Shown here: in pieces, positions 1 through 64,000 of the stretch
Layout: every line of letters starts with the position of its first letter
How positions within the stretch are numbered: position 1 is the first letter of the stretch
Origin: Planctomycetota bacterium
Lineage (GTDB): Bacteria > Planctomycetota > PLA2 > JAEUHO01
Assembly: GCA_029259775.1 (NCBI GenBank)
Contig: JAJDEN010000036.1
Location: 54,448 to 118,447 of the forward strand
Direction: 5' to 3'
DNA: 64,000 nt
The notes under the pieces: generated by a model
Database searches by the model: none
The model's input: the letters and a program-made list of their open reading frames with translations, nothing else
What the model was told of the DNA's origin: nothing
Position numbers and translations under genes: made by a program

Positions 1-39
1 AACGACGACGACGGCGACACGCTTCACGATGCCGTCCAT
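1..39 (-). CDS. Partial gene start, paralogue of the HEAT gene at 1587-2093
   Basis: Reading leftwards from an ATG at 39, the frame gives MDGIVKRVAVVVV and then leaves the window. The start, its AGGTG Shine-Dalgarno 4 nt upstream and the flanking 28 bp are identical to the copy at 2634-2688 and nearly identical to the start of the HEAT gene at 2093. By analogy with that gene (MDGIAMRV followed by a hydrophobic helix) this is probably the signal-anchor start of a related small membrane protein. Only 13 codons are visible, so the function cannot be judged. Confidence 0.4.
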   Translation of the reverse strand, partial: MDGIVKRVAVVVV

Positions 40-67
40 CTTGCACCTGCGGCGCGGGCGGGGCAAC
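13..67. repeat. 55-bp direct repeat, copy 1
   Basis: Identical to 2634-2688 over 55 bp; 13-56 also matches 2067-2110 with four mismatches in 44 bp. Each copy carries, on the minus strand, a GC-rich leader, an SD-like AGGTG or AGGCG and an ATG opening M-D-G-I. Confidence 0.85.
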
Positions 68-171
68 GAGCAGCCTCTCGTCGAGGTCCGTCGTGCGCCG
101 GGAGGTGCGGATGCGCACGAGGCGCATCCGCCGCCAGCACCGGCGTGGTGCGGGAAGAGTCGCCCTCGGAG

Positions 172-204
172 GTAAGCCATTGACTTACTACGTCAATGGC
201 TTAC
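172..204. promoter_or_regulatory. Operator-like 13-bp inverted repeat of the toxin-antitoxin operon
   Basis: GTAAGCCATTGAC (172-184) and GTCAATGGCTTAC (192-204) are perfect inverted arms with a 7-bp spacer. The repeat lies between and over the -35 and -10 boxes of the brnT promoter, the position expected for autorepression by an antitoxin or toxin-antitoxin complex. Confidence 0.7.
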
Positions 205-207
205 AAT
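180..207 (+). promoter_or_regulatory. Promoter of the brnT-xre operon
   Basis: -35 TTGACT (180-185) and -10 TACAAT (202-207) are 16 bp apart. Transcription would begin about 6-7 nt after 207, that is at or next to the GTG at 214, so the toxin mRNA is probably leaderless. Confidence 0.6.
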
Positions 208-213
208 CGCGCC

Positions 214-510
214 GTGAAGATCGAATGGGATCCCGCGAAGAACGCCGAGAACCAGATCAAGCACGGCGTCTCCTTCGAGGAGGCGTCGGTCCTGTTCACC
301 TCGGAGCGGGACTTCCTGGAGATCTTCGATGAAGCGCACTCCGAAGACGAAGAGCGGCTGATCGCCATCGGCCTCCTACGCAGGGGTGTGATCGTCATCG
401 TCTGGACAGAACGACACGAGGACACCATCAGGATCATCAGCGCCCGCTGGGCGACCGGCCGTGAACGCTTGCTGTACGCAAAGCGCATGGAGCATGACCA
501 TGACCAATGA
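214..510 (+). CDS. brnT: BrnT family type II toxin
   Basis: About 98 aa. From GTG 214 the protein opens V/M-K-I-E-W-D-P-A-K, followed by N-x-x-K-H-G-V-S-F-E-E-A, the N-terminal signature of BrnT ribonuclease toxins (RelE-like fold); the C-terminal part has the usual R-I-I-S-A-R. An ATG at 196 is in frame but lies inside the operator arm and upstream of the -10 box, so GTG 214 is preferred. There is no Shine-Dalgarno, consistent with a leaderless message. BrnT toxins cleave RNA and are neutralised by the adjacent antitoxin; here the partner is an XRE protein rather than the ribbon-helix-helix BrnA. The gene overlaps the partner by 11 nt. Confidence 0.85.
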   Translation: MKIEWDPAKNAENQIKHGVSFEEASVLFTSERDFLEIFDEAHSEDEERLIAIGLLRRGVIVIVWTERHEDTIRIISARWATGRERLLYAKRMEHDHDQ

Positions 511-817
511 CAACCGCGAACTGACAGACGACGACTTCGCAAGTGCGATGCCCGCTCGCCTCCGGCGCCGACTGATGAAGGGCAAGTTCGAGACGGGCAA
601 GGACATCGCCGCGCTACGGCGATTCGTGCGCCTGACGCAGGTCAAGTTCGCCGAAGCCATGGGCATCAGCGTTCACACGCTTCGGAACTGGGAGCAGGAC
701 CGACGCAGGCCCGAAGGTCCGGCTCTCGCCCTCCTCCGCATCGCCGCCCGGCATCCGAGGATCTTGCGAGAGAACCTGGCGAGTACCGCACCGGGTAATA
801 GTGCATCACAATTGTGA
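500..817 (+). CDS. XRE-family helix-turn-helix antitoxin
   Basis: 105 aa. Residues around 45-75 (L-T-Q-V-K-F-A-E-A-M-G-I-S, then T-L-R-N-W-E-Q) form a classic XRE helix-turn-helix, preceded by M-K-G-K-F-E-T-G as in HigA/NadS-like antitoxins. The ATG at 500 has GGAG 7 nt upstream; an ATG at 494 is only 1 nt from it. The start lies within the end of brnT, so the pair is translationally coupled. It probably binds the inverted repeat at 172-204. The last residues (S-T-A-P-G-N-S-A-S-Q-L) are encoded inside the palindromic element at 791-880, so the native C-terminus may have been replaced. Confidence 0.85.
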   Translation: MTNDNRELTDDDFASAMPARLRRRLMKGKFETGKDIAALRRFVRLTQVKFAEAMGISVHTLRNWEQDRRRPEGPALALLRIAARHPRILRENLASTAPGNSASQL

Positions 818-880
818 CCGATCCGTGCCAGGTGATCACCTGACCCGAATCGGTCGACATATCGATGCACTTTCACCCGG
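791..880. repeat. 90-bp near-palindrome, probable mobile-element end
   Basis: The 17-bp ends (791-807 and 864-880) are inverted repeats with two mismatches. Inside them are GACCGAT (816-822) with ATCGGTC (849-855), and a perfect 14-bp palindrome CAGGTGATCACCTG at 829-842. It sits between the antitoxin and the truncated IS3 remnant. Repeats of the GTGATCACCTGACC type are familiar from ends of some IS21-like elements, but that link is from memory and unverified. Confidence 0.6.
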
Positions 881-893
881 TTCAGTACCACTG

Positions 894-1205
894 AGATGCC
901 GTTCTCACGCATCAAGCGTGCAATCCGGTTCACGCCGACAGGCCGCTTGCGCGAGCGCAGCTCGGCATGCACACGCGGGCTTCCGTACGTGCCGCGGCTC
1001 TGCTGGTGGATCTCACGGATCTCCCGCACGAGCTGCTGGTTCTCAACTCGACGCCGCGACGGCGGCCTCGTGCGCCAGGCATGGAAGCCGCTGGGCGAGA
1101 CGCCCAGCAGCTTGCACATGAAGCGAATGGGAAGGTCGGCCTTCTCCGCCTCGATCAGCTCGAAGGCTTCGAGCTTTCCTCCCTGGCGAAGAAGGCTGCT
1201 GCTTT
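894..1205 (-). pseudogene. IS3-family transposase OrfB, N-terminal fragment
   Basis: In the frame reached by -1 slippage, the sequence reads G-K-L-E-A-F-E-L-I-E-A-E-K-A-D-L-P-I-R-F-M-C and then the HTH_21 domain (S-R-G-T-Y-G-S-P-R-V-H and R-I-A-R-L-M-R-E-N-G-I). After that the reading frame runs into unrelated sequence. The rve/DDE catalytic domain, about 150 residues in intact OrfB, is absent. Confidence 0.8.
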
Positions 1206-1463
1206 TTTCAGGAAGTCCCGCTCCATGCGTACGCGTTTGAGATCGCGCTTCAAGCGCTGGATCTCCTTCTTCTCGGCCGTGGTGAGCGCGTCAGGCGGTC
1301 CCTCGCCGGCATCGACCTTGGCCTGCCTCACCCAGTTCCTGAGCACGTTCGGGTGCAGATCCAGATCCCGGGCGACCTTCGACAGGTTGCCCACCTCCTT
1401 GACCAGTTTCACCGCCTCGGACTTCTGCTGGGCCGTGAACTCGCGCCTCTTCCTCTGAGCCAT
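1155..1463 (-). CDS. IS3-family transposase OrfA
   Basis: 102 aa. Residues 1-55 form an HTH (Q-K-S-E-A-V-K-L-V-K then L-H-P-N-V-L-R-N-W) and residues 65-92 a leucine-zipper helix (E-I-Q-R-L-K-R-D-L-K-R-V-R-M-E-R-D-F-L-K-K), the normal OrfA layout. In full elements a -1 frameshift at the A-AAA-AAG site fuses it to OrfB, and that site is preserved here at 1202-1208. Because OrfB is truncated, any fusion product would be inactive; a lone OrfA can act as a repressor. Confidence 0.85.
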   Translation of the reverse strand: MAQRKRREFTAQQKSEAVKLVKEVGNLSKVARDLDLHPNVLRNWVRQAKVDAGEGPPDALTTAEKKEIQRLKRDLKRVRMERDFLKKAAAFFAREESSKPSS

Positions 1464-1586
1464 CTGACTCCTCCTCGGACAGTATCGCCCTTATCCGAGG
1501 TGTCCACCAGACCGGGGGAAGGTCACAATCACCGCCAGCCCGGGCATGTTGCGGCACGCTGTTGCGAACGTGGAGAGTGCCCCCAC

Positions 1587-2093
1587 CTAGTCAATCCGCT
1601 TCGCTATCTGCTCCAAGGCGGCATCTACAGCCTTGTCGAGGTGGTATCCACCAGGGCGGTCTGCGCGGGCCGACCGGAGAGCCAGGATCGTCTCTTCGTC
1701 GCTCGCCCTAGCAAGCCGCCCCAGCATGATCACGGAGTACCGCATGATCCACGGCTGGTCGCGGCGCAAGTTCGATCGCAGCGTGGGAACAGCGATCTCT
1801 CCGACCTCCTCCAGGGCCGCCGCCGCTGGCCCGTAGATATCCACTCTCGGCCCAGCCGCGAGGGCATGCACGAGCGCCTCACGTTCCGCCTCTCCGCCCT
1901 GTCGCTTGGCAAACGGAACGATCAACTCGATCGCGTCGTTCAGGTCCGGCTCCCTGGCGCGGACGTACGCCGCGAGTTCCTCTCCCGTCATCTGCGTGAG
2001 GTGGGCCGGAGGACGATCCAGAAGGTACAGAGCGCCACCCACCCCAACAGCCAGCAAGACGGCAATGGCGACACGCATCGCGATGCCGTCCAT
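1587..2093 (-). CDS. Small membrane-anchored HEAT-repeat protein
   Basis: 168 aa from ATG 2093 (MDGIAMRVAIAV). Residues 7-25 form a single hydrophobic helix (signal peptide or anchor), followed by helical repeats such as G-P-A-A-A-A-L-E-E-V-G-E-I-A-V-P-T-L, a HEAT/PBS-like signature. The start is chosen because the same leader plus SD plus M-D-G-I cassette is conserved at 13-67 and 2634-2688; a second ATG at 2078 is possible. The frame stays open upstream to 2567, so a longer fused product cannot be ruled out. Likely a protein-protein interaction module at the membrane; no specific partner is evident. Confidence 0.6.
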   Translation of the reverse strand: MDGIAMRVAIAVLLAVGVGGALYLLDRPPAHLTQMTGEELAAYVRAREPDLNDAIELIVPFAKRQGGEAEREALVHALAAGPRVDIYGPAAAALEEVGEIAVPTLRSNLRRDQPWIMRYSVIMLGRLARASDEETILALRSARADRPGGYHLDKAVDAALEQIAKRID

Positions 2094-2110
2094 CTTGCGC
2101 CTGGGGCGCG
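2067..2110. repeat. Diverged copy 2 of the 5-prime gene cassette repeat
   Basis: 40 of 44 bases match copies 1 and 3. It carries the ATG at 2093 (minus) of the HEAT gene. The SD is AGGCG here rather than AGGTG. Confidence 0.75.
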
Positions 2111-2567
2111 CTGCCCGGGTGCTTCTTCGTTCTCTTCGTGGATCATGGGGTGCGCATCGTCCGCATCTCGACGCAGCCCAAGTGCCTCCAAGGTCGTCCA
2201 GGATCTCCACAGAACAGGTGAACGGCGAACCCCTCCCATGCGACGGCGGCGCGGGACTGGGGCCTGAGGTGTCGAACTGGACAACGATCCGTGCACCCTT
2301 GACCCGGGACACATCAATCCCGGCGCTCTGCAACTGGGCGTTCATCAGGAGGCTGTAGTCGCGTGCGACTCTGGCCAGGACGCCATGTCCTGACACGCTT
2401 GGATCAGGTGTGGCCGCGAGGTCGATCACGACGGACGCCTGACCAAGGTGTCCTGCGAGTAGACACAGTTTGCCAATGCCCCAGTAGCCATCGATATCGT
2501 TGTTTCTACTCACGAACGAGCCGAGTACTCCGCCCGCGATACCCTTCAGCGCTCTTCGTCGCGGCAT
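2094..2567 (-). CDS. Hypothetical protein, in frame with the downstream HEAT gene
   Basis: From ATG 2567 (MPRRRALKGIAGG) the frame gives a coherent segment of about 140 aa containing V-V-I-D-L, S-L-L-M-N-A-Q-L-Q-S-A-G-I-D and C-S-V-E-I-L-D-D-L-G-G-T-W. It then becomes Arg-rich and runs without a stop into the HEAT gene at 2093. I do not recognise the family. Either this is the N-terminal half of one 326-aa protein with an internal membrane helix, or the original stop codon was lost when the repeat cassette joined the two genes. The low-complexity end near 2100-2170 favours the second view. No clear Shine-Dalgarno. Confidence 0.4.
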
Positions 2568-2579
2568 GTGCTTCCCACG

Positions 2580-2660
2580 TCATCCCCGAGGCGCATCCCA
2601 GCGACCGCCCTCCATGAGTGCCCGCCTCCCGGTGGCGACACGCTTCACGATGCCGTCCAT
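2580..2660 (-). pseudogene. 26-codon gene-start fragment in repeat copy 3
   Basis: ATG 2660 opens M-D-G-I-V-K-R-V-A-T-G and stops at 2580. It has the same leader and SD as the partial gene at 1-39 and the HEAT gene at 2093. It ends 13 nt before the start at 2567, so it is either a decayed paralogue start or an upstream leader ORF for that gene. Confidence 0.45.
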
Positions 2661-2688
2661 CTTGCACCTGCGGCGCGGGCGGGGCAAC
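2634..2688. repeat. 55-bp direct repeat, copy 3
   Basis: Exact copy of 13-67 at an offset of 2621 bp. It opens a 26-codon minus-strand frame (2580-2660) that stops 13 nt before the start of the next minus-strand ORF at 2567. Confidence 0.85.
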
Positions 2689-2783
2689 AGCGCGTCACCC
2701 ACCGCACGTAGCCGGTGAGCATGCAAACGGGAAGCAAGCCATCGCACCTGCGGGTAGGCTCCAAGAGGAAGCATGGAGGTGGT

Positions 2784-3512
2784 ATGCGAACAGGAACATT
2801 GGTGCTCATCATCCTGCTGGGGAGTGCTCTCGCGCCTGGAACTGCCCCTACGGGCATGGCCGAAGAGAAGGAGAAGCAACTGAAGCCACCGTCCGCTTGG
2901 GACTGGGAACTGCTCAAGCCCATTGCCCATGCAGAGGCAACCTGGCGCAAGCGAGCCGTCCGCATCGAGCGCGTCCGCGTCTTCCCGCGTCAACTGGTAC
3001 TGACCCTCCGGGCTCCGGCTAGGGCGGATCTTGACTGGGCCCTGCTGGCTCTCGCCACACGCCCCCTGTTGAAACCCCGCATCGCCTCGTCTGGGCGTTG
3101 GGCTGCCCTGTGTCAGCCAACCAAGGATGGCAAGTGGTACGAGGTTGACGTGTTGATCGACGCTCAGCAGTTCAAGCCGCCGGGAGCCCGAGTGATACCA
3201 CCGAGTCTCCGTACCAAGCGCCCGAGTGACTACCTAGCGGAGAAGGTGAAGCGCTCGGCCAGGTACGTAGACATGCATGCGAAGACGCAGGAGAGTTCTG
3301 TCCGCCGTATCGAGGGGGAGTCCTTCGAGTCCGCAGTGCTCACATGCAAGCCGTCTACCGCAGGGCAGTTCACCAAACTCCTCTACAACCTTGCCTCCTG
3401 GGGCGACATCTTCATCGCAACCGCACGCTGGGATAGAAAGAGGGACGGCAAGGAAGCCAGCGACCTCATCGGCCCTTCGATCGTCGAGGTCCTGAAGTTC
3501 AAGTCGGAGTAG
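2784..3512 (+). CDS. Secreted protein of unknown function
   Basis: 242 aa. ATG 2784 has GGAGGT 3 nt upstream (2775-2780), better than the upstream ATGs at 2715 and 2721. Residues 1-26 are a signal peptide (M-R-T-G-T-L-V-L-I-I-L-L-G-S-A-L-A). The mature protein has a basic stretch around V-R-I-E-R-V-R-V-F-P-R and a C-terminal part with K-L-L-Y-N-L-A-S-W-G-D-I-F-I-A-T-A-R-W. No motif I can assign. Base use is slightly less GC-rich than the core genes, in keeping with the accessory surroundings. It is alone on its strand. Confidence 0.7.
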   Translation: MRTGTLVLIILLGSALAPGTAPTGMAEEKEKQLKPPSAWDWELLKPIAHAEATWRKRAVRIERVRVFPRQLVLTLRAPARADLDWALLALATRPLLKPRIASSGRWAALCQPTKDGKWYEVDVLIDAQQFKPPGARVIPPSLRTKRPSDYLAEKVKRSARYVDMHAKTQESSVRRIEGESFESAVLTCKPSTAGQFTKLLYNLASWGDIFIATARWDRKRDGKEASDLIGPSIVEVLKFKSE

Positions 3513-3856
3513 GAGCGCCACGACCACCTGGCCAGTGAGCATGCCAACGCATGGTCCGCTGCTGTCCTCGGGTGTCCGTCGAGCGTGGCGCAGCCGGAGC
3601 GCGCCGACTACTCACGACAGCCGCTACGCCCGGACAATCGCGGCCTACGTGGGCCAGCAGCGGCGTCCGCAACAGCTTGCAGGGGGGTAGGTCGAGATGT
3701 TGGCGCAGCCAACTCGAGACCGGAGGGGGGCGGCGGCAGCCCCCCTCGTCATGGGGGCGGAGGCGCCGCAGCAGCGCAGAGCGCTGCGAGGACAGCGAAC
3801 GCGCAGCGTTCGCGTGCGGCGCAGGCAGCGCCTGCGCTGCTCGCCGCAGCGAAGTA
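3513..3856. other. 344-bp non-coding gap with a hairpin cluster
   Basis: No credible gene. The right half (3723-3837) holds four stem-loops described separately; the left half shows nothing recognisable. Confidence 0.6.
3723..3837. repeat. Four consecutive short stem-loops next to tRNA-Thr
   Basis: GAGGGGGG/CCCCCCTC (3723-3730/3740-3747), GCAGCGC-AGA-GCGCTGC (3771-3787), GCGAACGC-GCA-GCGTTCGC (3795-3813) and GCGCAGGC-AGC-GCCTGCGC (3819-3837). The last three have 3-nt loops and are spaced 24 bp apart. They lie just past the 3-prime end of the tRNA. No U tract follows, so they are not standard intrinsic terminators. Confidence 0.7.
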
Positions 3857-3931
3857 TGGAGCCCCGGGACGGATTTGAACCGTCGACCCCAGCTTTACGA
3901 AAGCTGTGCTCTGCCACTGAGCTACCAGGGC
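3857..3931 (-). tRNA. tRNA-Thr(CGT)
   Basis: 75 nt on the minus strand with encoded CCA. Acceptor GCCCTGG pairs with CCGGGGC (one T-G pair). The D loop contains AGCTCAGTGGCAGAGC, the anticodon stem-loop is CAGCT-TTCGTAA-AGCTG with anticodon CGT (plus-strand 3897-3899), and the T arm has GGTTCAAATCC. All cloverleaf helices form. It reads the ACG codon. Confidence 0.97.
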
Positions 3932-3948
3932 GTGCTCGTGCGGGGGAG

Positions 3949-3976
3949 AAGGTAGTCCAGACGCGGCCGGAGTCAA
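3949..3976 (-). promoter_or_regulatory. Promoter of tRNA-Thr
   Basis: Minus strand: -35 TTGACT (3976-3971), 16-bp spacer, -10 TACCTT (3954-3949). Transcription would begin about 10 nt before the tRNA. Confidence 0.45.
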
Positions 3977-4014
3977 TCCACAAGCGGTGCTATAGTGCTT
4001 GAGAGGCCGATTTC

Positions 4015-5643
4015 ATGCGGGTCGCGACGGTAACCACGATGAGCTGCCCCCGGTGTGGGGTCCCCGTCCAGGGCGACTACAAATACTGCCCGGAGTGCGC
4101 CTGCCGCCTCCGTCCGGGCTCCGCAGCCGCCGGAGCCCCCGCCACCGGGTCGCCCCGGGGCACGCTCGTGCTCGCCCTGATCGCCACCGGGCTGCTCGGC
4201 GCCGGGATCTTCGTCGGCAGCCGCGTGCTCGGCGATACGCCGCCGGTCAAGCCCCCCATCCCAACGACGCGCGAGTTCCTCACGGTCGACGACATCCAGG
4301 AGCACTTGGTCTCGGTGCCGGAGGGCGTGGCGCTGTGGCAGCCCGAGACCGTCTGGGAAGCGCCCCCCGACGACGAGGCGGACGACACCATGCTGCGCCT
4401 GCTGCCGCGCGGCGCGCTCGCGGCCTTCGCAAGCGACGCAGCCCGCACACCCGGCCGCCTCAGTCGTTGGTCTGGCCTGCTCAAGCTGTTCTACGCACGC
4501 ACGCGCGACGTCATGCGGGAGAAGCTGCGCCATGTGCCCATCCGCACGCGGCCGTTCCTCATGACACGCCACGAGATCACGCGCGGCCAGTGGGCAGAGT
4601 TCCTGCGCGCCGTGGAGCGCGATCCGAAGCTCCTCCTGCGCGATCCCTGGGTGGAGGGCTACTGGCGACCGAAGGAACGCTACGAGTGGGCCGTCAACTA
4701 CCGGACCGACTGGTGGGGCGCCGTCGTGGAACGCATGCGGCGTCGCTTCGTGCTCGCCTACACACCCCCCCAGGAACCCGACAACCCCGACGAGCGGGAA
4801 GAGAGTCCGCCCGATCCCGACGGCGACCTCGTCGATCCCGACGGCAACCCCGTCGATCCCGACGCGGGCCCGGATCCGGACGCGGTCGTCGACCCGACCA
4901 ACATCGAGATCGATTTCCCCGTGTGGCCCACGCCGGACTTCGTCAAGGCCGAAGACTTCGGCGCCATGAGCAACGCGGACGCGGTGAAGCTCCTCTACCC
5001 CGCCGACTGGGTGCGCATGGACGAGAGCGGGGCCCTCTACTGGGTGCTCGAAGCGGGCACGGAAGATCTGCCCGTCACCGACATCTCCTGGTGGGACGCA
5101 CAGCTCTTCGTCGTCTGGGCGCGCCAGCGCCTGGGCATCGGCAGCCTGCGCATCCCGAACTACGCCGAGTGGGTGCGCGCGTACCACGGCAACCACCCCA
5201 AGAAGCCCGCCGACGACTTCGACCCCATCGGCGACGCCGGCTGGCCGTGGCCGTGGGGCGACGACATCGATGCGCACGGTTGCAACAACGAGGGGCACTC
5301 CTGGAACACCCCCACACCCGAGATCCGCAGCGTCCGCCGCCGCTACGGCTGGCATGACGGCACGACCGTCGACGGCGCACTCAGCATGGCCGGCAACGCG
5401 GCCGAGTGGACGCGTGGCTGGGTGGCCAGCGCGCGCGAGGGCGGAAGCGACTACTACGTGCTGAAGGACTGGGCCGAGGAAAGCAAGGCGAGCCACGCCT
5501 CCGCGTGTGGCGGCTCCTACCTCGATGGCCTGGACGACTGCAGCGTCGATGGCCGCGTCCTGCTCCGCAAGACGGAGCGCCGGATCGAAGTGGGCTTCCG
5601 CCTCGTCTTCGACGCCACGCCTGGGATGAGCGGCGGCCGATGA
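4015..5643 (+). CDS. Zinc-ribbon, membrane-anchored FGE/SUMF1-domain protein
   Basis: 542 aa. An N-terminal zinc ribbon (C11-P-R-C14 and C25-P-E-C28) is followed by a transmembrane helix at about 49-71 and a formylglycine-generating-enzyme fold from about 175 to 535. Fold markers include M-T-R-H-E-I-T-R-G-Q-W (183-193), W-P-W-G (412-415), M-A-G-N-A-A-E-W (458-465), C-G-G-S-Y (498-502) and G-F-R-L-V (527-531). The fold is interrupted near 255-295 by an acidic D-P-D-G repeat that looks calcium-binding. The paired catalytic cysteines of true sulfatase-modifying enzymes are not apparent, so a structural or sensory role is more likely. A -10 box TATAGT at 3991 and GAGAGG before the ATG suggest its own promoter. 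It overlaps the next gene by 4 nt. Confidence 0.8.
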   Translation: MRVATVTTMSCPRCGVPVQGDYKYCPECACRLRPGSAAAGAPATGSPRGTLVLALIATGLLGAGIFVGSRVLGDTPPVKPPIPTTREFLTVDDIQEHLVSVPEGVALWQPETVWEAPPDDEADDTMLRLLPRGALAAFASDAARTPGRLSRWSGLLKLFYARTRDVMREKLRHVPIRTRPFLMTRHEITRGQWAEFLRAVERDPKLLLRDPWVEGYWRPKERYEWAVNYRTDWWGAVVERMRRRFVLAYTPPQEPDNPDEREESPPDPDGDLVDPDGNPVDPDAGPDPDAVVDPTNIEIDFPVWPTPDFVKAEDFGAMSNADAVKLLYPADWVRMDESGALYWVLEAGTEDLPVTDISWWDAQLFVVWARQRLGIGSLRIPNYAEWVRAYHGNHPKKPADDFDPIGDAGWPWPWGDDIDAHGCNNEGHSWNTPTPEIRSVRRRYGWHDGTTVDGALSMAGNAAEWTRGWVASAREGGSDYYVLKDWAEESKASHASACGGSYLDGLDDCSVDGRVLLRKTERRIEVGFRLVFDATPGMSGGR

Positions 5644-6497
5644 GCTCCCGCGCCGGCCGCTTCGTCCTCGGCCTGGGCCTCCTCGCGGCCGCAGCGCTCG
5701 TCTACTGGGCGCTGGAGGACGGCGGCGGCGACGAAGGCTTCGACCTGGACCGCGACGAGCTCCCGCGCGAGGCCGATGCCGCCCCGCCCGGCGAGGCGCC
5801 GGATGCCCAGCCTCCCAAGCAGGCTCCGCCCGCCCCCGCGCCCGAAGGCGACCTCGTGCCACGGGTGCTGCCGCCGGACGCCGCGATCGAGGATGTCCGC
5901 GACGCGCTGACGCTCACGGGCCCGAAGCGTACGCGTGAGGTGCAGGCCGCCTACGACGCCATCGTGCGGATCGCCGACGACGCGCCCGGCGTGCGCCAGG
6001 GCCTGCAGCGCTACCTGGCCCGGGTGGAGTCGCCGCTGGCGCGCGGCATCGTGCTCGCCGGTCTCGGCAGCGACCGCGCGCCTGCCAACATCACGTGGCT
6101 CAGCCAGCGCCTCGTGACGGCCACGACGGCGCCGGAACGCATCGGCGCGCTGCATGGCCTCGCGTTCGGCACAAGCGAGTTCGCGCAGACGTCGGAGACG
6201 CTCGCCGGCATCAAGATGCCTGTGGGACATCTGCCGCCGGGACGCGAGGCGCGCAAGGCGGTCGGGACGTTCTTGGATGGCAAACATGGCGCAGCGGCGA
6301 CGGACGCGAACGCGGTCGTGCTGCTGAACGTCTCGGAGCAGGTCGACTACGCCGCGCTCCTCGTGGTGGGCGGTACGCGGACGTGCGCGTTCTTCGATGC
6401 GGCGCCCGCGAAGGTGCGCGACCTGCTGCGGCGCGGCGCGTTGCGGCACGATGCGTTGCCGGGCGCGGTGCGGCGGGTGTTGGAAGCCGCGAAGTAG
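5640..6497 (+). CDS. Membrane-anchored HEAT-like protein
   Basis: 285 aa from ATG 5640, which overlaps the stop of the SUMF1 gene (ATGA). A signal anchor (residues 8-24) is followed by an Asp/Glu/Pro-rich linker to about 75. An all-helical region then resembles degenerate HEAT repeats (A-Y-D-A-I-V-R-I-A-D-D-A-P-G-V and L-A-R-G-I-V-L-A-G-L-G). No catalytic motif. Translational coupling suggests it works with the SUMF1-domain protein at the membrane. Confidence 0.7.
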   Translation: MSSRAGRFVLGLGLLAAAALVYWALEDGGGDEGFDLDRDELPREADAAPPGEAPDAQPPKQAPPAPAPEGDLVPRVLPPDAAIEDVRDALTLTGPKRTREVQAAYDAIVRIADDAPGVRQGLQRYLARVESPLARGIVLAGLGSDRAPANITWLSQRLVTATTAPERIGALHGLAFGTSEFAQTSETLAGIKMPVGHLPPGREARKAVGTFLDGKHGAAATDANAVVLLNVSEQVDYAALLVVGGTRTCAFFDAAPAKVRDLLRRGALRHDALPGAVRRVLEAAK

Positions 6498-6539
6498 ACG
6501 GTGCGCGGGTCCTCTGCGGTCTCGCGGGTCCTCGGCGGA

Positions 6540-6746
6540 CTAACGCCCGGCGAGGAACTCCTTGGAGCGGACGCGGACGCTGGCCGAGGCGCGGAGATCA
6601 CCGCCGCCGGCCGTCGTGCCCTTGCGCGCGAGGATGCGACGAAGCTTCTTGTCCCAGACGACCTGGACGCAGTCGGACATGTACGGGCAATCCCGTGTCC
6701 GGCAGACGTACGTCTCCGATCCGAAACAGTCTTTCTTCTTAGACAT
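6540..6746 (-). CDS. Small four-cysteine protein
   Basis: 68 aa from ATG 6746, with GGGGAC shortly upstream. Cysteines at 7, 15, 20 and 26 (D-C-F-G, V-C-R-T-R-D-C-P-Y, S-D-C) could bind zinc or an Fe-S cluster. The rest is basic and lacks a hydrophobic segment, so the protein is probably cytoplasmic. I do not know the family. The frame stays open 17 codons further upstream to 6797, but those residues are Arg/Gly-rich and look non-coding. Confidence 0.55.
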   Translation of the reverse strand: MSKKKDCFGSETYVCRTRDCPYMSDCVQVVWDKKLRRILARKGTTAGGGDLRASASVRVRSKEFLAGR

Positions 6747-6953
6747 GAAGTCCCCGCTTGCGCGGCCAATCGTACGGCCCTCACGGAGGCCGCACAAGGC
6801 CCCCCGCTGGCTCCCTCGTCACCCTTGATCGGCCGTTCCCACCCCCTTCTCAAGGCAACAGATGCCTTCCCGAAGGGGATGCGAACACGATTCCTGCGGC
6901 GCCCCTCCGGCACACCGCCGAGGGGCCTGCGAGGCCGGTGGTAGGCTCCCCAG

Positions 6954-7340
6954 ATGCCCCTCAGCGCCCTCAGGATCGGCCAGGACCTCGTAGACGTCGC
7001 CCGCCTCGGGCGCGCCCTGGAGGGCAAGGAGGAGCGCTTCCAGCGCCGAGTCTTCACCGAAGAAGAATGGGCCCGATCCTCCGCCCGTCCGGATCGGGTC
7101 GCGGCCCTCGCTGCGCGCTTCGCCGCCAAGGAGGCGGCCTTCAAGGCACTCGGCACCGGCTGGAGCGACGGCGTCGCCTGGCGGGACGTGGAAGTGCTGG
7201 GCGGCAGCCCCGAAACGCCCGTCCTGGCGCTGCATGGCAAGGCGGCCGAGATCGCCCAGGCTGCCGGGCTCGTGCTCACCGTGAGCCTCACGCACACGGA
7301 GGAGCTGGCGGCCGCGATGGTCCTGGCCTACCGCGCCTAG
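6954..7340 (+). CDS. acpS: Holo-[acyl-carrier-protein] synthase
   Basis: 128 aa, normal for AcpS. It transfers 4-phosphopantetheine from CoA to a serine of acyl carrier protein, with Mg2+. The first signature G-Q-D-L-V-D-V-A-R-L (residues 9-18) carries the metal-binding Asp, and R-F-A-A-K-E-A-A-F-K-A-L-G (about 55-67) is the second; the Glu of K-E-A is the other metal ligand. The C-terminal V-S-L-T-H-T-E is also typical. It stands alone, convergent with the next gene and separated from it by a hairpin. Confidence 0.93.
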   Translation: MPLSALRIGQDLVDVARLGRALEGKEERFQRRVFTEEEWARSSARPDRVAALAARFAAKEAAFKALGTGWSDGVAWRDVEVLGGSPETPVLALHGKAAEIAQAAGLVLTVSLTHTEELAAAMVLAYRA

Positions 7341-7364
7341 GCAGCGACCCTCGAGCGGCGGAGC

Positions 7365-7400
7365 AAAAATGAAAGCGGCGAGCGCATGTGCGCTCGCCGC
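7365..7400 (-). terminator. Intrinsic terminator of the secreted HEAT-protein gene
   Basis: Minus strand: perfect 11-bp stem GCGGCGAGCGC/GCGCTCGCCGC (7375-7385/7390-7400) with a 4-nt loop, followed by TTTCATTTTT. It lies about 60 bp past the stop at 7460. Confidence 0.85.
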
Positions 7401-7430
7401 CATCGATCGGTCGGGTGCTGGCTGGTGAGC

Positions 7431-7490
7431 TAGCTGCCCTTCGGGGCGACCTGGAGGCCCTAGGAGCCCTTCGGGGCGACCTGGAGACGG
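7431..7490. repeat. 30-bp tandem duplication spanning the stop codon
   Basis: 7431-7460 and 7461-7490 share the 21-mer GCCCTTCGGGGCGACCTGGAG at a 30-bp period. On the minus strand it encodes L-Q-V-A-P-K-G-S-stop twice in one frame, so a second in-frame TAG lies 30 nt after the first. Confidence 0.85.
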
Positions 7491-9637
7491 TGCGACGCGA
7501 AGATCTTCCGTCGCTGATCCGGCGTGAGGTTGCGCACCTGGCCGAGAGCGGCCAGCGCAGCCTTGCCGACGTCGCCACCAGCACCCGAGGCGGCCATGAG
7601 GCCCTCGATCTGCTCGGGCGTGCCGTCGACCGCGGAGAGGACAGCGCCGAGCGCCGTAGCCGCAGCGGCCTTGAGGCCATCGCCTTCACCCTCGTTCAGC
7701 ACCTTCAGGAGGGCATCGCCCCCACCCACACGAAGGTTGCCGAGCGCGCGCGTGGCGTTGAGGCGCACGGCAGCGGTCGGACCCTCGGTGGCGGCCGTCG
7801 AGAGAGGCTCGATGGCAACCGTGAGGTCGAAGGACTTGCAGGAGAAGTCGACGTTGGCAAACGCATCCGCCGCGGTAGCGGCGAGCGTGTTGGCACGGCC
7901 CTGGTCCGGGTTGAGGTCCTTGTCCTTGGCAGCCGCGTTGACGGCCGAGAAGGCGTTGGCCTCGACAACAGGCGAGGAGATGAAGCCGTGGATCGAGTCC
8001 CCGTACTTCTGCTTGAAGCCTTCGCGGATGGCGTCGGCCTTGTTCTCCTGCGTGTCCTGGACGAGAACGACGATCTTCATGCCCTTCGTGCGGGCATCGG
8101 CGATGAGCTCGTCGATGACCATGTACGAGGAGCTGTGGCGCGCGGACGCGACATCGTTGCGACCACCGAGGTCCGCACGGACGACGATGACGTCGAGGCT
8201 CGGAGCGACCTTGGCGCGCATCACGCCGTTGGTCCCCTCAGCCGAACCCGCCGCCTGGATGCCGCCGTGGTGCAGCGCCATCAGGATCTTCGCGCGGGAG
8301 CCCTCGTCATCGTCGATGACGAGCGCCTGGCGAATCGCACTCTCGGACGCAGCCTGCGCACCCAGCGCGACGACCTTGTCGGCGTTGGGCATGCCACGCT
8401 TCGGGCTCATGCGGAGCGAGGCGATGGCCGCGGCGTAGCGGACGCGCTTCTGCGGCGCCGCCAGGGCGTGACCAAGCGCGTGCCCACCGAGGTCCTCACC
8501 ACCGTAGGTGGCGGCCACGAGGTAGCAGCACTCGACGGCAACGTCCCAGTCCTGGCCCTTCATGGCGCCCTCGAGAGCGGCCGTGGCAGCGGCGAAGCCC
8601 TGGCTGCGAGCCAGGTCCATCGCGCCGGCGAGGGCCTCGGGAGCCGAGCCACCGTTGGCGTTCAGCACCTCAGCCTCGACGCTCTGGGCGAGAAGTGCGC
8701 GGACCAGCAGGGCGCGGGCGCCCATGTGGCCGGAGTCGATCGCGAGGGCATCGACAGCGCACTCTTCCGCCTGGAGGAAGGGGTAGAGGTAGGCCGGAGC
8801 GTCGTAGCGGACGAGCGAGCCGCCCTCCCAACGCCACATGTCCTTGGTGTCACCGAAGTCACCCACGACGCTGGCGTCGCGGCTGTAGTAGCGGTTGCCG
8901 AGGGCGCAGTAGGCGTCGGCCACGGAACCCTCACGGCCACCGAGCTTGGCGAGGGCCTTGCCGGCCTTCTCCTGGGCGCCCGGATCGTCGTCGAGTGCGG
9001 CAACGCGAGCAACGGCGGCGGTGGCACGGCTGTCGCCGATGTCACCCAGCACCGTGGCGGCGTAGGCGCGCACGCGCGCGTTGTCCGAAGCCAGGCACTC
9101 GGAGAGCGGCACGGCGGCGTCGGCGTGAAGCTGACGCAGGGCCATGATGGCGTTGACGGCGGTGTCCGCGTCTTCGCTGGCAAGGCTGCCGTAGAGGTGG
9201 GGCACAGCACGCTCACCGGCAGCGCGCAGCTTCATGCGTGCGTTGCGCTGGACGGCGATGTCCTTGCTGTTGACGGCCTCGTCGACGAGGGCCTTCACCT
9301 CATCGTCGCCAAGGTTCGTCGACTCCATGGGCTTGCTCTTGTCGAGCAAGTACTTCACGAGTCGCTCGTGCTCGCCACCCTGAGCGAGAGCACGGATCAG
9401 GACCCGGTTCTCGGTCTCGCGGAGGATCGCATACACCTCGGAATCATCCGGGTTGCTCTCCACGTAGGCGCGCAGCTTGGGCAACGCTTCCGCGTAGTTG
9501 CCCTTCGAGTACTCATGCAGAGCGTCCTTGAGGTCCTCGGGACCGGCGAACGCGTTTACGGGCATGAAGATGGCACCGACGAGGAGCACGCAAGCAGCTG
9601 CGAGTCCCATGTCGACACGAAGGCGAATAGCCTTCAT
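7460..9637 (-). CDS. Large secreted HEAT/TPR-repeat protein
   Basis: 725 aa. ATG 9637 has GGGAGG 7 nt upstream. Residues 1-32 are a Sec signal peptide ending A-F-A. A TPR-like unit follows (Y-S-K-G-N-Y-A-E-A-L-P-K-L-R-A-Y), then HEAT repeats at about 100-235 and again at 620-705 (A-V-R-L-N-A-T-R-A-L-G-N-L, G-K-A-A-L-A-A-L-G). Between them, about 470-570, an alpha/beta segment (S-L-D-V-I-V-V-R-A-D-L-G and G-M-K-I-V-V-L-V-Q-D) resembles a receiver-like Rossmann fold without an obvious phospho-acceptor arrangement. Probably a periplasmic scaffold. The stop codon sits in a 30-bp tandem duplication, and a strong terminator follows. Confidence 0.85.
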   Translation of the reverse strand: MKAIRLRVDMGLAAACVLLVGAIFMPVNAFAGPEDLKDALHEYSKGNYAEALPKLRAYVESNPDDSEVYAILRETENRVLIRALAQGGEHERLVKYLLDKSKPMESTNLGDDEVKALVDEAVNSKDIAVQRNARMKLRAAGERAVPHLYGSLASEDADTAVNAIMALRQLHADAAVPLSECLASDNARVRAYAATVLGDIGDSRATAAVARVAALDDDPGAQEKAGKALAKLGGREGSVADAYCALGNRYYSRDASVVGDFGDTKDMWRWEGGSLVRYDAPAYLYPFLQAEECAVDALAIDSGHMGARALLVRALLAQSVEAEVLNANGGSAPEALAGAMDLARSQGFAAATAALEGAMKGQDWDVAVECCYLVAATYGGEDLGGHALGHALAAPQKRVRYAAAIASLRMSPKRGMPNADKVVALGAQAASESAIRQALVIDDDEGSRAKILMALHHGGIQAAGSAEGTNGVMRAKVAPSLDVIVVRADLGGRNDVASARHSSSYMVIDELIADARTKGMKIVVLVQDTQENKADAIREGFKQKYGDSIHGFISSPVVEANAFSAVNAAAKDKDLNPDQGRANTLAATAADAFANVDFSCKSFDLTVAIEPLSTAATEGPTAAVRLNATRALGNLRVGGGDALLKVLNEGEGDGLKAAAATALGAVLSAVDGTPEQIEGLMAASGAGGDVGKAALAALGQVRNLTPDQRRKIFASHRLQVAPKGS

Positions 9638-9972
9638 GAAGTCCTCCCTTCGACATCGACGCGGAACGGCCAGACGGCTCCCTCGTGCCCTCTGTCCTAC
9701 CCCGTCGTGAATTCAGGCAAGTCCCGGAAACTCCGGCGCTTGCAGTCGCGGGAGTGTACGCCCCCCGCGATTGGGGTGTCAAGAACGGGCTTACCGACGT
9801 GTGACACACCTATCTAATGCAGTAACAACGATTTAGGTCGAAATCGCAGGGTTTCTGTCACGGCCAATCGATGCGGGGGGACGGGCGGGGTCCAACGGCG
9901 CCGCGAAGGCGACGAATGTGGCCCGGATCCGGCGCCTCATGGCGTCCGCGCGGGCCCGCCCTCAGGCAGCGC
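9638..9972. other. 335-bp intergenic region
   Basis: No gene. It contains the AT-richer upstream region of the HEAT-protein gene and a small inverted repeat, CGATTT/AAATCG, near 9830-9847. I could not place a convincing -35/-10 pair. Confidence 0.5.
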
Positions 9973-11493
9973 TCACGCGTCGCCCTCGCCCGCCTCGACG
10001 GGCAGGAAGCCCTCCTCGTCGATGGCCTCATCGTCGGCGAAGAACACCTCGGCGAGGGCCTCCTCGAGGTGCGGTCCGGACCCCGGAATGTGCGCCCCAA
10101 GCGCCCCCACACCCCGTGGCGTGCACCACAGCACCTTGGACGTGGCGTGGATGTCCCGCTCGAGCCACGCCTGGATGTTGTCCACCATCTCGAGACACGC
10201 CGGGCTCACGCCCGAGGCGCCCTTCCAACCGCGGGCCGATGCCATGACGACGATCGTCCAACTCTCGTTTCCGCGCGGTCGGTGGAGCTTGGCGAGTTCC
10301 TCGGCGGGGTTGTCCGTGACGCGCAGCAGGTGGACGGGGCGGTGGGCCTCGGCGTGCCCGGCCAGGACGCGACCCCGATCCTCGATCCCGTCGTCGTCGA
10401 TCACGACGAGGCAGCTGGGCCATTCCCAGCTGTTCGTGCCAAGGGCCATGCGCACGGCGCGACGGGCCACGCGCATCGGCGCGGCGTCATCCATCTCCGG
10501 CATGAAGCGCTGCAGCTCGTCCTCGGCCGCCGCCAGGCGCTCCAGGAAGGTCGCCATGTGGCCCGCGGCTCGGTCCATGGGGGCGCGGAGGACGTGATCG
10601 GCCATGGCCAGGGCCTCGGCGACCGCCTCGGGCTCGGCCGGGTAGAGGAGCGCGTCGCAGCCCGCGCCGAGCGCGCGCCTGGCGGCTTCGACCTCGCCGC
10701 CCTCCACGAGGGCGCCCGCCATGATCATCGCGTCGGTGAAGACGAGCAGGTCGGGCATCCCCTCGAGGACGTAGGAGCGCGCGCGCTCGACGATGAGCTC
10801 GGAAAAGGTCGCGATCGTGCCGCTCTCGTCCAGCGCCGGATAGGCCACGTGGGCCGTCATGATGGCCGGCACCTCGCCAATGCCGAGCAGGCGCTCGAAC
10901 GGGGCCAGGTCCCGCATCTCGAGCTCGTGGCGCGGGGCGTGGACGACCGGCATCGTCTCGTGGCTGTCCTCGCTTGTCGCGCCGTGCCCGGGGAAGTGCT
11001 TCGCCACGGGCAGGGCGCCGGCCATCGAGACGCCGGCCGCGAAGGAAGCGCCGAGGACGCCGACCCGGTGCGGATCGAAGCCGTAGGAGCGGTTGCCGAG
11101 GATGGGGTTGTCGATCTCGCTGCGCACGTCGACGCAGGGCGCGAAGATGACGTCGATGCCGACGGAGCGGGCCTCGCGCGCGGTCAGCGCACCGAGGGCG
11201 GCGGCGTCGTCCGGTGTGCCGCCCATGCCGACGATGCCGGCATCGGGCAGCCGCGTCAGCCCTCGGACCTGCTGGCCCGCGCCGCGCTCCATGTCCGACC
11301 CGATGAAGATCGGCCGACCGGCGGCCTCGCGCAGCTGGGCCGTCAGCCGGGCGACCTGCTCGGCTTCGCCGCCAAAGAGGATGAACCCGGCGACCCACGG
11401 CTGCTGGGCGCGACGCAGCGCCGTCGCCTCTTCGGTTCCGTCGTCGCGATCCAGGCGGATCGCAGGCACGAGAAGGGGGAGATCGAGCGCCAC
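9973..11493 (-). CDS. Glycoside hydrolase family 3, NagZ-like beta-N-acetylhexosaminidase
   Basis: 506 aa from GTG 11493. The start is uncertain because GGAGG directly abuts the GTG, and a GTG at 11469 is an alternative. GH3 signatures are K-H-F-P-G-H-G (165-171), then D-S-H (176-178), the Asp/His general acid-base dyad specific to NagZ-type enzymes, and V-F-T-D-A-M (nucleophile Asp254). NagZ-type enzymes remove GlcNAc from cell-wall muropeptides or related beta-GlcNAc glycans. The catalytic domain ends near 340 and a C-terminal domain of about 165 aa follows, as in longer family members. No signal peptide, so probably cytoplasmic. It follows the FHA-CAP gene by 37 nt on the same strand. Confidence 0.85.
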   Translation of the reverse strand: MALDLPLLVPAIRLDRDDGTEEATALRRAQQPWVAGFILFGGEAEQVARLTAQLREAAGRPIFIGSDMERGAGQQVRGLTRLPDAGIVGMGGTPDDAAALGALTAREARSVGIDVIFAPCVDVRSEIDNPILGNRSYGFDPHRVGVLGASFAAGVSMAGALPVAKHFPGHGATSEDSHETMPVVHAPRHELEMRDLAPFERLLGIGEVPAIMTAHVAYPALDESGTIATFSELIVERARSYVLEGMPDLLVFTDAMIMAGALVEGGEVEAARRALGAGCDALLYPAEPEAVAEALAMADHVLRAPMDRAAGHMATFLERLAAAEDELQRFMPEMDDAAPMRVARRAVRMALGTNSWEWPSCLVVIDDDGIEDRGRVLAGHAEAHRPVHLLRVTDNPAEELAKLHRPRGNESWTIVVMASARGWKGASGVSPACLEMVDNIQAWLERDIHATSKVLWCTPRGVGALGAHIPGSGPHLEEALAEVFFADDEAIDEEGFLPVEAGEGDA

Positions 11494-11530
11494 CCTCCGA
11501 ACGTACCGGCGGCGGCGGGAATCGGAGGCG

Positions 11531-14500
11531 CTACTTCGGCGGGTCGCTGGGGCCGTCGTCGGGACCGGGGCGCATCGGGTCGCCCGGCGGCGCCTCGTCC
11601 GGCACCTCGGACGCACCCGGCTTCTGCGGGCGGCCCTTGGCGTCTTCCTTGTCGGGCGCGAACTCAGGCGTAGGCGCCGGCAGGGGATCCGGGTCCTTGA
11701 GCGACTTGCTGCCGCCGCCGAAGAGCTGCGTCCACCAGGTGCCGTCGGCACGGCCACAGCCCATGACGAGCCAGCCGCGGCCGAGCATGTTGCGGTGGTG
11801 GCCGCTGGACTTGAACCACGCCATGAAGGCGCCATGGCCCGTCCAGGGGCCGCGCGCGATGTTCTCGCCGACGCCGCCGCCGTAGCCCTGGTGCTTGGCG
11901 CGGCTGCCGGGACTGCGGTTGGTCGGCGTGGCGTACGGCCCGGGCACGTCGTGCGCGAAGTAGCCGTTCTTCGACATGTGGCGGCTGTGGCCGCGCGCCG
12001 CGCGGGTGAGCCTCTCGTGGATCCGGACGGCGGCGAGGCCCATCATCATCCGGTAGTCGTTGACCGACCGGACGTTCTCCTTCTCCATGCCCGTCGCCGT
12101 CGTCGAGAGTGTCGTGTTGAAGACGCGCACGCTCAGCGAGTACGGCCGGATGTTCGGGTCGGCGCTGCTGGGGACGTCGATGGCCTTGTTGATGCGCGCC
12201 TTGATCTCGTCCAGGTCGGGCGCGTAACTCGCGTCGATGCGCGCAAGCACCTCATCGACCTCCGTGAGGCCGCTGAGCCGCTCCGTCAGCTTCTTGTCCC
12301 ACTGCGCGACGAGATCGAACGGTCGCTCCCACACCTCGCGGACGGCGTCGACGCGGGCCTCGACCTCCTTCTGGTTCTTCTTCTGCGGGTTGGGGTACGG
12401 GTAGGCCGCAGCGTCGTAGATCAGGGCCAGGGCGTGCTTGCGGCGCTGGTCCAGCAGCGCGAGCAGCTTCGCTTTGTACTTGCCGCCCGTAAACGTCTTG
12501 CTGCGCACGAGCTCGTCGGCGAGGTAGGCGCGGCGGCGCTTCAGCGCGCCTTGGAACCGCTCGACCGCGGGCTCGCCGAGGCCCAAGAGCTCCTCGTACG
12601 CCGCCTGACGGTCAGCCAGCTCCCGCGCGTCCATCTTCTGGATGGCGGCGGTGATCTTGGCCTCGCGGACGAGGTGCTCGCGCTCGGCCGGCGTGACGTA
12701 GCGGTTCTCGTACTCGACGTAGCCGCCGTCCGGCACGGACTCCTTGCGCCAGCGCGCGAGGACCGGGAAGAGGTCGCTCGTCGGGCACCCGACCTTGCTC
12801 GCAAGGAAGAGGGCGCGTTCGGCGGCCTCGCCGCTCCCCACGATGTGCATCAGCGCCGCCGTGGGGATGGCGGACGCCTTGCCGGGGCTCATACGCATGA
12901 TGAGCTTCGGGAACGCGCTGACCGACAGCCGCGACCAATGATGCTTGCTGTGGCCGCCGCTGATCTTGGCGCTGAGCGTGTCGCGATCGGCCGCCGTCAC
13001 CGACACGCGCAGGCGCGGGGCGATCCGCACGCCGCGGTAGCGATCCGGGTTCGCGTTGATGTGCGCGATCAGGCGACCGAGACCGTCCTCGGCGAGCTCG
13101 AGATCGGTCGCAGTGCCCTCGAGCAGCGTGCGGACCGGACCGACGGGGAAGGAGCCGACGTCCTTGCGCAGGATCTCGGCCGCGTCGCCGAAGCGGCGCG
13201 CCTGGATGCGCTCCTTGGCCTTGGCGACGAGGGCGTCGGCGCGATCGAGCAACGCCTTGCGCTCGTCTTCGCTGGTGGGCGCCGGCGGCTCGGCTTTCGT
13301 CGGCTTCTTCGGCTGGGTGTCGCCGGGGCCCGGCCGGTAGGGCGTGATCTCGACCGGCTTGGCGTGCTCGATCAGGGTTTCCTTCCACGCCTTCTTCAGC
13401 GTGGCCTCGGCCGCCATGCCCGCAAAGCGCGGGATCATGTCCGACAGCAGCTTCTTGCTGCGGAAGGTGAGCCCGGACTTGTTCCACGTGCGGGCCTGAT
13501 CGGCGACGGATGTCGCCTTGACGTCGGCGTCGGCCTCCAGCTGACGGAGAGCGGCGTCGACGTCAGCAAGGACGTTGACCCCCATCGGGGCGGCATTGGA
13601 GAGGCGCTTCCACACGCCGCGCGCCTTGGCGAAGAAGGCGAGTCGGGTGTGCTCGTCCGCTTCCGCCTGGGTCTTCGCGATCTCCTCGCGCTTCCACTCG
13701 CTCTGGGCCGCGAGGACGCGCCCGTTCATCGCGTCGAAGTCCTGGATGTGCGCGTGGCCGTAGCTCTCGAGGAAGCGCCGGCGGGCTACGCCCAGCGCGC
13801 CGGACGTCATGTCCAGCCGCTCGGACCACACCTTCTCGAGACGCGCCACCATCTCGCGCTCGACCGCGCCGATGTTGGCGAGGCCGTCGGCGGCGCGCTC
13901 TTGCAGGGGCCCCGCGGCCTTGTCCGCCGCGATCTTGGTCCAGATCTCCTTGGCGCCCTCGAAGTCCTGCAGGTCGTAGCGTCGTTGCGCCGCGGCGTAG
14001 CGACTCTCGTAGGAACTGGCATCACCGCCGCCGAGGCCCGCCACGGCGAGCACGATCACGGCGAGGACCAGCCCGCCGGCGGCGAGGCCGAGCACGGGCA
14101 CCTTGGACTTGGGCTTCGCCCGCGTGCCGCGCTGCATGTCGGCGGCTGCCGCCGTGGCGGACTCGGCGGGGCTCGCGGGCGTGCCGGGCGTCGCATCGGC
14201 GATCGCGTCCGCGGGGTCCTCCGTCTTGGACGGGGCCTCCTCCGGCGCGGCCTTCGCCGGTGCAGCCTTCGCCGGTGCCGCGGCTGCCTCCGCGGCCACG
14301 GCCGGCGCGGGCTTGGCGGCGCGGGCAGGCTTCGCAGCCTGGGCAGGCTTGGCGGGACGCGCAGCTTGGGCAGGGCGTGCAGCTTGGGCGGGACGTGCCG
14401 GCTGGGCGGCTACCGCAGGCGCGGCGGGTGCGGCCGCGCCGGCAGCAACGTAGGTGATGCGCGCGTCGCCCACCTCGATGACGTCACCGTCGCTGAGCGA

Positions 14501-14725
14501 CACCTGCTTCACGGCGAAGCCATTGACCTTGGTGTCGTAGCCCGAGCCCGCGTCGCGCAGCTTGAAGCGGCCGTCGACGAGCGGCTCGAGGACGCAATGC
14601 TCCCCGGCGACGCCCTCGCCTTGGATGCAGAGGTCGGCGTCCGCGTTCTTGCCGATGCGCACGGGCGCGTTGGGCAACGGGGCATCGAAGGACTGACCTT
14701 GGATCTCGATCCGGATCGACGGCAT
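11531..14725 (-). CDS. FHA - transmembrane - CAP (SCP/PR1) domain fusion protein
   Basis: 1064 aa. Residues 1-93 are a forkhead-associated domain (V-R-I-G-K, G-E-H-C, D-G-D-V-I-E-V-G), which in the family binds phosphothreonine peptides. Residues 95-205 are Ala/Pro/Lys-rich repeats, 209-231 a single transmembrane helix, and 240-890 largely helical. About 903-1003 is a CAP domain (H-S-R-H-M, Y-F-A-H-D, G-E-N-I-A, S-S-G-H-H-R-N-M-L) with the conserved His and Glu residues. The C-terminal tail is Pro/Asp-rich. Topology implies a cytoplasmic phospho-sensor joined to an extracytoplasmic CAP domain. The partner kinase is not in the window. Confidence 0.88.
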   Translation of the reverse strand: MPSIRIEIQGQSFDAPLPNAPVRIGKNADADLCIQGEGVAGEHCVLEPLVDGRFKLRDAGSGYDTKVNGFAVKQVSLSDGDVIEVGDARITYVAAGAAAPAAPAVAAQPARPAQAARPAQAARPAKPAQAAKPARAAKPAPAVAAEAAAAPAKAAPAKAAPEEAPSKTEDPADAIADATPGTPASPAESATAAAADMQRGTRAKPKSKVPVLGLAAGGLVLAVIVLAVAGLGGGDASSYESRYAAAQRRYDLQDFEGAKEIWTKIAADKAAGPLQERAADGLANIGAVEREMVARLEKVWSERLDMTSGALGVARRRFLESYGHAHIQDFDAMNGRVLAAQSEWKREEIAKTQAEADEHTRLAFFAKARGVWKRLSNAAPMGVNVLADVDAALRQLEADADVKATSVADQARTWNKSGLTFRSKKLLSDMIPRFAGMAAEATLKKAWKETLIEHAKPVEITPYRPGPGDTQPKKPTKAEPPAPTSEDERKALLDRADALVAKAKERIQARRFGDAAEILRKDVGSFPVGPVRTLLEGTATDLELAEDGLGRLIAHINANPDRYRGVRIAPRLRVSVTAADRDTLSAKISGGHSKHHWSRLSVSAFPKLIMRMSPGKASAIPTAALMHIVGSGEAAERALFLASKVGCPTSDLFPVLARWRKESVPDGGYVEYENRYVTPAEREHLVREAKITAAIQKMDARELADRQAAYEELLGLGEPAVERFQGALKRRRAYLADELVRSKTFTGGKYKAKLLALLDQRRKHALALIYDAAAYPYPNPQKKNQKEVEARVDAVREVWERPFDLVAQWDKKLTERLSGLTEVDEVLARIDASYAPDLDEIKARINKAIDVPSSADPNIRPYSLSVRVFNTTLSTTATGMEKENVRSVNDYRMMMGLAAVRIHERLTRAARGHSRHMSKNGYFAHDVPGPYATPTNRSPGSRAKHQGYGGGVGENIARGPWTGHGAFMAWFKSSGHHRNMLGRGWLVMGCGRADGTWWTQLFGGGSKSLKDPDPLPAPTPEFAPDKEDAKGRPQKPGASEVPDEAPPGDPMRPGPDDGPSDPPK

Positions 14726-14843
14726 CGCTCGAACTCGGCTCCGTGAGGGCTGGTGGTACTCGCCGCGAACGGCGCACGGGAGGCTTGGAGTCTACTCCAG
14801 GGCGCACGGCGGCAGGTGCGTACGCAGGAGCCTGGGTCGGCGA

Positions 14844-16037
14844 TCAGTTGGAGAGGTGCAGCAGGAACTCGAGAAGTTCGTGCGCCGGGTCCACCTGGAA
14901 GCCGGCGTCGCGGGCCGCCACCTCCGTGAAGGCCGTCTTGCGCGTGCTCCGCACCCCGGCCCCATGGACCACGAACGGGACGGCGTCCGGGAGGTAGCGG
15001 CCCGTCTCCACCGAGGCCGCTTCGCCGCCGATCACGACCAAGCGAGCCGGTAGTCCCCCCTCCACGGCCCGGACCAACGGGCCCAGGACGTAGCCGTCCA
15101 GGCGCTCCAGGGCCTCCACCTTGGCAACGAAGTCCCGTGCCGCGGACGCGGCGGCGGCCGTGTCCACGTGTACGAACACGAGGTCGGAACTCTCGGCCGC
15201 CGCGAGCGCCGCGGCGGCCTTGCCCCGCACGTTCGAGCCGGGCCGACCCGTCGCGCCCTCGGGCCGCGTGACGGGGATGCCCTGCAGGCGCGCGGCCCCG
15301 ACAAACGTCGGCTGCACCCCCACGGCGTGCGCCTCGGCGCCGGTGCGGGTCGTGAAGTCGGGCAGCGGGACCGACACGCCGGGCCCCCACGGCCAGGCCA
15401 GCGACGCGGCGTTCTCGCCGAGCTCGCGACGCAGCTCATTCACGTCGTGCGCGGCGAGGATGGCGACGCCACGTTCGATGACCTTCCGGAGCGTTGCGGC
15501 GCCCGCACCCTTGGGGAGGCACGCCGCCCGCTTCTTGCCGGCAACTTCGTAGGGCGGCACGGTGCGAACCTCGAGGTCCCGCGCCCCCTTCCACACCAGC
15601 AGGTTGCGCGGCCCGGTGCCGGCGTGGAAGGCGAACTCGGGTTCGCCTAGCTCCTCCTCGAGTGCCTCGAGCAGCAGCACGGCTTCGTCCCTCGAGATGC
15701 CGCCACCGGCCGCGTCGAAGATCGTCGTCTCGTCGGCCGTCACGAGCGAGAGTCGCAAGACCTGATCGCGGGGACCGACATCGATGTCGTAGGCGGCCGC
15801 GTCGAGCGTCGCACCAGCGTCGGCGTAGGAGCGGGCGTCGAGTCCAAAGAGTGCGAGAGCGAAGGCGCCCTCTTCCGGGCGTAGGCCCGCAGGCGCCGGC
15901 AGGATCTGCCCCATGCGGCCTGTTTGGACGAGGCGATCCAGGACGGGCGTCGCGGCCGCTTCAAGCGGCGTGCGCCCGCCGAGTTCCTCGACAGGGCGAT
16001 CGGCGGCACCGGACGCGACGACGACCAGGGTCTTCAT
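14844..16037 (-). CDS. ApgM-type phosphoglycerate mutase homologue lacking catalytic residues
   Basis: 397 aa, the usual length of archaeal-type cofactor-independent phosphoglycerate mutase (alkaline phosphatase superfamily). The frame is clear: A-D-R-P-V-E-E-L-G-G-R-T-P-L-E-A-A (11-27), L-F-G-L-D (63-67), V-T-A-D-E-T-T-I-F-D. Key positions are altered. The first metal Asp (D-G in the family) is Ser9, the P-x-S-D nucleophile Ser is replaced by E-E-G (55-57), the G-R-G motif reads A-G-A, the D-E-x-x-H metal motif near 300 reads T-A-A-A-A, and the late D-H pair near 345 reads G-E. It is therefore probably a pseudoenzyme with a regulatory or binding role. If annotated simply as ApgM the activity would be overstated. 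Confidence 0.8.
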   Translation of the reverse strand: MKTLVVVASGAADRPVEELGGRTPLEAAATPVLDRLVQTGRMGQILPAPAGLRPEEGAFALALFGLDARSYADAGATLDAAAYDIDVGPRDQVLRLSLVTADETTIFDAAGGGISRDEAVLLLEALEEELGEPEFAFHAGTGPRNLLVWKGARDLEVRTVPPYEVAGKKRAACLPKGAGAATLRKVIERGVAILAAHDVNELRRELGENAASLAWPWGPGVSVPLPDFTTRTGAEAHAVGVQPTFVGAARLQGIPVTRPEGATGRPGSNVRGKAAAALAAAESSDLVFVHVDTAAAASAARDFVAKVEALERLDGYVLGPLVRAVEGGLPARLVVIGGEAASVETGRYLPDAVPFVVHGAGVRSTRKTAFTEVAARDAGFQVDPAHELLEFLLHLSN

Positions 16038-16104
16038 GCCTCGTCCGCCCCCATCGGGCTCGCCGCTCGGAAGACCACGACGCCGAGGAGCGCGACGCCG
16101 AAGG

Positions 16105-16572
16105 TCATTGCTCGGCGTCGTCCCCGTCGGGACGGGGCTCGTCAGGCATGTACATCCACGGGAACGGCTTGTCCGGCGACGCGTGGCGCTCGAGCTTCGC
16201 GTCGAAGCTCCACACCATGATCTCCATCACCGCGCCGGTGCGTGCCTCGTGGACGTGGCCGGCATAGGCGATCAGCTCACGCGGCGCGAGCACGGCGTGC
16301 AGGTGCACGAACGGGCGTCCATCGTCGGCGGCGACGGAGATGGTCCCCGTCATGTTGGCGATCTCCATCGGCTCCTCGAACTTGCGACGCAGGTACTCGC
16401 CCGACTCGGGATCGAGCCAGCTGATGACCGCGTGGCTGGTCGAGCCGATGCCGGTGATGTAGCCGGCCGTGATCTTCTCCTCGGAGGCGATCGTGCGCAG
16501 CGATGCCACGAGCTCGTCGCCTGGATCGAGGCGCAGCACGTAGCGCCCGGCACCCAGAGCGTGGTATCGCAT
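16105..16572 (-). CDS. PPC/DUF296 domain protein
   Basis: 155 aa. The single PPC (PCC) domain includes L-D-P-G-D-E-L-V-A-S-L, I-T-A-G-Y-I-T-G-I-G-S, E-I-A-N-M-T-G-T-I-S and H-L-H-A-V-L-A-P. Bacterial members are trimeric proteins of unclear function, sometimes called PD1-like DNA-binding proteins; plant relatives pair the domain with AT-hooks, which are absent here. The H-L-H and a later H-V-H could bind metal. It is divergent from the lipid kinase gene. Confidence 0.85.
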   Translation of the reverse strand: MRYHALGAGRYVLRLDPGDELVASLRTIASEEKITAGYITGIGSTSHAVISWLDPESGEYLRRKFEEPMEIANMTGTISVAADDGRPFVHLHAVLAPRELIAYAGHVHEARTGAVMEIMVWSFDAKLERHASPDKPFPWMYMPDEPRPDGDDAEQ

Positions 16573-16706
16573 GCGGTCTCCCTACCGAAACGCGGCAGTA
16601 CGCCGCGCCGACGGAAGACTAGTCGGCCGTTGGCTGGGGCACAAACGCGGCAGCCTCGCCCCCCCCTTTTCAGGCATATTGTCCGCCTCCGGAGCCCCAA
16701 CCACGC

Positions 16707-17609
16707 GTGAGGTACCACTTCGTCGTCAATCCGGCCGCCGGACGCCGTACGGCGGTACCGCTGGCAGACGAGATCAGCGCCGGCCTGCGGGCGGCGGGGG
16801 TCGAGACGACGCGCTACGTCACGACCTCGGCCGGGGACGCGAAGGCCCACGTGGCGGGGCTGGCGGCCGACGCCTGCGACCGCCTGGTCGGCGTGGGCGG
16901 GGACGGCACCCTGCATGAGCTCATCAACGGGCGCGGCGAAGGGACCCCTTGGCCGGTGGGCATCGTGCCGATGGGCACGGCCAACCTGGTGGGCCGCGAG
17001 CTGCGCATGCCGCTGAGCCGTCGCGCCGACCGCATCACGGAGCGGCTCCTGGCGAGCGCGCCCTGGGACGTGGACCTGCTGCGCGTGACCCAGTCCGACG
17101 GCACCGTCGAGCACGCCCTGGCCAACGTCGGCGCCGGGCTCGACGCGGAGATCGTGCATGCCATCTCGGATGTGCGCTCGGGATCCTCGGGCAGCGGCGG
17201 CTACACGCGCTGGCTCGGTCCGATCTGGGGTGCGGTCAGCACGTTCCGCTTCCCGGCCATGCGCGTCACGATCGATGGGCAGCGCACGTTCGCTGCCGCG
17301 GCCTGCATCGTGCAGAACGCGCACAACTACGGCGGCGTGTTCCGCCTCTCTCCGCGGGCGGCACTCGACTCAGGCAAGCTCGACGTGACGCTCATCCGCG
17401 CGCGCACGAAGCGCGACCTCATGCGTGTGCTGGCCGGCGCGCTCACGCGACGCATCGAGACGTTCAACGACGTGAAGATCGTGCGCGGCGAGCACGTACG
17501 CATGCGCTGCAGCCGTCGCGTCCGCTTGCAGGCCGACGGCGACCCCGCGGGGCGTACCGACGCGGAGATCCGCGTGCTGCCTGGGGCCGTGCAGTTGTTG
17601 CGGGCGTAG
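16707..17609 (+). CDS. Diacylglycerol/lipid kinase family protein
   Basis: 300 aa from GTG 16707, with a GGAG about 12 nt upstream. DAGK catalytic domain: N-P-A-A-G-R-R (8-14), V-G-G-D-G-T-L-H-E (63-71) for ATP binding, and P-M-G-T-A-N (87-92). Then the YegS/LCB5-like C-terminal beta domain with A-H-N-Y-G-G and L-D-V-T-L-I. It would phosphorylate a lipid alcohol (diacylglycerol or a sphingoid base) at the inner membrane. It is monocistronic and followed immediately by a hairpin. Confidence 0.88.
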   Translation: MRYHFVVNPAAGRRTAVPLADEISAGLRAAGVETTRYVTTSAGDAKAHVAGLAADACDRLVGVGGDGTLHELINGRGEGTPWPVGIVPMGTANLVGRELRMPLSRRADRITERLLASAPWDVDLLRVTQSDGTVEHALANVGAGLDAEIVHAISDVRSGSSGSGGYTRWLGPIWGAVSTFRFPAMRVTIDGQRTFAAAACIVQNAHNYGGVFRLSPRAALDSGKLDVTLIRARTKRDLMRVLAGALTRRIETFNDVKIVRGEHVRMRCSRRVRLQADGDPAGRTDAEIRVLPGAVQLLRA

Positions 17610-17630
17610 GAACGGGCCAGAGGCCCGTTC
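17610..17630. terminator. Stem-loop directly after the lipid kinase stop codon
   Basis: GAACGGGCC-AGA-GGCCCGTTC, a perfect 9-bp stem starting at the base after TAG. There is no T tract, so it may be Rho-dependent or only protect the 3-prime end. Confidence 0.5.
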
Positions 17631-17637
17631 CGGGTAG

Positions 17638-17716
17638 GGGCGGGGCTTGTCCCCGCCCGAGCGCGTCCCTTCTTTGGTCGGGACTTACCAGGTAGGGGCG
17701 ACCCTTGTGGTCGCCC
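17638..17716. repeat. REP-like palindromic repeat pair
   Basis: GGGCGGGG-CTTGT-CCCCGCCC (17638-17658) and GGGCGACC-CTTGT-GGTCGCCC (17696-17716), each preceded by GTAG. The same two units recur at 25473-25532, and the second type also at 63794-63814. Confidence 0.8.
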
Positions 17717-17733
17717 ACGTGGTTCGTGGGCGC

Positions 17734-17769
17734 GTGTCCGTGTCCGTGTCCGTGTCCGTATCCGTGTCG
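17734..17769. repeat. Hexanucleotide tandem repeat (GTGTCC)6
   Basis: Six 6-bp units; the fifth reads GTATCC and the sixth GTGTCG. It is intergenic, in the 268-bp gap between two convergent genes, and is likely variable in copy number. Confidence 0.85.
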
Positions 17770-17877
17770 GAGCGCACATGCACGTGGCAGGCCAGGGGAC
17801 GCGGAAGTCAACGTCGAAGTCAAGGTGTCCAGAGGCCATGCAACAGGACGTGAGATCGATCCGCGCGCCCCGCGCCG

Positions 17878-18735
17878 TTACGGCTGTCCCGCCGCATCCC
17901 GGATGCGGACGATGTCCGCGAGCAACGCCGGCACCGTCTCCATGACGAGCATGTTCGGACCGTCGGACTTGCCCTCGTCGGGGTTCTCGTGCACCTCGAG
18001 GAAGAAGCCATCCACGCCCACCGCCGAAGCCGCCCGGACGAGACCCGGCACCTCGGTGCGGTCCCCGCCACTCGTCGCGCCCTGGCCCCCCGGTCGCTGC
18101 ACGCTGTGCGTGCCGTCGAAGATCACGGGCCGGCCCATGGCACGCATGATCGGGAGCGCACGGAAGTCCACGACGAGGTTGCCGTAGCCGAACGTTGCGC
18201 CGCGCTCGGTGAGCATGAAGTTCTCGCAGCCCGCGTCTTCGAGCTTTCGGACGACCTGGCTCATGTTCTCCGGGGCCAGGAACTGGCCCTTCTTCACGTT
18301 GATGGCCTTGCCGGTCTTGGCGGCGGCAATCAGGAGGTCGGTCTGGCGGCAGAGGAACGCCGGTACCTGCAGGACATCGACGACCTCCGCCACGGGCGCG
18401 GCCTGCTCGGCCGTGTGGAAGTCCGTCAGGACGGCTACGCCGACCTCACGCCGCACCTCGGCGAGGATCTCGAGGCCCGCATCCATGCCGGGACCGCGGA
18501 ACGAATCGATGCTCGTGCGGTTGGCCTTGTCGAACGAGGACTTGAACGCGAAGTGGAAGCCGGCCGCCGCTGCGATGTCGCGCAGCTTCTCGGCATGGCG
18601 CAGCGCCATCTCGCGGCTCTCGATCACACAGGGCCCCGCGATCAGGAACGGCTTGCTGCCGTCGCCGACGACGAAGCCTCCGTCCGCGACGGCAGGAGCA
18701 CTGACACGACAGGGCTGGATGGAGGGACGGATCAC
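17878..18735 (-). CDS. kdsA: 3-deoxy-8-phosphooctulonate synthase
   Basis: 285 aa. It condenses phosphoenolpyruvate with arabinose 5-phosphate to give Kdo-8-phosphate, the first committed step of the lipopolysaccharide inner core. Motifs are I-A-G-P-C-V-I-E-S (33-41), F-K-S-S-F-D-K-A-N-R-T-S (64-75), D-G-T-H-S-V-Q and G-F-F-L-E-V-H-E-N-P-D. The Cys in G-P-C is present, as in metal-dependent enzymes. The start is a GTG overlapping the lysA stop (GTGA), so the two genes are coupled. kdsB lies 9 kb away. Confidence 0.95.
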   Translation of the reverse strand: MIRPSIQPCRVSAPAVADGGFVVGDGSKPFLIAGPCVIESREMALRHAEKLRDIAAAAGFHFAFKSSFDKANRTSIDSFRGPGMDAGLEILAEVRREVGVAVLTDFHTAEQAAPVAEVVDVLQVPAFLCRQTDLLIAAAKTGKAINVKKGQFLAPENMSQVVRKLEDAGCENFMLTERGATFGYGNLVVDFRALPIMRAMGRPVIFDGTHSVQRPGGQGATSGGDRTEVPGLVRAASAVGVDGFFLEVHENPDEGKSDGPNMLVMETVPALLADIVRIRDAAGQP

Positions 18736-20054
18736 GTGTGGCTCTCCTGCTCTCCGGCGGACGCGCCGAGCGACCGCAGCTTGGCGTCGGGTCGCTCGAG
18801 TCGAACGAGGTCGTCGTGGCTCTCGCGCTCACGTACGACCGCGTACTGATCGCCGTCCACGAGCACCTCGGGCGCGCGCGGCCGGTCGTTGTAGTTGCTC
18901 GACATCGTGAACGCGTAGGCGCCGACGCTCATGACACCGAGCACGTCGCCGCGTTCCACGGCCGGCAGCGGCCGGTCGACCGCGAGGAAGTCCCCCGACT
19001 CGCACACGGGCCCGACGATATCGACCGGCGCGGCGTCGGCTTCCGTGCCGAGCGCCGGCGGCGCGTCACCGCGGACGGGCCAGATGCGATGGTAGCCCTC
19101 GTAGAGACTCGGCCGGATGAGGTCGTTCATGCCCGCATCGACGATCACGAAGCGCTTGGCCCCGGAGGTCTTGCCGAGCACGACCTTCGTCAACATGACG
19201 CCCGCGTTGCCGACGATCACACGACCGGGCTCCATGATGAGGCGCAGGCCCAACCCCTCGAGCGCGGGCCGCACGGCCGTGGCGTAGTCCGCGAGATCGG
19301 GCGCATCCGCGTCGCGGTAGTAGATGCCGTAGCCGCCACCCATGTTGAGCCAGGCGAGGTCCGGCGCGTCAGGCTGCAGGCGCCTCGCCAGCGCGGCGGT
19401 TCGCTCGATGGCCACGCCGTAGGGCGCCACGTCGGTGATCTGGCTCCCGATGTGGCACTGGATCCCGCGCAGCTCGATGCCGGGCAGCTCGATCGCACGG
19501 CGCGCGAGCGCTTCGCCGCGCTCGAGGTCCACGCCGAACTTGTTTTCCTTCTTGCCGGTCGTGATGTAGCGGTGCGTCTTCGGGTCCACGTCGGGGTTGA
19601 CGCGGATCGCGACGCCCGCGGTCTGACCGACGTGGGCGGCAACCTCAGCGAGGATCTCGAGCTCGGCCTCGCTCTCGACGTTGAACATCAGGACACCGGC
19701 TTGCAGGCCCGCGGTCATCTCACGGACGGACTTGCCGACGCCGGAGAAGACGACCCGCGAGGCGTCGGCCCCGATCCTCTGGATGCGCTTGAGCTCGCCA
19801 CCCGAGACGATGTCGAAGCCGCAGCCCGCTTTGCGCAGGAGCCTGAGCACGGCGAGATTGCTGTTGGCCTTCACCGCGTAGCAGATCAGCGGGTCGAGGC
19901 CCTCGAAGGCCTCGCGCAGACGCGACACGTGATCGCGCATCGTGCTCGCCGAATAGACGAACGCGGGCGTACCGACCTCGGCGGCGAGTTCGTCCAGGGG
20001 CACCTGCTCGCACCAGAGCCGGCCGTCGTGATGGTCGAAGTGATCCACCGCCAC
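18732..20054 (-). CDS. lysA: Diaminopimelate decarboxylase
   Basis: 440 aa. PLP enzyme of fold type III that converts meso-diaminopimelate to lysine. The PLP lysine is K62 in Y-A-V-K-A-N-S-N. Other landmarks are the H-I-G-S-Q substrate/PLP loop, E-P-G-R, the V-C-E-S-G-D active-site segment contributed by the dimer partner, and a C-terminal A-Y-A-F-T-M-S-S-N-Y-N. It is upstream of and overlaps kdsA by 4 nt, pairing murein/lysine and Kdo supply. Confidence 0.95.
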   Translation of the reverse strand: MAVDHFDHHDGRLWCEQVPLDELAAEVGTPAFVYSASTMRDHVSRLREAFEGLDPLICYAVKANSNLAVLRLLRKAGCGFDIVSGGELKRIQRIGADASRVVFSGVGKSVREMTAGLQAGVLMFNVESEAELEILAEVAAHVGQTAGVAIRVNPDVDPKTHRYITTGKKENKFGVDLERGEALARRAIELPGIELRGIQCHIGSQITDVAPYGVAIERTAALARRLQPDAPDLAWLNMGGGYGIYYRDADAPDLADYATAVRPALEGLGLRLIMEPGRVIVGNAGVMLTKVVLGKTSGAKRFVIVDAGMNDLIRPSLYEGYHRIWPVRGDAPPALGTEADAAPVDIVGPVCESGDFLAVDRPLPAVERGDVLGVMSVGAYAFTMSSNYNDRPRAPEVLVDGDQYAVVRERESHDDLVRLERPDAKLRSLGASAGEQESHT

Positions 20055-20087
20055 ATCATGCGGGGAGGCGGGCCTCCCCGGTAGCGA

Positions 20088-22178
20088 TCAGCGCGGGAAA
20101 GCCGCCGCGACGCCGGCATCGACCGGCAGGGTCGCGCCGGTGGTGGGCGTGGCCTCCGAGGCGAAGAACACCACGGCGCGGCCCACGTGCTCGGCCGTGA
20201 CCGCCACCTTGAGCAGGCTGCGGTCGCGGTAGTAGGCCCGGAGCCCCTCGGGATCCAAGCCGCGCGCCTGCATGCGGCCCGGGCCGACCTCGGCCCAGAG
20301 GCCGCTCGGCACGTCGTCACCGAAGACGGCATCGGCATTGATCATGTTGACGCGCACGCCGAGCGGCGCGAACTCCAGCGCGGCAATCTTGCCCAGCTGC
20401 GCGGCGCCGGCCTTGCTCGCCGAGTAGGCGCCGAACTGCGCACCTGGTGCGAAGACGTTCTTGCTCGCCTGAAGCACGACGGAGCCGCCTGTACCCTGCT
20501 GCTCGAAGAGCCGGGCGGCCGCGCGCAGCACCGTCATCGTGCCCGTGAGGTTGACGTCGACCACCCGCCGGAAGTGATCGTCGTCCATGTCCTTCAGCGT
20601 GCTGACATGCGCGATGCCCGCGTTGGGCACCAGCACGTCGAGGCCACCGAAGTGCAGCACGCACGCGCGGAATGCCGCGTCGACGGACGCGGTGTCGGTG
20701 ACGTCAAGCGTCGTCGCTTCGAGCGCGGCATTGCCGTACTGCTTGCGCAGCAAGCCGGCCGCGCGCTCGAGGCCCTCGGCGTCGACGTCGGTGAGCATGA
20801 CGTGCGCGCCGGCCTTCAGCAACTCGCCGGCAATGCCGTAGCCGATCGCACCCGCGCCGCCGGTGAGGAGCGCGACGCGCCCGGCCAAGGTCGCCGGCGC
20901 CTTGCTGCCCAACTTCGCCTGCTCGAGCGACCAGTACTCCATGTCGAAGAGTTCCGACGGCGGCAGCCCCTCGTAGGTGCCCAGCGCCGCGGCGCGCGAC
21001 TTCGAGCGCAGCGTGTGCTCGGCGAGGTCGCCCGCCACGGCCGCCGCCTTGCGGCTCGCGCCGAACGCGAAGATGCCCGCCCCTTCGACGACGGCGACGC
21101 GCGGATGCGGGTCGAGCATCGTGGGCGGCAACGTGACGCGGTGCTTGTTGGCTTCGAAGTAGGCGCGGTACTCGTCGGCGTAGGCGGCGATCCGCGCGCG
21201 CACGGCGCTCTCGTCGCGGGCCTCGGCCTCGGTGAGCACGAGGTAGCTGCCCTTGGTGCGGATCACGTGGTCGGGCGTCATGGGCCCGAGTTCGAGCAAC
21301 GCGCGGGCGTCGGCGTGACGGCTGAAGGCCACGAGGTCGTCGTCGCCGCGCCAGGAAGCGACGAAGCGCGTGAACCTCGCGTCCTCGCCCGGCACGGCGA
21401 GCGCGCCACGAATCGTCGGCAAGACGTCCGCCGCCAGAGCAGCAGCGTCCCCCCCACCGGAGGTCGCGACGGTCATCTGGGGTTTCGATGCGATGCGTTC
21501 CTCGCAGAACCGCTCGGCCTTGTCGACGAGGTCGACCATGCGCTCGTAGCTCGTGCGCGCGTCGTCGCCGAACGTGAAGAGGCCGTGCTTGAGCAGCACG
21601 ACGCCCTCGCACTCGGGGTTGGCGTCGTAGGCGTCGGCCACGGCCTTGGCGAGCGGAAAGCCCGGCATGATCCACGGCAGCACGGGGATGTCTTCGCCGA
21701 ACGCCTCGCGGATCAGTTCCTCGCCGTTGGGCTGGTTGGTGAGCACCAGGATCGCGTCGGCGTGGCTGTGGTCGACGAAGCGGTGCGGCAGGAACGCGTG
21801 CAGCAGCGTCTCGACGGACGGCGTCGGCGCTTTGGCGTTCAAGAGCTGGATGCGGACCTGGTTGACCATCTCCTCGTCGGTCATGGACTCGCAGGCGCGC
21901 AGCTTGCGGAGCGGCTCAAGGCGCACAGCCGGCAGGCCCGCAGGCTCGATGTCGACGAGGTCCCACCCGCTGCCCTTGACGCAGATCACCTCGACAGGAT
22001 CGCCAAGGAGGTCGGGCACGGTCGTCTTGAGGGAGGTGTTGCCGCCACCGTGCAGCACGAGGTCTTCGTCGCGCCCGATCAGGCGCGAGGAGAACACCCG
22101 GAGGGCCAGGTCCTCTCCCTGCTCGGCGTAGCGGTCTACGAACGCGGCGGCTTCGTCATCGGTCCAGCGGCTCTGCAT
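20088..22178 (-). CDS. Bifunctional class II aldolase / short-chain dehydrogenase (RhaD-like)
   Basis: 696 aa. Residues 1-400 are a class II aldolase/adducin domain (H-G-G-G-N-T-S at about 43-49, V-D-H-S-H-A-D with metal His residues). About 430-696 is a Rossmann short-chain dehydrogenase (T-G-G-A-G-A-I-G-Y-G nucleotide loop, P-N-A-G-I-A, catalytic Y-S-A-S-K). The family splits sugar phosphates such as rhamnulose-1-phosphate and oxidises the resulting lactaldehyde. The true substrate is not evident because no sugar kinase, isomerase or transporter is adjacent. Confidence 0.88.
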   Translation of the reverse strand: MQSRWTDDEAAAFVDRYAEQGEDLALRVFSSRLIGRDEDLVLHGGGNTSLKTTVPDLLGDPVEVICVKGSGWDLVDIEPAGLPAVRLEPLRKLRACESMTDEEMVNQVRIQLLNAKAPTPSVETLLHAFLPHRFVDHSHADAILVLTNQPNGEELIREAFGEDIPVLPWIMPGFPLAKAVADAYDANPECEGVVLLKHGLFTFGDDARTSYERMVDLVDKAERFCEERIASKPQMTVATSGGGDAAALAADVLPTIRGALAVPGEDARFTRFVASWRGDDDLVAFSRHADARALLELGPMTPDHVIRTKGSYLVLTEAEARDESAVRARIAAYADEYRAYFEANKHRVTLPPTMLDPHPRVAVVEGAGIFAFGASRKAAAVAGDLAEHTLRSKSRAAALGTYEGLPPSELFDMEYWSLEQAKLGSKAPATLAGRVALLTGGAGAIGYGIAGELLKAGAHVMLTDVDAEGLERAAGLLRKQYGNAALEATTLDVTDTASVDAAFRACVLHFGGLDVLVPNAGIAHVSTLKDMDDDHFRRVVDVNLTGTMTVLRAAARLFEQQGTGGSVVLQASKNVFAPGAQFGAYSASKAGAAQLGKIAALEFAPLGVRVNMINADAVFGDDVPSGLWAEVGPGRMQARGLDPEGLRAYYRDRSLLKVAVTAEHVGRAVVFFASEATPTTGATLPVDAGVAAAFPR

Positions 22179-22214
22179 GCCGCCGGTTGTATCCGTTCGG
22201 GGACGAGAATGCAG

Positions 22215-23108
22215 CTAGATCGTCGCGGCCTTCGGCTTGCGAATGGCGGTGAAGGTCGGCGCCTTCTTCTTCTTGCGCTCGGCAGGCTCGGCGAGCTTGT
22301 CGAGGTGCGCCTTGAGCTTCTTGAGCGTCTTCGTGTGGATCTGGCACACGCGGCTCTCGGAGATGCCCATGACGCGGCCGATCTCCTTCATCGTGAGGCC
22401 CTCGTGGTAGTAGAGCGCGATCACGGTGCCCTCGTTCTTGAGCAGCGTGGACACGAGCGCACGGGCGAGGTCCCGCGAGACGAGCTTCTCGAACGGCAGC
22501 TCGCTGCCGCGGTCCATCAGGGCGTCGAGCTTGCGAAGACTGCGCGAGTCGTCGTCGTTGTCGTCGTGCTGGGCCAGCGTGTAGACGCTGGTGAGGTTGG
22601 ACTCACGCCGGAGCTTCTCGGCCTCGGCGGTCGTGATCTTCAGGTAGCCGGCCATCTCGTGGTTGCTCGGCTCGCGGCCCATGCGCTTGCGGAGGTGCAA
22701 GATGGCCGCGTTGTAGGTGCCCGCGCGGTTGCGCACGAGGCGCGGGACCCAGTCCTGGGCGCGGAGCTCGTCCAGGATGGCGCCGCGGACACGCGTGGCG
22801 CAGTAGGACTCGAACGGCGTCCCCCGCTCGAGGTCGTAGTTGTCGATGGCCCGCATCAGGCCGAAGACGCCGGCGCTGCGCAGGTCCTGGACGTCGATGG
22901 AACGGGGCAGGCGGGCCGCGATGCGGTTCCCGATCACCTTCACCAGGTAGTGGTAGGTCTCCACGAGCTGGTTCCTGAGTACGACATCGCCCGACGCCTT
23001 GTAGGCCGTCCAGACCGCGCTCATATCGGGCCCCTTGCGGCGCCTGCGACGAGGCGCAGCGCGGGTCCGGGGGGAATTGGCATCGGTAGCTGCAAGAATG
23101 GGACTCAT
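22215..23108 (-). CDS. RNA polymerase sigma factor, FliA/WhiG-like sigma-70
   Basis: 297 aa from ATG 23108, which has GGAGG 5 nt upstream. A basic N-terminal tail (R-R-R-R-R-K, about 20-27) precedes sigma region 2 (D-V-Q-D-L-R-S-A-G-V-F-G-L-M-R-A-I-D-N-Y-D and P-F-E-S-Y-C-A-T-R-V-R-G-A-I-L-D-E-L-R), a FliA/WhiG signature. Region 3 (G-R-E-P-S-N-H-E-M-A) and region 4 HTH (L-T-M-K-E-I-G-R-V-M-G-I-S-E-S-R-V-C-Q) follow, then a Lys-rich tail. FliA-type factors direct flagellar or developmental genes, but no flagellar genes are seen here. It is divergent from glyQS. Confidence 0.92.
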   Translation of the reverse strand: MSPILAATDANSPRTRAAPRRRRRKGPDMSAVWTAYKASGDVVLRNQLVETYHYLVKVIGNRIAARLPRSIDVQDLRSAGVFGLMRAIDNYDLERGTPFESYCATRVRGAILDELRAQDWVPRLVRNRAGTYNAAILHLRKRMGREPSNHEMAGYLKITTAEAEKLRRESNLTSVYTLAQHDDNDDDSRSLRKLDALMDRGSELPFEKLVSRDLARALVSTLLKNEGTVIALYYHEGLTMKEIGRVMGISESRVCQIHTKTLKKLKAHLDKLAEPAERKKKKAPTFTAIRKPKAATI

Positions 23109-23630
23109 TGGGCCTCCGCTCCCACGCCTCTCGTTCAAAGCGACGTCCGCGGTCGATCCTGCCCCTGCCTGCGGAGACCTCAAAGACCAAAACTGTTGGC
23201 ACATATAGACTTACGTTCATCGACGCCCAGGGGTGACAACCACCAGGGCTCGCGTAGAGCGCGGCAAAATGGGCCCTGTCACCACAACATCTTGTGGGGC
23301 TAACAACACTACTACACAACGAGAAAAGCCCGTCGCGACTCCGTCACGGCGCCTGCAACGTGGCAGAAGCGCCTGGTTTCAACGGAGCGAGCGGGTCGCA
23401 GGAGCGGTCGTCGGATGAGTCGAGGGAGGCGGAGGCCTTGCCCTGTCCCTTGGTGTAGCAAACGGCACCGACAGCCCCTGGCTTGAAGGGAATCCGGCGC
23501 TCATCAAGACGTCCGCGCGCGAACTGCCCCAGGAGGCCGCTACCCGGCCCTGACGGGTCATCAGCGTGTCCTCGGCGTACAACGCGCCCTCCCCCAGCGC
23601 GGCACGCCAACCGTGCGGAAAGGATGTCCT
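23109..23630. other. 522-bp divergent intergenic region, sigma factor to glyQS
   Basis: No gene. A less GC-rich block at 23180-23330 includes TTGGCACATATAGACTT and a hairpin CCACAA-CATC-TTGTGG at 23282-23297. It must hold promoters in both directions, but I cannot assign boxes with confidence. Confidence 0.5.
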
Positions 23631-24968
23631 ATGACCGACCACATGGAACGCGTCGTCGCCCTGAGCAAGCGACGTGGCTTCGTCTTCCCCTCCTCCGAGA
23701 TCTACGGCGGCCTGCAGGCCACGTACGACTACGGCCCGGCCGGCGTCGAGTTGAAGCGCCTGATCAAGGACGACTGGTGGCGCGACATGGTGCGCGAGCG
23801 CGAGGACGTCGTGGGCCTGGACGCGTCCATCCTCATGGCCGCGCGCGTCTGGGAGGTCTCCGGTCACGTCGCGGGCTTCAACGACCCGATGGTCGACTGC
23901 AAGACGTGCAAGGGCCGCTTCCGCGAGGACAAGCTCGAGGGCTCCGTCTGCTTGAAGAAGAAGGGCAAGACGCCGCTCGAGTGCGGTGGCGAGCTGACGG
24001 AGCCGCGCCTGTTCAACCTGATGTTCAAGACGAAGGCCGGCCCCATCGACGAGGACGCGGCGACGATCTACCTGCGCCCCGAGACGGCCCAGGGCATCTT
24101 CGTCAACTTCAAGAACGTCATGGACTCGACGCGCGTGAAGATTCCCTTTGGCGTGGCGCAGCAGGGCAAGGCCTTCCGCAACGAGATCGTGACGGGCGGG
24201 CAGATCTTCCGCATGCGCGAGTTCGAGCAGATGGAGATGGAGTTCTTCTGCGCACCGGGCACCGACGAAGAGTGGCACGAGTACTGGCAGGCCGAGCGCC
24301 TGCGCTGGTGGCAGGACCTCGGCGTGCGCAAGGCCAAGCTGCGTATCCGCCCGCACGGCAAGGACGAGCTCGCCCACTACGCGCGCGGCTGCGGCGACAT
24401 CGAGTACGAGTACCCGTGGGGCTGGGACGAAGTCGAGGGCGTTGCGAACCGCGGCGACTACGACCTCAGCCATCACCAGGAAGGCTCCGGCCGTGGGCTC
24501 GCCTACCGCGATGACGAGAAGAAGGCGTGGGTCGTCCCCTACGTCATCGAGCCCTCCGGTGGTGTCGATCGCTGTTTCCTCACCGTCCTCTGCGACGCGT
24601 ACGAGGAAGAGGTCAAGCCCAACGGCGAGACGCGTACCGTCCTGCACCTGCACCCGAAGCTCGCACCGACGCAGGTGGCGATCTTCCCGCTGGTGAAGAA
24701 GCTCGGGATGCCCGAGAAGGCGCAGGAGATCTACGCGGATCTCAAGACGCGCTTCCGCTGCCTCTACGACCAGGCCGGCTCGATCGGCAAGCGCTACGCG
24801 CGCAACGACGAGGTCGGCACGCCGTTCTGCGTGACGGTCGACGGCGACTCGATCGAAGACGGCACCGTCACCGTGCGCCACCGTGACTCGCTCGAGCAGG
24901 AGCGTGTGCCTGCCGAGAACCTCGCTGCGTACCTGGGTGATGCCATGGCGGCGTGGACGCGGGAGTAG
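23631..24968 (+). CDS. glyQS: Glycine--tRNA ligase (alpha2 type)
   Basis: 445 aa. Class II synthetase of the single-chain dimeric type. Motif 1 region S-S-E-I-Y-G-G-L-Q-A-T-Y-D-Y-G-P; motif 2 R-N-E-I-V-T-G-G-Q-I-F-R-M-R-E-F-E-Q-M-E; motif 3 G-V-D-R-C-F. A cysteine-bearing insertion (C-K-T-C and a later E-C-G-G-E-L) could bind zinc. The anticodon-binding domain includes L-A-P-T-Q-V-A-I-F-P-L. ATG 23631 has AAGGA 8 nt upstream; a GTG six codons earlier is less likely. Followed after 7 nt by a small lipoprotein gene. Confidence 0.95.
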   Translation: MTDHMERVVALSKRRGFVFPSSEIYGGLQATYDYGPAGVELKRLIKDDWWRDMVREREDVVGLDASILMAARVWEVSGHVAGFNDPMVDCKTCKGRFREDKLEGSVCLKKKGKTPLECGGELTEPRLFNLMFKTKAGPIDEDAATIYLRPETAQGIFVNFKNVMDSTRVKIPFGVAQQGKAFRNEIVTGGQIFRMREFEQMEMEFFCAPGTDEEWHEYWQAERLRWWQDLGVRKAKLRIRPHGKDELAHYARGCGDIEYEYPWGWDEVEGVANRGDYDLSHHQEGSGRGLAYRDDEKKAWVVPYVIEPSGGVDRCFLTVLCDAYEEEVKPNGETRTVLHLHPKLAPTQVAIFPLVKKLGMPEKAQEIYADLKTRFRCLYDQAGSIGKRYARNDEVGTPFCVTVDGDSIEDGTVTVRHRDSLEQERVPAENLAAYLGDAMAAWTRE

Positions 24969-24975
24969 TGCGGAC

Positions 24976-25416
24976 GTGAGAGTCACCGGGGTCGTTGCCG
25001 TTGGAGTCGCTGCGCTCGGTGTCCTGCTGACGCTCAGCGCCTGCAGCACCACAGCAGGCCCGAGCTCGGGCTCGGAGTTGGCGCCGCTGCGCTTCCGTTC
25101 GATCCAAGCCAAGGTGCGCGACGTCCTGGCTGCCGCCTCACGTGGGGATGCGCGCGCGATTCGTGCGGAGCATGCCTCCGTCGGCGATGAGGGCATCGCG
25201 CTGATCCGCGCGCCGATCCCGGCGGCGGTGACGCGCATCGACGCGCCGCGCTACCTCGAGGGCCGCGCCCAGTTCGGCGCGGCGCTCAAGGCGTGGGTGA
25301 TCGCGGTAGAGAGCGGATCGGACGCAGCGCTGTTCGCCGCGACCCGATCGCTCGACGACGCCGTACGCGGCTGGATCGACGCGACGCTGGGCCGGGAGCC
25401 TGAGACGAGCCTGTAG
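24976..25416 (+). CDS. Small lipoprotein of unknown function
   Basis: 146 aa from GTG 24976, 7 nt after glyQS and so probably co-transcribed. The signal peptide ends in the lipobox L-S-A-C. The remainder is helical and Ala-rich, with two roughly similar segments (R-D-V-L-A-A-A-S-R-G-D-A-R-A-I and W-V-I-A-V-E-S-G-S-D-A-A-L-F-A). No known domain. Confidence 0.7.
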   Translation: MRVTGVVAVGVAALGVLLTLSACSTTAGPSSGSELAPLRFRSIQAKVRDVLAAASRGDARAIRAEHASVGDEGIALIRAPIPAAVTRIDAPRYLEGRAQFGAALKAWVIAVESGSDAALFAATRSLDDAVRGWIDATLGREPETSL

Positions 25417-25561
25417 GGTCGGGGCTTGTCCCCGCCCGAACGCTTGCAGCCATGTCGGGACGTACCAGGTAGGGGCGGGGCTCGTCCCCGCCCTGCGACA
25501 ACCAACGCCGTGGGCGACCACAAGGGTCGCCCCTACCACGAGGCATCGCGGCGCGATGCCT
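25417..25561. repeat. REP-like palindromic repeat cluster
   Basis: Contains a GGGG-CTTGT-CCCC unit near 25422, GGGCGGGG-CTCGT-CCCCGCCC (25473-25493) and GGGCGACC-ACAAG-GGTCGCCC (25512-25532, inverted relative to the copy at 17696). It fills the gap between the convergent lipoprotein gene and pyrG. Confidence 0.8.
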
Positions 25562-27220
25562 CTACGCGTCGGCGGCCTTATCCGCAGGCTCATCCGTAGG
25601 TACGTCCACCATGATCGGCGGGGTGCCCTGGTGGGCCAGCGCGGCGGCGACCAGCTCGCGGAAGAGCGGATGCGGACGCGTCGGCTTGCTCTTGAACTCG
25701 GGGTGGAACTGCACACCCACGAAGAACGGATGGTCCGCGATCTCGACGATCTCGACCAGGTCGCGCTCCGGGTTCGTTCCGCCGATCTTCAAGCCGCCCT
25801 CGACCAACCGGTCGCGAAACTCGTTGTTGAACTCGTAGCGGTGGCGATGGCGCTCACTCACCATCTCGTCGCCGTAGGCGGCGCGCGCCCGTGAGTCGGC
25901 TCGCAGCGCGCAGCGGTAGGCGCCCAGGCGCATCGTGCCGCCCTTCTCGAGCCCGGCTTGGTCCGGCATCAGGTCGATGACGGGGTACTGCGTGTCCTGG
26001 TCGAACTCCGTGGAGTTCGCCGCGTCCCAGCCCATCACGTTGCGCGCGTACTCGATGACCGCGCACTGCATGCCGAGGCACAGCCCGAGGAAGGGCACAG
26101 CCTTCTCGCGCGCCCAGCGGACGGTCTCGATCTTGCCTTCGATGCCGCGCTTGCCGAACCCGCCCGGGACCACGATGCCGTGGACACCTCCGAGCATCTC
26201 CTCGGCCGTGTCGGCGTTGAGCTTCTCGGAGCTCACGCGCCGGATGCGCACCTTGGCTTCCGCATCGAAGCCACCGTGGTAGAGCGCCTCGTTGACGCTC
26301 TTGTAGGCGTCACCGAGCTCGATGTACTTGCCGACCAACGCGATCTCGACCTGCGCTTTCGGGTTGCGGATGCGCTCGAGCAGCGCGTGGTAGCGATCGA
26401 GAACGAGCTCGTTGATCGGCTTGCGCAACCGCTCGAGGATTACACGATCGAGGCCCTGCTCGACGAGCATCTGCGGCAGCTCGTAGATGCTGGTCGGAAC
26501 GTCCTGCTCCTCGATGACGTGATCGCGCGGCACGTTGCAGAAGAGCGAGAGCTTCGCCCGCGCCTCTTCGGGCAGCGGACGCTCGGTACGGCAGATGAGC
26601 ACGTCCGGCAGGATGCCGATCTCACGCAGCTTCATGACCGAGTGCTGGCTCGGCTTCGTCTTGAGTTCTTCGCTCGTGTGCAGGTACGGCACGTACGTGA
26701 GGTGGGCGACCATCGCGTTGTCGCGGCCCTCGTCCACCACGAACTGGCGGATCGCCTCGAGGAACGGCAGGCCCTCGATGTCACCGACCGTGCCGCCGAG
26801 CTCGCATATCAGGAAGTCGGCATCGCCGGCACCGCGCCGGATGGCCTGCTTGATCTCGTCCGTCACGTGCGGGATGACCTGCACCGTGCGGCCCAGGTAG
26901 TCGCCGCGGCGCTCCTTCGCGATGATCGACGCGTAGATCTTGCCGCTCGTGTAGTTGCTATCCTTGCTCAGGACGGCGTTCTCGGTGAAGCGCTCGTAGT
27001 GGCCCAGGTCGAGGTCGGTCTCGGCGCCGTCCTCGGTGACGTACACCTCGCCGTGCTGGAACGGCGACATGGTGCCGGGATCGACGTTGAGGTACGGGTC
27101 GAGCTTCTGGTGCTGGACCGAGTAGCCGTGACCCTCGAGCAACAGGCCGATGGAGGCACTCGTCAGCCCCTTGCCGAGGCTGGAAAGCACGCCCCCGGTC
27201 ACGAAGATGTACTTCGTCAC
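25562..27220 (-). CDS. pyrG: CTP synthase
   Basis: 552 aa from GTG 27220 with GGAGG 8 nt upstream; the encoded start [10 protein letters not shown] is standard. It aminates UTP to CTP with glutamine and ATP. N-terminal synthetase domain: [12 protein letters not shown] and [16 protein letters not shown]-terminal class I glutaminase: G-G-F-G-K-R-G, nucleophile Cys in F-L-G-L-C-L-G-M-Q, and the H-P-E near the end. It precedes kdsB, whose enzyme uses CTP; both are on the minus strand, with kdsB 89 nt upstream. Confidence 0.96.
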
Positions 27221-27309
27221 AGTGGATCCTCCCGGGAAAAGCAAATGCTACGGGCGGCTCCGACACTCCTCCGCTTCTGCCGGGGGTGCATGCCGTCCGT
27301 TGAGTGCGC

Positions 27310-28077
27310 TCAGAGCCCCAGAGTGCCCAGGAACGCGTCGTAGTCGGCCCGGGTGTCGATCCCGAAGGCCGGCGCCGAAGCCGGCAGGACCTTGATCTGC
27401 CAGCCCGCTTCGTGGGCTCGGAGCTGCTCCAGGCTCTCCGCGACCTCGCGCGGACTGGGTTCCATGGCCGAGAACTCGAGCAGCCGCTCGCGGCGGAAGG
27501 CGTAGATCCCGACGTGGTGGAGTACCTGGCCGCCACGCGCCTTCGCCATCTCGAGGGCGCGCTGCCCGTCCCGCGTGAAGTCCAGGGCCCAGCCGTCCGG
27601 GCCGACGACCGCCTTCACGGCATGCGGATCGGACACGTGGGCGGGGTCGCCAAACGGCCAGCCGAGGGTCGCGATGTCGGCGCCCTCCTCGGCGACGGCC
27701 TGGGCCAACGCGGTCAGATCCTGGGGCGCGAACAGGGGTTCGTCGCCCTGGACGTTCACGATGACAGCCTCGCTGAGCGTAGCGGCGACCTCGGCGCAGC
27801 GGTCCGTTCCCGAGGTGTGTTCGGGGCGCGTGAGGACGGCGTCCCCGCCATGGTCGTCGAGGATCACACGCCGAATGCGCTCGTCATCGGTGACGACGAC
27901 CACCCTGGACCAACCCGATGCTTCCCGGGCGCGCTGCGCGACATGCCCGATCAGGGGCGTCCCCGACTCGGCGAGCAGCATCTTGCCCGGCAGCCGCGTG
28001 CTGGCGTAGCGCGCGGGAATGAGGATGGCGTAGCCGTCCAACGCGATGCTAGCGGACCGACGCGGAACCGGTCGCAC
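27310..28077 (-). CDS. kdsB: 3-deoxy-manno-octulosonate cytidylyltransferase
   Basis: 255 aa. It activates Kdo with CTP to CMP-Kdo for lipid A/core assembly. Motifs are I-P-A-R-Y-A-S-T-R-L-P-G-K (20-32), the H-T-S-G-T-D-R motif, N-V-Q-G-D-E-P-L with the metal Asp, and H-V-G-I-Y-A-F-R-R. The GTG at 28077 overlaps the upstream lipoprotein gene by 29 nt; a TTG at 28041 would give a more typical N-terminus, so the start is uncertain. It lies upstream of pyrG on the same strand. Confidence 0.94.
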   Translation of the reverse strand: MRPVPRRSASIALDGYAILIPARYASTRLPGKMLLAESGTPLIGHVAQRAREASGWSRVVVVTDDERIRRVILDDHGGDAVLTRPEHTSGTDRCAEVAATLSEAVIVNVQGDEPLFAPQDLTALAQAVAEEGADIATLGWPFGDPAHVSDPHAVKAVVGPDGWALDFTRDGQRALEMAKARGGQVLHHVGIYAFRRERLLEFSAMEPSPREVAESLEQLRAHEAGWQIKVLPASAPAFGIDTRADYDAFLGTLGL

Positions 28078-28762
28078 CCTGGCGCGTGACGCTCAGCGTC
28101 GGGTTCATGTTGCGCAGCACCATGATGGCCTGCTTGGCCTCGCTGTAGATGCGCGGGATCTCCTTCGTGGACGCGATGCGGCCCTGGCCGCGCATGGAGA
28201 CCAGCGAGCGGCTCTGACCGTTCTGCGTCACGGTGACGCGCCCGCGCGCGTTCTCGTTGCTCGCGAGCGCGGCATCGTGACCGCCCAGGCGCGCGTACTT
28301 GAAGTAGCCGCGATCCTTGAGCCCCGCGATCAGCCCCTCCATATGCTTGTCGGAGATGACGGCGCTGTTCGCGCCGTCGGAGCCCGCGCGACCGCTCGCG
28401 ATGGCGCGCGCGTTCGGGTGGCTGGCGTTCACGAGAACGATCAACTGCGGCGGCAGAGGACCACGGCGGCGGTAGCGGGAGTTCTCGAGCAGGTACTTCT
28501 CGTGGGCAAGCGCCTCCCAGCGAACCTCGAGGGCGGGACCGCTGGGCTTGGGCTCAGGCCGCGCCTTCGGCGGGGTCAATCCGTCGGGCGACGTACCGGT
28601 GACATCATCGAAGCCGCCGTCGGCGAAGACCTCGCCGGGCCGGCTGGGCTCCGGAGCAGGCTTGTTGGTGTCGGTGGCATCGTCGGAAGAGCAGCCGGCG
28701 AGCCCGAAGAGCGCAAGGAACAGGGCCGTCATGAGGACGGACGTCACGCGGCGGTTGGCCAT
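28049..28762 (-). CDS. Lipoprotein, unknown function
   Basis: 237 aa from ATG 28762, with GGAGG 5 nt upstream. The signal peptide ends in lipobox L-A-G-C (about residue 23). A Pro/Asp-rich linker runs to about 80, then a compact domain with L-I-V-L-V-N-A-S-H-P, V-I-S-D-K-H-M-E-G-L-I and T-V-T-Q-N-G-Q-S-R-S-L. I do not recognise the domain. It overlaps kdsB, so they are likely one transcript. Confidence 0.75.
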   Translation of the reverse strand: MANRRVTSVLMTALFLALFGLAGCSSDDATDTNKPAPEPSRPGEVFADGGFDDVTGTSPDGLTPPKARPEPKPSGPALEVRWEALAHEKYLLENSRYRRRGPLPPQLIVLVNASHPNARAIASGRAGSDGANSAVISDKHMEGLIAGLKDRGYFKYARLGGHDAALASNENARGRVTVTQNGQSRSLVSMRGQGRIASTKEIPRIYSEAKQAIMVLRNMNPTLSVTRQGATGSASVR

Positions 28763-28892
28763 TGGCACCTCCACAGTCAGCGTTGCAGGCACCGTGCCCC
28801 CGGGAGCGTCCAACGTCAAGCCCGTGTACGCGCCTTGACCCCCCTGAACCGTCGTCCTAGGCTCTTATGTGACAACCACTTGTGACGAATTC

Positions 28893-30392
28893 ATGACCAT
28901 TGAACACCCCCGCCGCCTTCTGGGCGCCTGCATCCTCCTCTTCACGCTCCTCGCGGTCCCGGCCCAGGTCGACGCCCGCGGAGGTGCTCCGACGCCCGCC
29001 GCCGAGCTGCCGCCGGGCGTCGTCGCGCAGGTCGCGGGCCGCACGCTGACGTTCGGGGGCTTCGCCTCCGCCGTCGCCAAGCAGGCCCTGCGGGAGCTCA
29101 AGCGCTTCCGCGGCGGTCCCCGCAGCGTGCTCGAGCAACTCATCGAAGAGCTCATGATCGTCCAGGAGTGCACGAAGCTCGGTATCACCGTCACGCAAGC
29201 CGACGTGGACGCCCTGTGGAAGAGCTGGGACATGCGCTTGCGGACCACGTCGGGCGGCTCGCGCACCCTCGAGGACGCGATCAAGGAGCAGCGCACGACC
29301 AAGCGCGAGTTCATCGAGCAGATGTGGCACATCCTGCGCAAGGACCGCGTCGCGGCGCACCCCAAGTACCTCGGCAAGCAACTGCCGAAGGACGAGAACT
29401 CGCGCCTCCGCCAGGTCGGCATCGTCATCGCCCAGGTGCGCGTGAAGGCCAAGATCGACTACGGCGTCGAGGCCCTCGACCTGGAGCGCCAGGGCAAGAA
29501 GGTCGTCCGGCTGCCCAAGGGCACGATCGTCCTCGTGAACGGCAAGCCCATCACGATGACCGAGTTCGGCAAGGCCCTCGTCACACGCATGCCGGGCAAC
29601 AAGGTGCGCGAGTACCTCGACAAGGAGTGCAAGACCGCGCTCATGGAGAGCAAGGACGTCAAGCTGACCAAGGCGGACCTCGACGCTGAGTTCGAGCACC
29701 TCCAGAAGCTGTGGCCGCTCGAGCGCGAGCTGCAGCGGGATGAGGTGTGGCGCACGGTGTCGTTCAAGGACCGCTTCGAGACGCAGTTCAACATGACGAT
29801 GGACGACGTCCGCAAGAGCCGCTACAGCCGCGGCCTGCTGGGCCTCGTGCGCAAGATGCGGGCCGGCGTCGCCGAGTCGGACGTGCAAGCCGAGTACATC
29901 AAGCACAAGGACGGCCGCTACGGCGCGCACATCCTCGTCTACGACATCCAGATCAAGTTCGCCCAGCGCAAGGGGCTGATGGCCCAGCAGGGCCTGCCGA
30001 GCCTGCGCGAGGCGAACAAACAAGCCAACGTGCTGAGCTCACGTCTCTCGCGCGGCGAGTCGTTCGATGCCGTCGCCAACAGCATGAACATGCAGCGCAA
30101 GCCCTGGCTTCAGGCGAAGCGCATCCGCATCTACAAGACCGACAAGGACCTCACGGTCCGTCAGCACGCCGAGCGCTTGCGCGACGGTGACGTGTCGAGC
30201 CCGTTCGAGACGCTGGCCGAGGTGCACGTGATGAAGCGCGTCGGTGTGCGTCCCGCGCGCACCCTCACCGAGGTGCGGCCGCACACACTCGAAATGGTGG
30301 CCCGTCGCAAGGCCCGCGAGTGGATCGAGACGAAGATGAAGGACCCGCAGTGGGTTCGCATCCGCTGGCCGCTGCCCCAGCGCGGCCAGTAG
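28893..30392 (+). CDS. SurA-like periplasmic chaperone / peptidyl-prolyl isomerase-like protein
   Basis: 499 aa from ATG 28893; a GTG at 28869 is an alternative. The signal peptide (R-R-L-L-G-A-C-I-L-L-F-T-L-L-A-V-P) is followed by two SurA-N-type helical modules, about 35-170 (V-L-E-Q-L-I-E-E-L-M-I-V-Q-E-C) and 210-330 (I-V-L-V-N-G-K-P-I-T-M-T-E-F-G-K). A C-terminal parvulin-like region (H-I-L-V near 355, L-S-R-G-E-S-F-D-A-V-A) ends the protein. The parvulin part is divergent, so isomerase activity is doubtful and a role in outer-membrane protein folding is more likely. Confidence 0.75.
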   Translation: MTIEHPRRLLGACILLFTLLAVPAQVDARGGAPTPAAELPPGVVAQVAGRTLTFGGFASAVAKQALRELKRFRGGPRSVLEQLIEELMIVQECTKLGITVTQADVDALWKSWDMRLRTTSGGSRTLEDAIKEQRTTKREFIEQMWHILRKDRVAAHPKYLGKQLPKDENSRLRQVGIVIAQVRVKAKIDYGVEALDLERQGKKVVRLPKGTIVLVNGKPITMTEFGKALVTRMPGNKVREYLDKECKTALMESKDVKLTKADLDAEFEHLQKLWPLERELQRDEVWRTVSFKDRFETQFNMTMDDVRKSRYSRGLLGLVRKMRAGVAESDVQAEYIKHKDGRYGAHILVYDIQIKFAQRKGLMAQQGLPSLREANKQANVLSSRLSRGESFDAVANSMNMQRKPWLQAKRIRIYKTDKDLTVRQHAERLRDGDVSSPFETLAEVHVMKRVGVRPARTLTEVRPHTLEMVARRKAREWIETKMKDPQWVRIRWPLPQRGQ

Positions 30393-30434
30393 GTCGCACG
30401 CTCCGGCCCTACGGGTGCGACGACGCGCGGACGG

Positions 30435-32048
30435 CTACCGGCTGTGTTTCGCGATCCAGGCGCGCTCGTACAGGAACAGGCCCTGCGGCACGCTGGCGAG
30501 GCCCGCGCCGTCCAGCGCCGCCTTCCCCGCGGCGACATCGCCGCGCTTGCGGGCGGCGCGGCACGCGCGCCAGGCTGCGACCGCCTTCTCGACGTCGGCC
30601 TCGTCGACACCGCGGTCGCCGCACCACCAACGGAACCAGGCCTCGGCGATGCCGTCGCGCGTGAGCCGATCGAAGGTGCCATCCGTCTCCGCGATGACGA
30701 GCTCACCCTTCGCGAACAGCGTGCCCATGTCGGCCCGGTAGGCTCGCTGGTTCCTCGCCGCCTTCACTGACAGGACCATCGGGAAGCCTTGACGATCCTT
30801 GCCGACGCGCGCCAGTTCCTCCAGCGCGTCGTACCACAGCGCGAAGGCCGGATCCTGAGCGAGGACCTTGCCCGGCGTCGGCTCCAGATCGGCGAGGAGG
30901 CCCACCCAGCAGCCCTCGAAGCCCATGCCCTTCATGCCCTGCACGCCGCGTGAGCTGGTACGGCGAAGCTCGATCGCCTCGTCGTGGAAGTACTGCGGGA
31001 AGCGCTCCAGGAAGGTGGGCGTGGCTGTCTTGATGAGGGCTTCCAGCGCCTGACGGCGCTCGGCGGCCGTGCCACTACCGTCGAGGATCGCCAACAACCG
31101 GTCTTCGATGCCCTCGGACCACGCCGTGTGCTTGGCCAGGATCAGCAGGGCGCCCATGCGAACGCGGTGATCCTTGTCGCCGAGCCCCTTGTGGACGAGC
31201 GCACGCATGCGTGTCTCGTCGACCGTGCCCTTGCACACCGCGGCCGGCCTCTCACGGAACGCCGCACGCTCCAGGACCTGCATGAAGCGCAGCCGGACGA
31301 GGTAGTCCGTGTCCTTCTCGACGACGTCAAGGAGCCCGGCCGTGCTGCCGCAATCGCCGAAGCGCTCGACGGCGCCCGCGGCGGCGATCATGAGATCGCG
31401 CTCTTCGGTGCCGTGCACGTTGGCGCGGCCGGAGCGGGCGATGAGGGGGCGGATGTCGGGCATCACCTCCTTCATCTTGATGCGCACCGCCTGCTGGATG
31501 GCGTAGACCCGCGTCATGTCGTCCTTGTTGCGCAGCCACTCGACGATGGTCTCGCGCACGCGGTAGCGCGGATCGCCGACGTACTCCTTCAGGTAGTAGT
31601 CCTTGTAGGAGAGCGCCGTCAGGATCACGGCGCGGGTGTGCAGCGAGCCGTGCTTGAGCAGCGGATTCAGCTTGGACAGACGGTTGAAGTGCTCGACCAA
31701 CAGATCGCAGCACATGCGGCGCACGGCGAAGGTGTGGTCGTCGTCCTCGACGGAGGCAAGCAACTCGTCGATGACGAGCCCCTTGTCGGCGTGTTCCTTG
31801 AGCGTGGTGATGTGCTCGGCGCGGGCGCGACCGTCGGAGGCATGCAGGCCGTTGATGGCGAGCTTGATCTCCCACTTCGGCCACCAGATCCAGACCACCG
31901 CGATGACCACCGCGACGATCGGAAGACCGATCACGAGGTAGCGGCTCCAGGGGGTGGTCGAGGCCGGCGTCTTGGCAGCGTCCGTCTCGGGGGCCACGTC
32001 GGGGGCCGGGGCGTCGATCGGCGTCTGCTCGTCGTTGCTGTCGCTCAC
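30435..32048 (-). CDS. Membrane-anchored HEAT-repeat protein
   Basis: 537 aa. An acidic cytoplasmic tail (residues 1-33) is followed by one transmembrane helix (about 37-56, Y-L-V-I-G-L-P-I-V-A-V-V-I-A-V-V-W). A large all-helical domain with HEAT units follows (D-P-R-Y-R-V-R-E-T-I-V-E-W-L, D-K-D-H-R-V-R-M-G-A-L-L-I-L-A). No catalytic motif. It resembles in plan the HEAT proteins at 1587, 5640 and 7460, pointing to lineage-specific expansion. It is divergent from the pseudouridine synthase gene. Confidence 0.85.
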   Translation of the reverse strand: MSDSNDEQTPIDAPAPDVAPETDAAKTPASTTPWSRYLVIGLPIVAVVIAVVWIWWPKWEIKLAINGLHASDGRARAEHITTLKEHADKGLVIDELLASVEDDDHTFAVRRMCCDLLVEHFNRLSKLNPLLKHGSLHTRAVILTALSYKDYYLKEYVGDPRYRVRETIVEWLRNKDDMTRVYAIQQAVRIKMKEVMPDIRPLIARSGRANVHGTEERDLMIAAAGAVERFGDCGSTAGLLDVVEKDTDYLVRLRFMQVLERAAFRERPAAVCKGTVDETRMRALVHKGLGDKDHRVRMGALLILAKHTAWSEGIEDRLLAILDGSGTAAERRQALEALIKTATPTFLERFPQYFHDEAIELRRTSSRGVQGMKGMGFEGCWVGLLADLEPTPGKVLAQDPAFALWYDALEELARVGKDRQGFPMVLSVKAARNQRAYRADMGTLFAKGELVIAETDGTFDRLTRDGIAEAWFRWWCGDRGVDEADVEKAVAAWRACRAARKRGDVAAGKAALDGAGLASVPQGLFLYERAWIAKHSR

Positions 32049-32140
32049 GTCAGTCCTCCTCGGTCACCCGAAGGGCCGGAGGGTACAACGGGGCAGCCGT
32101 CGCGCCGCCCCAGGCGCGGAACGGCGAAGGGAGCTGCCCC

Positions 32141-33121
32141 ATTCCCGGTTCCGACCCCGAAGCGGACCGTGCCGCCGAAGAAGGCCGTATCGACCTCGTC
32201 CTCCGCCCGGAGGCTCGTGGTCTGCGGCTGGACCGCGCCCTCGCGGACCGGCTCCCGGACCAGTCCCGCACCGTCGTGGCTGCCTGGATCCGGGCGGGAC
32301 GGGTCGATGTGGACGGGGCGCCTGCTGTGCCCAAGACGCGCGTCGAGGGCGGGGAGACCATCGTGGTCCGTGTGCCGCCGCCCCGCCCGACCGACCTCAC
32401 GCCGCAAGACCTGCCTCTGGAGTTGCTGTTCGAAGACGACTCGATCCTCGTCGTGCACAAGCCGACCGGCCTGGTCGTCCACCCGGGTGCCGGCCAACCC
32501 GACGGCACGCTGGCCAACGCGCTGGCCTGGCACATGAAGGGCCTGCCGGAGCTTGGGGGGTCTGATCGACCGGGCATCGTCCACCGCCTCGACAAGGAGA
32601 CCTCGGGCGTCATGGTCGTTGCACGGACGGAGGCCGCGCAGCGCAAGCTCTCCGCCGCCTTCGCCGAGCGCAAGATCCACAAGACCTACCTGGCCTGCGT
32701 GCACGGGCTCATCGCCGACGAGACCGGCAAGATCGACCAGCCCATTGGCCGCGCGCCACGCCATCGCACCAAGATGGCTGTCAGCCCCGAGAAGGGCCGC
32801 TCGGCCTTCACGGCGTGGGCCATCGAGCGGCGTCTCCCCCGCCACACGGTCGTGCGCTGCCACCCGCGCACGGGCCGCACCCACCAGATCCGCGTCCACA
32901 TGCTGCACGTGGGGCATCCGATCGTGGGCGACAAGACCTACGGCAATCACAGCTCGCCCGGCGAGAACGCCGCCCCGCGCATGCTGCTGCATGCATGGAA
33001 GATCGGTTTCCGGCACCCGCGCACCGGGGAGTCCGTCTCGTTCGAGGCACCCTTACCGCAGGATTTCCAAACCGCCCTCGAGGCGCTGGCGGCACTGGAG
33101 CCGCCGCGACGCAGGAGGTGA
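32141..33121 (+). CDS. RluD-family 23S rRNA/tRNA pseudouridine synthase, probable ATT start
   Basis: About 326 aa. The S4 RNA-binding domain needs the residues [16 protein letters not shown] encoded at 32222-32269, upstream of the first GTG (32276). Back to 32045 the frame holds no ATG, GTG or TTG, but an ATT at 32141 has AAGGGAG 7 nt upstream. The catalytic domain has H-R-L-D-K-E-T-S-G with catalytic Asp (about residue 151), [11 protein letters not shown], and G-D-x-x-Y-G. It would isomerise uridines in rRNA. The mutase gene follows with its SD inside the end of this gene. Confidence 0.85.
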
Positions 33122-33123
33122 GC

Positions 33124-34788
<1,665 letters not shown>

Positions 34789-34841
34789 AGCCTGCTCGGG
34801 GAGGCGCGCCACGGGGCGTACACTTCCTGCGAAGGAGCCAC

Positions 34842-35567
34842 GTGAGCGACACCGACCAGCCCCCGCCGCAGGAACGCGCCGTGCCGAGGCGCCGGCTGCT
34901 CACGCGCGGCCGCCTGCTCCTTTGCCTGACCGGCGCGATCGTCGGCTTGGGCGTCTGGTGGTGGCTCGACGTCGGCAAGCACCTGTTCTTCCCCAAGAAC
35001 TGGGGCGTCGTCGCGGAGGGCAAGATCTACCGCAGCGGCCGCATCCATCGGCGCATCATCAAGGACGTGCTGAAGGACCACGGCATCCAGGTCGTGATCG
35101 ACCTCGCCGGCATGGACGACTGGGATCCGAACTTCGAGCCCGAGCGCCTGGCGGCACGCGAGCTGGGCATCACGCATCACACCTTCACGACGCTCGACGG
35201 TCGCGGTATCGGGAAGGTCGAGGACTACCTCGAGGCTTTCACGCTGCTGATGGAAGCCAAGCGCGACGGCAAGCCGATCCTCGTGCACTGCGGCGGCGGG
35301 TCCGAGCGCACCGGCGCGACGTTCGCCTGGTACCGGATGCTGCTCGATGGCTGGGACGGCCCGCGCACGTGGGAGGAATACCTCCAGTACCGCGCACGCG
35401 CCGTGAAGTCCGACGACTTGATGAACTTCGTGAACGAGAACTTCCCCCTGCTCATCGAACGGCTGAAGGCCAAGGGGCTGCTCGAGAAGGCACCGGCCAC
35501 GCTGCCCGTCTTCGGCCCCAAGGGCACGGTGCCTCTCGTCGGCCCCAAGGGCACGGTACGCAAGTGA
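34842..35567 (+). CDS. Membrane-anchored dual-specificity/tyrosine phosphatase
   Basis: 241 aa from GTG 34842, with AGGAG 5 nt upstream. One transmembrane helix (about 23-43) is followed by a DSP-like fold. The P-loop is H-C-G-G-G-S-E-R-T-G, with nucleophile C150 and R156 (C-x5-R). An upstream Asp (about 119 in L-D-G-R-G) or 87 could be the general acid. The C-terminus has a repeated G-P-K-G-T-V. It may dephosphorylate phosphotyrosine or sugar or lipid phosphates. The next gene overlaps or follows directly, and membrane glycosyltransferases come after. Confidence 0.83.
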   Translation: MSDTDQPPPQERAVPRRRLLTRGRLLLCLTGAIVGLGVWWWLDVGKHLFFPKNWGVVAEGKIYRSGRIHRRIIKDVLKDHGIQVVIDLAGMDDWDPNFEPERLAARELGITHHTFTTLDGRGIGKVEDYLEAFTLLMEAKRDGKPILVHCGGGSERTGATFAWYRMLLDGWDGPRTWEEYLQYRARAVKSDDLMNFVNENFPLLIERLKAKGLLEKAPATLPVFGPKGTVPLVGPKGTVRK

Positions 35568-35572
35568 CGACG

Positions 35573-36190
35573 ATGGCGCGCTCCCCCTGGCCGGTGCTCT
35601 GTCGCGCGCTCGTCCACCTGCTCGGCCTGTGGGTCCTCGCCCACGTGCTGCTCGTGCGCATGCCGGCGGAGGATGCCTGGGCGATCTTCGGGGAGCACGG
35701 CCGCCTCGAAAACCTGCAGGTCGCCCTGCTGGGTGTGATCCTCCTCGTCTGCGTGATGTGCGCGCTGCGCCGCCCCGTGACGCGGCCCCTTGCGACCCTG
35801 CTTGCCGGTGTGGCGGCCGCCGCGCTCGTGCGCGAGCACAACAACTGGTTCAAGGATGAGTTCGGCTCGAACGTCTGGCAGGCAGCCGCGGGTGTCCTGA
35901 TCGTCGCCTCCTGGTTCTGGACGTGGAAGGCGGGGGGACACCTGCGCGACTGCCTGGCCGATCTCACCTCGCGCCCGGCCTTCGGCTGGATGGCCGCGGG
36001 GCTCGTCGTGTTCCTCTACGGGCAGGTACTCGACGAGCGTCCCATCTGGGATCTATTGCTCGACAACGACGTGCCCTACGCAGCCCAGCGCATGGCCGAG
36101 GAGTGCGCCGAGACCGCGGCGTACTGGCTCCTCGGCGCGGGCCTGTTCGAGTGGTGGCTCGGCACGCGCCCCTCGGACGACGCCGCGTGA
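35573..36190 (+). CDS. Multi-pass membrane protein, unknown family
   Basis: 205 aa from ATG 35573; an in-frame GTG at 35564 overlaps the phosphatase stop (GTGA) and may be the true start. Five to six hydrophobic helices. Polar conserved-looking segments are F-G-E-H-G-R-L-E-N-L-Q, R-E-H-N-N-W-F-K-D-E-F and E-E-C-A-E-T-A-A-Y-W, whose acidic and His residues inside the membrane could form a site. Function unknown. It is coupled on both sides to the phosphatase and the glycosyltransferase. Confidence 0.7.
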   Translation: MARSPWPVLCRALVHLLGLWVLAHVLLVRMPAEDAWAIFGEHGRLENLQVALLGVILLVCVMCALRRPVTRPLATLLAGVAAAALVREHNNWFKDEFGSNVWQAAAGVLIVASWFWTWKAGGHLRDCLADLTSRPAFGWMAAGLVVFLYGQVLDERPIWDLLLDNDVPYAAQRMAEECAETAAYWLLGAGLFEWWLGTRPSDDAA

Positions 36191-37443
36191 GCTTGTCGCT
36201 ACCGGGGCTCGGGCCGCTGGACGGCGCGCGCGCGCGCCGCGCGCTCACGCTCCTGGCCATCCTCGTCCTGCTCGGCGTCGGCGCGAACGCCGTGCGCCGC
36301 GCGATGAAGGGCAAGAGCTCGCGCTACGACGAGAACGTCGCATTCAGCCAGGAGCTCGTCTACGACGGCGTGAACGTCTACAAGACCCACCCGGCGCAGG
36401 CGACGCACACGAAGTACCCGCCCTTCTACTTCGTCTACGTCGCACCGTTCGTGCCGCTGCCGACGATGCTCGGCGCGTCGCTCTGGTTCCTCCTGAACGC
36501 GCTGATGCTGATCGGCACCATCGTCATGTCCGTGCGCCTCGCGTGGCCCTCGAACGATGCGCGCGGGCCGCCGTGGACCGCCTTCGCCTGCCTCGCGGGC
36601 GTCATGGCCTGGATCGGGCTCAACAACATCTCGACGTCGCAGGTGAACATCCAGATCGGCTTCTTCGTCGTCCTCGGGCTCTACCTGATCCGTCGGGGCC
36701 GCGACGAGTCCGGCGGCTTCGTGCTCATGATCGCGACGATGCTCAAGCTCACGCCGGCCCTGCTTCTCGTGTGGCTGGCCGTGCGGGGACGCTGGAAGGC
36801 GATCCGTGGCGCGGGCATCGGCTTCATCACGCTGTGGGGGCTCGTGACGCTCGTTCTGGGCAAGGAGCACGCCATCGAGGCAACGCGTTCCTGGGTCGAC
36901 GTGCTGGTCCCCTTCGCCCAGGACGGCGTGCTGGGTGAGGGCCTGGCCGGTGTGCGCCACACCAACCAGTCTCTCGGCGCCGCGTTCTTCCGCTTCTTCA
37001 CGGACGTGCCGGCGGGTGCGCACATCGAAGGCTTCCAGGTGAACGTGCTGTCGCTGTCGTTCGAGACGGCGGCGACGATCGTCAAGGTCCTGAACGCGGC
37101 GCTGCTGCTGGCCGTCGTGTTCGTCCTCGGCCGGGGCCCCGTGGCTCCGAACAGCGCGCGCTTCGTGCGTGAAGCCGCGCTGCTGATGGTGCTCACGGTC
37201 GTGATCTCCCCCATCAGCTGGATGAACCACCACATCGCGTTGATCCTGCCCTACGCGGTGCTGCTTCAAGCCGCGCGGACCGACGACGTGCGTGGCCATC
37301 GAGCGCTGCGGATCGCCGTCCTGCTGATGCTCACGTCCGTCTGGATCGTGTTGATGGCGTTCAGCCTGCCGCTTGCGGGGGCGCTGATCGTGGGTGTGCT
37401 GCTGGCGCGCCTGTCGAAGAAGGAGCCGGCGCCCGCCGCGTGA
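36187..37443 (+). CDS. GT87/DUF2029-type membrane glycosyltransferase
   Basis: 418 aa from GTG 36187, overlapping the previous stop (GTGA). Around ten transmembrane helices. Family features are an N-terminal loop after the first helix (Y-D-G-V-N-V-Y-K-T-H-P and Y-P-P-F-Y-F-V), S-Q-V-N-I-Q-I-G (equivalent to the G-Q-x-N motif) and L-K-L-T-P-A-L-L-L. These enzymes use polyprenyl-phosphate sugars to glycosylate lipid or polymer acceptors outside the membrane. Its 3-prime end overlaps the convergent gene by 83 bp. Confidence 0.8.
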   Translation: MSLSLPGLGPLDGARARRALTLLAILVLLGVGANAVRRAMKGKSSRYDENVAFSQELVYDGVNVYKTHPAQATHTKYPPFYFVYVAPFVPLPTMLGASLWFLLNALMLIGTIVMSVRLAWPSNDARGPPWTAFACLAGVMAWIGLNNISTSQVNIQIGFFVVLGLYLIRRGRDESGGFVLMIATMLKLTPALLLVWLAVRGRWKAIRGAGIGFITLWGLVTLVLGKEHAIEATRSWVDVLVPFAQDGVLGEGLAGVRHTNQSLGAAFFRFFTDVPAGAHIEGFQVNVLSLSFETAATIVKVLNAALLLAVVFVLGRGPVAPNSARFVREAALLMVLTVVISPISWMNHHIALILPYAVLLQAARTDDVRGHRALRIAVLLMLTSVWIVLMAFSLPLAGALIVGVLLARLSKKEPAPAA

Positions 37444-38521
37444 TCCACGCGCCGAAGAGGATCGCGAGCAGCGGCTTGAACCAGCGCTTCGTCAGGTCGT
37501 GGATCGGTCCGCCCGGCAAGTGCGTGCCGAGGGCCAGGCAGCCAGCGGCCAGCACGAGCCCCTCGCGGCGCCTGCCCGAAGCCAGCGCCGCACCCGCGAA
37601 GGGCGCCGAGACGGCGGCGAGGATCACGTAGCCGTTCGCCTCCGTGACGGGGTTGAAGGCCATGAGGTAGGCCGCCGCCAGGCCGAGGGCCGTCAATGCA
37701 CCGTGCTCGCGGCCGTGGCGCTTCCATGCCCGCAGGCTCAGCGCCAGGGCCAACAGCGCCAAGGCCAGACGCACAACCTGTCGCGCCGCCTGGGGCACGT
37801 CCCAACCCAGCAGCCACAATCCACCGAACGCCTCCGTGTACGGCTTGGGCGGCGCATTGGCGCGCACCAGCTTCTCGGCGAAGCGCACGTGCTGATCCCA
37901 GACGTAGCTCGCTTCGCCGAAGAGGAACGGCAGCGCGAACACCAGCGCGAGCCCCACCGCGACGCGCCACGCGACACGCAGGTCCAGCGCCGAGAACAAC
38001 AGGATCGGCACGATCGCGATCGGCTTGACCGCGAGCGAGAGCGCGAGGATGGCCGCGGCCCGCGTGCGGCGGCCGTCGGCGAGTTCCAGGGCCGCGTGGA
38101 TCATGAGCGCGCCGATCCACAAGTTGCACTGCCCGTTGCGGGCAGCGGAGTAGGTCCCCAGGAGGGCGAGCGCCCCGGCGAGGTGGAACGCCTTCGCTCC
38201 CGCCTCGGGTGCCAGCCGGTGCGCGAGCCGGTAGACGGCGCTCGCCAGCAGCGCGATCCCTACGATGCGCCACACGATGTCGCCGACGGGTGCGCCCAGG
38301 GCGTGGAACGGACCGAAGAGCACCGAGAACGCGGGTAGGTACAGGAAGCCGAAGATGCCCTCTTCGTGCATCGTCTGCCCCGCGAAGAAGCGCTCGGTGC
38401 CCGCGTGATAGACGGGCAGCACGGTCTGGCGATCCGCCTTGATGACGGTCAGGACGCAGACAAGACCCGTGAGCAGGATCCACGGGACCCAGGCGGCGCG
38501 ATCATGGCGGAGCGGCGGCAC
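37361..38521 (-). CDS. GT87/DUF2029-type membrane glycosyltransferase
   Basis: 386 aa, about ten transmembrane helices. Motifs are F-G-F-L-Y-L-P-A-F-S-V-L-F-G-P-F, A-A-R-N-G-Q-C-N-L-W-I-G, A-V-K-P-I-A-I-V-P-I-L-L, and a late R-W-F-K-P-L-L-A-I-L-F-G-A-W. Very similar to the next gene (38531-39676), so a tandem duplicate. The last 27 residues are Ala/Pro-rich and lie antisense to the end of the convergent gene. Confidence 0.82.
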   Translation of the reverse strand: MPPLRHDRAAWVPWILLTGLVCVLTVIKADRQTVLPVYHAGTERFFAGQTMHEEGIFGFLYLPAFSVLFGPFHALGAPVGDIVWRIVGIALLASAVYRLAHRLAPEAGAKAFHLAGALALLGTYSAARNGQCNLWIGALMIHAALELADGRRTRAAAILALSLAVKPIAIVPILLFSALDLRVAWRVAVGLALVFALPFLFGEASYVWDQHVRFAEKLVRANAPPKPYTEAFGGLWLLGWDVPQAARQVVRLALALLALALSLRAWKRHGREHGALTALGLAAAYLMAFNPVTEANGYVILAAVSAPFAGAALASGRRREGLVLAAGCLALGTHLPGGPIHDLTKRWFKPLLAILFGAWITRRAPAPSSTGAPAAHPRSAPPQAAG

Positions 38522-38530
38522 GCCGCGATG

Positions 38531-39676
38531 CTACGCGGCTTGCGTCGGACCCGGCGCCCTCTTCTGCGACGTGGGGTCCTGGGGCGTCCTCAGCAGAACC
38601 CAAGCACCGAACAGCAGCGCCAGCAGCGGCTTGAGCCAACGCTTGGTCCCTTGATGCACGCGACCACCTAGCAGATGCGTGCCGAGCAGGAGGCAGCCGG
38701 TGCCCGCGAGCACACCTTCGATGCGACGCCCGGCACACCAGGCGCCCGCGGCCGCCGGCGCGGCGACCGCGCCCAGCAGCACGTAGGCGTTGGCTTCCGT
38801 GCGCGGATTGAAGAGCATCAGGTACGTCACCGCGAGCGCAAGCGCCGTGACGGCGCCGACCGCGCGGCCCCGAGTGCGCCACACGCGCCAGGCGAGACCG
38901 AGGGTGAACAACGCCGCGAAGACACGCACGGCCGTGCGCGCGTGCAGCGCCACATCGACGCCCAGATGCTGAAGCCCCCCGAACAGCTCCGTGTAGGGCG
39001 ATCCCGGCTGGCCCGCGCGCTGCAGCATCGCCCAGGCGTGCTCATGCTGGGCGAGCACGTAGGACGGATCCGGATGCGCGAACGGCAACGCGAAGAGCAG
39101 CACGAGGCCTCCGAGCAACGGAAGGCGCAGCCGCGCGTCGAGGGCCGCGAGCAGCAGGAGCGGCACGATCGCGATGGGCTTGACGGCCATGGCGAGCACC
39201 AGGAGCAGCGTGGCGCGCGCCGTGCGGTCACGGGCCACGTCGAGCGCGGCGTGGACCAGCAGCGCCGCCAGCAGCAGGTTCGCTTGACCATTGCGCGCCG
39301 CGGAGGAGAGCGCCGGCAGCACGAAGCACGTCGCCAACAGGAACGCCTTGCCCGGCACCCCGGGTGCGTGGAAGCGTGCCAGGCGCAGGATGCCGAAGAG
39401 GAACACCGTCATGCCGAGGAAGCGCCAGAGCACCTCGGCGGGGATGCGCGGCAGCCACGTGAACGGCGTCATGGCCCACGCGTTGGCAGGCAGGTAGAGG
39501 AAGCCGTGGATGCCCGGGCCGTAGAGGTCCTCGCCGTGCCAGAAGCCCTCGGCCGCCTCGAGGTAGGCCGGCAGCACGGTGTGCCGCTCAGGGTGGGTGA
39601 TCACCATGCCCGCCACGCCGGCGATCGAGGCGCCCCAGAGCAGGCAGGCCAACAGCGCGCAGGTGCGGTTCGTCAC
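38531..39676 (-). CDS. GT87/DUF2029-type membrane glycosyltransferase, paralogue
   Basis: 381 aa. Shares plan and motifs with its downstream neighbour: H-G-F-L-Y-L-P-A-N-A-W, A-A-R-N-G-Q-A-N-L-L-L-A, A-V-K-P-I-A-I-V-P-L-L-L, N-P-R-T-E-A-N-A-Y-V and K-R-W-L-K-P-L-L-A-L-L-F-G-A-W. The 9-nt gap suggests one transcript. The pair probably adds similar sugars to a cell-surface glycan. Confidence 0.82.
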   Translation of the reverse strand: MTNRTCALLACLLWGASIAGVAGMVITHPERHTVLPAYLEAAEGFWHGEDLYGPGIHGFLYLPANAWAMTPFTWLPRIPAEVLWRFLGMTVFLFGILRLARFHAPGVPGKAFLLATCFVLPALSSAARNGQANLLLAALLVHAALDVARDRTARATLLLVLAMAVKPIAIVPLLLLAALDARLRLPLLGGLVLLFALPFAHPDPSYVLAQHEHAWAMLQRAGQPGSPYTELFGGLQHLGVDVALHARTAVRVFAALFTLGLAWRVWRTRGRAVGAVTALALAVTYLMLFNPRTEANAYVLLGAVAAPAAAGAWCAGRRIEGVLAGTGCLLLGTHLLGGRVHQGTKRWLKPLLALLFGAWVLLRTPQDPTSQKRAPGPTQAA

Positions 39677-39685
39677 GGCGCCAGG

Positions 39686-41173
39686 CTACCGGGCGGCGCG
39701 CCGGCGGATGATCTGCGGCGGAGGGAGGCCATCGGCGGGTGCGAGGGAAGGTGCAGGTGCTTGGGGGGAAGTGGAAGGCAAAGTCAAAGGGGACGTGCGT
39801 GCAGGGGCTGGGGCTGGGGCAGAGGGCATGCGGAAGTAGCGGGTCAGGTCGATCACACCCGGAGGCTGCGCCGCAGCCCGCGTGCGCATCTGCTCTTCGC
39901 GCGTGGCCGCGCGACCATCGCGGAACCACGCCTGGTTGCGCAGGTACACGCGTCCTCGCTCGAAGTCGTACAGGATGCTGTGCAGGTTGTTGCGCGGCGC
40001 CACCGCCAGCGCCAACTGCTCGGCGCGCGCGAGGTCGAGCTTGCGGCCCCAGCCTTCGAAGAGCTCGATCTGCTTGCGGTAGCGCTTCTCGTACGCGCTC
40101 CGGCCGGTCGGCGGCCCCGGCCCGCCGGAGCAGTCCTGCACGGAGCGCACCGTCGGGTCAGCGGACGTGTCGGCGCGGCAGTCGAAGCCGGCAAAGCTCT
40201 CGAAGTAGGGATTGTCCGCGTAGTTGCCGGGACCGATCTCGAACACGGCCGTGTGCTGGGCCGTCTTCTCGACCACGACGCCGCGGCGCTCGCGCGCGGA
40301 TCCGATCATGAAGTTGTAGCCCCCCGTGCCGGGCGCCCGACGCAGGATCGCCACGGCCTCGTCGAGCGTATGCGCTTCGGCGAGCACGCGCTCGAGCAGG
40401 ATCGGCATCGGCTGGCCGTCCTGCGTCTTGTCGTTCGTACCGGAACCGATCTCGCTGATGGCCAGCCCCGATTCGTTGATGCCGCTGATCGTGCCGACGA
40501 GGCCGAGGAAGCCGATCGAGAGCCAACGCTGGCGGCCCGGCGGCTCGTGCAACAGCAGCACGGTGCCCTGCGCCGCGGGCAGGTCCACCTCGCCCCAGTC
40601 GAGGTTGCGCATCTGCAGCAGGCGCCCGTCGTCCGTGGCCGGACCGAACCCGACGAACGCGCTGCAGCTGGCATCCGACAGCATGACGAGAGCGATGTTG
40701 CGCTGGAGGCGCGCCGCGTCGATGCCGGCGCCGTCCGCGATGCCCTGCACGTACGCGCGGTACTCCGGCGGCATGAACGCAGCGCGGCTCGAGTAGTTGC
40801 GCGCGACGATCGCGGCGTACTGGCGCACGGCGAAACCCGCCAGGAACTTCACGGGCACGTACTCGCGGATGTACTTGATCGCGTGGTCTTCCATGAGGTC
40901 GGTGGCGCGCTTCCACTCGGCAGGGAAGGCCCGGCCGTAGAGGTGGCCACGCTCGTAGCCCCCGCCCGGGAGGCGCAGCAGCGTGAGGTGCGGCTGGTTG
41001 AGCAGCTCGGGATCCGTAGGCGGCGGCAGCGGAATCCGCTCGAGGCGCACGCTGCCCCCGGCGGAGACCGGCATGCGTCCTGCGCGGTAGTCCGGGTAGC
41101 TGCAGCCAGCAGCGAGGGCCCCAAACAGGCCCACGGCGAGGGCGGCGAGGACAAACGACCGGAGTCTCAGCAC
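39686..41173 (-). CDS. C45-family (acyltransferase-type Ntn hydrolase) lipoprotein
   Basis: 495 aa from GTG 41173, with GGAG 6 nt upstream. The signal peptide ends L-A-A-G-C (lipid Cys24). The core matches peptidase C45 / acyl-CoA:6-aminopenicillanate acyltransferase relatives: G-I-A-D-G-A-G-I-D, S-D-A-S-C-S-A-F with candidate nucleophile C170, R-N-L-D-W, G-I-N-E-S-G-L-A-I-S and a C-terminal S-I-L-Y-D-F-E. In true Ntn hydrolases the Cys is exposed by autocleavage; here it would have to become the new N-terminus after about 170 residues. The last 60 aa are a Pro/Ala tail. Substrate unknown. Confidence 0.78.
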   Translation of the reverse strand: MLRLRSFVLAALAVGLFGALAAGCSYPDYRAGRMPVSAGGSVRLERIPLPPPTDPELLNQPHLTLLRLPGGGYERGHLYGRAFPAEWKRATDLMEDHAIKYIREYVPVKFLAGFAVRQYAAIVARNYSSRAAFMPPEYRAYVQGIADGAGIDAARLQRNIALVMLSDASCSAFVGFGPATDDGRLLQMRNLDWGEVDLPAAQGTVLLLHEPPGRQRWLSIGFLGLVGTISGINESGLAISEIGSGTNDKTQDGQPMPILLERVLAEAHTLDEAVAILRRAPGTGGYNFMIGSARERRGVVVEKTAQHTAVFEIGPGNYADNPYFESFAGFDCRADTSADPTVRSVQDCSGGPGPPTGRSAYEKRYRKQIELFEGWGRKLDLARAEQLALAVAPRNNLHSILYDFERGRVYLRNQAWFRDGRAATREEQMRTRAAAQPPGVIDLTRYFRMPSAPAPAPARTSPLTLPSTSPQAPAPSLAPADGLPPPQIIRRRAAR

Positions 41174-41325
41174 GGGTTCTCCACCCCGGCCGACGACGGG
41201 GGGGCGACAGTGTACGGCCTCCTCGGCCGGGGCCCATGTGAGGACGGTCACGTCCAGGGAGAGCGTGGGTAGCGCGCCCTACATTGGCGGCTACGCTCGG
41301 GTGATCCCCCTGCTCCGGAGTGTCC

Positions 41326-42039
41326 ATGCGCCTGACCATCGTCCTCGCCCTCGTCCTTGCCCTGCTCGTCCTGCCCCTCGTCACCCCCGGAGCGGCCGAC
41401 GGAGCGACCATCAAGGGCACGCCCGAGCAGGCCATCACGCGCATGAAGGCGGCCTTTGCCAAGAAGGACCATGGCGCCGAGTGGGAGACGCTCTCCCCCG
41501 GCTTCAAGAAGCGCCTCAGCCGCAAGGCCGGCCGCAACGTCGACGTCGGCGACTACGTCGCCGCCCGCAACGCCCACCGCAGGGACCCCCGCGTAGCGGA
41601 ACTCCAGCAGTGGATGCACACCGCGCGGGCGACCGACATCAAGTACGACAACCGCGGCAAGGCGAAGGTCACGATCCGCTTCGGCGCCCCGCTCCTGCTC
41701 GGTAAGAGCGTGACCGTCAGCATGATCCACCACGAGCTGTGGGAGCTCTGGATCAAGGGCGAGAAGCAGCCGTACTGGGGCTTCAAGGGCAGCAAGACCA
41801 TTCGCGTCTTCCGCCATCCCAAGACGAACGTGCACACCGTCCAGACGATGGACGCCAAGGGCAAGGTCACCTGGCAGAAGAAGTTTCCCGCTGCGAAGGT
41901 CCGGGCCTACCGCACGCTGACCCGCTGGTACTTCCATGACTTCGGTGACTACGAGCGCCAGTTCATGAACGCCGCGACGAAGAGCGACAACCGCATTCCC
42001 GCGCCGCGAACACGCCCGCGCACCCGCCAACCCAAGTAA
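41326..42039 (+). CDS. Secreted protein, unknown function
   Basis: 237 aa from ATG 41326, with GGAG 6 nt upstream; a GTG two codons earlier is less likely. The signal peptide spans 1-24. The mature part begins with a helical T-P-E-Q-A-I-T-R-M-K-A-A-F-A-K-K-D, like DUF4878/NTF2-type secreted domains, and is strongly basic toward the C-terminus. Its TAA overlaps the next ATG (TAATG), so it is coupled to the glycosyltransferase. Confidence 0.72.
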   Translation: MRLTIVLALVLALLVLPLVTPGAADGATIKGTPEQAITRMKAAFAKKDHGAEWETLSPGFKKRLSRKAGRNVDVGDYVAARNAHRRDPRVAELQQWMHTARATDIKYDNRGKAKVTIRFGAPLLLGKSVTVSMIHHELWELWIKGEKQPYWGFKGSKTIRVFRHPKTNVHTVQTMDAKGKVTWQKKFPAAKVRAYRTLTRWYFHDFGDYERQFMNAATKSDNRIPAPRTRPRTRQPK

Positions 42040-43058
42040 TGAACAACGGGGCGCCGCCGCCCGTCTCGGTCGTCCTTCCCGTCCGCGACGCCGAGGCCTT
42101 CCTGGCCGAGACCCTGGCCTCGCTCCGCGACCAGACCTTCCCGGACTTCGAGGTCGTGATCCACGACGACGGCTCCCGCGATGCGACGCGGGAGATCGTA
42201 GGCTCCGTGATGGCCGTCGACGCACGCTTCCGCCTCTCCGAGGGACCGGGCGAAGGCGTTGCCATCGCGGCCAACCGTGCCTGCGAAGCGGCGCGCGCCG
42301 ACCTGCTCGTCCGCATCGACGGCGACGACCTCGCTCGACCCGAGCGCCTCGAGCGTCTCGTCGAGCTTGCCGCGGAACATCCGGAGGTGGGGTTCTTCGG
42401 AAGCCGCGTGCGCTTCTTCCCGCGGGAGGCGGTCGGGCCCGGCACGCAGCACTACGAGGCCTGGCTCAACGGCCTGCTCAGCCACGAGGACATCCTCGTC
42501 AACCGCTATGTCGAGTACCCCGTTCCGAATCCCACGGTCGCGCTCCGGCGCGGGGTCTTCGACCAGCTGGGCGGCTACCGCCAAGGCCCGTTTCCCGAAG
42601 ACTACGACTTCTTCCTGCGCGCGGTCGCTGCGGGCGTGCGCTTCCTGAAGCATCCCGACGTCCTGCTCGACCAACGTGAGGGAGAGCACCGCACGACAAG
42701 GAGCGATCCGCGCTACGGCCTGGACCGCTTCCACACACTCAAGGTCGAGCAGCTGGTGCCCGAGCTCGAGAAGCTGGGCCGCCCTGTGGCGGTGGTCGGC
42801 GCAGGTCCCGACGGCAAGCGCTGGGCGTGCTCGCTCACGGCGGCGGGACGCCCCCCCACCTGGTTCGTCGACGTGCACCCCCGCCGGATCGGCCAGATGA
42901 TCCATGGTGCGCAGGTGCTCGGCTACGACGAGATCGATCAGGCGACCGACGCGTTCTTCCTCGGCGCGGTCGGCGCCAAGGGCGGACGCGACCAGGTTCG
43001 CGACGCGCTGAGTAGCGCGGGGCTGGTCGAAGCGGACGACTTCCTCTGCGTGCAATGA
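42039..43058 (+). CDS. Family 2 glycosyltransferase
   Basis: 339 aa. N-terminal GT-A domain: V-S-V-V-L-P-V-R-D-A-E-A-F-L (9-22), V-I-H-D-D-G-S-R-D-A-T, the metal-binding I-D-G-D-D (about 94-98) and P-E-D-Y-D-F-F-L-R. The last 90 residues (P-V-A-V-V-G-A-G-P-D-G-K-R-W and D-V-H-P-R-R-I-G) look like a separate small Rossmann-like domain, which is unusual. Probably transfers a sugar to a surface glycan. Confidence 0.85.
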   Translation: MNNGAPPPVSVVLPVRDAEAFLAETLASLRDQTFPDFEVVIHDDGSRDATREIVGSVMAVDARFRLSEGPGEGVAIAANRACEAARADLLVRIDGDDLARPERLERLVELAAEHPEVGFFGSRVRFFPREAVGPGTQHYEAWLNGLLSHEDILVNRYVEYPVPNPTVALRRGVFDQLGGYRQGPFPEDYDFFLRAVAAGVRFLKHPDVLLDQREGEHRTTRSDPRYGLDRFHTLKVEQLVPELEKLGRPVAVVGAGPDGKRWACSLTAAGRPPTWFVDVHPRRIGQMIHGAQVLGYDEIDQATDAFFLGAVGAKGGRDQVRDALSSAGLVEADDFLCVQ

Positions 43059-43121
43059 GGCAGCGTCTCCGCCGTCAAATCGCGCCCCTGGCCGGAGCCG
43101 CAAGCCGCTAGACTGCGCGCC

Positions 43122-45944
43122 ATGCGCACGCTGCTCCCGGCCCTCCTTGTCTACATCCTCACCGCCGCGGCCTGCGGTGGAGGCGGCGGCGGGCCGCCCG
43201 CGCCGCCGCCCGCGCCCGGCCCGCCGCAGGTCCTGAGCTTCGTCAACTGGGAGATTCCTCCCGTCCATCCGCTGGCGCTGGACGAAGGCGCGAACCTGCT
43301 CTTCCTCGCCCATACCGCCGACCATCGCCTCGAGATGTTCGACGTTGCGACCGGACAGCCCGCACCGCTCGCATCGATCCCCGTGGGCCTTGCACCCGTC
43401 TCGGTCCGCCGACGGAGCGCGAACGAGGTCTGGGTCGTCAATCACATCAGCGACAGCGTCAGCGTGATCGATGTCGCAGCGCGGCGTGTCGTAGCGACCA
43501 TCCCCACGAAGGACGAGCCGTGCGACGTGGTCTTCGCCGGCACGCCGCGACGCGCCTACGTCTCCTGCTCGCAGGCGAACGTGGTCCAGATCTTCGATCC
43601 CGTCACGCGCGCCCTGGTCGGCGAGGTGGCGATCCTCGGCGAGGATCCCCGCGCGCTCGCCGTGAGCCCCGACGGCAACACCGTCTACGCCGCGGTCTTC
43701 GAGTCGGGCAACGCGACGACGATCGTCGGGGGCGGCATTCTCGAGGGCGGCCTGCTGCCCACGAACGGCTTCTTCCCCCCCAACGCGGTGAACGATCCGA
43801 CGACGCCCCACTTTGGTGTGAACCCGCCGCCGAACGACGGCGCCGGCTTCGACCCGGCGCAGAACCCCGCCAATCCCGCGCCGCCGCCCGTCGGCATGAT
43901 CGTCCGCAAGAACGTCCTGGGCAACTGGATGGACGACAACAGCGGAGACTGGACGTCGTTCGTCACGGGGCTCGACGCGCCGCTCTCAGGCCGGCCGATC
44001 GGATGGGACCTGCCCGACCGCGACGTGGCGTTCATCGACACCGCGACGGCGACAGCGACGTACGCGCGCGGACTGATGAACATCTGCATGGACATGGCGA
44101 TCCACCCCGTCAGCGGAGCGGTGTGCGTCATCGGCACGGACGCCACGAACGAGGTCCGGTTCGAGCCCAAGGTGAACGGCACGTTCGTCCGGGTGCTCCT
44201 GGGGCTGGTGGACGCGGGCAACCCCGCCGCAACGGGCGTCGTCGACCTGAACCCGCATCTCACGTACACGACGCCCACCGTGCCGCAGGCCACACGCGAT
44301 CAGGCCTTGGGCGACCCGCGCGGCATGGTCTGGAACGCCGCGGGCACCACGGCCTGGATCGGCGGCATGGGCTCGGACAACGTCATCCGGGTGGACGCGG
44401 CCGGGGTGCGCCAGGGCGCGGCACCCACCGAGGTGGGCGCGGGTCCGGTCGCCTTGGCGCTGCACGAGACGCTCGCCCGCCTCTTCGTGTGGAACCGCTT
44501 CGACGGGTCGATCTCGGTCATCGACACGGCCACGGCGGCCGAGCTGGCCCGCGTGCCGATCTTCGATCCGACGCCACCGGCCATCAAGGCAGGCCGCCCC
44601 CTGCTCTACGACACGCATCGCACGTCGGGCCTCGGCCAGGCGTCGTGCGCCTCGTGCCACGTCGACGCTCGCATGGACCGCCTCGCGTGGGACCTGGGGG
44701 CGCCCGACGGTGACATGAAGTCGATTCCGGAGCAGAACTGCGGCCTCGGCGGGCTCCTTCCGTGCCCCGACTTCCATCCCCAGAAGGGGCCGATGACGAC
44801 CCAGACGCTGCAGGACATCATCGGCCACGAGCCGCACCACTGGCGCGGCGACCGGCGCGGGCTGGAGGAGTTCAACGGCGCGTTCGTCGGGCTGCTCGGC
44901 GACGACACGCTGCTCACGGCAGCGGAGATGCAGGCGTTCGAGGACTTTCTCGCAACCATCGCGTTCCCGCCCAACCCGTTCCGCCGCATCGACAACACGC
45001 TGCCTACGGACCTCCCGCTGCCTGGGCATTTCGCGACGGGTCGCTTCGTCGCCGAGGGCTCGCCGCTCCCGAACGGCAACGCGGTGCGAGGCTTGGGCCT
45101 CTACCGCACCGACGGCCTGGACGGCTCGTTGCAACTCGTCCAACTCGAGTGCGTCACGTGCCACACCCTGCCGACGGGGCTCGGACCCGACCGGCCGCTC
45201 AACCTCAACCTCCTCAACCTGCCGGCCAGCACCTACGGGCCGCCGCTGCCCCCGGGGCCGGACGGCGAACGCCACCTCGCCTTGGTCGCCGTCGACGGCT
45301 CAACGAACGTCGCCATGAAGGTGCCGCAGCTGCGCAACATGCACGAGAAGGTCGGCTTTGACTGCACGCAAGACGAGAACGTCGCGGGGTTCGGCTTCCT
45401 GCATGACGGCTCGGTCGACTCGCTGGCGCGGTTCGTCTCGGAACCGCTGTTCGGCCCGCAGTCCGTGCAGGACGTCGCGGACCTCGTGGCCTTCATGCTC
45501 GCCTTCGCCGGCAGCGATCTCCCCACGGGCTCCGTGGTGGGCTTCGCCGAGCCCCCGGGGCCGCCCAGTCTCGACACGCACGCGGGCGTCGGACAGCAGG
45601 TGACGCTCTCAGGTGGTCCGCAGCCGCCGGTCGTGGCCACGATGCTCGCGCTCGCGACGACGGGTGACGTCGACCTGATCGTGAAGGGCGTCCAGGCCGC
45701 GGAGAACCGCGGCTGGGTCTACGACCGCATGGCGGGATTGTTCCTGGCGGATCGGGACACGGACGCACCCCTCACCCCGGCGGGTCTCACGGCGCTCGCC
45801 GCGGCGGGTGCACCGCAGACGTGGACGCTGGTTCCCGCGGGTCTCGGCACACGCCTGGGCATCGACCGGGACGAAGACGGCTTCGGTGATGCGACCGAGC
45901 GCGACGCGGGCAGTGATCCCACGTCGCAGGCCTCGACGCCCTAG
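43122..45944 (+). CDS. YVTN beta-propeller / diheme cytochrome c lipoprotein
   Basis: 940 aa. The lipobox is A-A-A-C near residue 18, followed by Gly and Pro runs. Residues about 40-480 are YVTN-type propeller blades (N-H-I-S-D-S-V-S-V-I-D-V-A, S-P-D-G-N-T-V-Y-A-A-V, D-G-S-I-S-V-I-D-T-A-T-A). The cytochrome part has heme motifs C509-A-S-C-H513 and C677-V-T-C-H681. The very end is a calcium-binding type-3 repeat (D-R-D-E-D-G-F-G-D-A). Resembles secreted di-heme proteins fused to propellers, with possible electron transfer or peroxidase function. The TAG stop is part of a CTAG target duplication of the element that follows. Confidence 0.85.
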   Translation: MRTLLPALLVYILTAAACGGGGGGPPAPPPAPGPPQVLSFVNWEIPPVHPLALDEGANLLFLAHTADHRLEMFDVATGQPAPLASIPVGLAPVSVRRRSANEVWVVNHISDSVSVIDVAARRVVATIPTKDEPCDVVFAGTPRRAYVSCSQANVVQIFDPVTRALVGEVAILGEDPRALAVSPDGNTVYAAVFESGNATTIVGGGILEGGLLPTNGFFPPNAVNDPTTPHFGVNPPPNDGAGFDPAQNPANPAPPPVGMIVRKNVLGNWMDDNSGDWTSFVTGLDAPLSGRPIGWDLPDRDVAFIDTATATATYARGLMNICMDMAIHPVSGAVCVIGTDATNEVRFEPKVNGTFVRVLLGLVDAGNPAATGVVDLNPHLTYTTPTVPQATRDQALGDPRGMVWNAAGTTAWIGGMGSDNVIRVDAAGVRQGAAPTEVGAGPVALALHETLARLFVWNRFDGSISVIDTATAAELARVPIFDPTPPAIKAGRPLLYDTHRTSGLGQASCASCHVDARMDRLAWDLGAPDGDMKSIPEQNCGLGGLLPCPDFHPQKGPMTTQTLQDIIGHEPHHWRGDRRGLEEFNGAFVGLLGDDTLLTAAEMQAFEDFLATIAFPPNPFRRIDNTLPTDLPLPGHFATGRFVAEGSPLPNGNAVRGLGLYRTDGLDGSLQLVQLECVTCHTLPTGLGPDRPLNLNLLNLPASTYGPPLPPGPDGERHLALVAVDGSTNVAMKVPQLRNMHEKVGFDCTQDENVAGFGFLHDGSVDSLARFVSEPLFGPQSVQDVADLVAFMLAFAGSDLPTGSVVGFAEPPGPPSLDTHAGVGQQVTLSGGPQPPVVATMLALATTGDVDLIVKGVQAAENRGWVYDRMAGLFLADRDTDAPLTPAGLTALAAAGAPQTWTLVPAGLGTRLGIDRDEDGFGDATERDAGSDPTSQASTP

Positions 45945-46121
45945 GTTCTGTCTGAAGAGCCCTGCTGCTGCGCCACGCGATCCACTCGCTGCCCTGGGCC
46001 CGAACTCGGATTGCGGTCCTCAACGTGCAGGAAGCACGCCTCCGGCCACAATCCTCGTCCTGACGCCAGCTCGCTTCGGTCTCGCGCGGCTCGCGACGCA
46101 GCGTCTTCAGACAGAGCCTAG
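45941..46121. mobile_element. MITE-like element with IS5-type ends
   Basis: CTAG direct repeats at 45941-45944 and 46118-46121 flank a 173-bp insert whose ends are GTTCTGTCTGAAGA and, inverted, GCTCTGTCTGAAGA (13 of 14 match). A 4-bp YTAR duplication is characteristic of IS5-group insertions. No transposase frame, so it would need a transposase in trans. It lies exactly at the stop codon of the cytochrome gene. Confidence 0.7.
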
Positions 46122-46136
46122 CTGGTCAGCCCGCGA

Positions 46137-46499
46137 CTACGGCGTCAGGTCGACGAGCGTGACCGCCGCCGGATCGACGACGCGGCACGAGAGGTTCTGT
46201 ACGTCGTCGTAGACGTAGAGCACGCGGTGGTCCTGCTCCTGCACGTAGCGGAACGTGCCGTGCAGGTCGTGCTGGGCCGAGAGCTTGCTCACGGGACCGC
46301 GGTCCACGACGGTCTCGGGACCCGGATCCACACGCAGGTGGCAGGGCCGCGAGCTCTGGACGTCGCAGGCCAGCGGCGTGCCGGCGAGCGCGGTCTCGGG
46401 CTCGGCGGGCGGCTCGTACGTGCGCTCCCAGCCGGCCGGCATCCCGACCATGGCCATGACGCCAACACAGGCGAGCAAGATGAGCAGAGTGATCTTCAT
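46137..46499 (-). CDS. Small secreted protein, unknown function
   Basis: 120 aa from ATG 46499, with GGGAGG 7 nt upstream. Hydrophobic signal or anchor (M-K-I-T-L-L-I-L-L-A-C-V-G-V-M-A-M). The mature part has three cysteines (L-A-C-D-V, R-P-C-H-L, L-S-C-R-V) and short beta-like segments (H-R-V-L-Y-V-Y-D-D-V). No known family. Confidence 0.65.
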   Translation of the reverse strand: MKITLLILLACVGVMAMVGMPAGWERTYEPPAEPETALAGTPLACDVQSSRPCHLRVDPGPETVVDRGPVSKLSAQHDLHGTFRYVQEQDHRVLYVYDDVQNLSCRVVDPAAVTLVDLTP

Positions 46500-46597
46500 G
46501 AGAGGCCTCCCCCCGAGGCACGGCACTACAGACGGCTCCCATCGGCACCGAAGGCGGCCGAGCCGGAGGGCAAAGTGACCGCGCGCGAGAGTTCGAT

Positions 46598-46888
46598 TCA
46601 GCGCGGGCGGAGATCGAAGCGCAGCTCACCGCGTTGCGTGGACCAGATCGGAATGCCGAGATGCCAGGTCAAGTCCGCGAGAGGCACGGAATCGACAGGC
46701 ACGTCCAGCGCCCAGATGCGCTCGTTGCTCCAGTCGAAGTCGAAGTAGTAGCTCCGCATCTCGTGGGGGATCTCGTCTCGCATCGCCCGGGCATCGTACG
46801 GGTGCCCCCCGGCAGCCCGGATCACCTCGTCCTCAAGCTGCCGGCGGCGGATGGCCGATGGGGATGCGCGGGGCTCCGGCCCCGCCAC
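46598..46888 (-). CDS. Hypothetical protein
   Basis: Up to 96 aa. The C-terminal 60 residues look structured and protein-like (Y-Y-F-D-F-D-W-S-N-E-R-I-W-A-L-D-V-P, then L-T-W-H-L-G-I-P-I-W), a pattern I associate with small conserved hypothetical proteins. The start is uncertain: ATG 46888, or internal ATGs near residues 36 and 44. It is divergent from the next gene. Confidence 0.55.
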   Translation of the reverse strand: MAGPEPRASPSAIRRRQLEDEVIRAAGGHPYDARAMRDEIPHEMRSYYFDFDWSNERIWALDVPVDSVPLADLTWHLGIPIWSTQRGELRFDLRPR

Positions 46889-46911
46889 GCACCCACGCCG
46901 CGGATCGCCTC

Positions 46912-48189
46912 ATGCGCACCCTGCCGACCCTGCTTGCGCTCGCCCTCTTGCTCGGAGGCTGGCTGCCGCTGCCGGGAGCCGAGGCGTCCGAGGCCGACGC
47001 GAAGAAGGCCTACTACGAGAAGACCCGCGCCGCGCGGCGTTCCGCCGACCCCGGAGCCTGGCTGCGCATCGGCCCCTGGATCGACGCGCGCACGGACATC
47101 TCGGACAAGAGCCGCCGGCACTGGCGAACGTACATCCACCACCAGTACGGCGTCGCGGCCCACAAGCAGATCGCAGACAACGACGTCGACGGCTGGCTGC
47201 GACTGGCCCGCACCATGGAACGCCTGCTTGGCTCCCGCAGCGTGGCGAAGAGCTACCTCGCGAAGGGGCTCGCGAAGAACCCGGACGACGCCCGGCTGCT
47301 CGCCGCGCTGGGGCGCGACGCCGGGGGCAGGCGCCAAGCGACAGGCGTGCTGTGGACGTCCAAGAAGACGGCCGCTGAACGCGCGGGGACAGCCGCCGCG
47401 TTCCACGCGCTCGTCGCGTGGTGCGACCGGCAGACGCCGTTCGACGCGACGACCCACGACCGACGCACCTACGCCCTGGCCCGCGCGCTCTACGTCGGTG
47501 ACGGAGCGGGTTCGGCCGCCGACCCCATCGTCATCGCCTGGACGGAGGGAGAACGGGCCCTCGCCGCGCCTCCGCGCAAGCCCGACGAGCCGCGTGTGGT
47601 CGTGCCGAGCCTGCTCGAGAAGCGCGAGAGCCGGGGCATGACCTCGAAGGAGATCGGGGCACGCGACACGTACCGGCTCGAGCCGGCCCACGGCCCGGCC
47701 CGCTACGCTGACAAGCTGCCGACGGCGAACACCTACCTCCGGGTGTGGAAGCGTGGAACACGCACGCGCATCACGCCGTGGAGCGACACCGCCGTCATGC
47801 TCGAAGACGTGCCGGCTTGGTGGCTGATGCAGTGGGACGCGGACGCTGGCGCCTGGGTCGTTCACACACGCGCCGACGAGCGAGCTGCGGCGACGCGGCG
47901 GGTCACCTACGCAGAGGACCGCCTGCGCCGCGCGAAGGCAGACCTCGCTCGCACCACGAAGCTGCTGGAGCGTCAGCCGAAGGACCGCAGGGCGCAGCGA
48001 GAGGCGGCGGAGCGCTTGGCACGGAAGGGCGGCAAGGTGCGCGAGTTCCGCCGACTCCTGCAGGGACTCGTGCAGCGTGCACGCTCGATCCACCATGAGC
48101 GCGCAACCCGCATCCAGCGCGAGAACGCCGTCACGCTGTGGACCGCGAAGGTCGCGGAGCTCCGGCAGGTCGCTGCCCGCGCTCGCTAG
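46912..48189 (+). CDS. Secreted helical protein, unknown function
   Basis: 425 aa from ATG 46912 (M-R-T-L-P-T-L-L-A-L-A-L-L-L-G-G-W signal peptide); upstream ATGs would hide the signal. Residues 30-140 are TPR-like helices (S-Y-L-A-K-G-L-A-K-N-P-D-D-A-R-L-L-A-A-L-G). The middle has a beta-rich patch and the last 90 residues are a charged, probably coiled-coil helix (R-L-R-R-A-K-A-D-L-A-R-T-T-K-L-L). Unknown role. Confidence 0.72.
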   Translation: MRTLPTLLALALLLGGWLPLPGAEASEADAKKAYYEKTRAARRSADPGAWLRIGPWIDARTDISDKSRRHWRTYIHHQYGVAAHKQIADNDVDGWLRLARTMERLLGSRSVAKSYLAKGLAKNPDDARLLAALGRDAGGRRQATGVLWTSKKTAAERAGTAAAFHALVAWCDRQTPFDATTHDRRTYALARALYVGDGAGSAADPIVIAWTEGERALAAPPRKPDEPRVVVPSLLEKRESRGMTSKEIGARDTYRLEPAHGPARYADKLPTANTYLRVWKRGTRTRITPWSDTAVMLEDVPAWWLMQWDADAGAWVVHTRADERAAATRRVTYAEDRLRRAKADLARTTKLLERQPKDRRAQREAAERLARKGGKVREFRRLLQGLVQRARSIHHERATRIQRENAVTLWTAKVAELRQVAARAR

Positions 48190-48225
48190 CCTGAGACCGC
48201 CCCCCCGCGAGGGTCCGAGATCCCT

Positions 48226-48256
48226 CTGAGGCCGCAGGCCGCGCCAGCGGCCTCAG
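48226..48256. other. Stem-loop just upstream of mce
   Basis: CTGAGGCCGC and GCGGCCTCAG form a perfect 10-bp stem with an 11-nt loop, ending 19 nt before the mce ATG. It could terminate the upstream gene (no T run) or sit in the operon leader. Confidence 0.5.
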
Positions 48257-48275
48257 GCCGGTAGGATCTCCCCCC

Positions 48276-48718
48276 ATGACGGACGCCTCGAACCCGCTCC
48301 CGCACCTCGGCCCGGTCGATCACATCGGCATCGCCGTGGCCGATCTCGAGGCCGGCAAGCGCCTCTACGGCGAGGTCTTCGGTCTCGACCTCGTGTTTGA
48401 GGAAGAGGTCGCCACCGAGAAGGTGCGGGTGGCCGCCTTTGACGGCGGCGGCATGCGCATCGAGCTGCTGGCCAGCACCGACCCCGAGGGCCCGATCGGT
48501 CGCTTCCTCGCCAAGCGGGGCGAGGGCATCCACCACGTCTGCTACCGCGTCGATGACGTGGCGGCCGTCCTGGCGCACCTCAAGGCGAAGGGCCTGCGCA
48601 CCCTGGACGAGACGCCGCGCCCGGGCGCGGGCGGCTGCCAGGTCGCATTCATCCATCCGAAGTCGGCCGGCGGCGTGCTGGTCGAGATCTCGCAGCCTCC
48701 GGCAGAAGGCGGTCACGC

Positions 48719-48722
<4 letters not shown>
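48276..48722 (+). CDS. mce: Methylmalonyl-CoA epimerase
   Basis: 148 aa, vicinal-oxygen-chelate fold. It interconverts (S)- and (R)-methylmalonyl-CoA. Metal ligands visible: His16 (V-D-H-I-G-I-A-V), His87 (G-I-H-H-V-C-Y) and Glu137 (V-L-V-E-I). It is first of four tightly linked genes; its TGA overlaps the carboxyltransferase ATG (ATGA). Confidence 0.95.
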
Positions 48723-50271
<1,549 letters not shown>

Positions 50272-50275
<4 letters not shown>

Positions 50276-51777
50276 GCGCGCCCCGCCCCATCAGCAAGCT
50301 GCTCGTCGCCAACCGCGGCGAGATCGCCGTCCGGGTCATCCGCGCGGCGCACGAGCAGGGCCTGCGCACCGTGGCTGTCTACTCCGACGCGGATCGTACG
50401 TCCTTGCATGTGCGCATGGCGCACGAGGCCTATCGCCTCGGACCGCCCCCGCCGAGCGCGTCCTACCTACGCATCGACCTGATCCTCGAGGCGGCGCGCA
50501 AGAGCGGCGCCGACGCGATCCACCCGGGCTACGGCTTCCTGGCCGAGAGCGCGGAGTTCGTCGAGGCAATCCAAGAAGCCGGGCTGATCTACGTCGGCCC
50601 GCCCGCCTCGGCAATGCGCGCCATGGGCGACAAGATCTCGGCCCGGGCCACCGTCGAGACGTCCGGCGTTCCGCTGGTGCCCGGCGCCACGCTCACCGAT
50701 GTCAGCGACGCGGCCGCATGTCGCGCCACCGCCGATGGCGTGGGCTACCCGCTGCTCGTGAAAGCGTCCGCCGGCGGCGGCGGTAAGGGCATGCGCCTCG
50801 TCCGCGAATCGGCCGAGGTGACCGGCGCGATCAAGCGCGCCTCCGGGGAGGCGCTCACCGCGTTCGGCGACGGGACCGTCTACCTCGAGCGCTTCATCGA
50901 AGAGCCGCGTCACGTCGAGATCCAGATCCTGGCGGACGACCACGGCACCACGATCGCCTTGGGCGAGCGCGAGTGCTCGGTGCAGCGCCGCCACCAGAAG
51001 GTGATCGAAGAGACGCCCTCCCCCGCCGTGGACGAGACGCTGCGCGCGAAGATGGAGGCCGCCGCTGTGGCTTGTGCCGAGAGCTGCGGCTACCGCAGCG
51101 CCGGCACGGTGGAGTTCCTCGTCGGGGCCGACCGTGCGTTCCACTTCCTCGAGATGAACACGCGCATCCAGGTGGAGCACCCGATCACCGAGCTGCGCTA
51201 CGGCGTCGACCTGCTCGCGGAGCAGCTGCGCATCGCCCAGGGGCTTCCGATCTCGTTCGCCGGCGAGCTGCCGACCCCCGCAGGCCATGCGATCGAGGTA
51301 CGGATCTGCGCGGAGGACGCCGACCACGGGTTCATGCCGAGCACCGGCACGCTCGGCGCCGTGCACCTTCCGGGCGGCCCCGGCGTGCGCTGCGACGGTC
51401 ACGTGCACTTCGGCCAGGTCGTCGGCTTGGACTACGACAACCTGCTGCTCAAGCTGATCGTGCACGCCGACTCGCGCGGCGCAGCGATCCTGCGCATGAA
51501 ACGCGCGCTCTGGGAGACACGGCTCCCCGGCCTCACGACGAACATCCCGCTGCTCCTACGGACCCTCGACGACGAGCGCTTCGTCAGTGGCAACTACGAC
51601 ACGTCGATCCTCGACGACAGCGCGGCGCCCGAGCCGGACGCCGACGACATCATGCCGGTGATCGCGGCCGCGCTCGCCATGCACCGGCGGATCAAGAAGA
51701 CCCATGTGCCGCCGTCCACGGCGAGCACGCAGCCGTCGCCCTGGGTGGCCGCCGGCCGCTCGTGGTGGAGGAGGTAG
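50272..51777 (+). CDS. Biotin carboxylase subunit of acyl-CoA carboxylase
   Basis: 501 aa from GTG 50272 (GTGA overlap with the beta subunit). ATP-grasp biotin carboxylase: [13 protein letters not shown] (8-20), [20 protein letters not shown] (ATP loop), [10 protein letters not shown] and [10 protein letters not shown]. The C-terminal 40 residues are a linker-like tail rather than a fused biotin domain, which is the next gene. Confidence 0.94.
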
Positions 51778-51779
51778 CG

Positions 51780-52307
51780 ATGGCACGACGAGGCACGCGC
51801 TACTACGTCCAATGGGCCGGCGAGGAACGGGTCGTCGAGATCCGCGGCGGCCAAGCCGGGCTCGAGGTGCTCGTGGACGGCACGGTCTACCCGGCCGACG
51901 TCGCCGCCGTCGAGAACGGCGATCTACTCAATCTTCTCGTCGACGGACAGAGCGCGACGTACGCGGTGCGCTTCGAGGACGGCGCGGCGATGCTGTCCTT
52001 CCATGACCGTGAGGTGCGGGTCCCGATCGAGGACGAGCGCGGCCGCATGGCGCGCCTCGCGACCGGAGGCAGCCGGTCCGGCGGCGCCGACAGCGAGGTG
52101 AAGAGCGTCATGCCGGGCGTGGTCAAGGAACTCCTCGTGGCTCCCGATCAGCCCGTCCAGGCAGGGCAGGCCCTGCTGATCCTCGAGGCCATGAAGATGG
52201 AGAACGAGATCCGCGCGCCCCGCGAGGGCGTCGTCGAACGGATCCACGTCGAGGCCGGGCAGGCCGTCGAGAAGGGCGCGCAGCTCGTCAGTCTTGCGCC
52301 CCTGTAG
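51780..52307 (+). CDS. Biotin carboxyl carrier protein of acyl-CoA carboxylase
   Basis: 175 aa. ATG 51780 has GGAGGAGG upstream and is 2 nt past the biotin carboxylase stop. The C-terminal 70 residues form the biotinyl/lipoyl domain with E-A-M-K-M-E-N, biotinylated at K139. The N-terminal 100 residues form a small beta-rich domain like the BT domain that tethers subunits in alpha-subunit fusions. Here the usual alpha chain is split into two genes. Confidence 0.92.
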   Translation: MARRGTRYYVQWAGEERVVEIRGGQAGLEVLVDGTVYPADVAAVENGDLLNLLVDGQSATYAVRFEDGAAMLSFHDREVRVPIEDERGRMARLATGGSRSGGADSEVKSVMPGVVKELLVAPDQPVQAGQALLILEAMKMENEIRAPREGVVERIHVEAGQAVEKGAQLVSLAPL

Positions 52308-52387
52308 CCAGGCAGACGCCAACAGAACGGCGACCGGGCCGTAGGGGTAGGCTGAGGCAGGTCTCGCGCGGGGCTCAGGAGGTCCAG

Positions 52388-53221
52388 ATGGACAAGATCA
52401 CACTCATCGCGGCCCTGGCGGCCTTGGCCGTCGGCGCCTTCAGCATCTCGCAGAAGGACGGCGGCGAGGCCAAGATCGCCGACCTCACCGAGGCCAACAG
52501 CGACCTCAAGGACCACGTCACCGCGCTCGAGGTCAAGATCGACAAGCTCCTGTCGATGGACGGGACCCCGAGCACGCTGTCGGCCGATGCGCCCGCCTCC
52601 GGCGGCGAAGGCTCGGACGCCGGCAGCGTCGGGCTCGCGACGCGCAAGCCGACGACGCCGCTGGAGCGCCTCGCGGAGCTCGAGAGGACGGTCAAGCGCC
52701 AGAACGAGATGCTCGCCAAGATGGACGCCGAGGAGAAGGCGACCGGGGACGCCGCCAGCTCGATCCGCCGCTTCATGCCTGGCAACTTCTACTTCAACGC
52801 GGATGCCGCGGCGAGGGACCTGGAGCTCAGCGAGCGCCAGAAGACCGACATGGAAGACACCCTCGATCGTGCCAAGCGCGAGCTGAAGGACCTCTACGCG
52901 ACCGAGAACGACGACGGCGAGACCTGGGCCGAGGTCGGCAAGCCCAAGATGACGAAGATGGGCAACGACAGCGGCATCTCGTTCGCGATGCCCAACTTCC
53001 AGAAGATCAACAAGTTCAAGCAGTCGCGCATCCCCGGCAGCTCCGAGACGTTTGGCCAGGCCGAGAAGCGCATCAAGGACAACGCGTACGCGAACGTCCG
53101 CCGCACGCTTCCCGCCGACAAGGCGAAGAAGTGGGACAAGGCCAACAAGGATGCGCTCCTGCGCGACCGCGGCAGCAGCGTGTCGGTCTCCAGCATCCAC
53201 ATCGATACGTCCGACAAGTAA
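52388..53221 (+). CDS. Signal-anchored coiled-coil protein, unknown function
   Basis: 277 aa with AGGAGG before the ATG. A short hydrophobic N-terminus (M-D-K-I-T-L-I-A-A-L-A-A-L-A-V-G-A-F-S-I) is followed by coiled coils at about 27-56 (I-A-D-L-T-E-A-N-S-D-L-K-D-H-V) and 88-115. A charged domain with L-S-E-R-Q-K-T-D-M-E-D-T-L-D-R-A follows, then a basic C-terminal half. Probably envelope-located; family unknown. Confidence 0.75.
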   Translation: MDKITLIAALAALAVGAFSISQKDGGEAKIADLTEANSDLKDHVTALEVKIDKLLSMDGTPSTLSADAPASGGEGSDAGSVGLATRKPTTPLERLAELERTVKRQNEMLAKMDAEEKATGDAASSIRRFMPGNFYFNADAAARDLELSERQKTDMEDTLDRAKRELKDLYATENDDGETWAEVGKPKMTKMGNDSGISFAMPNFQKINKFKQSRIPGSSETFGQAEKRIKDNAYANVRRTLPADKAKKWDKANKDALLRDRGSSVSVSSIHIDTSDK

Positions 53222-53415
53222 CCTCACGCCCAGCGGCGATGTAGGGGCGAGGTGGATTGGAAGGAGGGGCTCGCAGCCACTCCTTGCCGGAGCGGCGGAC
53301 GCGGCAGCGCCGCGCGCCGCGACGAACAGGCCGCACGGGAGCGCGGAACGGCCTGGGCCGCCGCACGAGGTGCGCGAGAGCCGCCCACCGTGCACGGGTT
53401 GGATGCGCGCACGCA

Positions 53416-54489
53416 TCACAGCCGCGCCAGCAACGCCTTCGCCGCATCGCGGCGGCCCTCGCCCACCGATCGCGGGACCACCTGCACGGCCGCTGCGACC
53501 TGGGCAGGGCTGGCGCCGACCCGTACGGCGGCGCGCATGTGCCCGAGCAGCGGATCGTCGAGACCACCCAACGCCGTGAGCACCGACACAGCGAGCAGCT
53601 CGCGCTCGAGCAACGAGAGCCTGCCCTCACGCGCGAGCACGCGACCGTAGGCGTGCTCGATCGTCCAGCGCGCGAGCATCGGGTCGAGTTCCTCCAACCC
53701 CGCGAGGATCGCGTCGGCCTTCTCGCCATACACGGCACGGAATACCTCGAGGCCTCGCGCGCTGCGGTCGGGTGCTTCGGCGTTCTGGCTCGTGCGCGCG
53801 CCGAGGATCTCTCGCGTCGCCCCGAAGGCCGAGATCGCGCGCGGGTACCCCGCGTAGGGAACGATCTGCAGCAGCGTCTCCGCCAGCCGCTCGGGCGTCT
53901 CGCCCTCCGCGCGCGCTGCCGCGGCCTCGCGCACGAGCAACGACAAATCCCCCACCGCGGCCGCGGCCGCCATCGTCAGGAGGCGTCGCGGTAGGTGGGC
54001 GCCGGCCTCCGCAGGACCCGCCGGCTCCACCCACGGAGCCTCCATCCAGGAGGCGCCTTCGCCCGCCAGATAGCGTCTCAGCGCCGCGTGGTACGGCGCG
54101 TCGAGACGGCCGGCGACCTCGGCGTCGGGCACCCACGCCACGTCGTCGATCCCCTCGCCCGCGGCGGGTGTCCCGCGCATCTCGACCTCGAAGAAGAAGG
54201 AGCGCCAGGTGTAGAGCAGCGCGCCATCGGGCCGCTCCTTGCGGCCATCCACGACGAGAAGCAGCTCGCCGACGGCGGCCTCCATCCCCGTCTCCTCGTG
54301 CAGCTCGCGCACCACCGCGTCCGGCAGGCGCTCGCCGGGGAGTACGCCGCCCCCCGGAAGATCCCAGAAACTTCGCTTCTGGCCCTGGGTGATGCGCGGA
54401 TTGCGGACGAGCAGGGTGCGCCCGTCGCGCCGAGCGAGGCCAAAGGCGGCATCCCCGTGCCCGGACGGATCGGCGACGAACTCGCTCAT
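53416..54489 (-). CDS. Nudix hydrolase - carboxymuconolactone decarboxylase-like fusion
   Basis: 357 aa from ATG 54489. Residues 1-150 are a Nudix domain with a complete Nudix box (G-G-V-L-P-G-E, seven residues, R-E-L-H-E-E-T-G). About 165-357 is a CMD/AhpD-like helical domain (L-L-Q-I-V-P-Y-A-G-Y-P-R-A-I-S-A and E-R-E-L-L-A-V-S-V-L-T-A-L-G-G). The AhpD-type C-x-x-C is absent, so the second half is closer to gamma-carboxymuconolactone decarboxylases than to peroxidases. I know of no standard pathway that needs this pairing. Confidence 0.83.
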   Translation of the reverse strand: MSEFVADPSGHGDAAFGLARRDGRTLLVRNPRITQGQKRSFWDLPGGGVLPGERLPDAVVRELHEETGMEAAVGELLLVVDGRKERPDGALLYTWRSFFFEVEMRGTPAAGEGIDDVAWVPDAEVAGRLDAPYHAALRRYLAGEGASWMEAPWVEPAGPAEAGAHLPRRLLTMAAAAAVGDLSLLVREAAAARAEGETPERLAETLLQIVPYAGYPRAISAFGATREILGARTSQNAEAPDRSARGLEVFRAVYGEKADAILAGLEELDPMLARWTIEHAYGRVLAREGRLSLLERELLAVSVLTALGGLDDPLLGHMRAAVRVGASPAQVAAAVQVVPRSVGEGRRDAAKALLARL

Positions 54490-54674
54490 GCGGGGGGTTG
54501 TACCGCGGATCGCTGCCCCAAGGCGAGGCGGCTCGCGCGCCAGAACGCCGTAGACGGCTGATCCCGGGCCCCAGCGGGCCATCCAGGCCTCAAGGCGGGG
54601 CGCCTGGACAGCCGATAAGACTCCGCAGCTCTCGACGGGGTGGGGGCTGCTCAAGGTCTTGGGGAGCCCTAGGA

Positions 54675-57209
54675 ATGCGCCTGAACGAGCCGACTCGCCA
54701 CGCACTGGCGCGCGCTGGGGTCCTCCTCGCCGCGGGCAGCTGCGTGTGGGTGCTCGACAGCCTGCCGCCGGCCGGCATGGGGCTGCGCGCTGCACTCCTG
54801 GCGCTCTCGGCCGTCTTCGCCCTCGGACTCCTGATCCCTTCGCGCTGGCAGACCGCGCCGATCCAGCTCGGCCTGCTCACGGTGGATCTCGTGGCGCTCG
54901 GCGTCATCGGCTGCGTCTTGGTTCAGGGCTCGATCGTCGGATCCGACGCCCGCATCCCGTTCCTCTCCGCGTACGTCGTCGCCACGCTCGTCGCCGTCGT
55001 AGGTCACCGCCTCGGCGCCGCCTTGCTGGGACTTCTCGGTGGTGCGATGGTGCTCGGCGTGGGTCTGGCGATGACCGTGGGCGCCAACTGGACGCCCCAT
55101 CCCGTCCTCATGGTGGTGCAACTCGTGCTGCTCGCCGCCACGGCCTTCCAGACCGTTTGGATTGCAGGCAGCCTCAAGCGGGAAGCCCACCGCAATGAGC
55201 TGACCGCCAGGGTCGACCAGGAGATGCGGCAGCGTGAGGCCGCCGCGTCCGAGCTCGTCTCCTTCGCGCAGGCCTTGGCCGACAGCAGCTCGCTCGGCGA
55301 CATCGCCGAAGCGGTGCTGCGCCACTTGCGCTGTCACACGGATCTGTCCTCGCGCGCCATGGTCCTCGAATCCGAAGGCGAGGACATCGCCCTATGGGAA
55401 GAGGCCGGACGGCTGGACAAGGACCACATCGAGCGCCGTCGCCTGCGTCTGCAGGAGAGCCTCTCGCGCGTCGGCTCCAGCTTCATGGTGCGCCGCCTCC
55501 AGTGCCACGCGACGGCCCTGGACGACGCACCCCTGGAACCCGAGTTCCGCACCGCGGTGGACATCCCGCTGAAGATCGACGGCCGCGTGGCCGGTGTGCT
55601 GCTGCTCGGTGACGCGCGTGTCGGCGCGCTGCCGCCTGAGCGTATCGGCGTGCTCGTCGATATCGCACGCCGTGCCAGCGACGCGATCCGACGCCTCGAG
55701 CGCCTGCGCGATCACGAGAACCGCCGCACCGCGCTGCTGCTGCGGCAGATGCGCGAGGGTGTGCTGCTCCTGGGCACCGGCGGCTCGGTGCTGCTCGCCA
55801 ACCCGGCCGCCCGCGCGGCGCTGGACGGCTGCGCGCTGGAGGACGACGACGCATCGGCCCCGCCGCGCATCGGAGACCTCACGCTCGCCGAGCTCGCGAG
55901 CGCACCGCCCGGCGTCTCGCGTCGCTTCCGTGCGACCATCAGCGAGCCGGGCCACGAGACCCCGACGCAGCTGGCGTGCACGGCCATCTGCGTGCTGGAC
56001 CGCGGCCGCCGCATCGGCACGCTCGTCACGCTCTCCGACGTCACGGAAGAGGAGCTGGCCCGCAACCGGATCATGCAAGCCGAGAAGATGACCCTCGTCG
56101 GCCAGACGCTCGCCGGCGTGGCGCACGAGCTGAACAATCCTCTCGCCGCGCTGATCGGCTACGCGGACCTCCTCTGCAGCCAGGAGCTGCCCGAGGACAT
56201 CGAGAAGCCGATCCACCAGATGCGCGAACAAGCCCTGCGTTCGACGCGCATCGTGCGGAACCTGCTCAACTTCGCCCGGCGCCGCAACCCCGAGCGCGTG
56301 CCCACGTCGCTCCGGGAGCTCATCGACAGCACCGTGGAGCTCTTCGCGTACGAGGCCAGGCTCGCGGGCACCGAGATCGACCTCGAGATGGACGACGACC
56401 TGCCGCGCGTGCTGGCCGACAAGCACTCGCTGCAGCAGGTGCTCGTCAACCTCGTCCAGAACGCGCTCCATGCGCTCGAGGACTGGCACGGCTCACGCGT
56501 GCTGACCATCCGCGCGCGCGGCGACGGCTCCCACATCTCCGTGTCGATCTCCGACTCCGGTCCCGGTGTCCCGGAAGAGCTGCGCACGCGTGTCTTCGAA
56601 TCGTTCTTCACGACGAAGGGTGCGACCAAGGGCACGGGCCTCGGCTTGGCGCTCTCGCGCTCGATCGCCCAGGATCACGGTGGCGACTTGCTGCTGGCCC
56701 CCGACACAGGCTCGGGCGCTTCCTTCACCATCCGCCTCCCCCGCCACCAGGCGGGTGCGGTCTCGATGACGGCGCCGGCCAGTGCGGACGAGGAGGGCTA
56801 CGCCGTCCCGCAGCGCGTGCTGGTCGTCGACGACGAAGCCTCGGTTCGCGAGACACTCGTCGCCCAGCTTGGCGCCATGGGCTCGCGGGTGGACAGCGCC
56901 TCGAACGTCACGGAGGCGCTCAGCATGGTGCGCAGCACGAAGTACGAAGCGTTGATCGTGGACATCCGCATGCCCGGCAAGAGCGGCCTCGACTTCCACA
57001 AGTCGATCTCCGAGAGTGATCCCTTCCTGGCCGACCGGGTGGTCTTCATCACGGGCGACTTCGTCAACGACGACCTGCTGCGCCGCGCGCTCGACACGGG
57101 CCGCCTCCTCCTCGAGAAGCCCTTCACCATGCGCGAGCTGGCCACGGCCCTCGGCAAGACCGCAGCGGGCCCCATGGGTGAGCAGAGTGGCGAGCGCCTG
57201 AGCGCCTAG
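54675..57209 (+). CDS. Hybrid sensor histidine kinase with C-terminal receiver
   Basis: 844 aa. About six N-terminal membrane helices (15-165), a coiled-coil linker, a GAF-like domain (about 200-345), a PAS-like domain (350-455) and a HisKA domain with phospho-acceptor His484 in V-A-H-E-L-N-N-P. The HATPase has N596, D-S-G-P-G (627-631) and G-T-G-L-G-L (653-658). A receiver domain (714-830) has D719/D720, phospho-Asp763 in I-V-D-I-R-M-P-G and K815. No output domain or separate regulator follows. Its stop overlaps the convergent MFS stop. Confidence 0.92.
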   Translation: MRLNEPTRHALARAGVLLAAGSCVWVLDSLPPAGMGLRAALLALSAVFALGLLIPSRWQTAPIQLGLLTVDLVALGVIGCVLVQGSIVGSDARIPFLSAYVVATLVAVVGHRLGAALLGLLGGAMVLGVGLAMTVGANWTPHPVLMVVQLVLLAATAFQTVWIAGSLKREAHRNELTARVDQEMRQREAAASELVSFAQALADSSSLGDIAEAVLRHLRCHTDLSSRAMVLESEGEDIALWEEAGRLDKDHIERRRLRLQESLSRVGSSFMVRRLQCHATALDDAPLEPEFRTAVDIPLKIDGRVAGVLLLGDARVGALPPERIGVLVDIARRASDAIRRLERLRDHENRRTALLLRQMREGVLLLGTGGSVLLANPAARAALDGCALEDDDASAPPRIGDLTLAELASAPPGVSRRFRATISEPGHETPTQLACTAICVLDRGRRIGTLVTLSDVTEEELARNRIMQAEKMTLVGQTLAGVAHELNNPLAALIGYADLLCSQELPEDIEKPIHQMREQALRSTRIVRNLLNFARRRNPERVPTSLRELIDSTVELFAYEARLAGTEIDLEMDDDLPRVLADKHSLQQVLVNLVQNALHALEDWHGSRVLTIRARGDGSHISVSISDSGPGVPEELRTRVFESFFTTKGATKGTGLGLALSRSIAQDHGGDLLLAPDTGSGASFTIRLPRHQAGAVSMTAPASADEEGYAVPQRVLVVDDEASVRETLVAQLGAMGSRVDSASNVTEALSMVRSTKYEALIVDIRMPGKSGLDFHKSISESDPFLADRVVFITGDFVNDDLLRRALDTGRLLLEKPFTMRELATALGKTAAGPMGEQSGERLSA

Positions 57210-58456
57210 CCTCTGCCTGAAGAAGCTGCCGCCGGTTCGCGCCAGCGCCAGGCGAAGAAGCCCACGACCCCACAGAGCGCGCCAAACACACCGGCGATGC
57301 CGAACAGCACGCGCGGACTCGTCAGCTCGGCGATCCACCCCGAGAGCGCGGCGGACAGTGCCGTCATGCCGACCACGGTGATGCTTACGAGCGCGAACAC
57401 CTTGCCGTGGCGGTCCGCCGGCACGTGGCGCTGGATGAGGCTCGTGCGTCCGACGACGATGAGGGGAATGAACACCCCGTGCGCCACGATCACGACGAGC
57501 GAGAGCGCGTAGTCCTCGATCCAGATGTAGGGCAGGTACGTCAGCCCGTCCATGACCATGCCCCAGAGCACGACCTTGCGCATCGGCCACCGCCGCCCGA
57601 GTGTCGCCAAGGCGAGCGATCCGAGCACCATACCCACGGCCATGCAGCCCTCGAACCACGCGTAGGCGCCCGGCCCGAGCCCGAACTCGCCTTCGACCAG
57701 CAACTGGGCGCCCACGATCGCGGGGCCCATGATGGCGAGGTTGTCGAGCGCCGTGAGCAGGAGCAGGCCACCGGTGAGCGGATCCTTCAGACCGAACGCC
57801 AGACCGGCGCGCGCATCGCTCAGGAGGCGCGTCTTGTGCCTCACAGTGCGGTCGCGCTTGGGCAGCACCATGCACATGAGAAGGATCGCTGAGACGAGAT
57901 ACGTCGCGCCGTCGATCTGCATCACGCGCACGATGCCGCCGATCTCGTCTTCACTCCCTTCGAGGCCGAGGAGCAGGCCGCCGAGCCCCAAGCCGACGAC
58001 CATGGCCAGTTGGCCGGAGGTCTGCATGACCGCGTTCCAGCGCGGCAGGGAGCGCGCTCCGATCAGCGTGGGCAGCAGGGTGTCGCGGGCAGGCAGGAAC
58101 GGCGTCGAGAAGGTTGCCAGCAGGAACCCGACACCGACGATCAAGCCGAAGCTGACGCCGCCCCACAAGGCAGCGAGCAGGGGAATCGACATCAGCAGCG
58201 CGGCGCGCAGCAGATCGCTCAACACCATGACCCGGCGCTGATCGGTGCGATCCACCCAGGCGCCCGCGATCGGGCCGAGCAGGAGATAGGGCAGGAAGGC
58301 GAAGAACACGGCGAGGCCAACGAGGGACTCACGGTCACCTGTCGCCGCGGCAAGCCAGGCGAGGCACGGCATGAACAGCGCGTCGCCGGCGACGGAGATG
58401 AACTGCGCGCTCCACAGGAGGAGCGCGTTGCGACGGAACGTCAGCTCGCGTGTCAC
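57206..58456 (-). CDS. MFS transporter
   Basis: 416 aa from GTG 58456, which overlaps the stop of the ABC ATPase gene (GTGA). Twelve hydrophobic helices. Near the start A-Q-F-I-S-V-A-G-D-A-L-F and the loop G-A-W-V-D-R-T-D-Q-R-R (MFS motif A-like). It resembles the enterobactin-exporter/macrolide-efflux branch (MFS_3). The overlapping ATPase is puzzling, since MFS transporters do not use ATP. Confidence 0.87.
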   Translation of the reverse strand: MTRELTFRRNALLLWSAQFISVAGDALFMPCLAWLAAATGDRESLVGLAVFFAFLPYLLLGPIAGAWVDRTDQRRVMVLSDLLRAALLMSIPLLAALWGGVSFGLIVGVGFLLATFSTPFLPARDTLLPTLIGARSLPRWNAVMQTSGQLAMVVGLGLGGLLLGLEGSEDEIGGIVRVMQIDGATYLVSAILLMCMVLPKRDRTVRHKTRLLSDARAGLAFGLKDPLTGGLLLLTALDNLAIMGPAIVGAQLLVEGEFGLGPGAYAWFEGCMAVGMVLGSLALATLGRRWPMRKVVLWGMVMDGLTYLPYIWIEDYALSLVVIVAHGVFIPLIVVGRTSLIQRHVPADRHGKVFALVSITVVGMTALSAALSGWIAELTSPRVLFGIAGVFGALCGVVGFFAWRWREPAAASSGRG

Positions 58457-59220
58457 AGCACGCGCTCGAAGAACGCGCGCGTGCGCTCGTGCTTCGGGTG
58501 CTCGAGGACCTCGGCCGCCGAGCCGACCTCGAGGATCCGTCCGTGCTCGAGGAACGCCACGCGATCGGCGCCCTCGCGAGCGAAGCCGAACTCGTGGGTG
58601 ACGACGACCAGCGTTCGGCTGTGCTGCGCTGCGAGATCGCGCATCACGTCGATCACCTCCGCGCTCATCTCCGGATCCAGCGCGGAGGTCGGCTCGTCGA
58701 ACAGGAGGATCTCGGGATCCATGGCGAGCGCACGCGCAATGGCGACGCGCTGCTGTTGTCCGCCGGAGAGCTGGCGCGGGTAGACGTCCTGCTTCGCGGC
58801 GAGGCCTACGCGCTCGAGCAGCTGCACGGCTTGATCGCGCGCGTCGGCCGGCGCGCGGCCGTCGACCGTGACCGGGCCGAGCGTCACGTTCTCGAGCGCG
58901 GTCTTGTGCGGGTAGAGGTGGAAGGCCTGGAACACGAAGCCGACGCGGCGCCGGAGCGCGGTCCACCAAGGATCGGTCGGCTGCCCGGCCGGCGGGCCAA
59001 GCGGCACATCGGTGGCGAGCACGCGCAGATCGCCGCCGTCCCGGATCTCGAGGCCGTTCACGAGGCGGAGCAGGGTGGACTTGCCGCCGCCGCTCGGGCC
59101 GAGCAGGGCCAAGACCTCGCCCTGGGAGACGTCGAGGTCGATGCCGCGCAATACCTCGAGCTCGCCGTAGCTCTTGGTCACGCCCCGGAACGCGATGGAA
59201 ATGGGCGCCTTGTCTGCCAT
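58453..59220 (-). CDS. ABC transporter ATPase, polar amino-acid (GlnQ) type
   Basis: 255 aa from ATG 59220. Walker A G-P-S-G-G-G-K-S-T (about 42-50), Q-loop F-Q-A-F-H-L-Y-P-H, signature L-S-G-G-Q-Q-Q-R, Walker B I-L-L-F-D-E-P-T-S-A-L-D-P-E and H-loop T-H-E. The insertion at P-T-D-P-W-W is unusual. No permease or binding protein is adjacent; it is instead coupled to an MFS gene. Confidence 0.9.
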   Translation of the reverse strand: MADKAPISIAFRGVTKSYGELEVLRGIDLDVSQGEVLALLGPSGGGKSTLLRLVNGLEIRDGGDLRVLATDVPLGPPAGQPTDPWWTALRRRVGFVFQAFHLYPHKTALENVTLGPVTVDGRAPADARDQAVQLLERVGLAAKQDVYPRQLSGGQQQRVAIARALAMDPEILLFDEPTSALDPEMSAEVIDVMRDLAAQHSRTLVVVTHEFGFAREGADRVAFLEHGRILEVGSAAEVLEHPKHERTRAFFERVL

Positions 59221-59321
59221 CGACACAGCATCGGTCGATGCGTCCGCCGCCGCCCGCCCTTTTTGGGGTGCGGACGCGGTGCCTGGCCCGCGCACGGCAG
59301 GGGAGCAGGTAGGCTTGGGGC

Positions 59322-59756
59322 ATGCGCCTGCTCGTGACCCTGGCCGTCTCCATCGCCCTCGCCTGGGGTGTATGGACGCTCCTCGGGACGGATGACGAGC
59401 CCGAGGCCACCATGCCGGACATCCCCACGGAGCCCCCGCCGGCGACGCCGACGGCCAACGGCACGGTCCGCTACGGCATCCCGACCACGGTGACGCTCGT
59501 CATGCTGGTGAAGACCGAGGGCGGCAACGTGCCGCAGAAGACGCGCGCCGGCTACCGCGCGGGTGGGGACGATCGCCTGCGCACCGTCGATCGCGACGGC
59601 AAGATCATGTTCACGGACGTCCCGACCGGGCCCGTCACGCTCCTGGTGCGCGCCCCCGGCTACGAGGATATCGAGCAGAAGCGCTACCTGACGGGCGGGG
59701 TTCGCGCCGACGCGGTGCTGACCCTCAAGCCGCGACAGGCATCCAAAAAGCCCTGA
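59322..59756 (+). CDS. Small anchored protein with carboxypeptidase-regulatory-like domain
   Basis: 144 aa. A hydrophobic N-terminus (M-R-L-L-V-T-L-A-V-S-I-A-L-A-W-G-V-W) and a Pro/Thr-rich linker are followed by a transthyretin-like beta-sandwich (I-M-F-T-D-V-P-T-G-P-V-T-L-L-V-R-A-P-G-Y), the pattern of CarboxypepD_reg-like domains. Likely periplasmic. Confidence 0.72.
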   Translation: MRLLVTLAVSIALAWGVWTLLGTDDEPEATMPDIPTEPPPATPTANGTVRYGIPTTVTLVMLVKTEGGNVPQKTRAGYRAGGDDRLRTVDRDGKIMFTDVPTGPVTLLVRAPGYEDIEQKRYLTGGVRADAVLTLKPRQASKKP

Positions 59757-59841
59757 TCCGGTGTAACGGATAGGGTTTCCGGGGATGCGCCGCGCGCCAT
59801 ACGGGGCCACAATGGCCGCGCATCACGCCATGGAGCCGCCC

Positions 59842-61311
59842 ATGCCCCGTCCTCCCGCCACCCTCGCGCTCCTCGCCGCGGTCCTCCTCGCCGCCGCCTG
59901 CGGCGGAGGCAGCGGAGGCTTCGTCTCCGAGACGAGCGGAGGCGACAACGACCCCGTGGACCGCGCGGCCAAGGCGATCGTCGCCGCCGACGTGAACGGC
60001 GACGGGATCAGCGACGTCCTCGAGATCCCCGTCCCGCCGACGGACGGCAGCGAGCCGGCCGAGCCGCGCTGCTGGCTCGGTGACGAGGGCGGCCTCGGCA
60101 CCGAGGCCAGCGACCGCGCGTACCCCACGGTCGACGCGATCCAGAGCGACCTCGGCCGTCTGTACCCGGACCGGATCCTCGATGACGAAGGCGCCCATCG
60201 CGCGGGCGGCGTGCCCTACGCCGTCATGCACATGGACGACGCGACGGCGGCCGAGGGCGATCCCGTCATCGACGCGCTGCGTCCCCAGAGCGGGCGTGTC
60301 GGTGCCCTGGTCGGGATCCGGGGCAGCGGCCTCGCCGCCCGCGGTGAGGCGACGACGGTCTCGTTCGACGACCTCGACGCCCGCGTCATCCTCGCGCTCC
60401 CGCAGTTCGTGCTCGTGATCGTGCCCGACGCCGCCCCCCTCGGGACCGTCGAGGTCGTCGTCACCCGCGGTACGGTCGGCAGCGCCGCGTCGCCCTTCGA
60501 GGTCGTGGCCGCGCCCACGCCGCATGTGGACAGCGTGCGGCCGGATCCGGTCGTGCCCGGCATCCTCGCGATCGTGCGCGGCGAGCACCTCGGTACACCC
60601 GCGGACGACGTGAGCGTCTCCTTCGGTGGCGTGGACGCCGAGCATGTGTTGGCCCTCGGCCGCAAGCTGTTCGCCGAGGTCCCCGCCGGTGCCATCAGCG
60701 GCCGGCTCATCGTCACGGTCAACGGCATCCCGAGCAACGGCGTGCAGGTGGAGGTCCGCGGCGAGCTCGACGCGCCGACGCTCACCAGCGTCACACCCGC
60801 GGCGGCATCCGCCGGCAGCCTGGTGCGACTCGCAGGCGCGGACCTGTTCGTGATCGGCCAGCGCCCGACCGTCAGCTTCGGCACGGCGCAGGCATCGATC
60901 TTCGGGCGCACGCGCGGCGGCATCCTCGCCATCGTGCCGACGGGTGCGAACGGCGACGTGACGGTCACCGTCGGTAGCAGGTCTTCGAACGGCGTCGCCT
61001 TCGAGCTGCTCGAGCGGCGCGACCCCGCCATCACCAAGATCACGCCAGACAGCGGCGCCCGAGGCGACCTGATCACGATCGAGGGCACGGACCTCTACGA
61101 CCTCCGCGGCCTGTTCCGCGAGGACGGCCCGTCGGGCCTGCCGCTCCGGCTGCCGCGCGTGACCTTCGGCGAGCGCCGGGCCTTCTTCGCCTTCCCTTCC
61201 GAGCGAGGTCTCGAGGTGATCGTGCCCTTCGGCGCCGGCACGGGCGTGGTGGACGTCGTCGTCGCGCTGGGCGACCTCCGGAGCAACGGCGTCCCCTTCA
61301 CGCTCCGCTAG
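59842..61311 (+). CDS. IPT/TIG-domain lipoprotein
   Basis: 489 aa from ATG 59842, with GGAG 6 nt upstream. Lipobox A-A-A-C near residue 20, then a Gly run. A short calcium-type D-V-N-G-D-G-I-S-D (about 50-58) precedes three to four IPT/TIG immunoglobulin-like repeats (V-D-S-V-R-P-D-P-V-V-P-G, L-T-S-V-T-P-A-A-A-S-A-G, I-T-K-I-T-P-D-S-G-A-R-G). A cell-surface binding or structural protein. Confidence 0.82.
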   Translation: MPRPPATLALLAAVLLAAACGGGSGGFVSETSGGDNDPVDRAAKAIVAADVNGDGISDVLEIPVPPTDGSEPAEPRCWLGDEGGLGTEASDRAYPTVDAIQSDLGRLYPDRILDDEGAHRAGGVPYAVMHMDDATAAEGDPVIDALRPQSGRVGALVGIRGSGLAARGEATTVSFDDLDARVILALPQFVLVIVPDAAPLGTVEVVVTRGTVGSAASPFEVVAAPTPHVDSVRPDPVVPGILAIVRGEHLGTPADDVSVSFGGVDAEHVLALGRKLFAEVPAGAISGRLIVTVNGIPSNGVQVEVRGELDAPTLTSVTPAAASAGSLVRLAGADLFVIGQRPTVSFGTAQASIFGRTRGGILAIVPTGANGDVTVTVGSRSSNGVAFELLERRDPAITKITPDSGARGDLITIEGTDLYDLRGLFREDGPSGLPLRLPRVTFGERRAFFAFPSERGLEVIVPFGAGTGVVDVVVALGDLRSNGVPFTLR

Positions 61312-61430
61312 GGAGGCCGTCACCCTCCGGTAGGCAATCTGGCCCCCTGAGGCGGCTTCCGGGCATTCTTCGCCCTCCCGGGGCCGTGCGCACACACTCG
61401 TCGATCCAGACCCCCTCGGAGGCTCGATCG

Positions 61431-63185
61431 ATGAAGTTCCCCCACCTCATGCTCCGCGCCATGCTCCCCATCGCGCTCGTCTTGTCCCTCGCGCTCGTCG
61501 GCTGCGGCGACAGCGGCACGAAGGGCAAGAGCGGCGACGGGATGCTGTCGATCGCGGCACCCAAGCAGGCCAAGGTGGACGAAGGCCTCGCCAGCCTGGT
61601 GCCCACGAACGCGGTCGCGATGGTCTACGTGAGCTCCGCGGCCAAGCTCGAGAGCAGCATCAAGACGCTCATGGGCAAGATCGACCCGGCCAGTGCGGAC
61701 GGCGTGGATCTGGGCGAGAAGATCGGCCCGATGCTCATGGGCCAGGACGCGTTGTGGGACAAGTCCAAGCCGATGGCCATCGCCATTGCGCTGCCTCCGG
61801 AAGGTGCGGACATCGGTGACGCCATGCAGGGCATGGCCATGATCTTCGGCATGAAGGACGCGGCCGCCGCCAAGGCGGCGATGGAGGTCCAGTTCAAGGA
61901 CGCTCCCGCGGATCAGAGGCCCGCGATCACGGTCGCCGGGAACTACCTCACGATCGCCGCGAGCGCCGGCGCGAAGTTGGGCGGCTCCACGCTCGCCACG
62001 ACGGCGCCTGAGGGTGACGTCGGCCTGCGCATCGACCTAGCGGCAATCGTCGCGCGCTACCGCACGGACATCGACGCCGGCATGGACGAGATGCAGCAGG
62101 GCATGGACAAGTCCATGGGCACGATGCCCCCGGGCGCGGCGCAGTTCGCCGACATGTTCAAGGGCATCGCCGGCAAGCTCCGTGACCTCGTCGACTCCGC
62201 GGAGACGCTCGACATCGGCATCTCGGTCGACGGCGACAACGTGGACGTGTCGATCGGCTTCACGGCCAAGGCGGGCAGCAAGCTCGATGACCAGGGCCAC
62301 GACCACAGCAGCCTCGCCGCCATGGCAGGCCTGCTGCCCGAGGGGATGCCGGTCAACCTGCTGATGTCGATGGACCTCGGCGCGCTCATGGACTGGATCA
62401 AGCCGCTCATGCAGGTCGGCATGGACGCCATGCCCGACGACCAGAAGGCCAAGTTCAAGGCCTACATGGACGAGACCTCCGAGATGACGAAGCTCCTGGG
62501 CCCCAACATCGCCATGGCGCTGGGCATCGGTGAGAACGGCATGGAGATGGTCGAGGTAATCGACTGCAAGGACACCGCCACCTACCTCCAGCGGGTCGAC
62601 AAGATGTTCGCAAGCGACATCTTGAAGGGCGTCACCGGCATCGCCGTCCAGAAGGCGGGCACAACGCAGGTCGCCGGCGTCGACGTGCACACCTACGGCA
62701 TCACGCTGGACATGGCGAAGCTGATGTCGGCGCAAGGACAGACGCCCGACCCGGACGCGAGCGCGATGGCCTCCAAGGCCATGACGGCCCTCTTCGGTGG
62801 CGAACAGATGAAATTCCACATGGCGGCCTTGGACAACAAGCTCCTGTTCACGATGGGCGCGCCGGCCGGCCTCGCCAAGGTGATCGAGGCCGCTCGCTCG
62901 GGCGCCAAGGCGCCTGCGGCCCTTCAGGGCGCGATCGATCGCGCTGGCGGTAAGCCGACCTTCGTCCTCCACGTGGATGCGCGCAAGATCGCGCGCCAGG
63001 TCGTGGGCTTGGTCAAGCGCATCATGGGGGACGACAAGGCGGGCGCGAAGCTGCCTGAGATCCCGGCCGGCGAGCCGGTCCCGATCCTGGTGTGGGGCAA
63101 GCACGACGGCCGTGTGTACGGTGGCGGCTTGCGCGTCGACGTCGGCGGCATCGCCGGCATGGCCAAGGCGATGGGCGGCAAGTAG
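61431..63185 (+). CDS. Large lipoprotein, DUF3352-like
   Basis: 584 aa from ATG 61431 with GGAGG upstream. Lipobox L-V-G-C near residue 25. The mature protein opens L-A-S-L-V-P-T-N-A-V-A-M-V-Y-V-S-S, as in DUF3352-type envelope proteins, and is rich in Met, Asp and Ala, with repeated segments such as M-D-E-M-Q-Q-G-M-D-K-S-M and M-D-L-G-A-L-M-D-W. High Met content could hint at metal handling or simply at its fold. Followed by 15-bp tandem repeats and the thioredoxin-like gene. Confidence 0.75.
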   Translation: MKFPHLMLRAMLPIALVLSLALVGCGDSGTKGKSGDGMLSIAAPKQAKVDEGLASLVPTNAVAMVYVSSAAKLESSIKTLMGKIDPASADGVDLGEKIGPMLMGQDALWDKSKPMAIAIALPPEGADIGDAMQGMAMIFGMKDAAAAKAAMEVQFKDAPADQRPAITVAGNYLTIAASAGAKLGGSTLATTAPEGDVGLRIDLAAIVARYRTDIDAGMDEMQQGMDKSMGTMPPGAAQFADMFKGIAGKLRDLVDSAETLDIGISVDGDNVDVSIGFTAKAGSKLDDQGHDHSSLAAMAGLLPEGMPVNLLMSMDLGALMDWIKPLMQVGMDAMPDDQKAKFKAYMDETSEMTKLLGPNIAMALGIGENGMEMVEVIDCKDTATYLQRVDKMFASDILKGVTGIAVQKAGTTQVAGVDVHTYGITLDMAKLMSAQGQTPDPDASAMASKAMTALFGGEQMKFHMAALDNKLLFTMGAPAGLAKVIEAARSGAKAPAALQGAIDRAGGKPTFVLHVDARKIARQVVGLVKRIMGDDKAGAKLPEIPAGEPVPILVWGKHDGRVYGGGLRVDVGGIAGMAKAMGGK

Positions 63186-63191
63186 CCGAAC

Positions 63192-63251
63192 GCAGCGTCT
63201 CTAGAGGCAGCGTCCCTAGAGGCCGCGTCCCTAGAGGCAGCGTCCCCAGCC
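63192..63251. repeat. 15-bp tandem repeat, four units
   Basis: Units GCAGCGTCTCTAGAG, GCAGCGTCCCTAGAG, GCCGCGTCCCTAGAG and GCAGCGTCCCCAGCC between the DUF3352-like gene and the candidate selenoprotein gene. They occupy almost the whole upstream region of that gene. Confidence 0.85.
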
Positions 63252-63264
63252 AGCTGGAGCCACG

Positions 63265-63762
63265 ATGCACCGCACCCTCCGTGTCCTGAGCCTCGTCCTG
63301 AGCGCGACGATCGCGCTCGGCCTGACCTCCGCCTGCTCCTCGGGTGTTGTTTCGGAGGGGACGCGCCCCCTACCGGGCGACACGGCGCTGGGCCGTACGA
63401 CGCCCGGCGGGCGAGGCGCGTACGCCTTCACGGCGGAAGACACGCCGTACACGAGCGTGCTGGCTGAGGCGCGTCGACGGAACCAGCCGGCGCTGTTGTT
63501 CTTCTGGACCTCGTGGTGAGGCTGGTGCCAGCGTCTGGACAGCCAGACGCTGCGTGATCCCCGTGTGGGATCCGAGCTCCAGCGCTTCGTGGCGGTGCGC
63601 TACGACGCGGATGGCGGCGAGGGCAAGGCGGTCGCGGAGCGCTTCGGCGTGCGCGGCTTCCCCGGGTTCGTCGTGGTGGACGGCAACGGCCGCAAGATCG
63701 ACGAGTTCGCCGGCTTCCGCGAGCCGAACCAGTTCCTGCGGCGGCTGCGGACGTACAGGTAG
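63265..63762 (+). CDS. Candidate selenoprotein: thioredoxin-fold lipoprotein with U-G-W-C redox site
   Basis: 165 aa if the in-frame TGA at 63517-63519 is read as selenocysteine (U85). N-terminus: signal peptide ending T-S-A-C (lipid Cys24). Redox site: F-F-W-T-S-W-U-G-W-C-Q-R-L-D, where relatives have W-C-G-W-C. Downstream D-P-R-V, then cis-Pro loop V-R-G-F-P-G-F-V-V-V-D and a normal terminal helix, ending at TAG 63760. The frame is open and protein-like on both sides of the TGA, with no frameshift. A perfect 10-bp hairpin begins 9 nt after the TGA. The alternative is a nonsense mutation of a Cys codon (TGC to TGA), which would leave an inactive 84-aa stub. The Sec machinery is not in this window. 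Confidence 0.8.
63529..63552 (+). promoter_or_regulatory. SECIS-like stem-loop downstream of the in-frame TGA
   Basis: CAGCGTCTGG (63529-63538), loop ACAG, CCAGACGCTG (63543-63552): ten uninterrupted pairs inside the coding region. The apical loop begins 20 nt after the TGA, within the usual range for bacterial SECIS elements. If the top G-C pair opens, the loop begins with G, as the bacterial consensus prefers. Confidence 0.65.
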
Positions 63763-63786
63763 GTCCGCCCGCTGCGCGGGCGGACC
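63762..63786. terminator. Stem-loop directly after the candidate selenoprotein stop
   Basis: GGTCCGCCCGC-TGC-GCGGGCGGACC, an 11-bp perfect stem starting at the last base of TAG. No T tract follows. Same arrangement as the hairpin after the lipid kinase gene at 17610. Confidence 0.5.
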
Positions 63787-64000
63787 GTGGTAGGGGCGAC
63801 CCGTGTGGTCGCCCGGCTCCCCAACCCACCCCACGATGCGCTTCGCGCCGACGCAGGCCCACCTACCTCACGTGCCCGTAGGGGTAGGGGCGACCCATGT
63901 TGGGGCCCCCGTTGCAGAACCCCCGTCGCCCACGAAGAAGGGGGGGGTCAAGGCCCCCCCCAACCCGGGTAATACCCAAGGGGGCGAACGCGCGCAGGCG
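63787..64000. repeat. REP-like repeats at the right edge
   Basis: One intact unit, GGGCGACC-CGTGT-GGTCGCCC (63794-63814), and a decayed unit beginning GTAGGGGCGACCC near 63885. Homopolymeric G and C runs fill the rest. No gene is seen to the end of the window. Confidence 0.65.

What the first reader, a model, noticed from the sequence alone, without database searches (positions are those of the whole stretch)
63265..63762. Candidate new selenoprotein: thioredoxin-like lipoprotein with a U-G-W-C active site and a perfect hairpin after the UGA
Seen: one open frame of 165 codons interrupted only by TGA (63517-63519), positioned exactly at the first Cys of the W-C-G-W-C redox motif common in thioredoxin-like lipoproteins. 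Conserved D-P-R-V and cis-Pro segments continue in the same frame after it, and a 10-bp perfect stem with a 4-nt loop starts 9 nt downstream. Known: bacterial selenocysteine insertion uses UGA plus a hairpin shortly downstream bound by SelB, and Sec replaces redox Cys in thioredoxin-fold proteins. Inference: an exported, lipid-anchored selenoprotein oxidoreductase. A random nonsense mutation would be unlikely both to hit this one codon and to be followed by such a hairpin.
Basis: partly seen in the sequence, partly recalled or inferred. Interest (0 to 1): 0.93.

Follow-up and report, generated by a model that had tools for sequence, protein, structure and literature searches.

The report
Lipid-anchored thioredoxin-like selenoprotein in Planctomycetota
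A bacterium of the phylum Planctomycetota carries a gene for a predicted lipid-anchored redox protein in which a stop codon, kept at the same place in all six genomes found to carry the gene, is very likely read as selenocysteine, which makes it a well-supported new member of a known kind of selenium protein.

Summary
Frame 63265-63762 is open except for TGA at codon 85, the first position of the thioredoxin motif (UGWC), and a 10-bp hairpin with a 4-nt loop starts 9 nt after it. The selenoprotein reading is strongly supported. The window's own genome has tRNA-Sec (UCA), SelA, SelB and a SelD that is itself a Sec form. Orthologues in five relatives carry TGA at the same codon (6 of 6 genomes with the gene), in a partly conserved gene neighbourhood, followed by the same hairpin wherever it can be read (5 of 5). 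Lipoproteins of the same design with Cys exist. Stems of 8 pairs or more follow the codon in 9 of 14 TGA homologues (5 of 5 orthologues) and 0 of 40 Cys homologues scored. The predicted fold is thioredoxin, nearest DsbH and DsbD-gamma. It is not a new kind: UxxC proteins of this Pfam family (PF13098) are already listed as predicted selenoproteins. New are the orthologous group, its likely lipid anchor and host clade, and signs of repeated Cys/Sec exchange at this position in the phylum. Sec insertion is inferred, not measured.

The parts
63265..63762 (+). selenoprotein gene: predicted lipoprotein with one thioredoxin-like domain, 165 residues plus TAG stop, TGA at codon 85
63265..63336 (+). 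predicted signal peptide and lipobox (LTSAC, Cys24 would be lipidated)
   Evidence: PROSITE-style lipobox pattern (recalled) met in 5 of 5 complete orthologues; function inferred
63517..63519 (+). in-frame TGA, codon 85, predicted selenocysteine
   Evidence: TGA in 6 of 6 orthologues; Cys in the non-TGA homologues
63526..63528 (+). TGC, Cys88, predicted resolving cysteine of the UGWC motif
   Evidence: invariant in alignment A1
63529..63552 (+). hairpin, 10 bp with 4-nt loop, predicted bacterial SECIS element
63661..63663 (+). Pro133, likely the cis-proline of the thioredoxin fold
   Evidence: invariant; its role is recalled from known thioredoxin structures
61386..63185 (+). upstream neighbour, 599-residue putative lipoprotein, no Pfam family; found next to the selenoprotein gene in 3 of 5 relatives
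59785..61311 (+). neighbour with IPT/TIG domains, found nearby in 3 of 5 relatives
59322..59756 (+). neighbour, small putative exported protein, found nearby in 4 of 5 relatives

Best explanation
The gene very likely makes a selenoprotein: the TGA at codon 85 is predicted to be read as selenocysteine, helped by the hairpin just after it, giving a predicted lipid-anchored thioredoxin-like protein with a Sec-Gly-Trp-Cys active site. Shown here: TGA conserved at that codon, conserved hairpin, complete Sec machinery in the genome, Cys homologues of the same design. Inferred: SelB with Sec-tRNA-Sec binds the hairpin; the chain is exported and lipidated at Cys24; Sec85 attacks disulfides (or other oxidised thiols) of envelope proteins and Cys88 resolves the mixed selenenylsulfide; the protein would be re-reduced by the DsbD-type protein of this genome.
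Against: No protein or selenium measurement; the confidence given is for the Sec reading, and the DsbD-fed envelope role is much less sure. The loop in the minimum-energy fold is ACAG, without the G in its first two positions that the published bSECIS model asks for; it fits only if the closing G-C pair is opened (GACAGC). Plain shuffling shows no unusual fold. Covariation rests on one pair and does not beat shuffling clearly (44 of 500). dN/dS after the TGA reaches 0.97 in one pair. G004 has no SelB above cut-off; G005 has a SelA just below cut-off (a fragment at a contig end) and no SelD above it; these genomes are incomplete. tRNA-Sec was sought in the own genome only. The own assembly has 4.45% estimated contamination.
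Confidence: 0.93

Rival explanations
1. The TGA is a true stop: the gene is a pseudogene or makes a short 84-residue lipoprotein, with the downstream part decaying or started separately (GTG at 63565).
For: Gene calling cuts such genes at the TGA: an 86-residue downstream piece of the G006 orthologue stands in the databases (P0006), and the 84-residue upstream piece of ours is what the window gives (P0003).
Against: TGA kept at the same codon in 6 of 6 genomes, no other stop before the TAG end in 5 of 5 complete orthologues, dN below dS after it in 10 of 10 pairs; the predicted thioredoxin fold spans both halves.
Confidence: 0.03
2. TGA is read as another amino acid (for example Trp, or by near-cognate read-through), not as Sec.
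For: The frame would be open with TGA=W too.
Against: TGA is an ordinary stop in this window: 10 of 26 long non-overlapping ORFs end in it. All 40 non-TGA homologues scored have Cys, not Trp, at this place, and the genome carries the whole Sec system.
Confidence: 0.02
3. The TGA is a sequencing or assembly error for TGC/TGT near a noisy contig end.
For: The window ends 238 bases after the gene at the contig end, and that end overlaps the end of contig C11 at only 86% identity.
Against: The same TGA stands in five other assemblies, and the 40 Cys homologues scored lack such a hairpin.
Confidence: 0.01

Closest known systems
'Thiol:disulfide interchange protein' selenoproteins, PF13098, UxxC (listed in PMC13188914 and PMC9312934; three sequences counted in a table of PMC1794560; passages seen)
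   Same: Same Pfam domain (PF13098 above cut-off) and the same UxxC motif with Sec at the first position.
   Different: Ours is a predicted lipoprotein of a Planctomycetota clade; the representative WP_011366075.1 was not at hand, so closeness in sequence was not tested.
DsbD C-terminal (gamma) domain
   Different: No membrane domain, separate gene, far below the DsbD cut-off (44.3 of 330 bits), TGA in place of the first Cys codon. The genome has another protein with a DsbD membrane domain and a Cys-type thioredoxin match in one 818-residue open frame.
DsbH
   Different: Below the NCBIfam cut-off (30.7 of 190 bits); DsbH has Cys (recalled).
TsoB, rhodanese/DsbD-fusion-like selenoprotein (NF045694)
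   Same: Its C-terminal part (profile 464-570 of 572) is the top NCBIfam match (48.1 bits).
   Different: Far below its cut-off of 805 bits; the rest of the TsoB profile is not matched.

Membership tests
Bacterial selenoprotein (Sec by UGA recoding) | in-frame UGA where homologues have a redox Cys | tested here: met
Bacterial selenoprotein (Sec by UGA recoding) | host has tRNA-Sec, SelA, SelB, SelD | tested here: met
   (own genome)
Bacterial selenoprotein (Sec by UGA recoding) | UGA-containing orthologues in other organisms | tested here: met
   5 relatives
Bacterial selenoprotein (Sec by UGA recoding) | selenium in the protein | not testable with these tools
   needs 75Se labelling or mass spectrometry
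bSECIS model as given in PMC13188914 (Fig. 2 legend) | 3-9 nt loop, 4-16 bp stem, 16-37 nt from UGA to the loop, MFE -7.5 kcal/mol or lower | tested here: met
   4-nt loop, 10 bp, 19 nt, -21.1 kcal/mol
bSECIS model as given in PMC13188914 (Fig. 2 legend) | a G in the first two loop positions, usually G[G/U] | tested here: inconclusive
   ACAG in the MFE fold; G comes first only if the closing pair opens, and then GA, not G[G/U]. With stems of 4 pairs or more my version of the rule is permissive: 14 of 14 TGA but also 26 of 40 Cys sequences pass; with 7 or more, 10 of 14 and 4 of 40
PF13098 UxxC selenoproteins ('thiol:disulfide interchange protein') | PF13098 domain above cut-off | tested here: met
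   47.4 against 27 bits
PF13098 UxxC selenoproteins ('thiol:disulfide interchange protein') | UxxC motif | tested here: met
   UGWC in 6 of 6
PF13098 UxxC selenoproteins ('thiol:disulfide interchange protein') | sequence kinship to the listed representative | not tested
   WP_011366075.1 was not at hand
DsbD | NCBIfam NF001419 above cut-off / membrane domain | tested here: not met
   44.3 of 330 bits; no DsbD membrane domain among the Pfam matches
Thioredoxin (TIGR01068) | above NCBIfam cut-off | tested here: not met
   29 of 96.8 bits
Lipoprotein | signal peptide with lipobox | tested here: met
   pattern in 5 of 5 complete orthologues; pattern recalled, and no signal-peptide predictor was run

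The most novel reading that the evidence does not exclude
The exported thioredoxin-like proteins of Planctomycetota are a hot spot of Cys/Sec exchange: Sec was exchanged with Cys at the first active-site position several times independently (six changes on our tree, at least three forced by well-supported branches), mostly with a hairpin that the Cys relatives lack, so the envelope disulfide chemistry of this phylum has been moved onto selenium again and again.
Probability: 0.45. Interest if true: 0.6.

Novelty: new member of a known kind. Interest (0 to 1): 0.45.

Why it matters
It adds an orthologous group to the selenoprotein list from a poorly studied clade, where ordinary gene calling cuts the protein in two, and would place a reactive selenol in a likely lipid-anchored envelope protein next to conserved putative exported proteins of unknown role. 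The Cys counterparts of the same design make it a good natural pair for asking what Sec buys over Cys and how a SECIS hairpin arises inside a coding sequence. Selenium use in Planctomycetes itself is known (PMC4807772, passages seen).

Tried and rejected
Whole-sequence shuffling of the hairpin gave no signal (z -1.04); the codon-preserving test was added, and both are reported. Covariation counts rest on one pair and do not stand on their own. A first DNA alignment (A2) was cut unevenly and was replaced by A3. The 84-residue N-terminal piece was searched to find truncated database copies: only the window's own copy came back. The full protein found one database piece (P0002), and the alignment search scored only the 7994 candidates sharing most words and listed 120 of 168, so full-length TGA-type entries are not excluded.

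Papers: searches with Myxococcota (made before the phylum was known; none), bacterial SECIS and metagenomes (3), Planctomycetes (12 of 13 listed), lipoproteins (3), Planctomycetota (10) and NCBIfam (none). Of most listed papers I saw only title and start of abstract; of PMC13188914, PMC9312934, PMC1794560 and PMC4807772 I saw passages, not all places found and not the whole texts. Nothing seen describes this protein. The supplementary selenoprotein table named in PMC4807772 could not be opened (no look-ups allowed), so an orthologue listed there is not excluded.

Full report
What is there. The frame 63265-63762 encodes 165 residues with a single in-frame TGA at codon 85 and ends in TAG. The N-terminus has a signal-like stretch with a lipobox ending at Cys24. 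The C-terminal two thirds match thioredoxin families: PF13098 47.4 bits against a cut-off of 27, PF13899 42 against 27, PF00085 36.4 against 23.5. TGA stands at the first position of the motif TSW-U-GWC. A hairpin of 10 pairs with a 4-nt loop lies at 63529-63552, 9 nt after the TGA.

Is the hairpin more than chance? Plain shuffling says no (z -1.04, 23 of 200 shuffles as good); the region is GC-rich. Keeping the peptide and drawing codons from three genes of the window, a perfect stem of 10 pairs appears in 83 of 20000 draws and the fold energy is reached in 209 of 5000; none of 1968 codon-phased 42-nt stretches of those genes has such a stem.

The host can insert Sec. The window lies in G000 contig C30. 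Its genome (66 contigs, 92.5% complete, 4.45% contaminated) holds a tRNA-Sec with UCA anticodon (70.7 bits, cut-off 47), SelB (336.7 bits, cut-off 242), SelA (501.8 bits, cut-off 268) and SelD (349.7 bits, cut-off 125). SelA and SelD lie side by side on contig C57, and SelD itself has an in-frame TGA in a UxxK motif, the motif listed for selenoprotein SelD.

Relatives keep the TGA. Of 17 genomes of the order, six, the own genome included, carry an orthologue: G001, G002, G004 and G005 of the same genus and G006 of the same family. All six have TGA at this codon; in G001 a 10-N run follows the motif. In the five complete ones the TGA is the only stop before a TAG end, and identity to ours is 50-60%. 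In the same genus G003 (92% complete) has no orthologue, no SelA match and no SelD above cut-off, but does have a SelB fragment above cut-off. Among the six genomes with the gene, SelA is above cut-off in 5 (G005 has a fragment at a contig end, just below), the TGA-bearing SelD in 5 (not G005) and SelB in 5 (not G004). tRNA-Sec was sought in the own genome only.

The hairpin is conserved with the TGA. In the five readable orthologues eight core pairs are never broken; the two outermost pairs break in some (90% of 50 cells paired). One core pair is G-C in own and G004 and C-G in G002, G005 and G006. In codons this couples a silent Leu change (CTG/CTC) with a Gln/Glu replacement (CAG/GAG). Since G002 and G004 pair on the tree with 98/93 support, I infer that the coupled change happened at least twice. 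The formal covariation score is not decisive (44 of 500 shuffles reach it). In 54 different sequences, taken from the loci fetched for the best hits (a part of all hits), stems of 8 pairs or more, G-U allowed, follow the codon in 9 of 14 TGA sequences and 0 of 40 Cys sequences; with Watson-Crick pairs only, 6 of 14 and 0 of 40. The sequences are related, so the Fisher p of 4e-7 printed there overstates. By a bSECIS-like rule with stems of 4 pairs or more, 14 of 14 TGA but also 26 of 40 Cys sequences pass, so that rule alone tells little. In the minimum-energy fold the loop is ACAG and does not start with G; with the closing pair open it is GACAGC. SelD of this genome also has a GA-starting loop in its predicted fold.

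The downstream half is under selection. dN is below dS after the TGA in 10 of 10 pairs of orthologues, with ratios from 0.31 to 0.97, and before it in 10 of 10. The conserved hairpin lowers dS there, so the ratios are rough.

Cys counterparts and history. Lipoproteins of the same design, 183-186 residues with CGWC, are database proteins P0004, P0005 and P0007, 45-51% identical over 67-69% of our protein; their DNA was not at hand, so their lack of a hairpin is not tested. The G009 protein (L031), also lipoprotein-like, has Cys and no such stem. On a tree of 46 domains (14 U, 32 C) the five complete orthologues form one clade (98/87); its placing beside L031 (88/76) and P0004, P0005, P0007 (93/44) is weakly supported. 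The U label needs 6 changes, at least 3 forced by well-supported branches; the bootstrap had not settled. TGA at this same position also occurs in L002 (own genome, UGPC), L035, L038, L048, L052, L086, L087, L094 and L101. This supports repeated Cys/Sec exchange, a process already described for bacteria in general (PMC1794560, passages seen).

Neighbourhood. The order small putative exported protein - TIG-domain protein - 599-residue putative lipoprotein - selenoprotein is complete in G006; G004 lacks the second, G005 and G001 lack the third, and in G002 only the third is within the stretch read. The 599-residue protein has no Pfam family.

Novelty. The review PMC13188914 (passages) lists PF13098 UxxC proteins among predicted selenoproteins; the earlier review PMC9312934 (passages) names families by domain and motif; by that rule this is a new member of a listed kind. 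No NCBIfam model covers it above its cut-off. Of TGA-type orthologues the protein searches brought back only cut pieces: P0002 and P0006, and P0003, the window's own. None of the listings and passages seen describes it, within an open-access library and without supplements.

Verdict. Interest 0.45.

Noticed in passing
L002 (G000:C61:20015-20344): A second thioredoxin-like protein of the own genome, with a long C-terminal extension, has TGA at the same active-site position (UGPC) and a 9-pair stem with G-U pairs after it: likely another selenoprotein.
   Followed up: partly
L104 (G000:C57:29656-30576): SelD of this genome has an in-frame TGA in its UxxK active site, next to selA.
   Followed up: yes
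L035, L038, L048, L052, L086, L087, L094, L101: Thioredoxin-like genes of other genomes of the phylum with TGA at the same position (UGPC, UGYC, UGWC, USWC); L035, L052, L086, L087 and L094 have no stem of 8 pairs close to the TGA.
   Followed up: partly
63192-63246: A 15-bp tandem repeat (GCAGCGTCCCTAGAG, 3.7 copies) fills most of the gap between the upstream lipoprotein gene and the selenoprotein gene.
   Followed up: no
17692-17716, 25512-25536, 63790-63814, 63884-63908: A dispersed palindromic repeat, GTAGGGGCGACCCNTGTGGTCGCCC: three exact copies and one with 3 mismatches in the window, 0 expected.
   Followed up: no
63689-64000 and L006/L105 (G000:C11 end): The window's end is a contig end that overlaps the end of contig C11 at 86% identity, so the two contigs probably continue each other with noisy ends, or are diverged copies; the stop codon region differs there.
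   Followed up: partly
P0006 and P0002: Database gene calls hold only downstream pieces of TGA-type relatives: 86 residues of the G006 orthologue, and a 153-residue protein on a 690-base contig whose last part is 86% identical to ours.
   Followed up: partly
61386-63185: 599-residue putative lipoprotein with no Pfam family, found next to the selenoprotein gene in three relatives.
   Followed up: no
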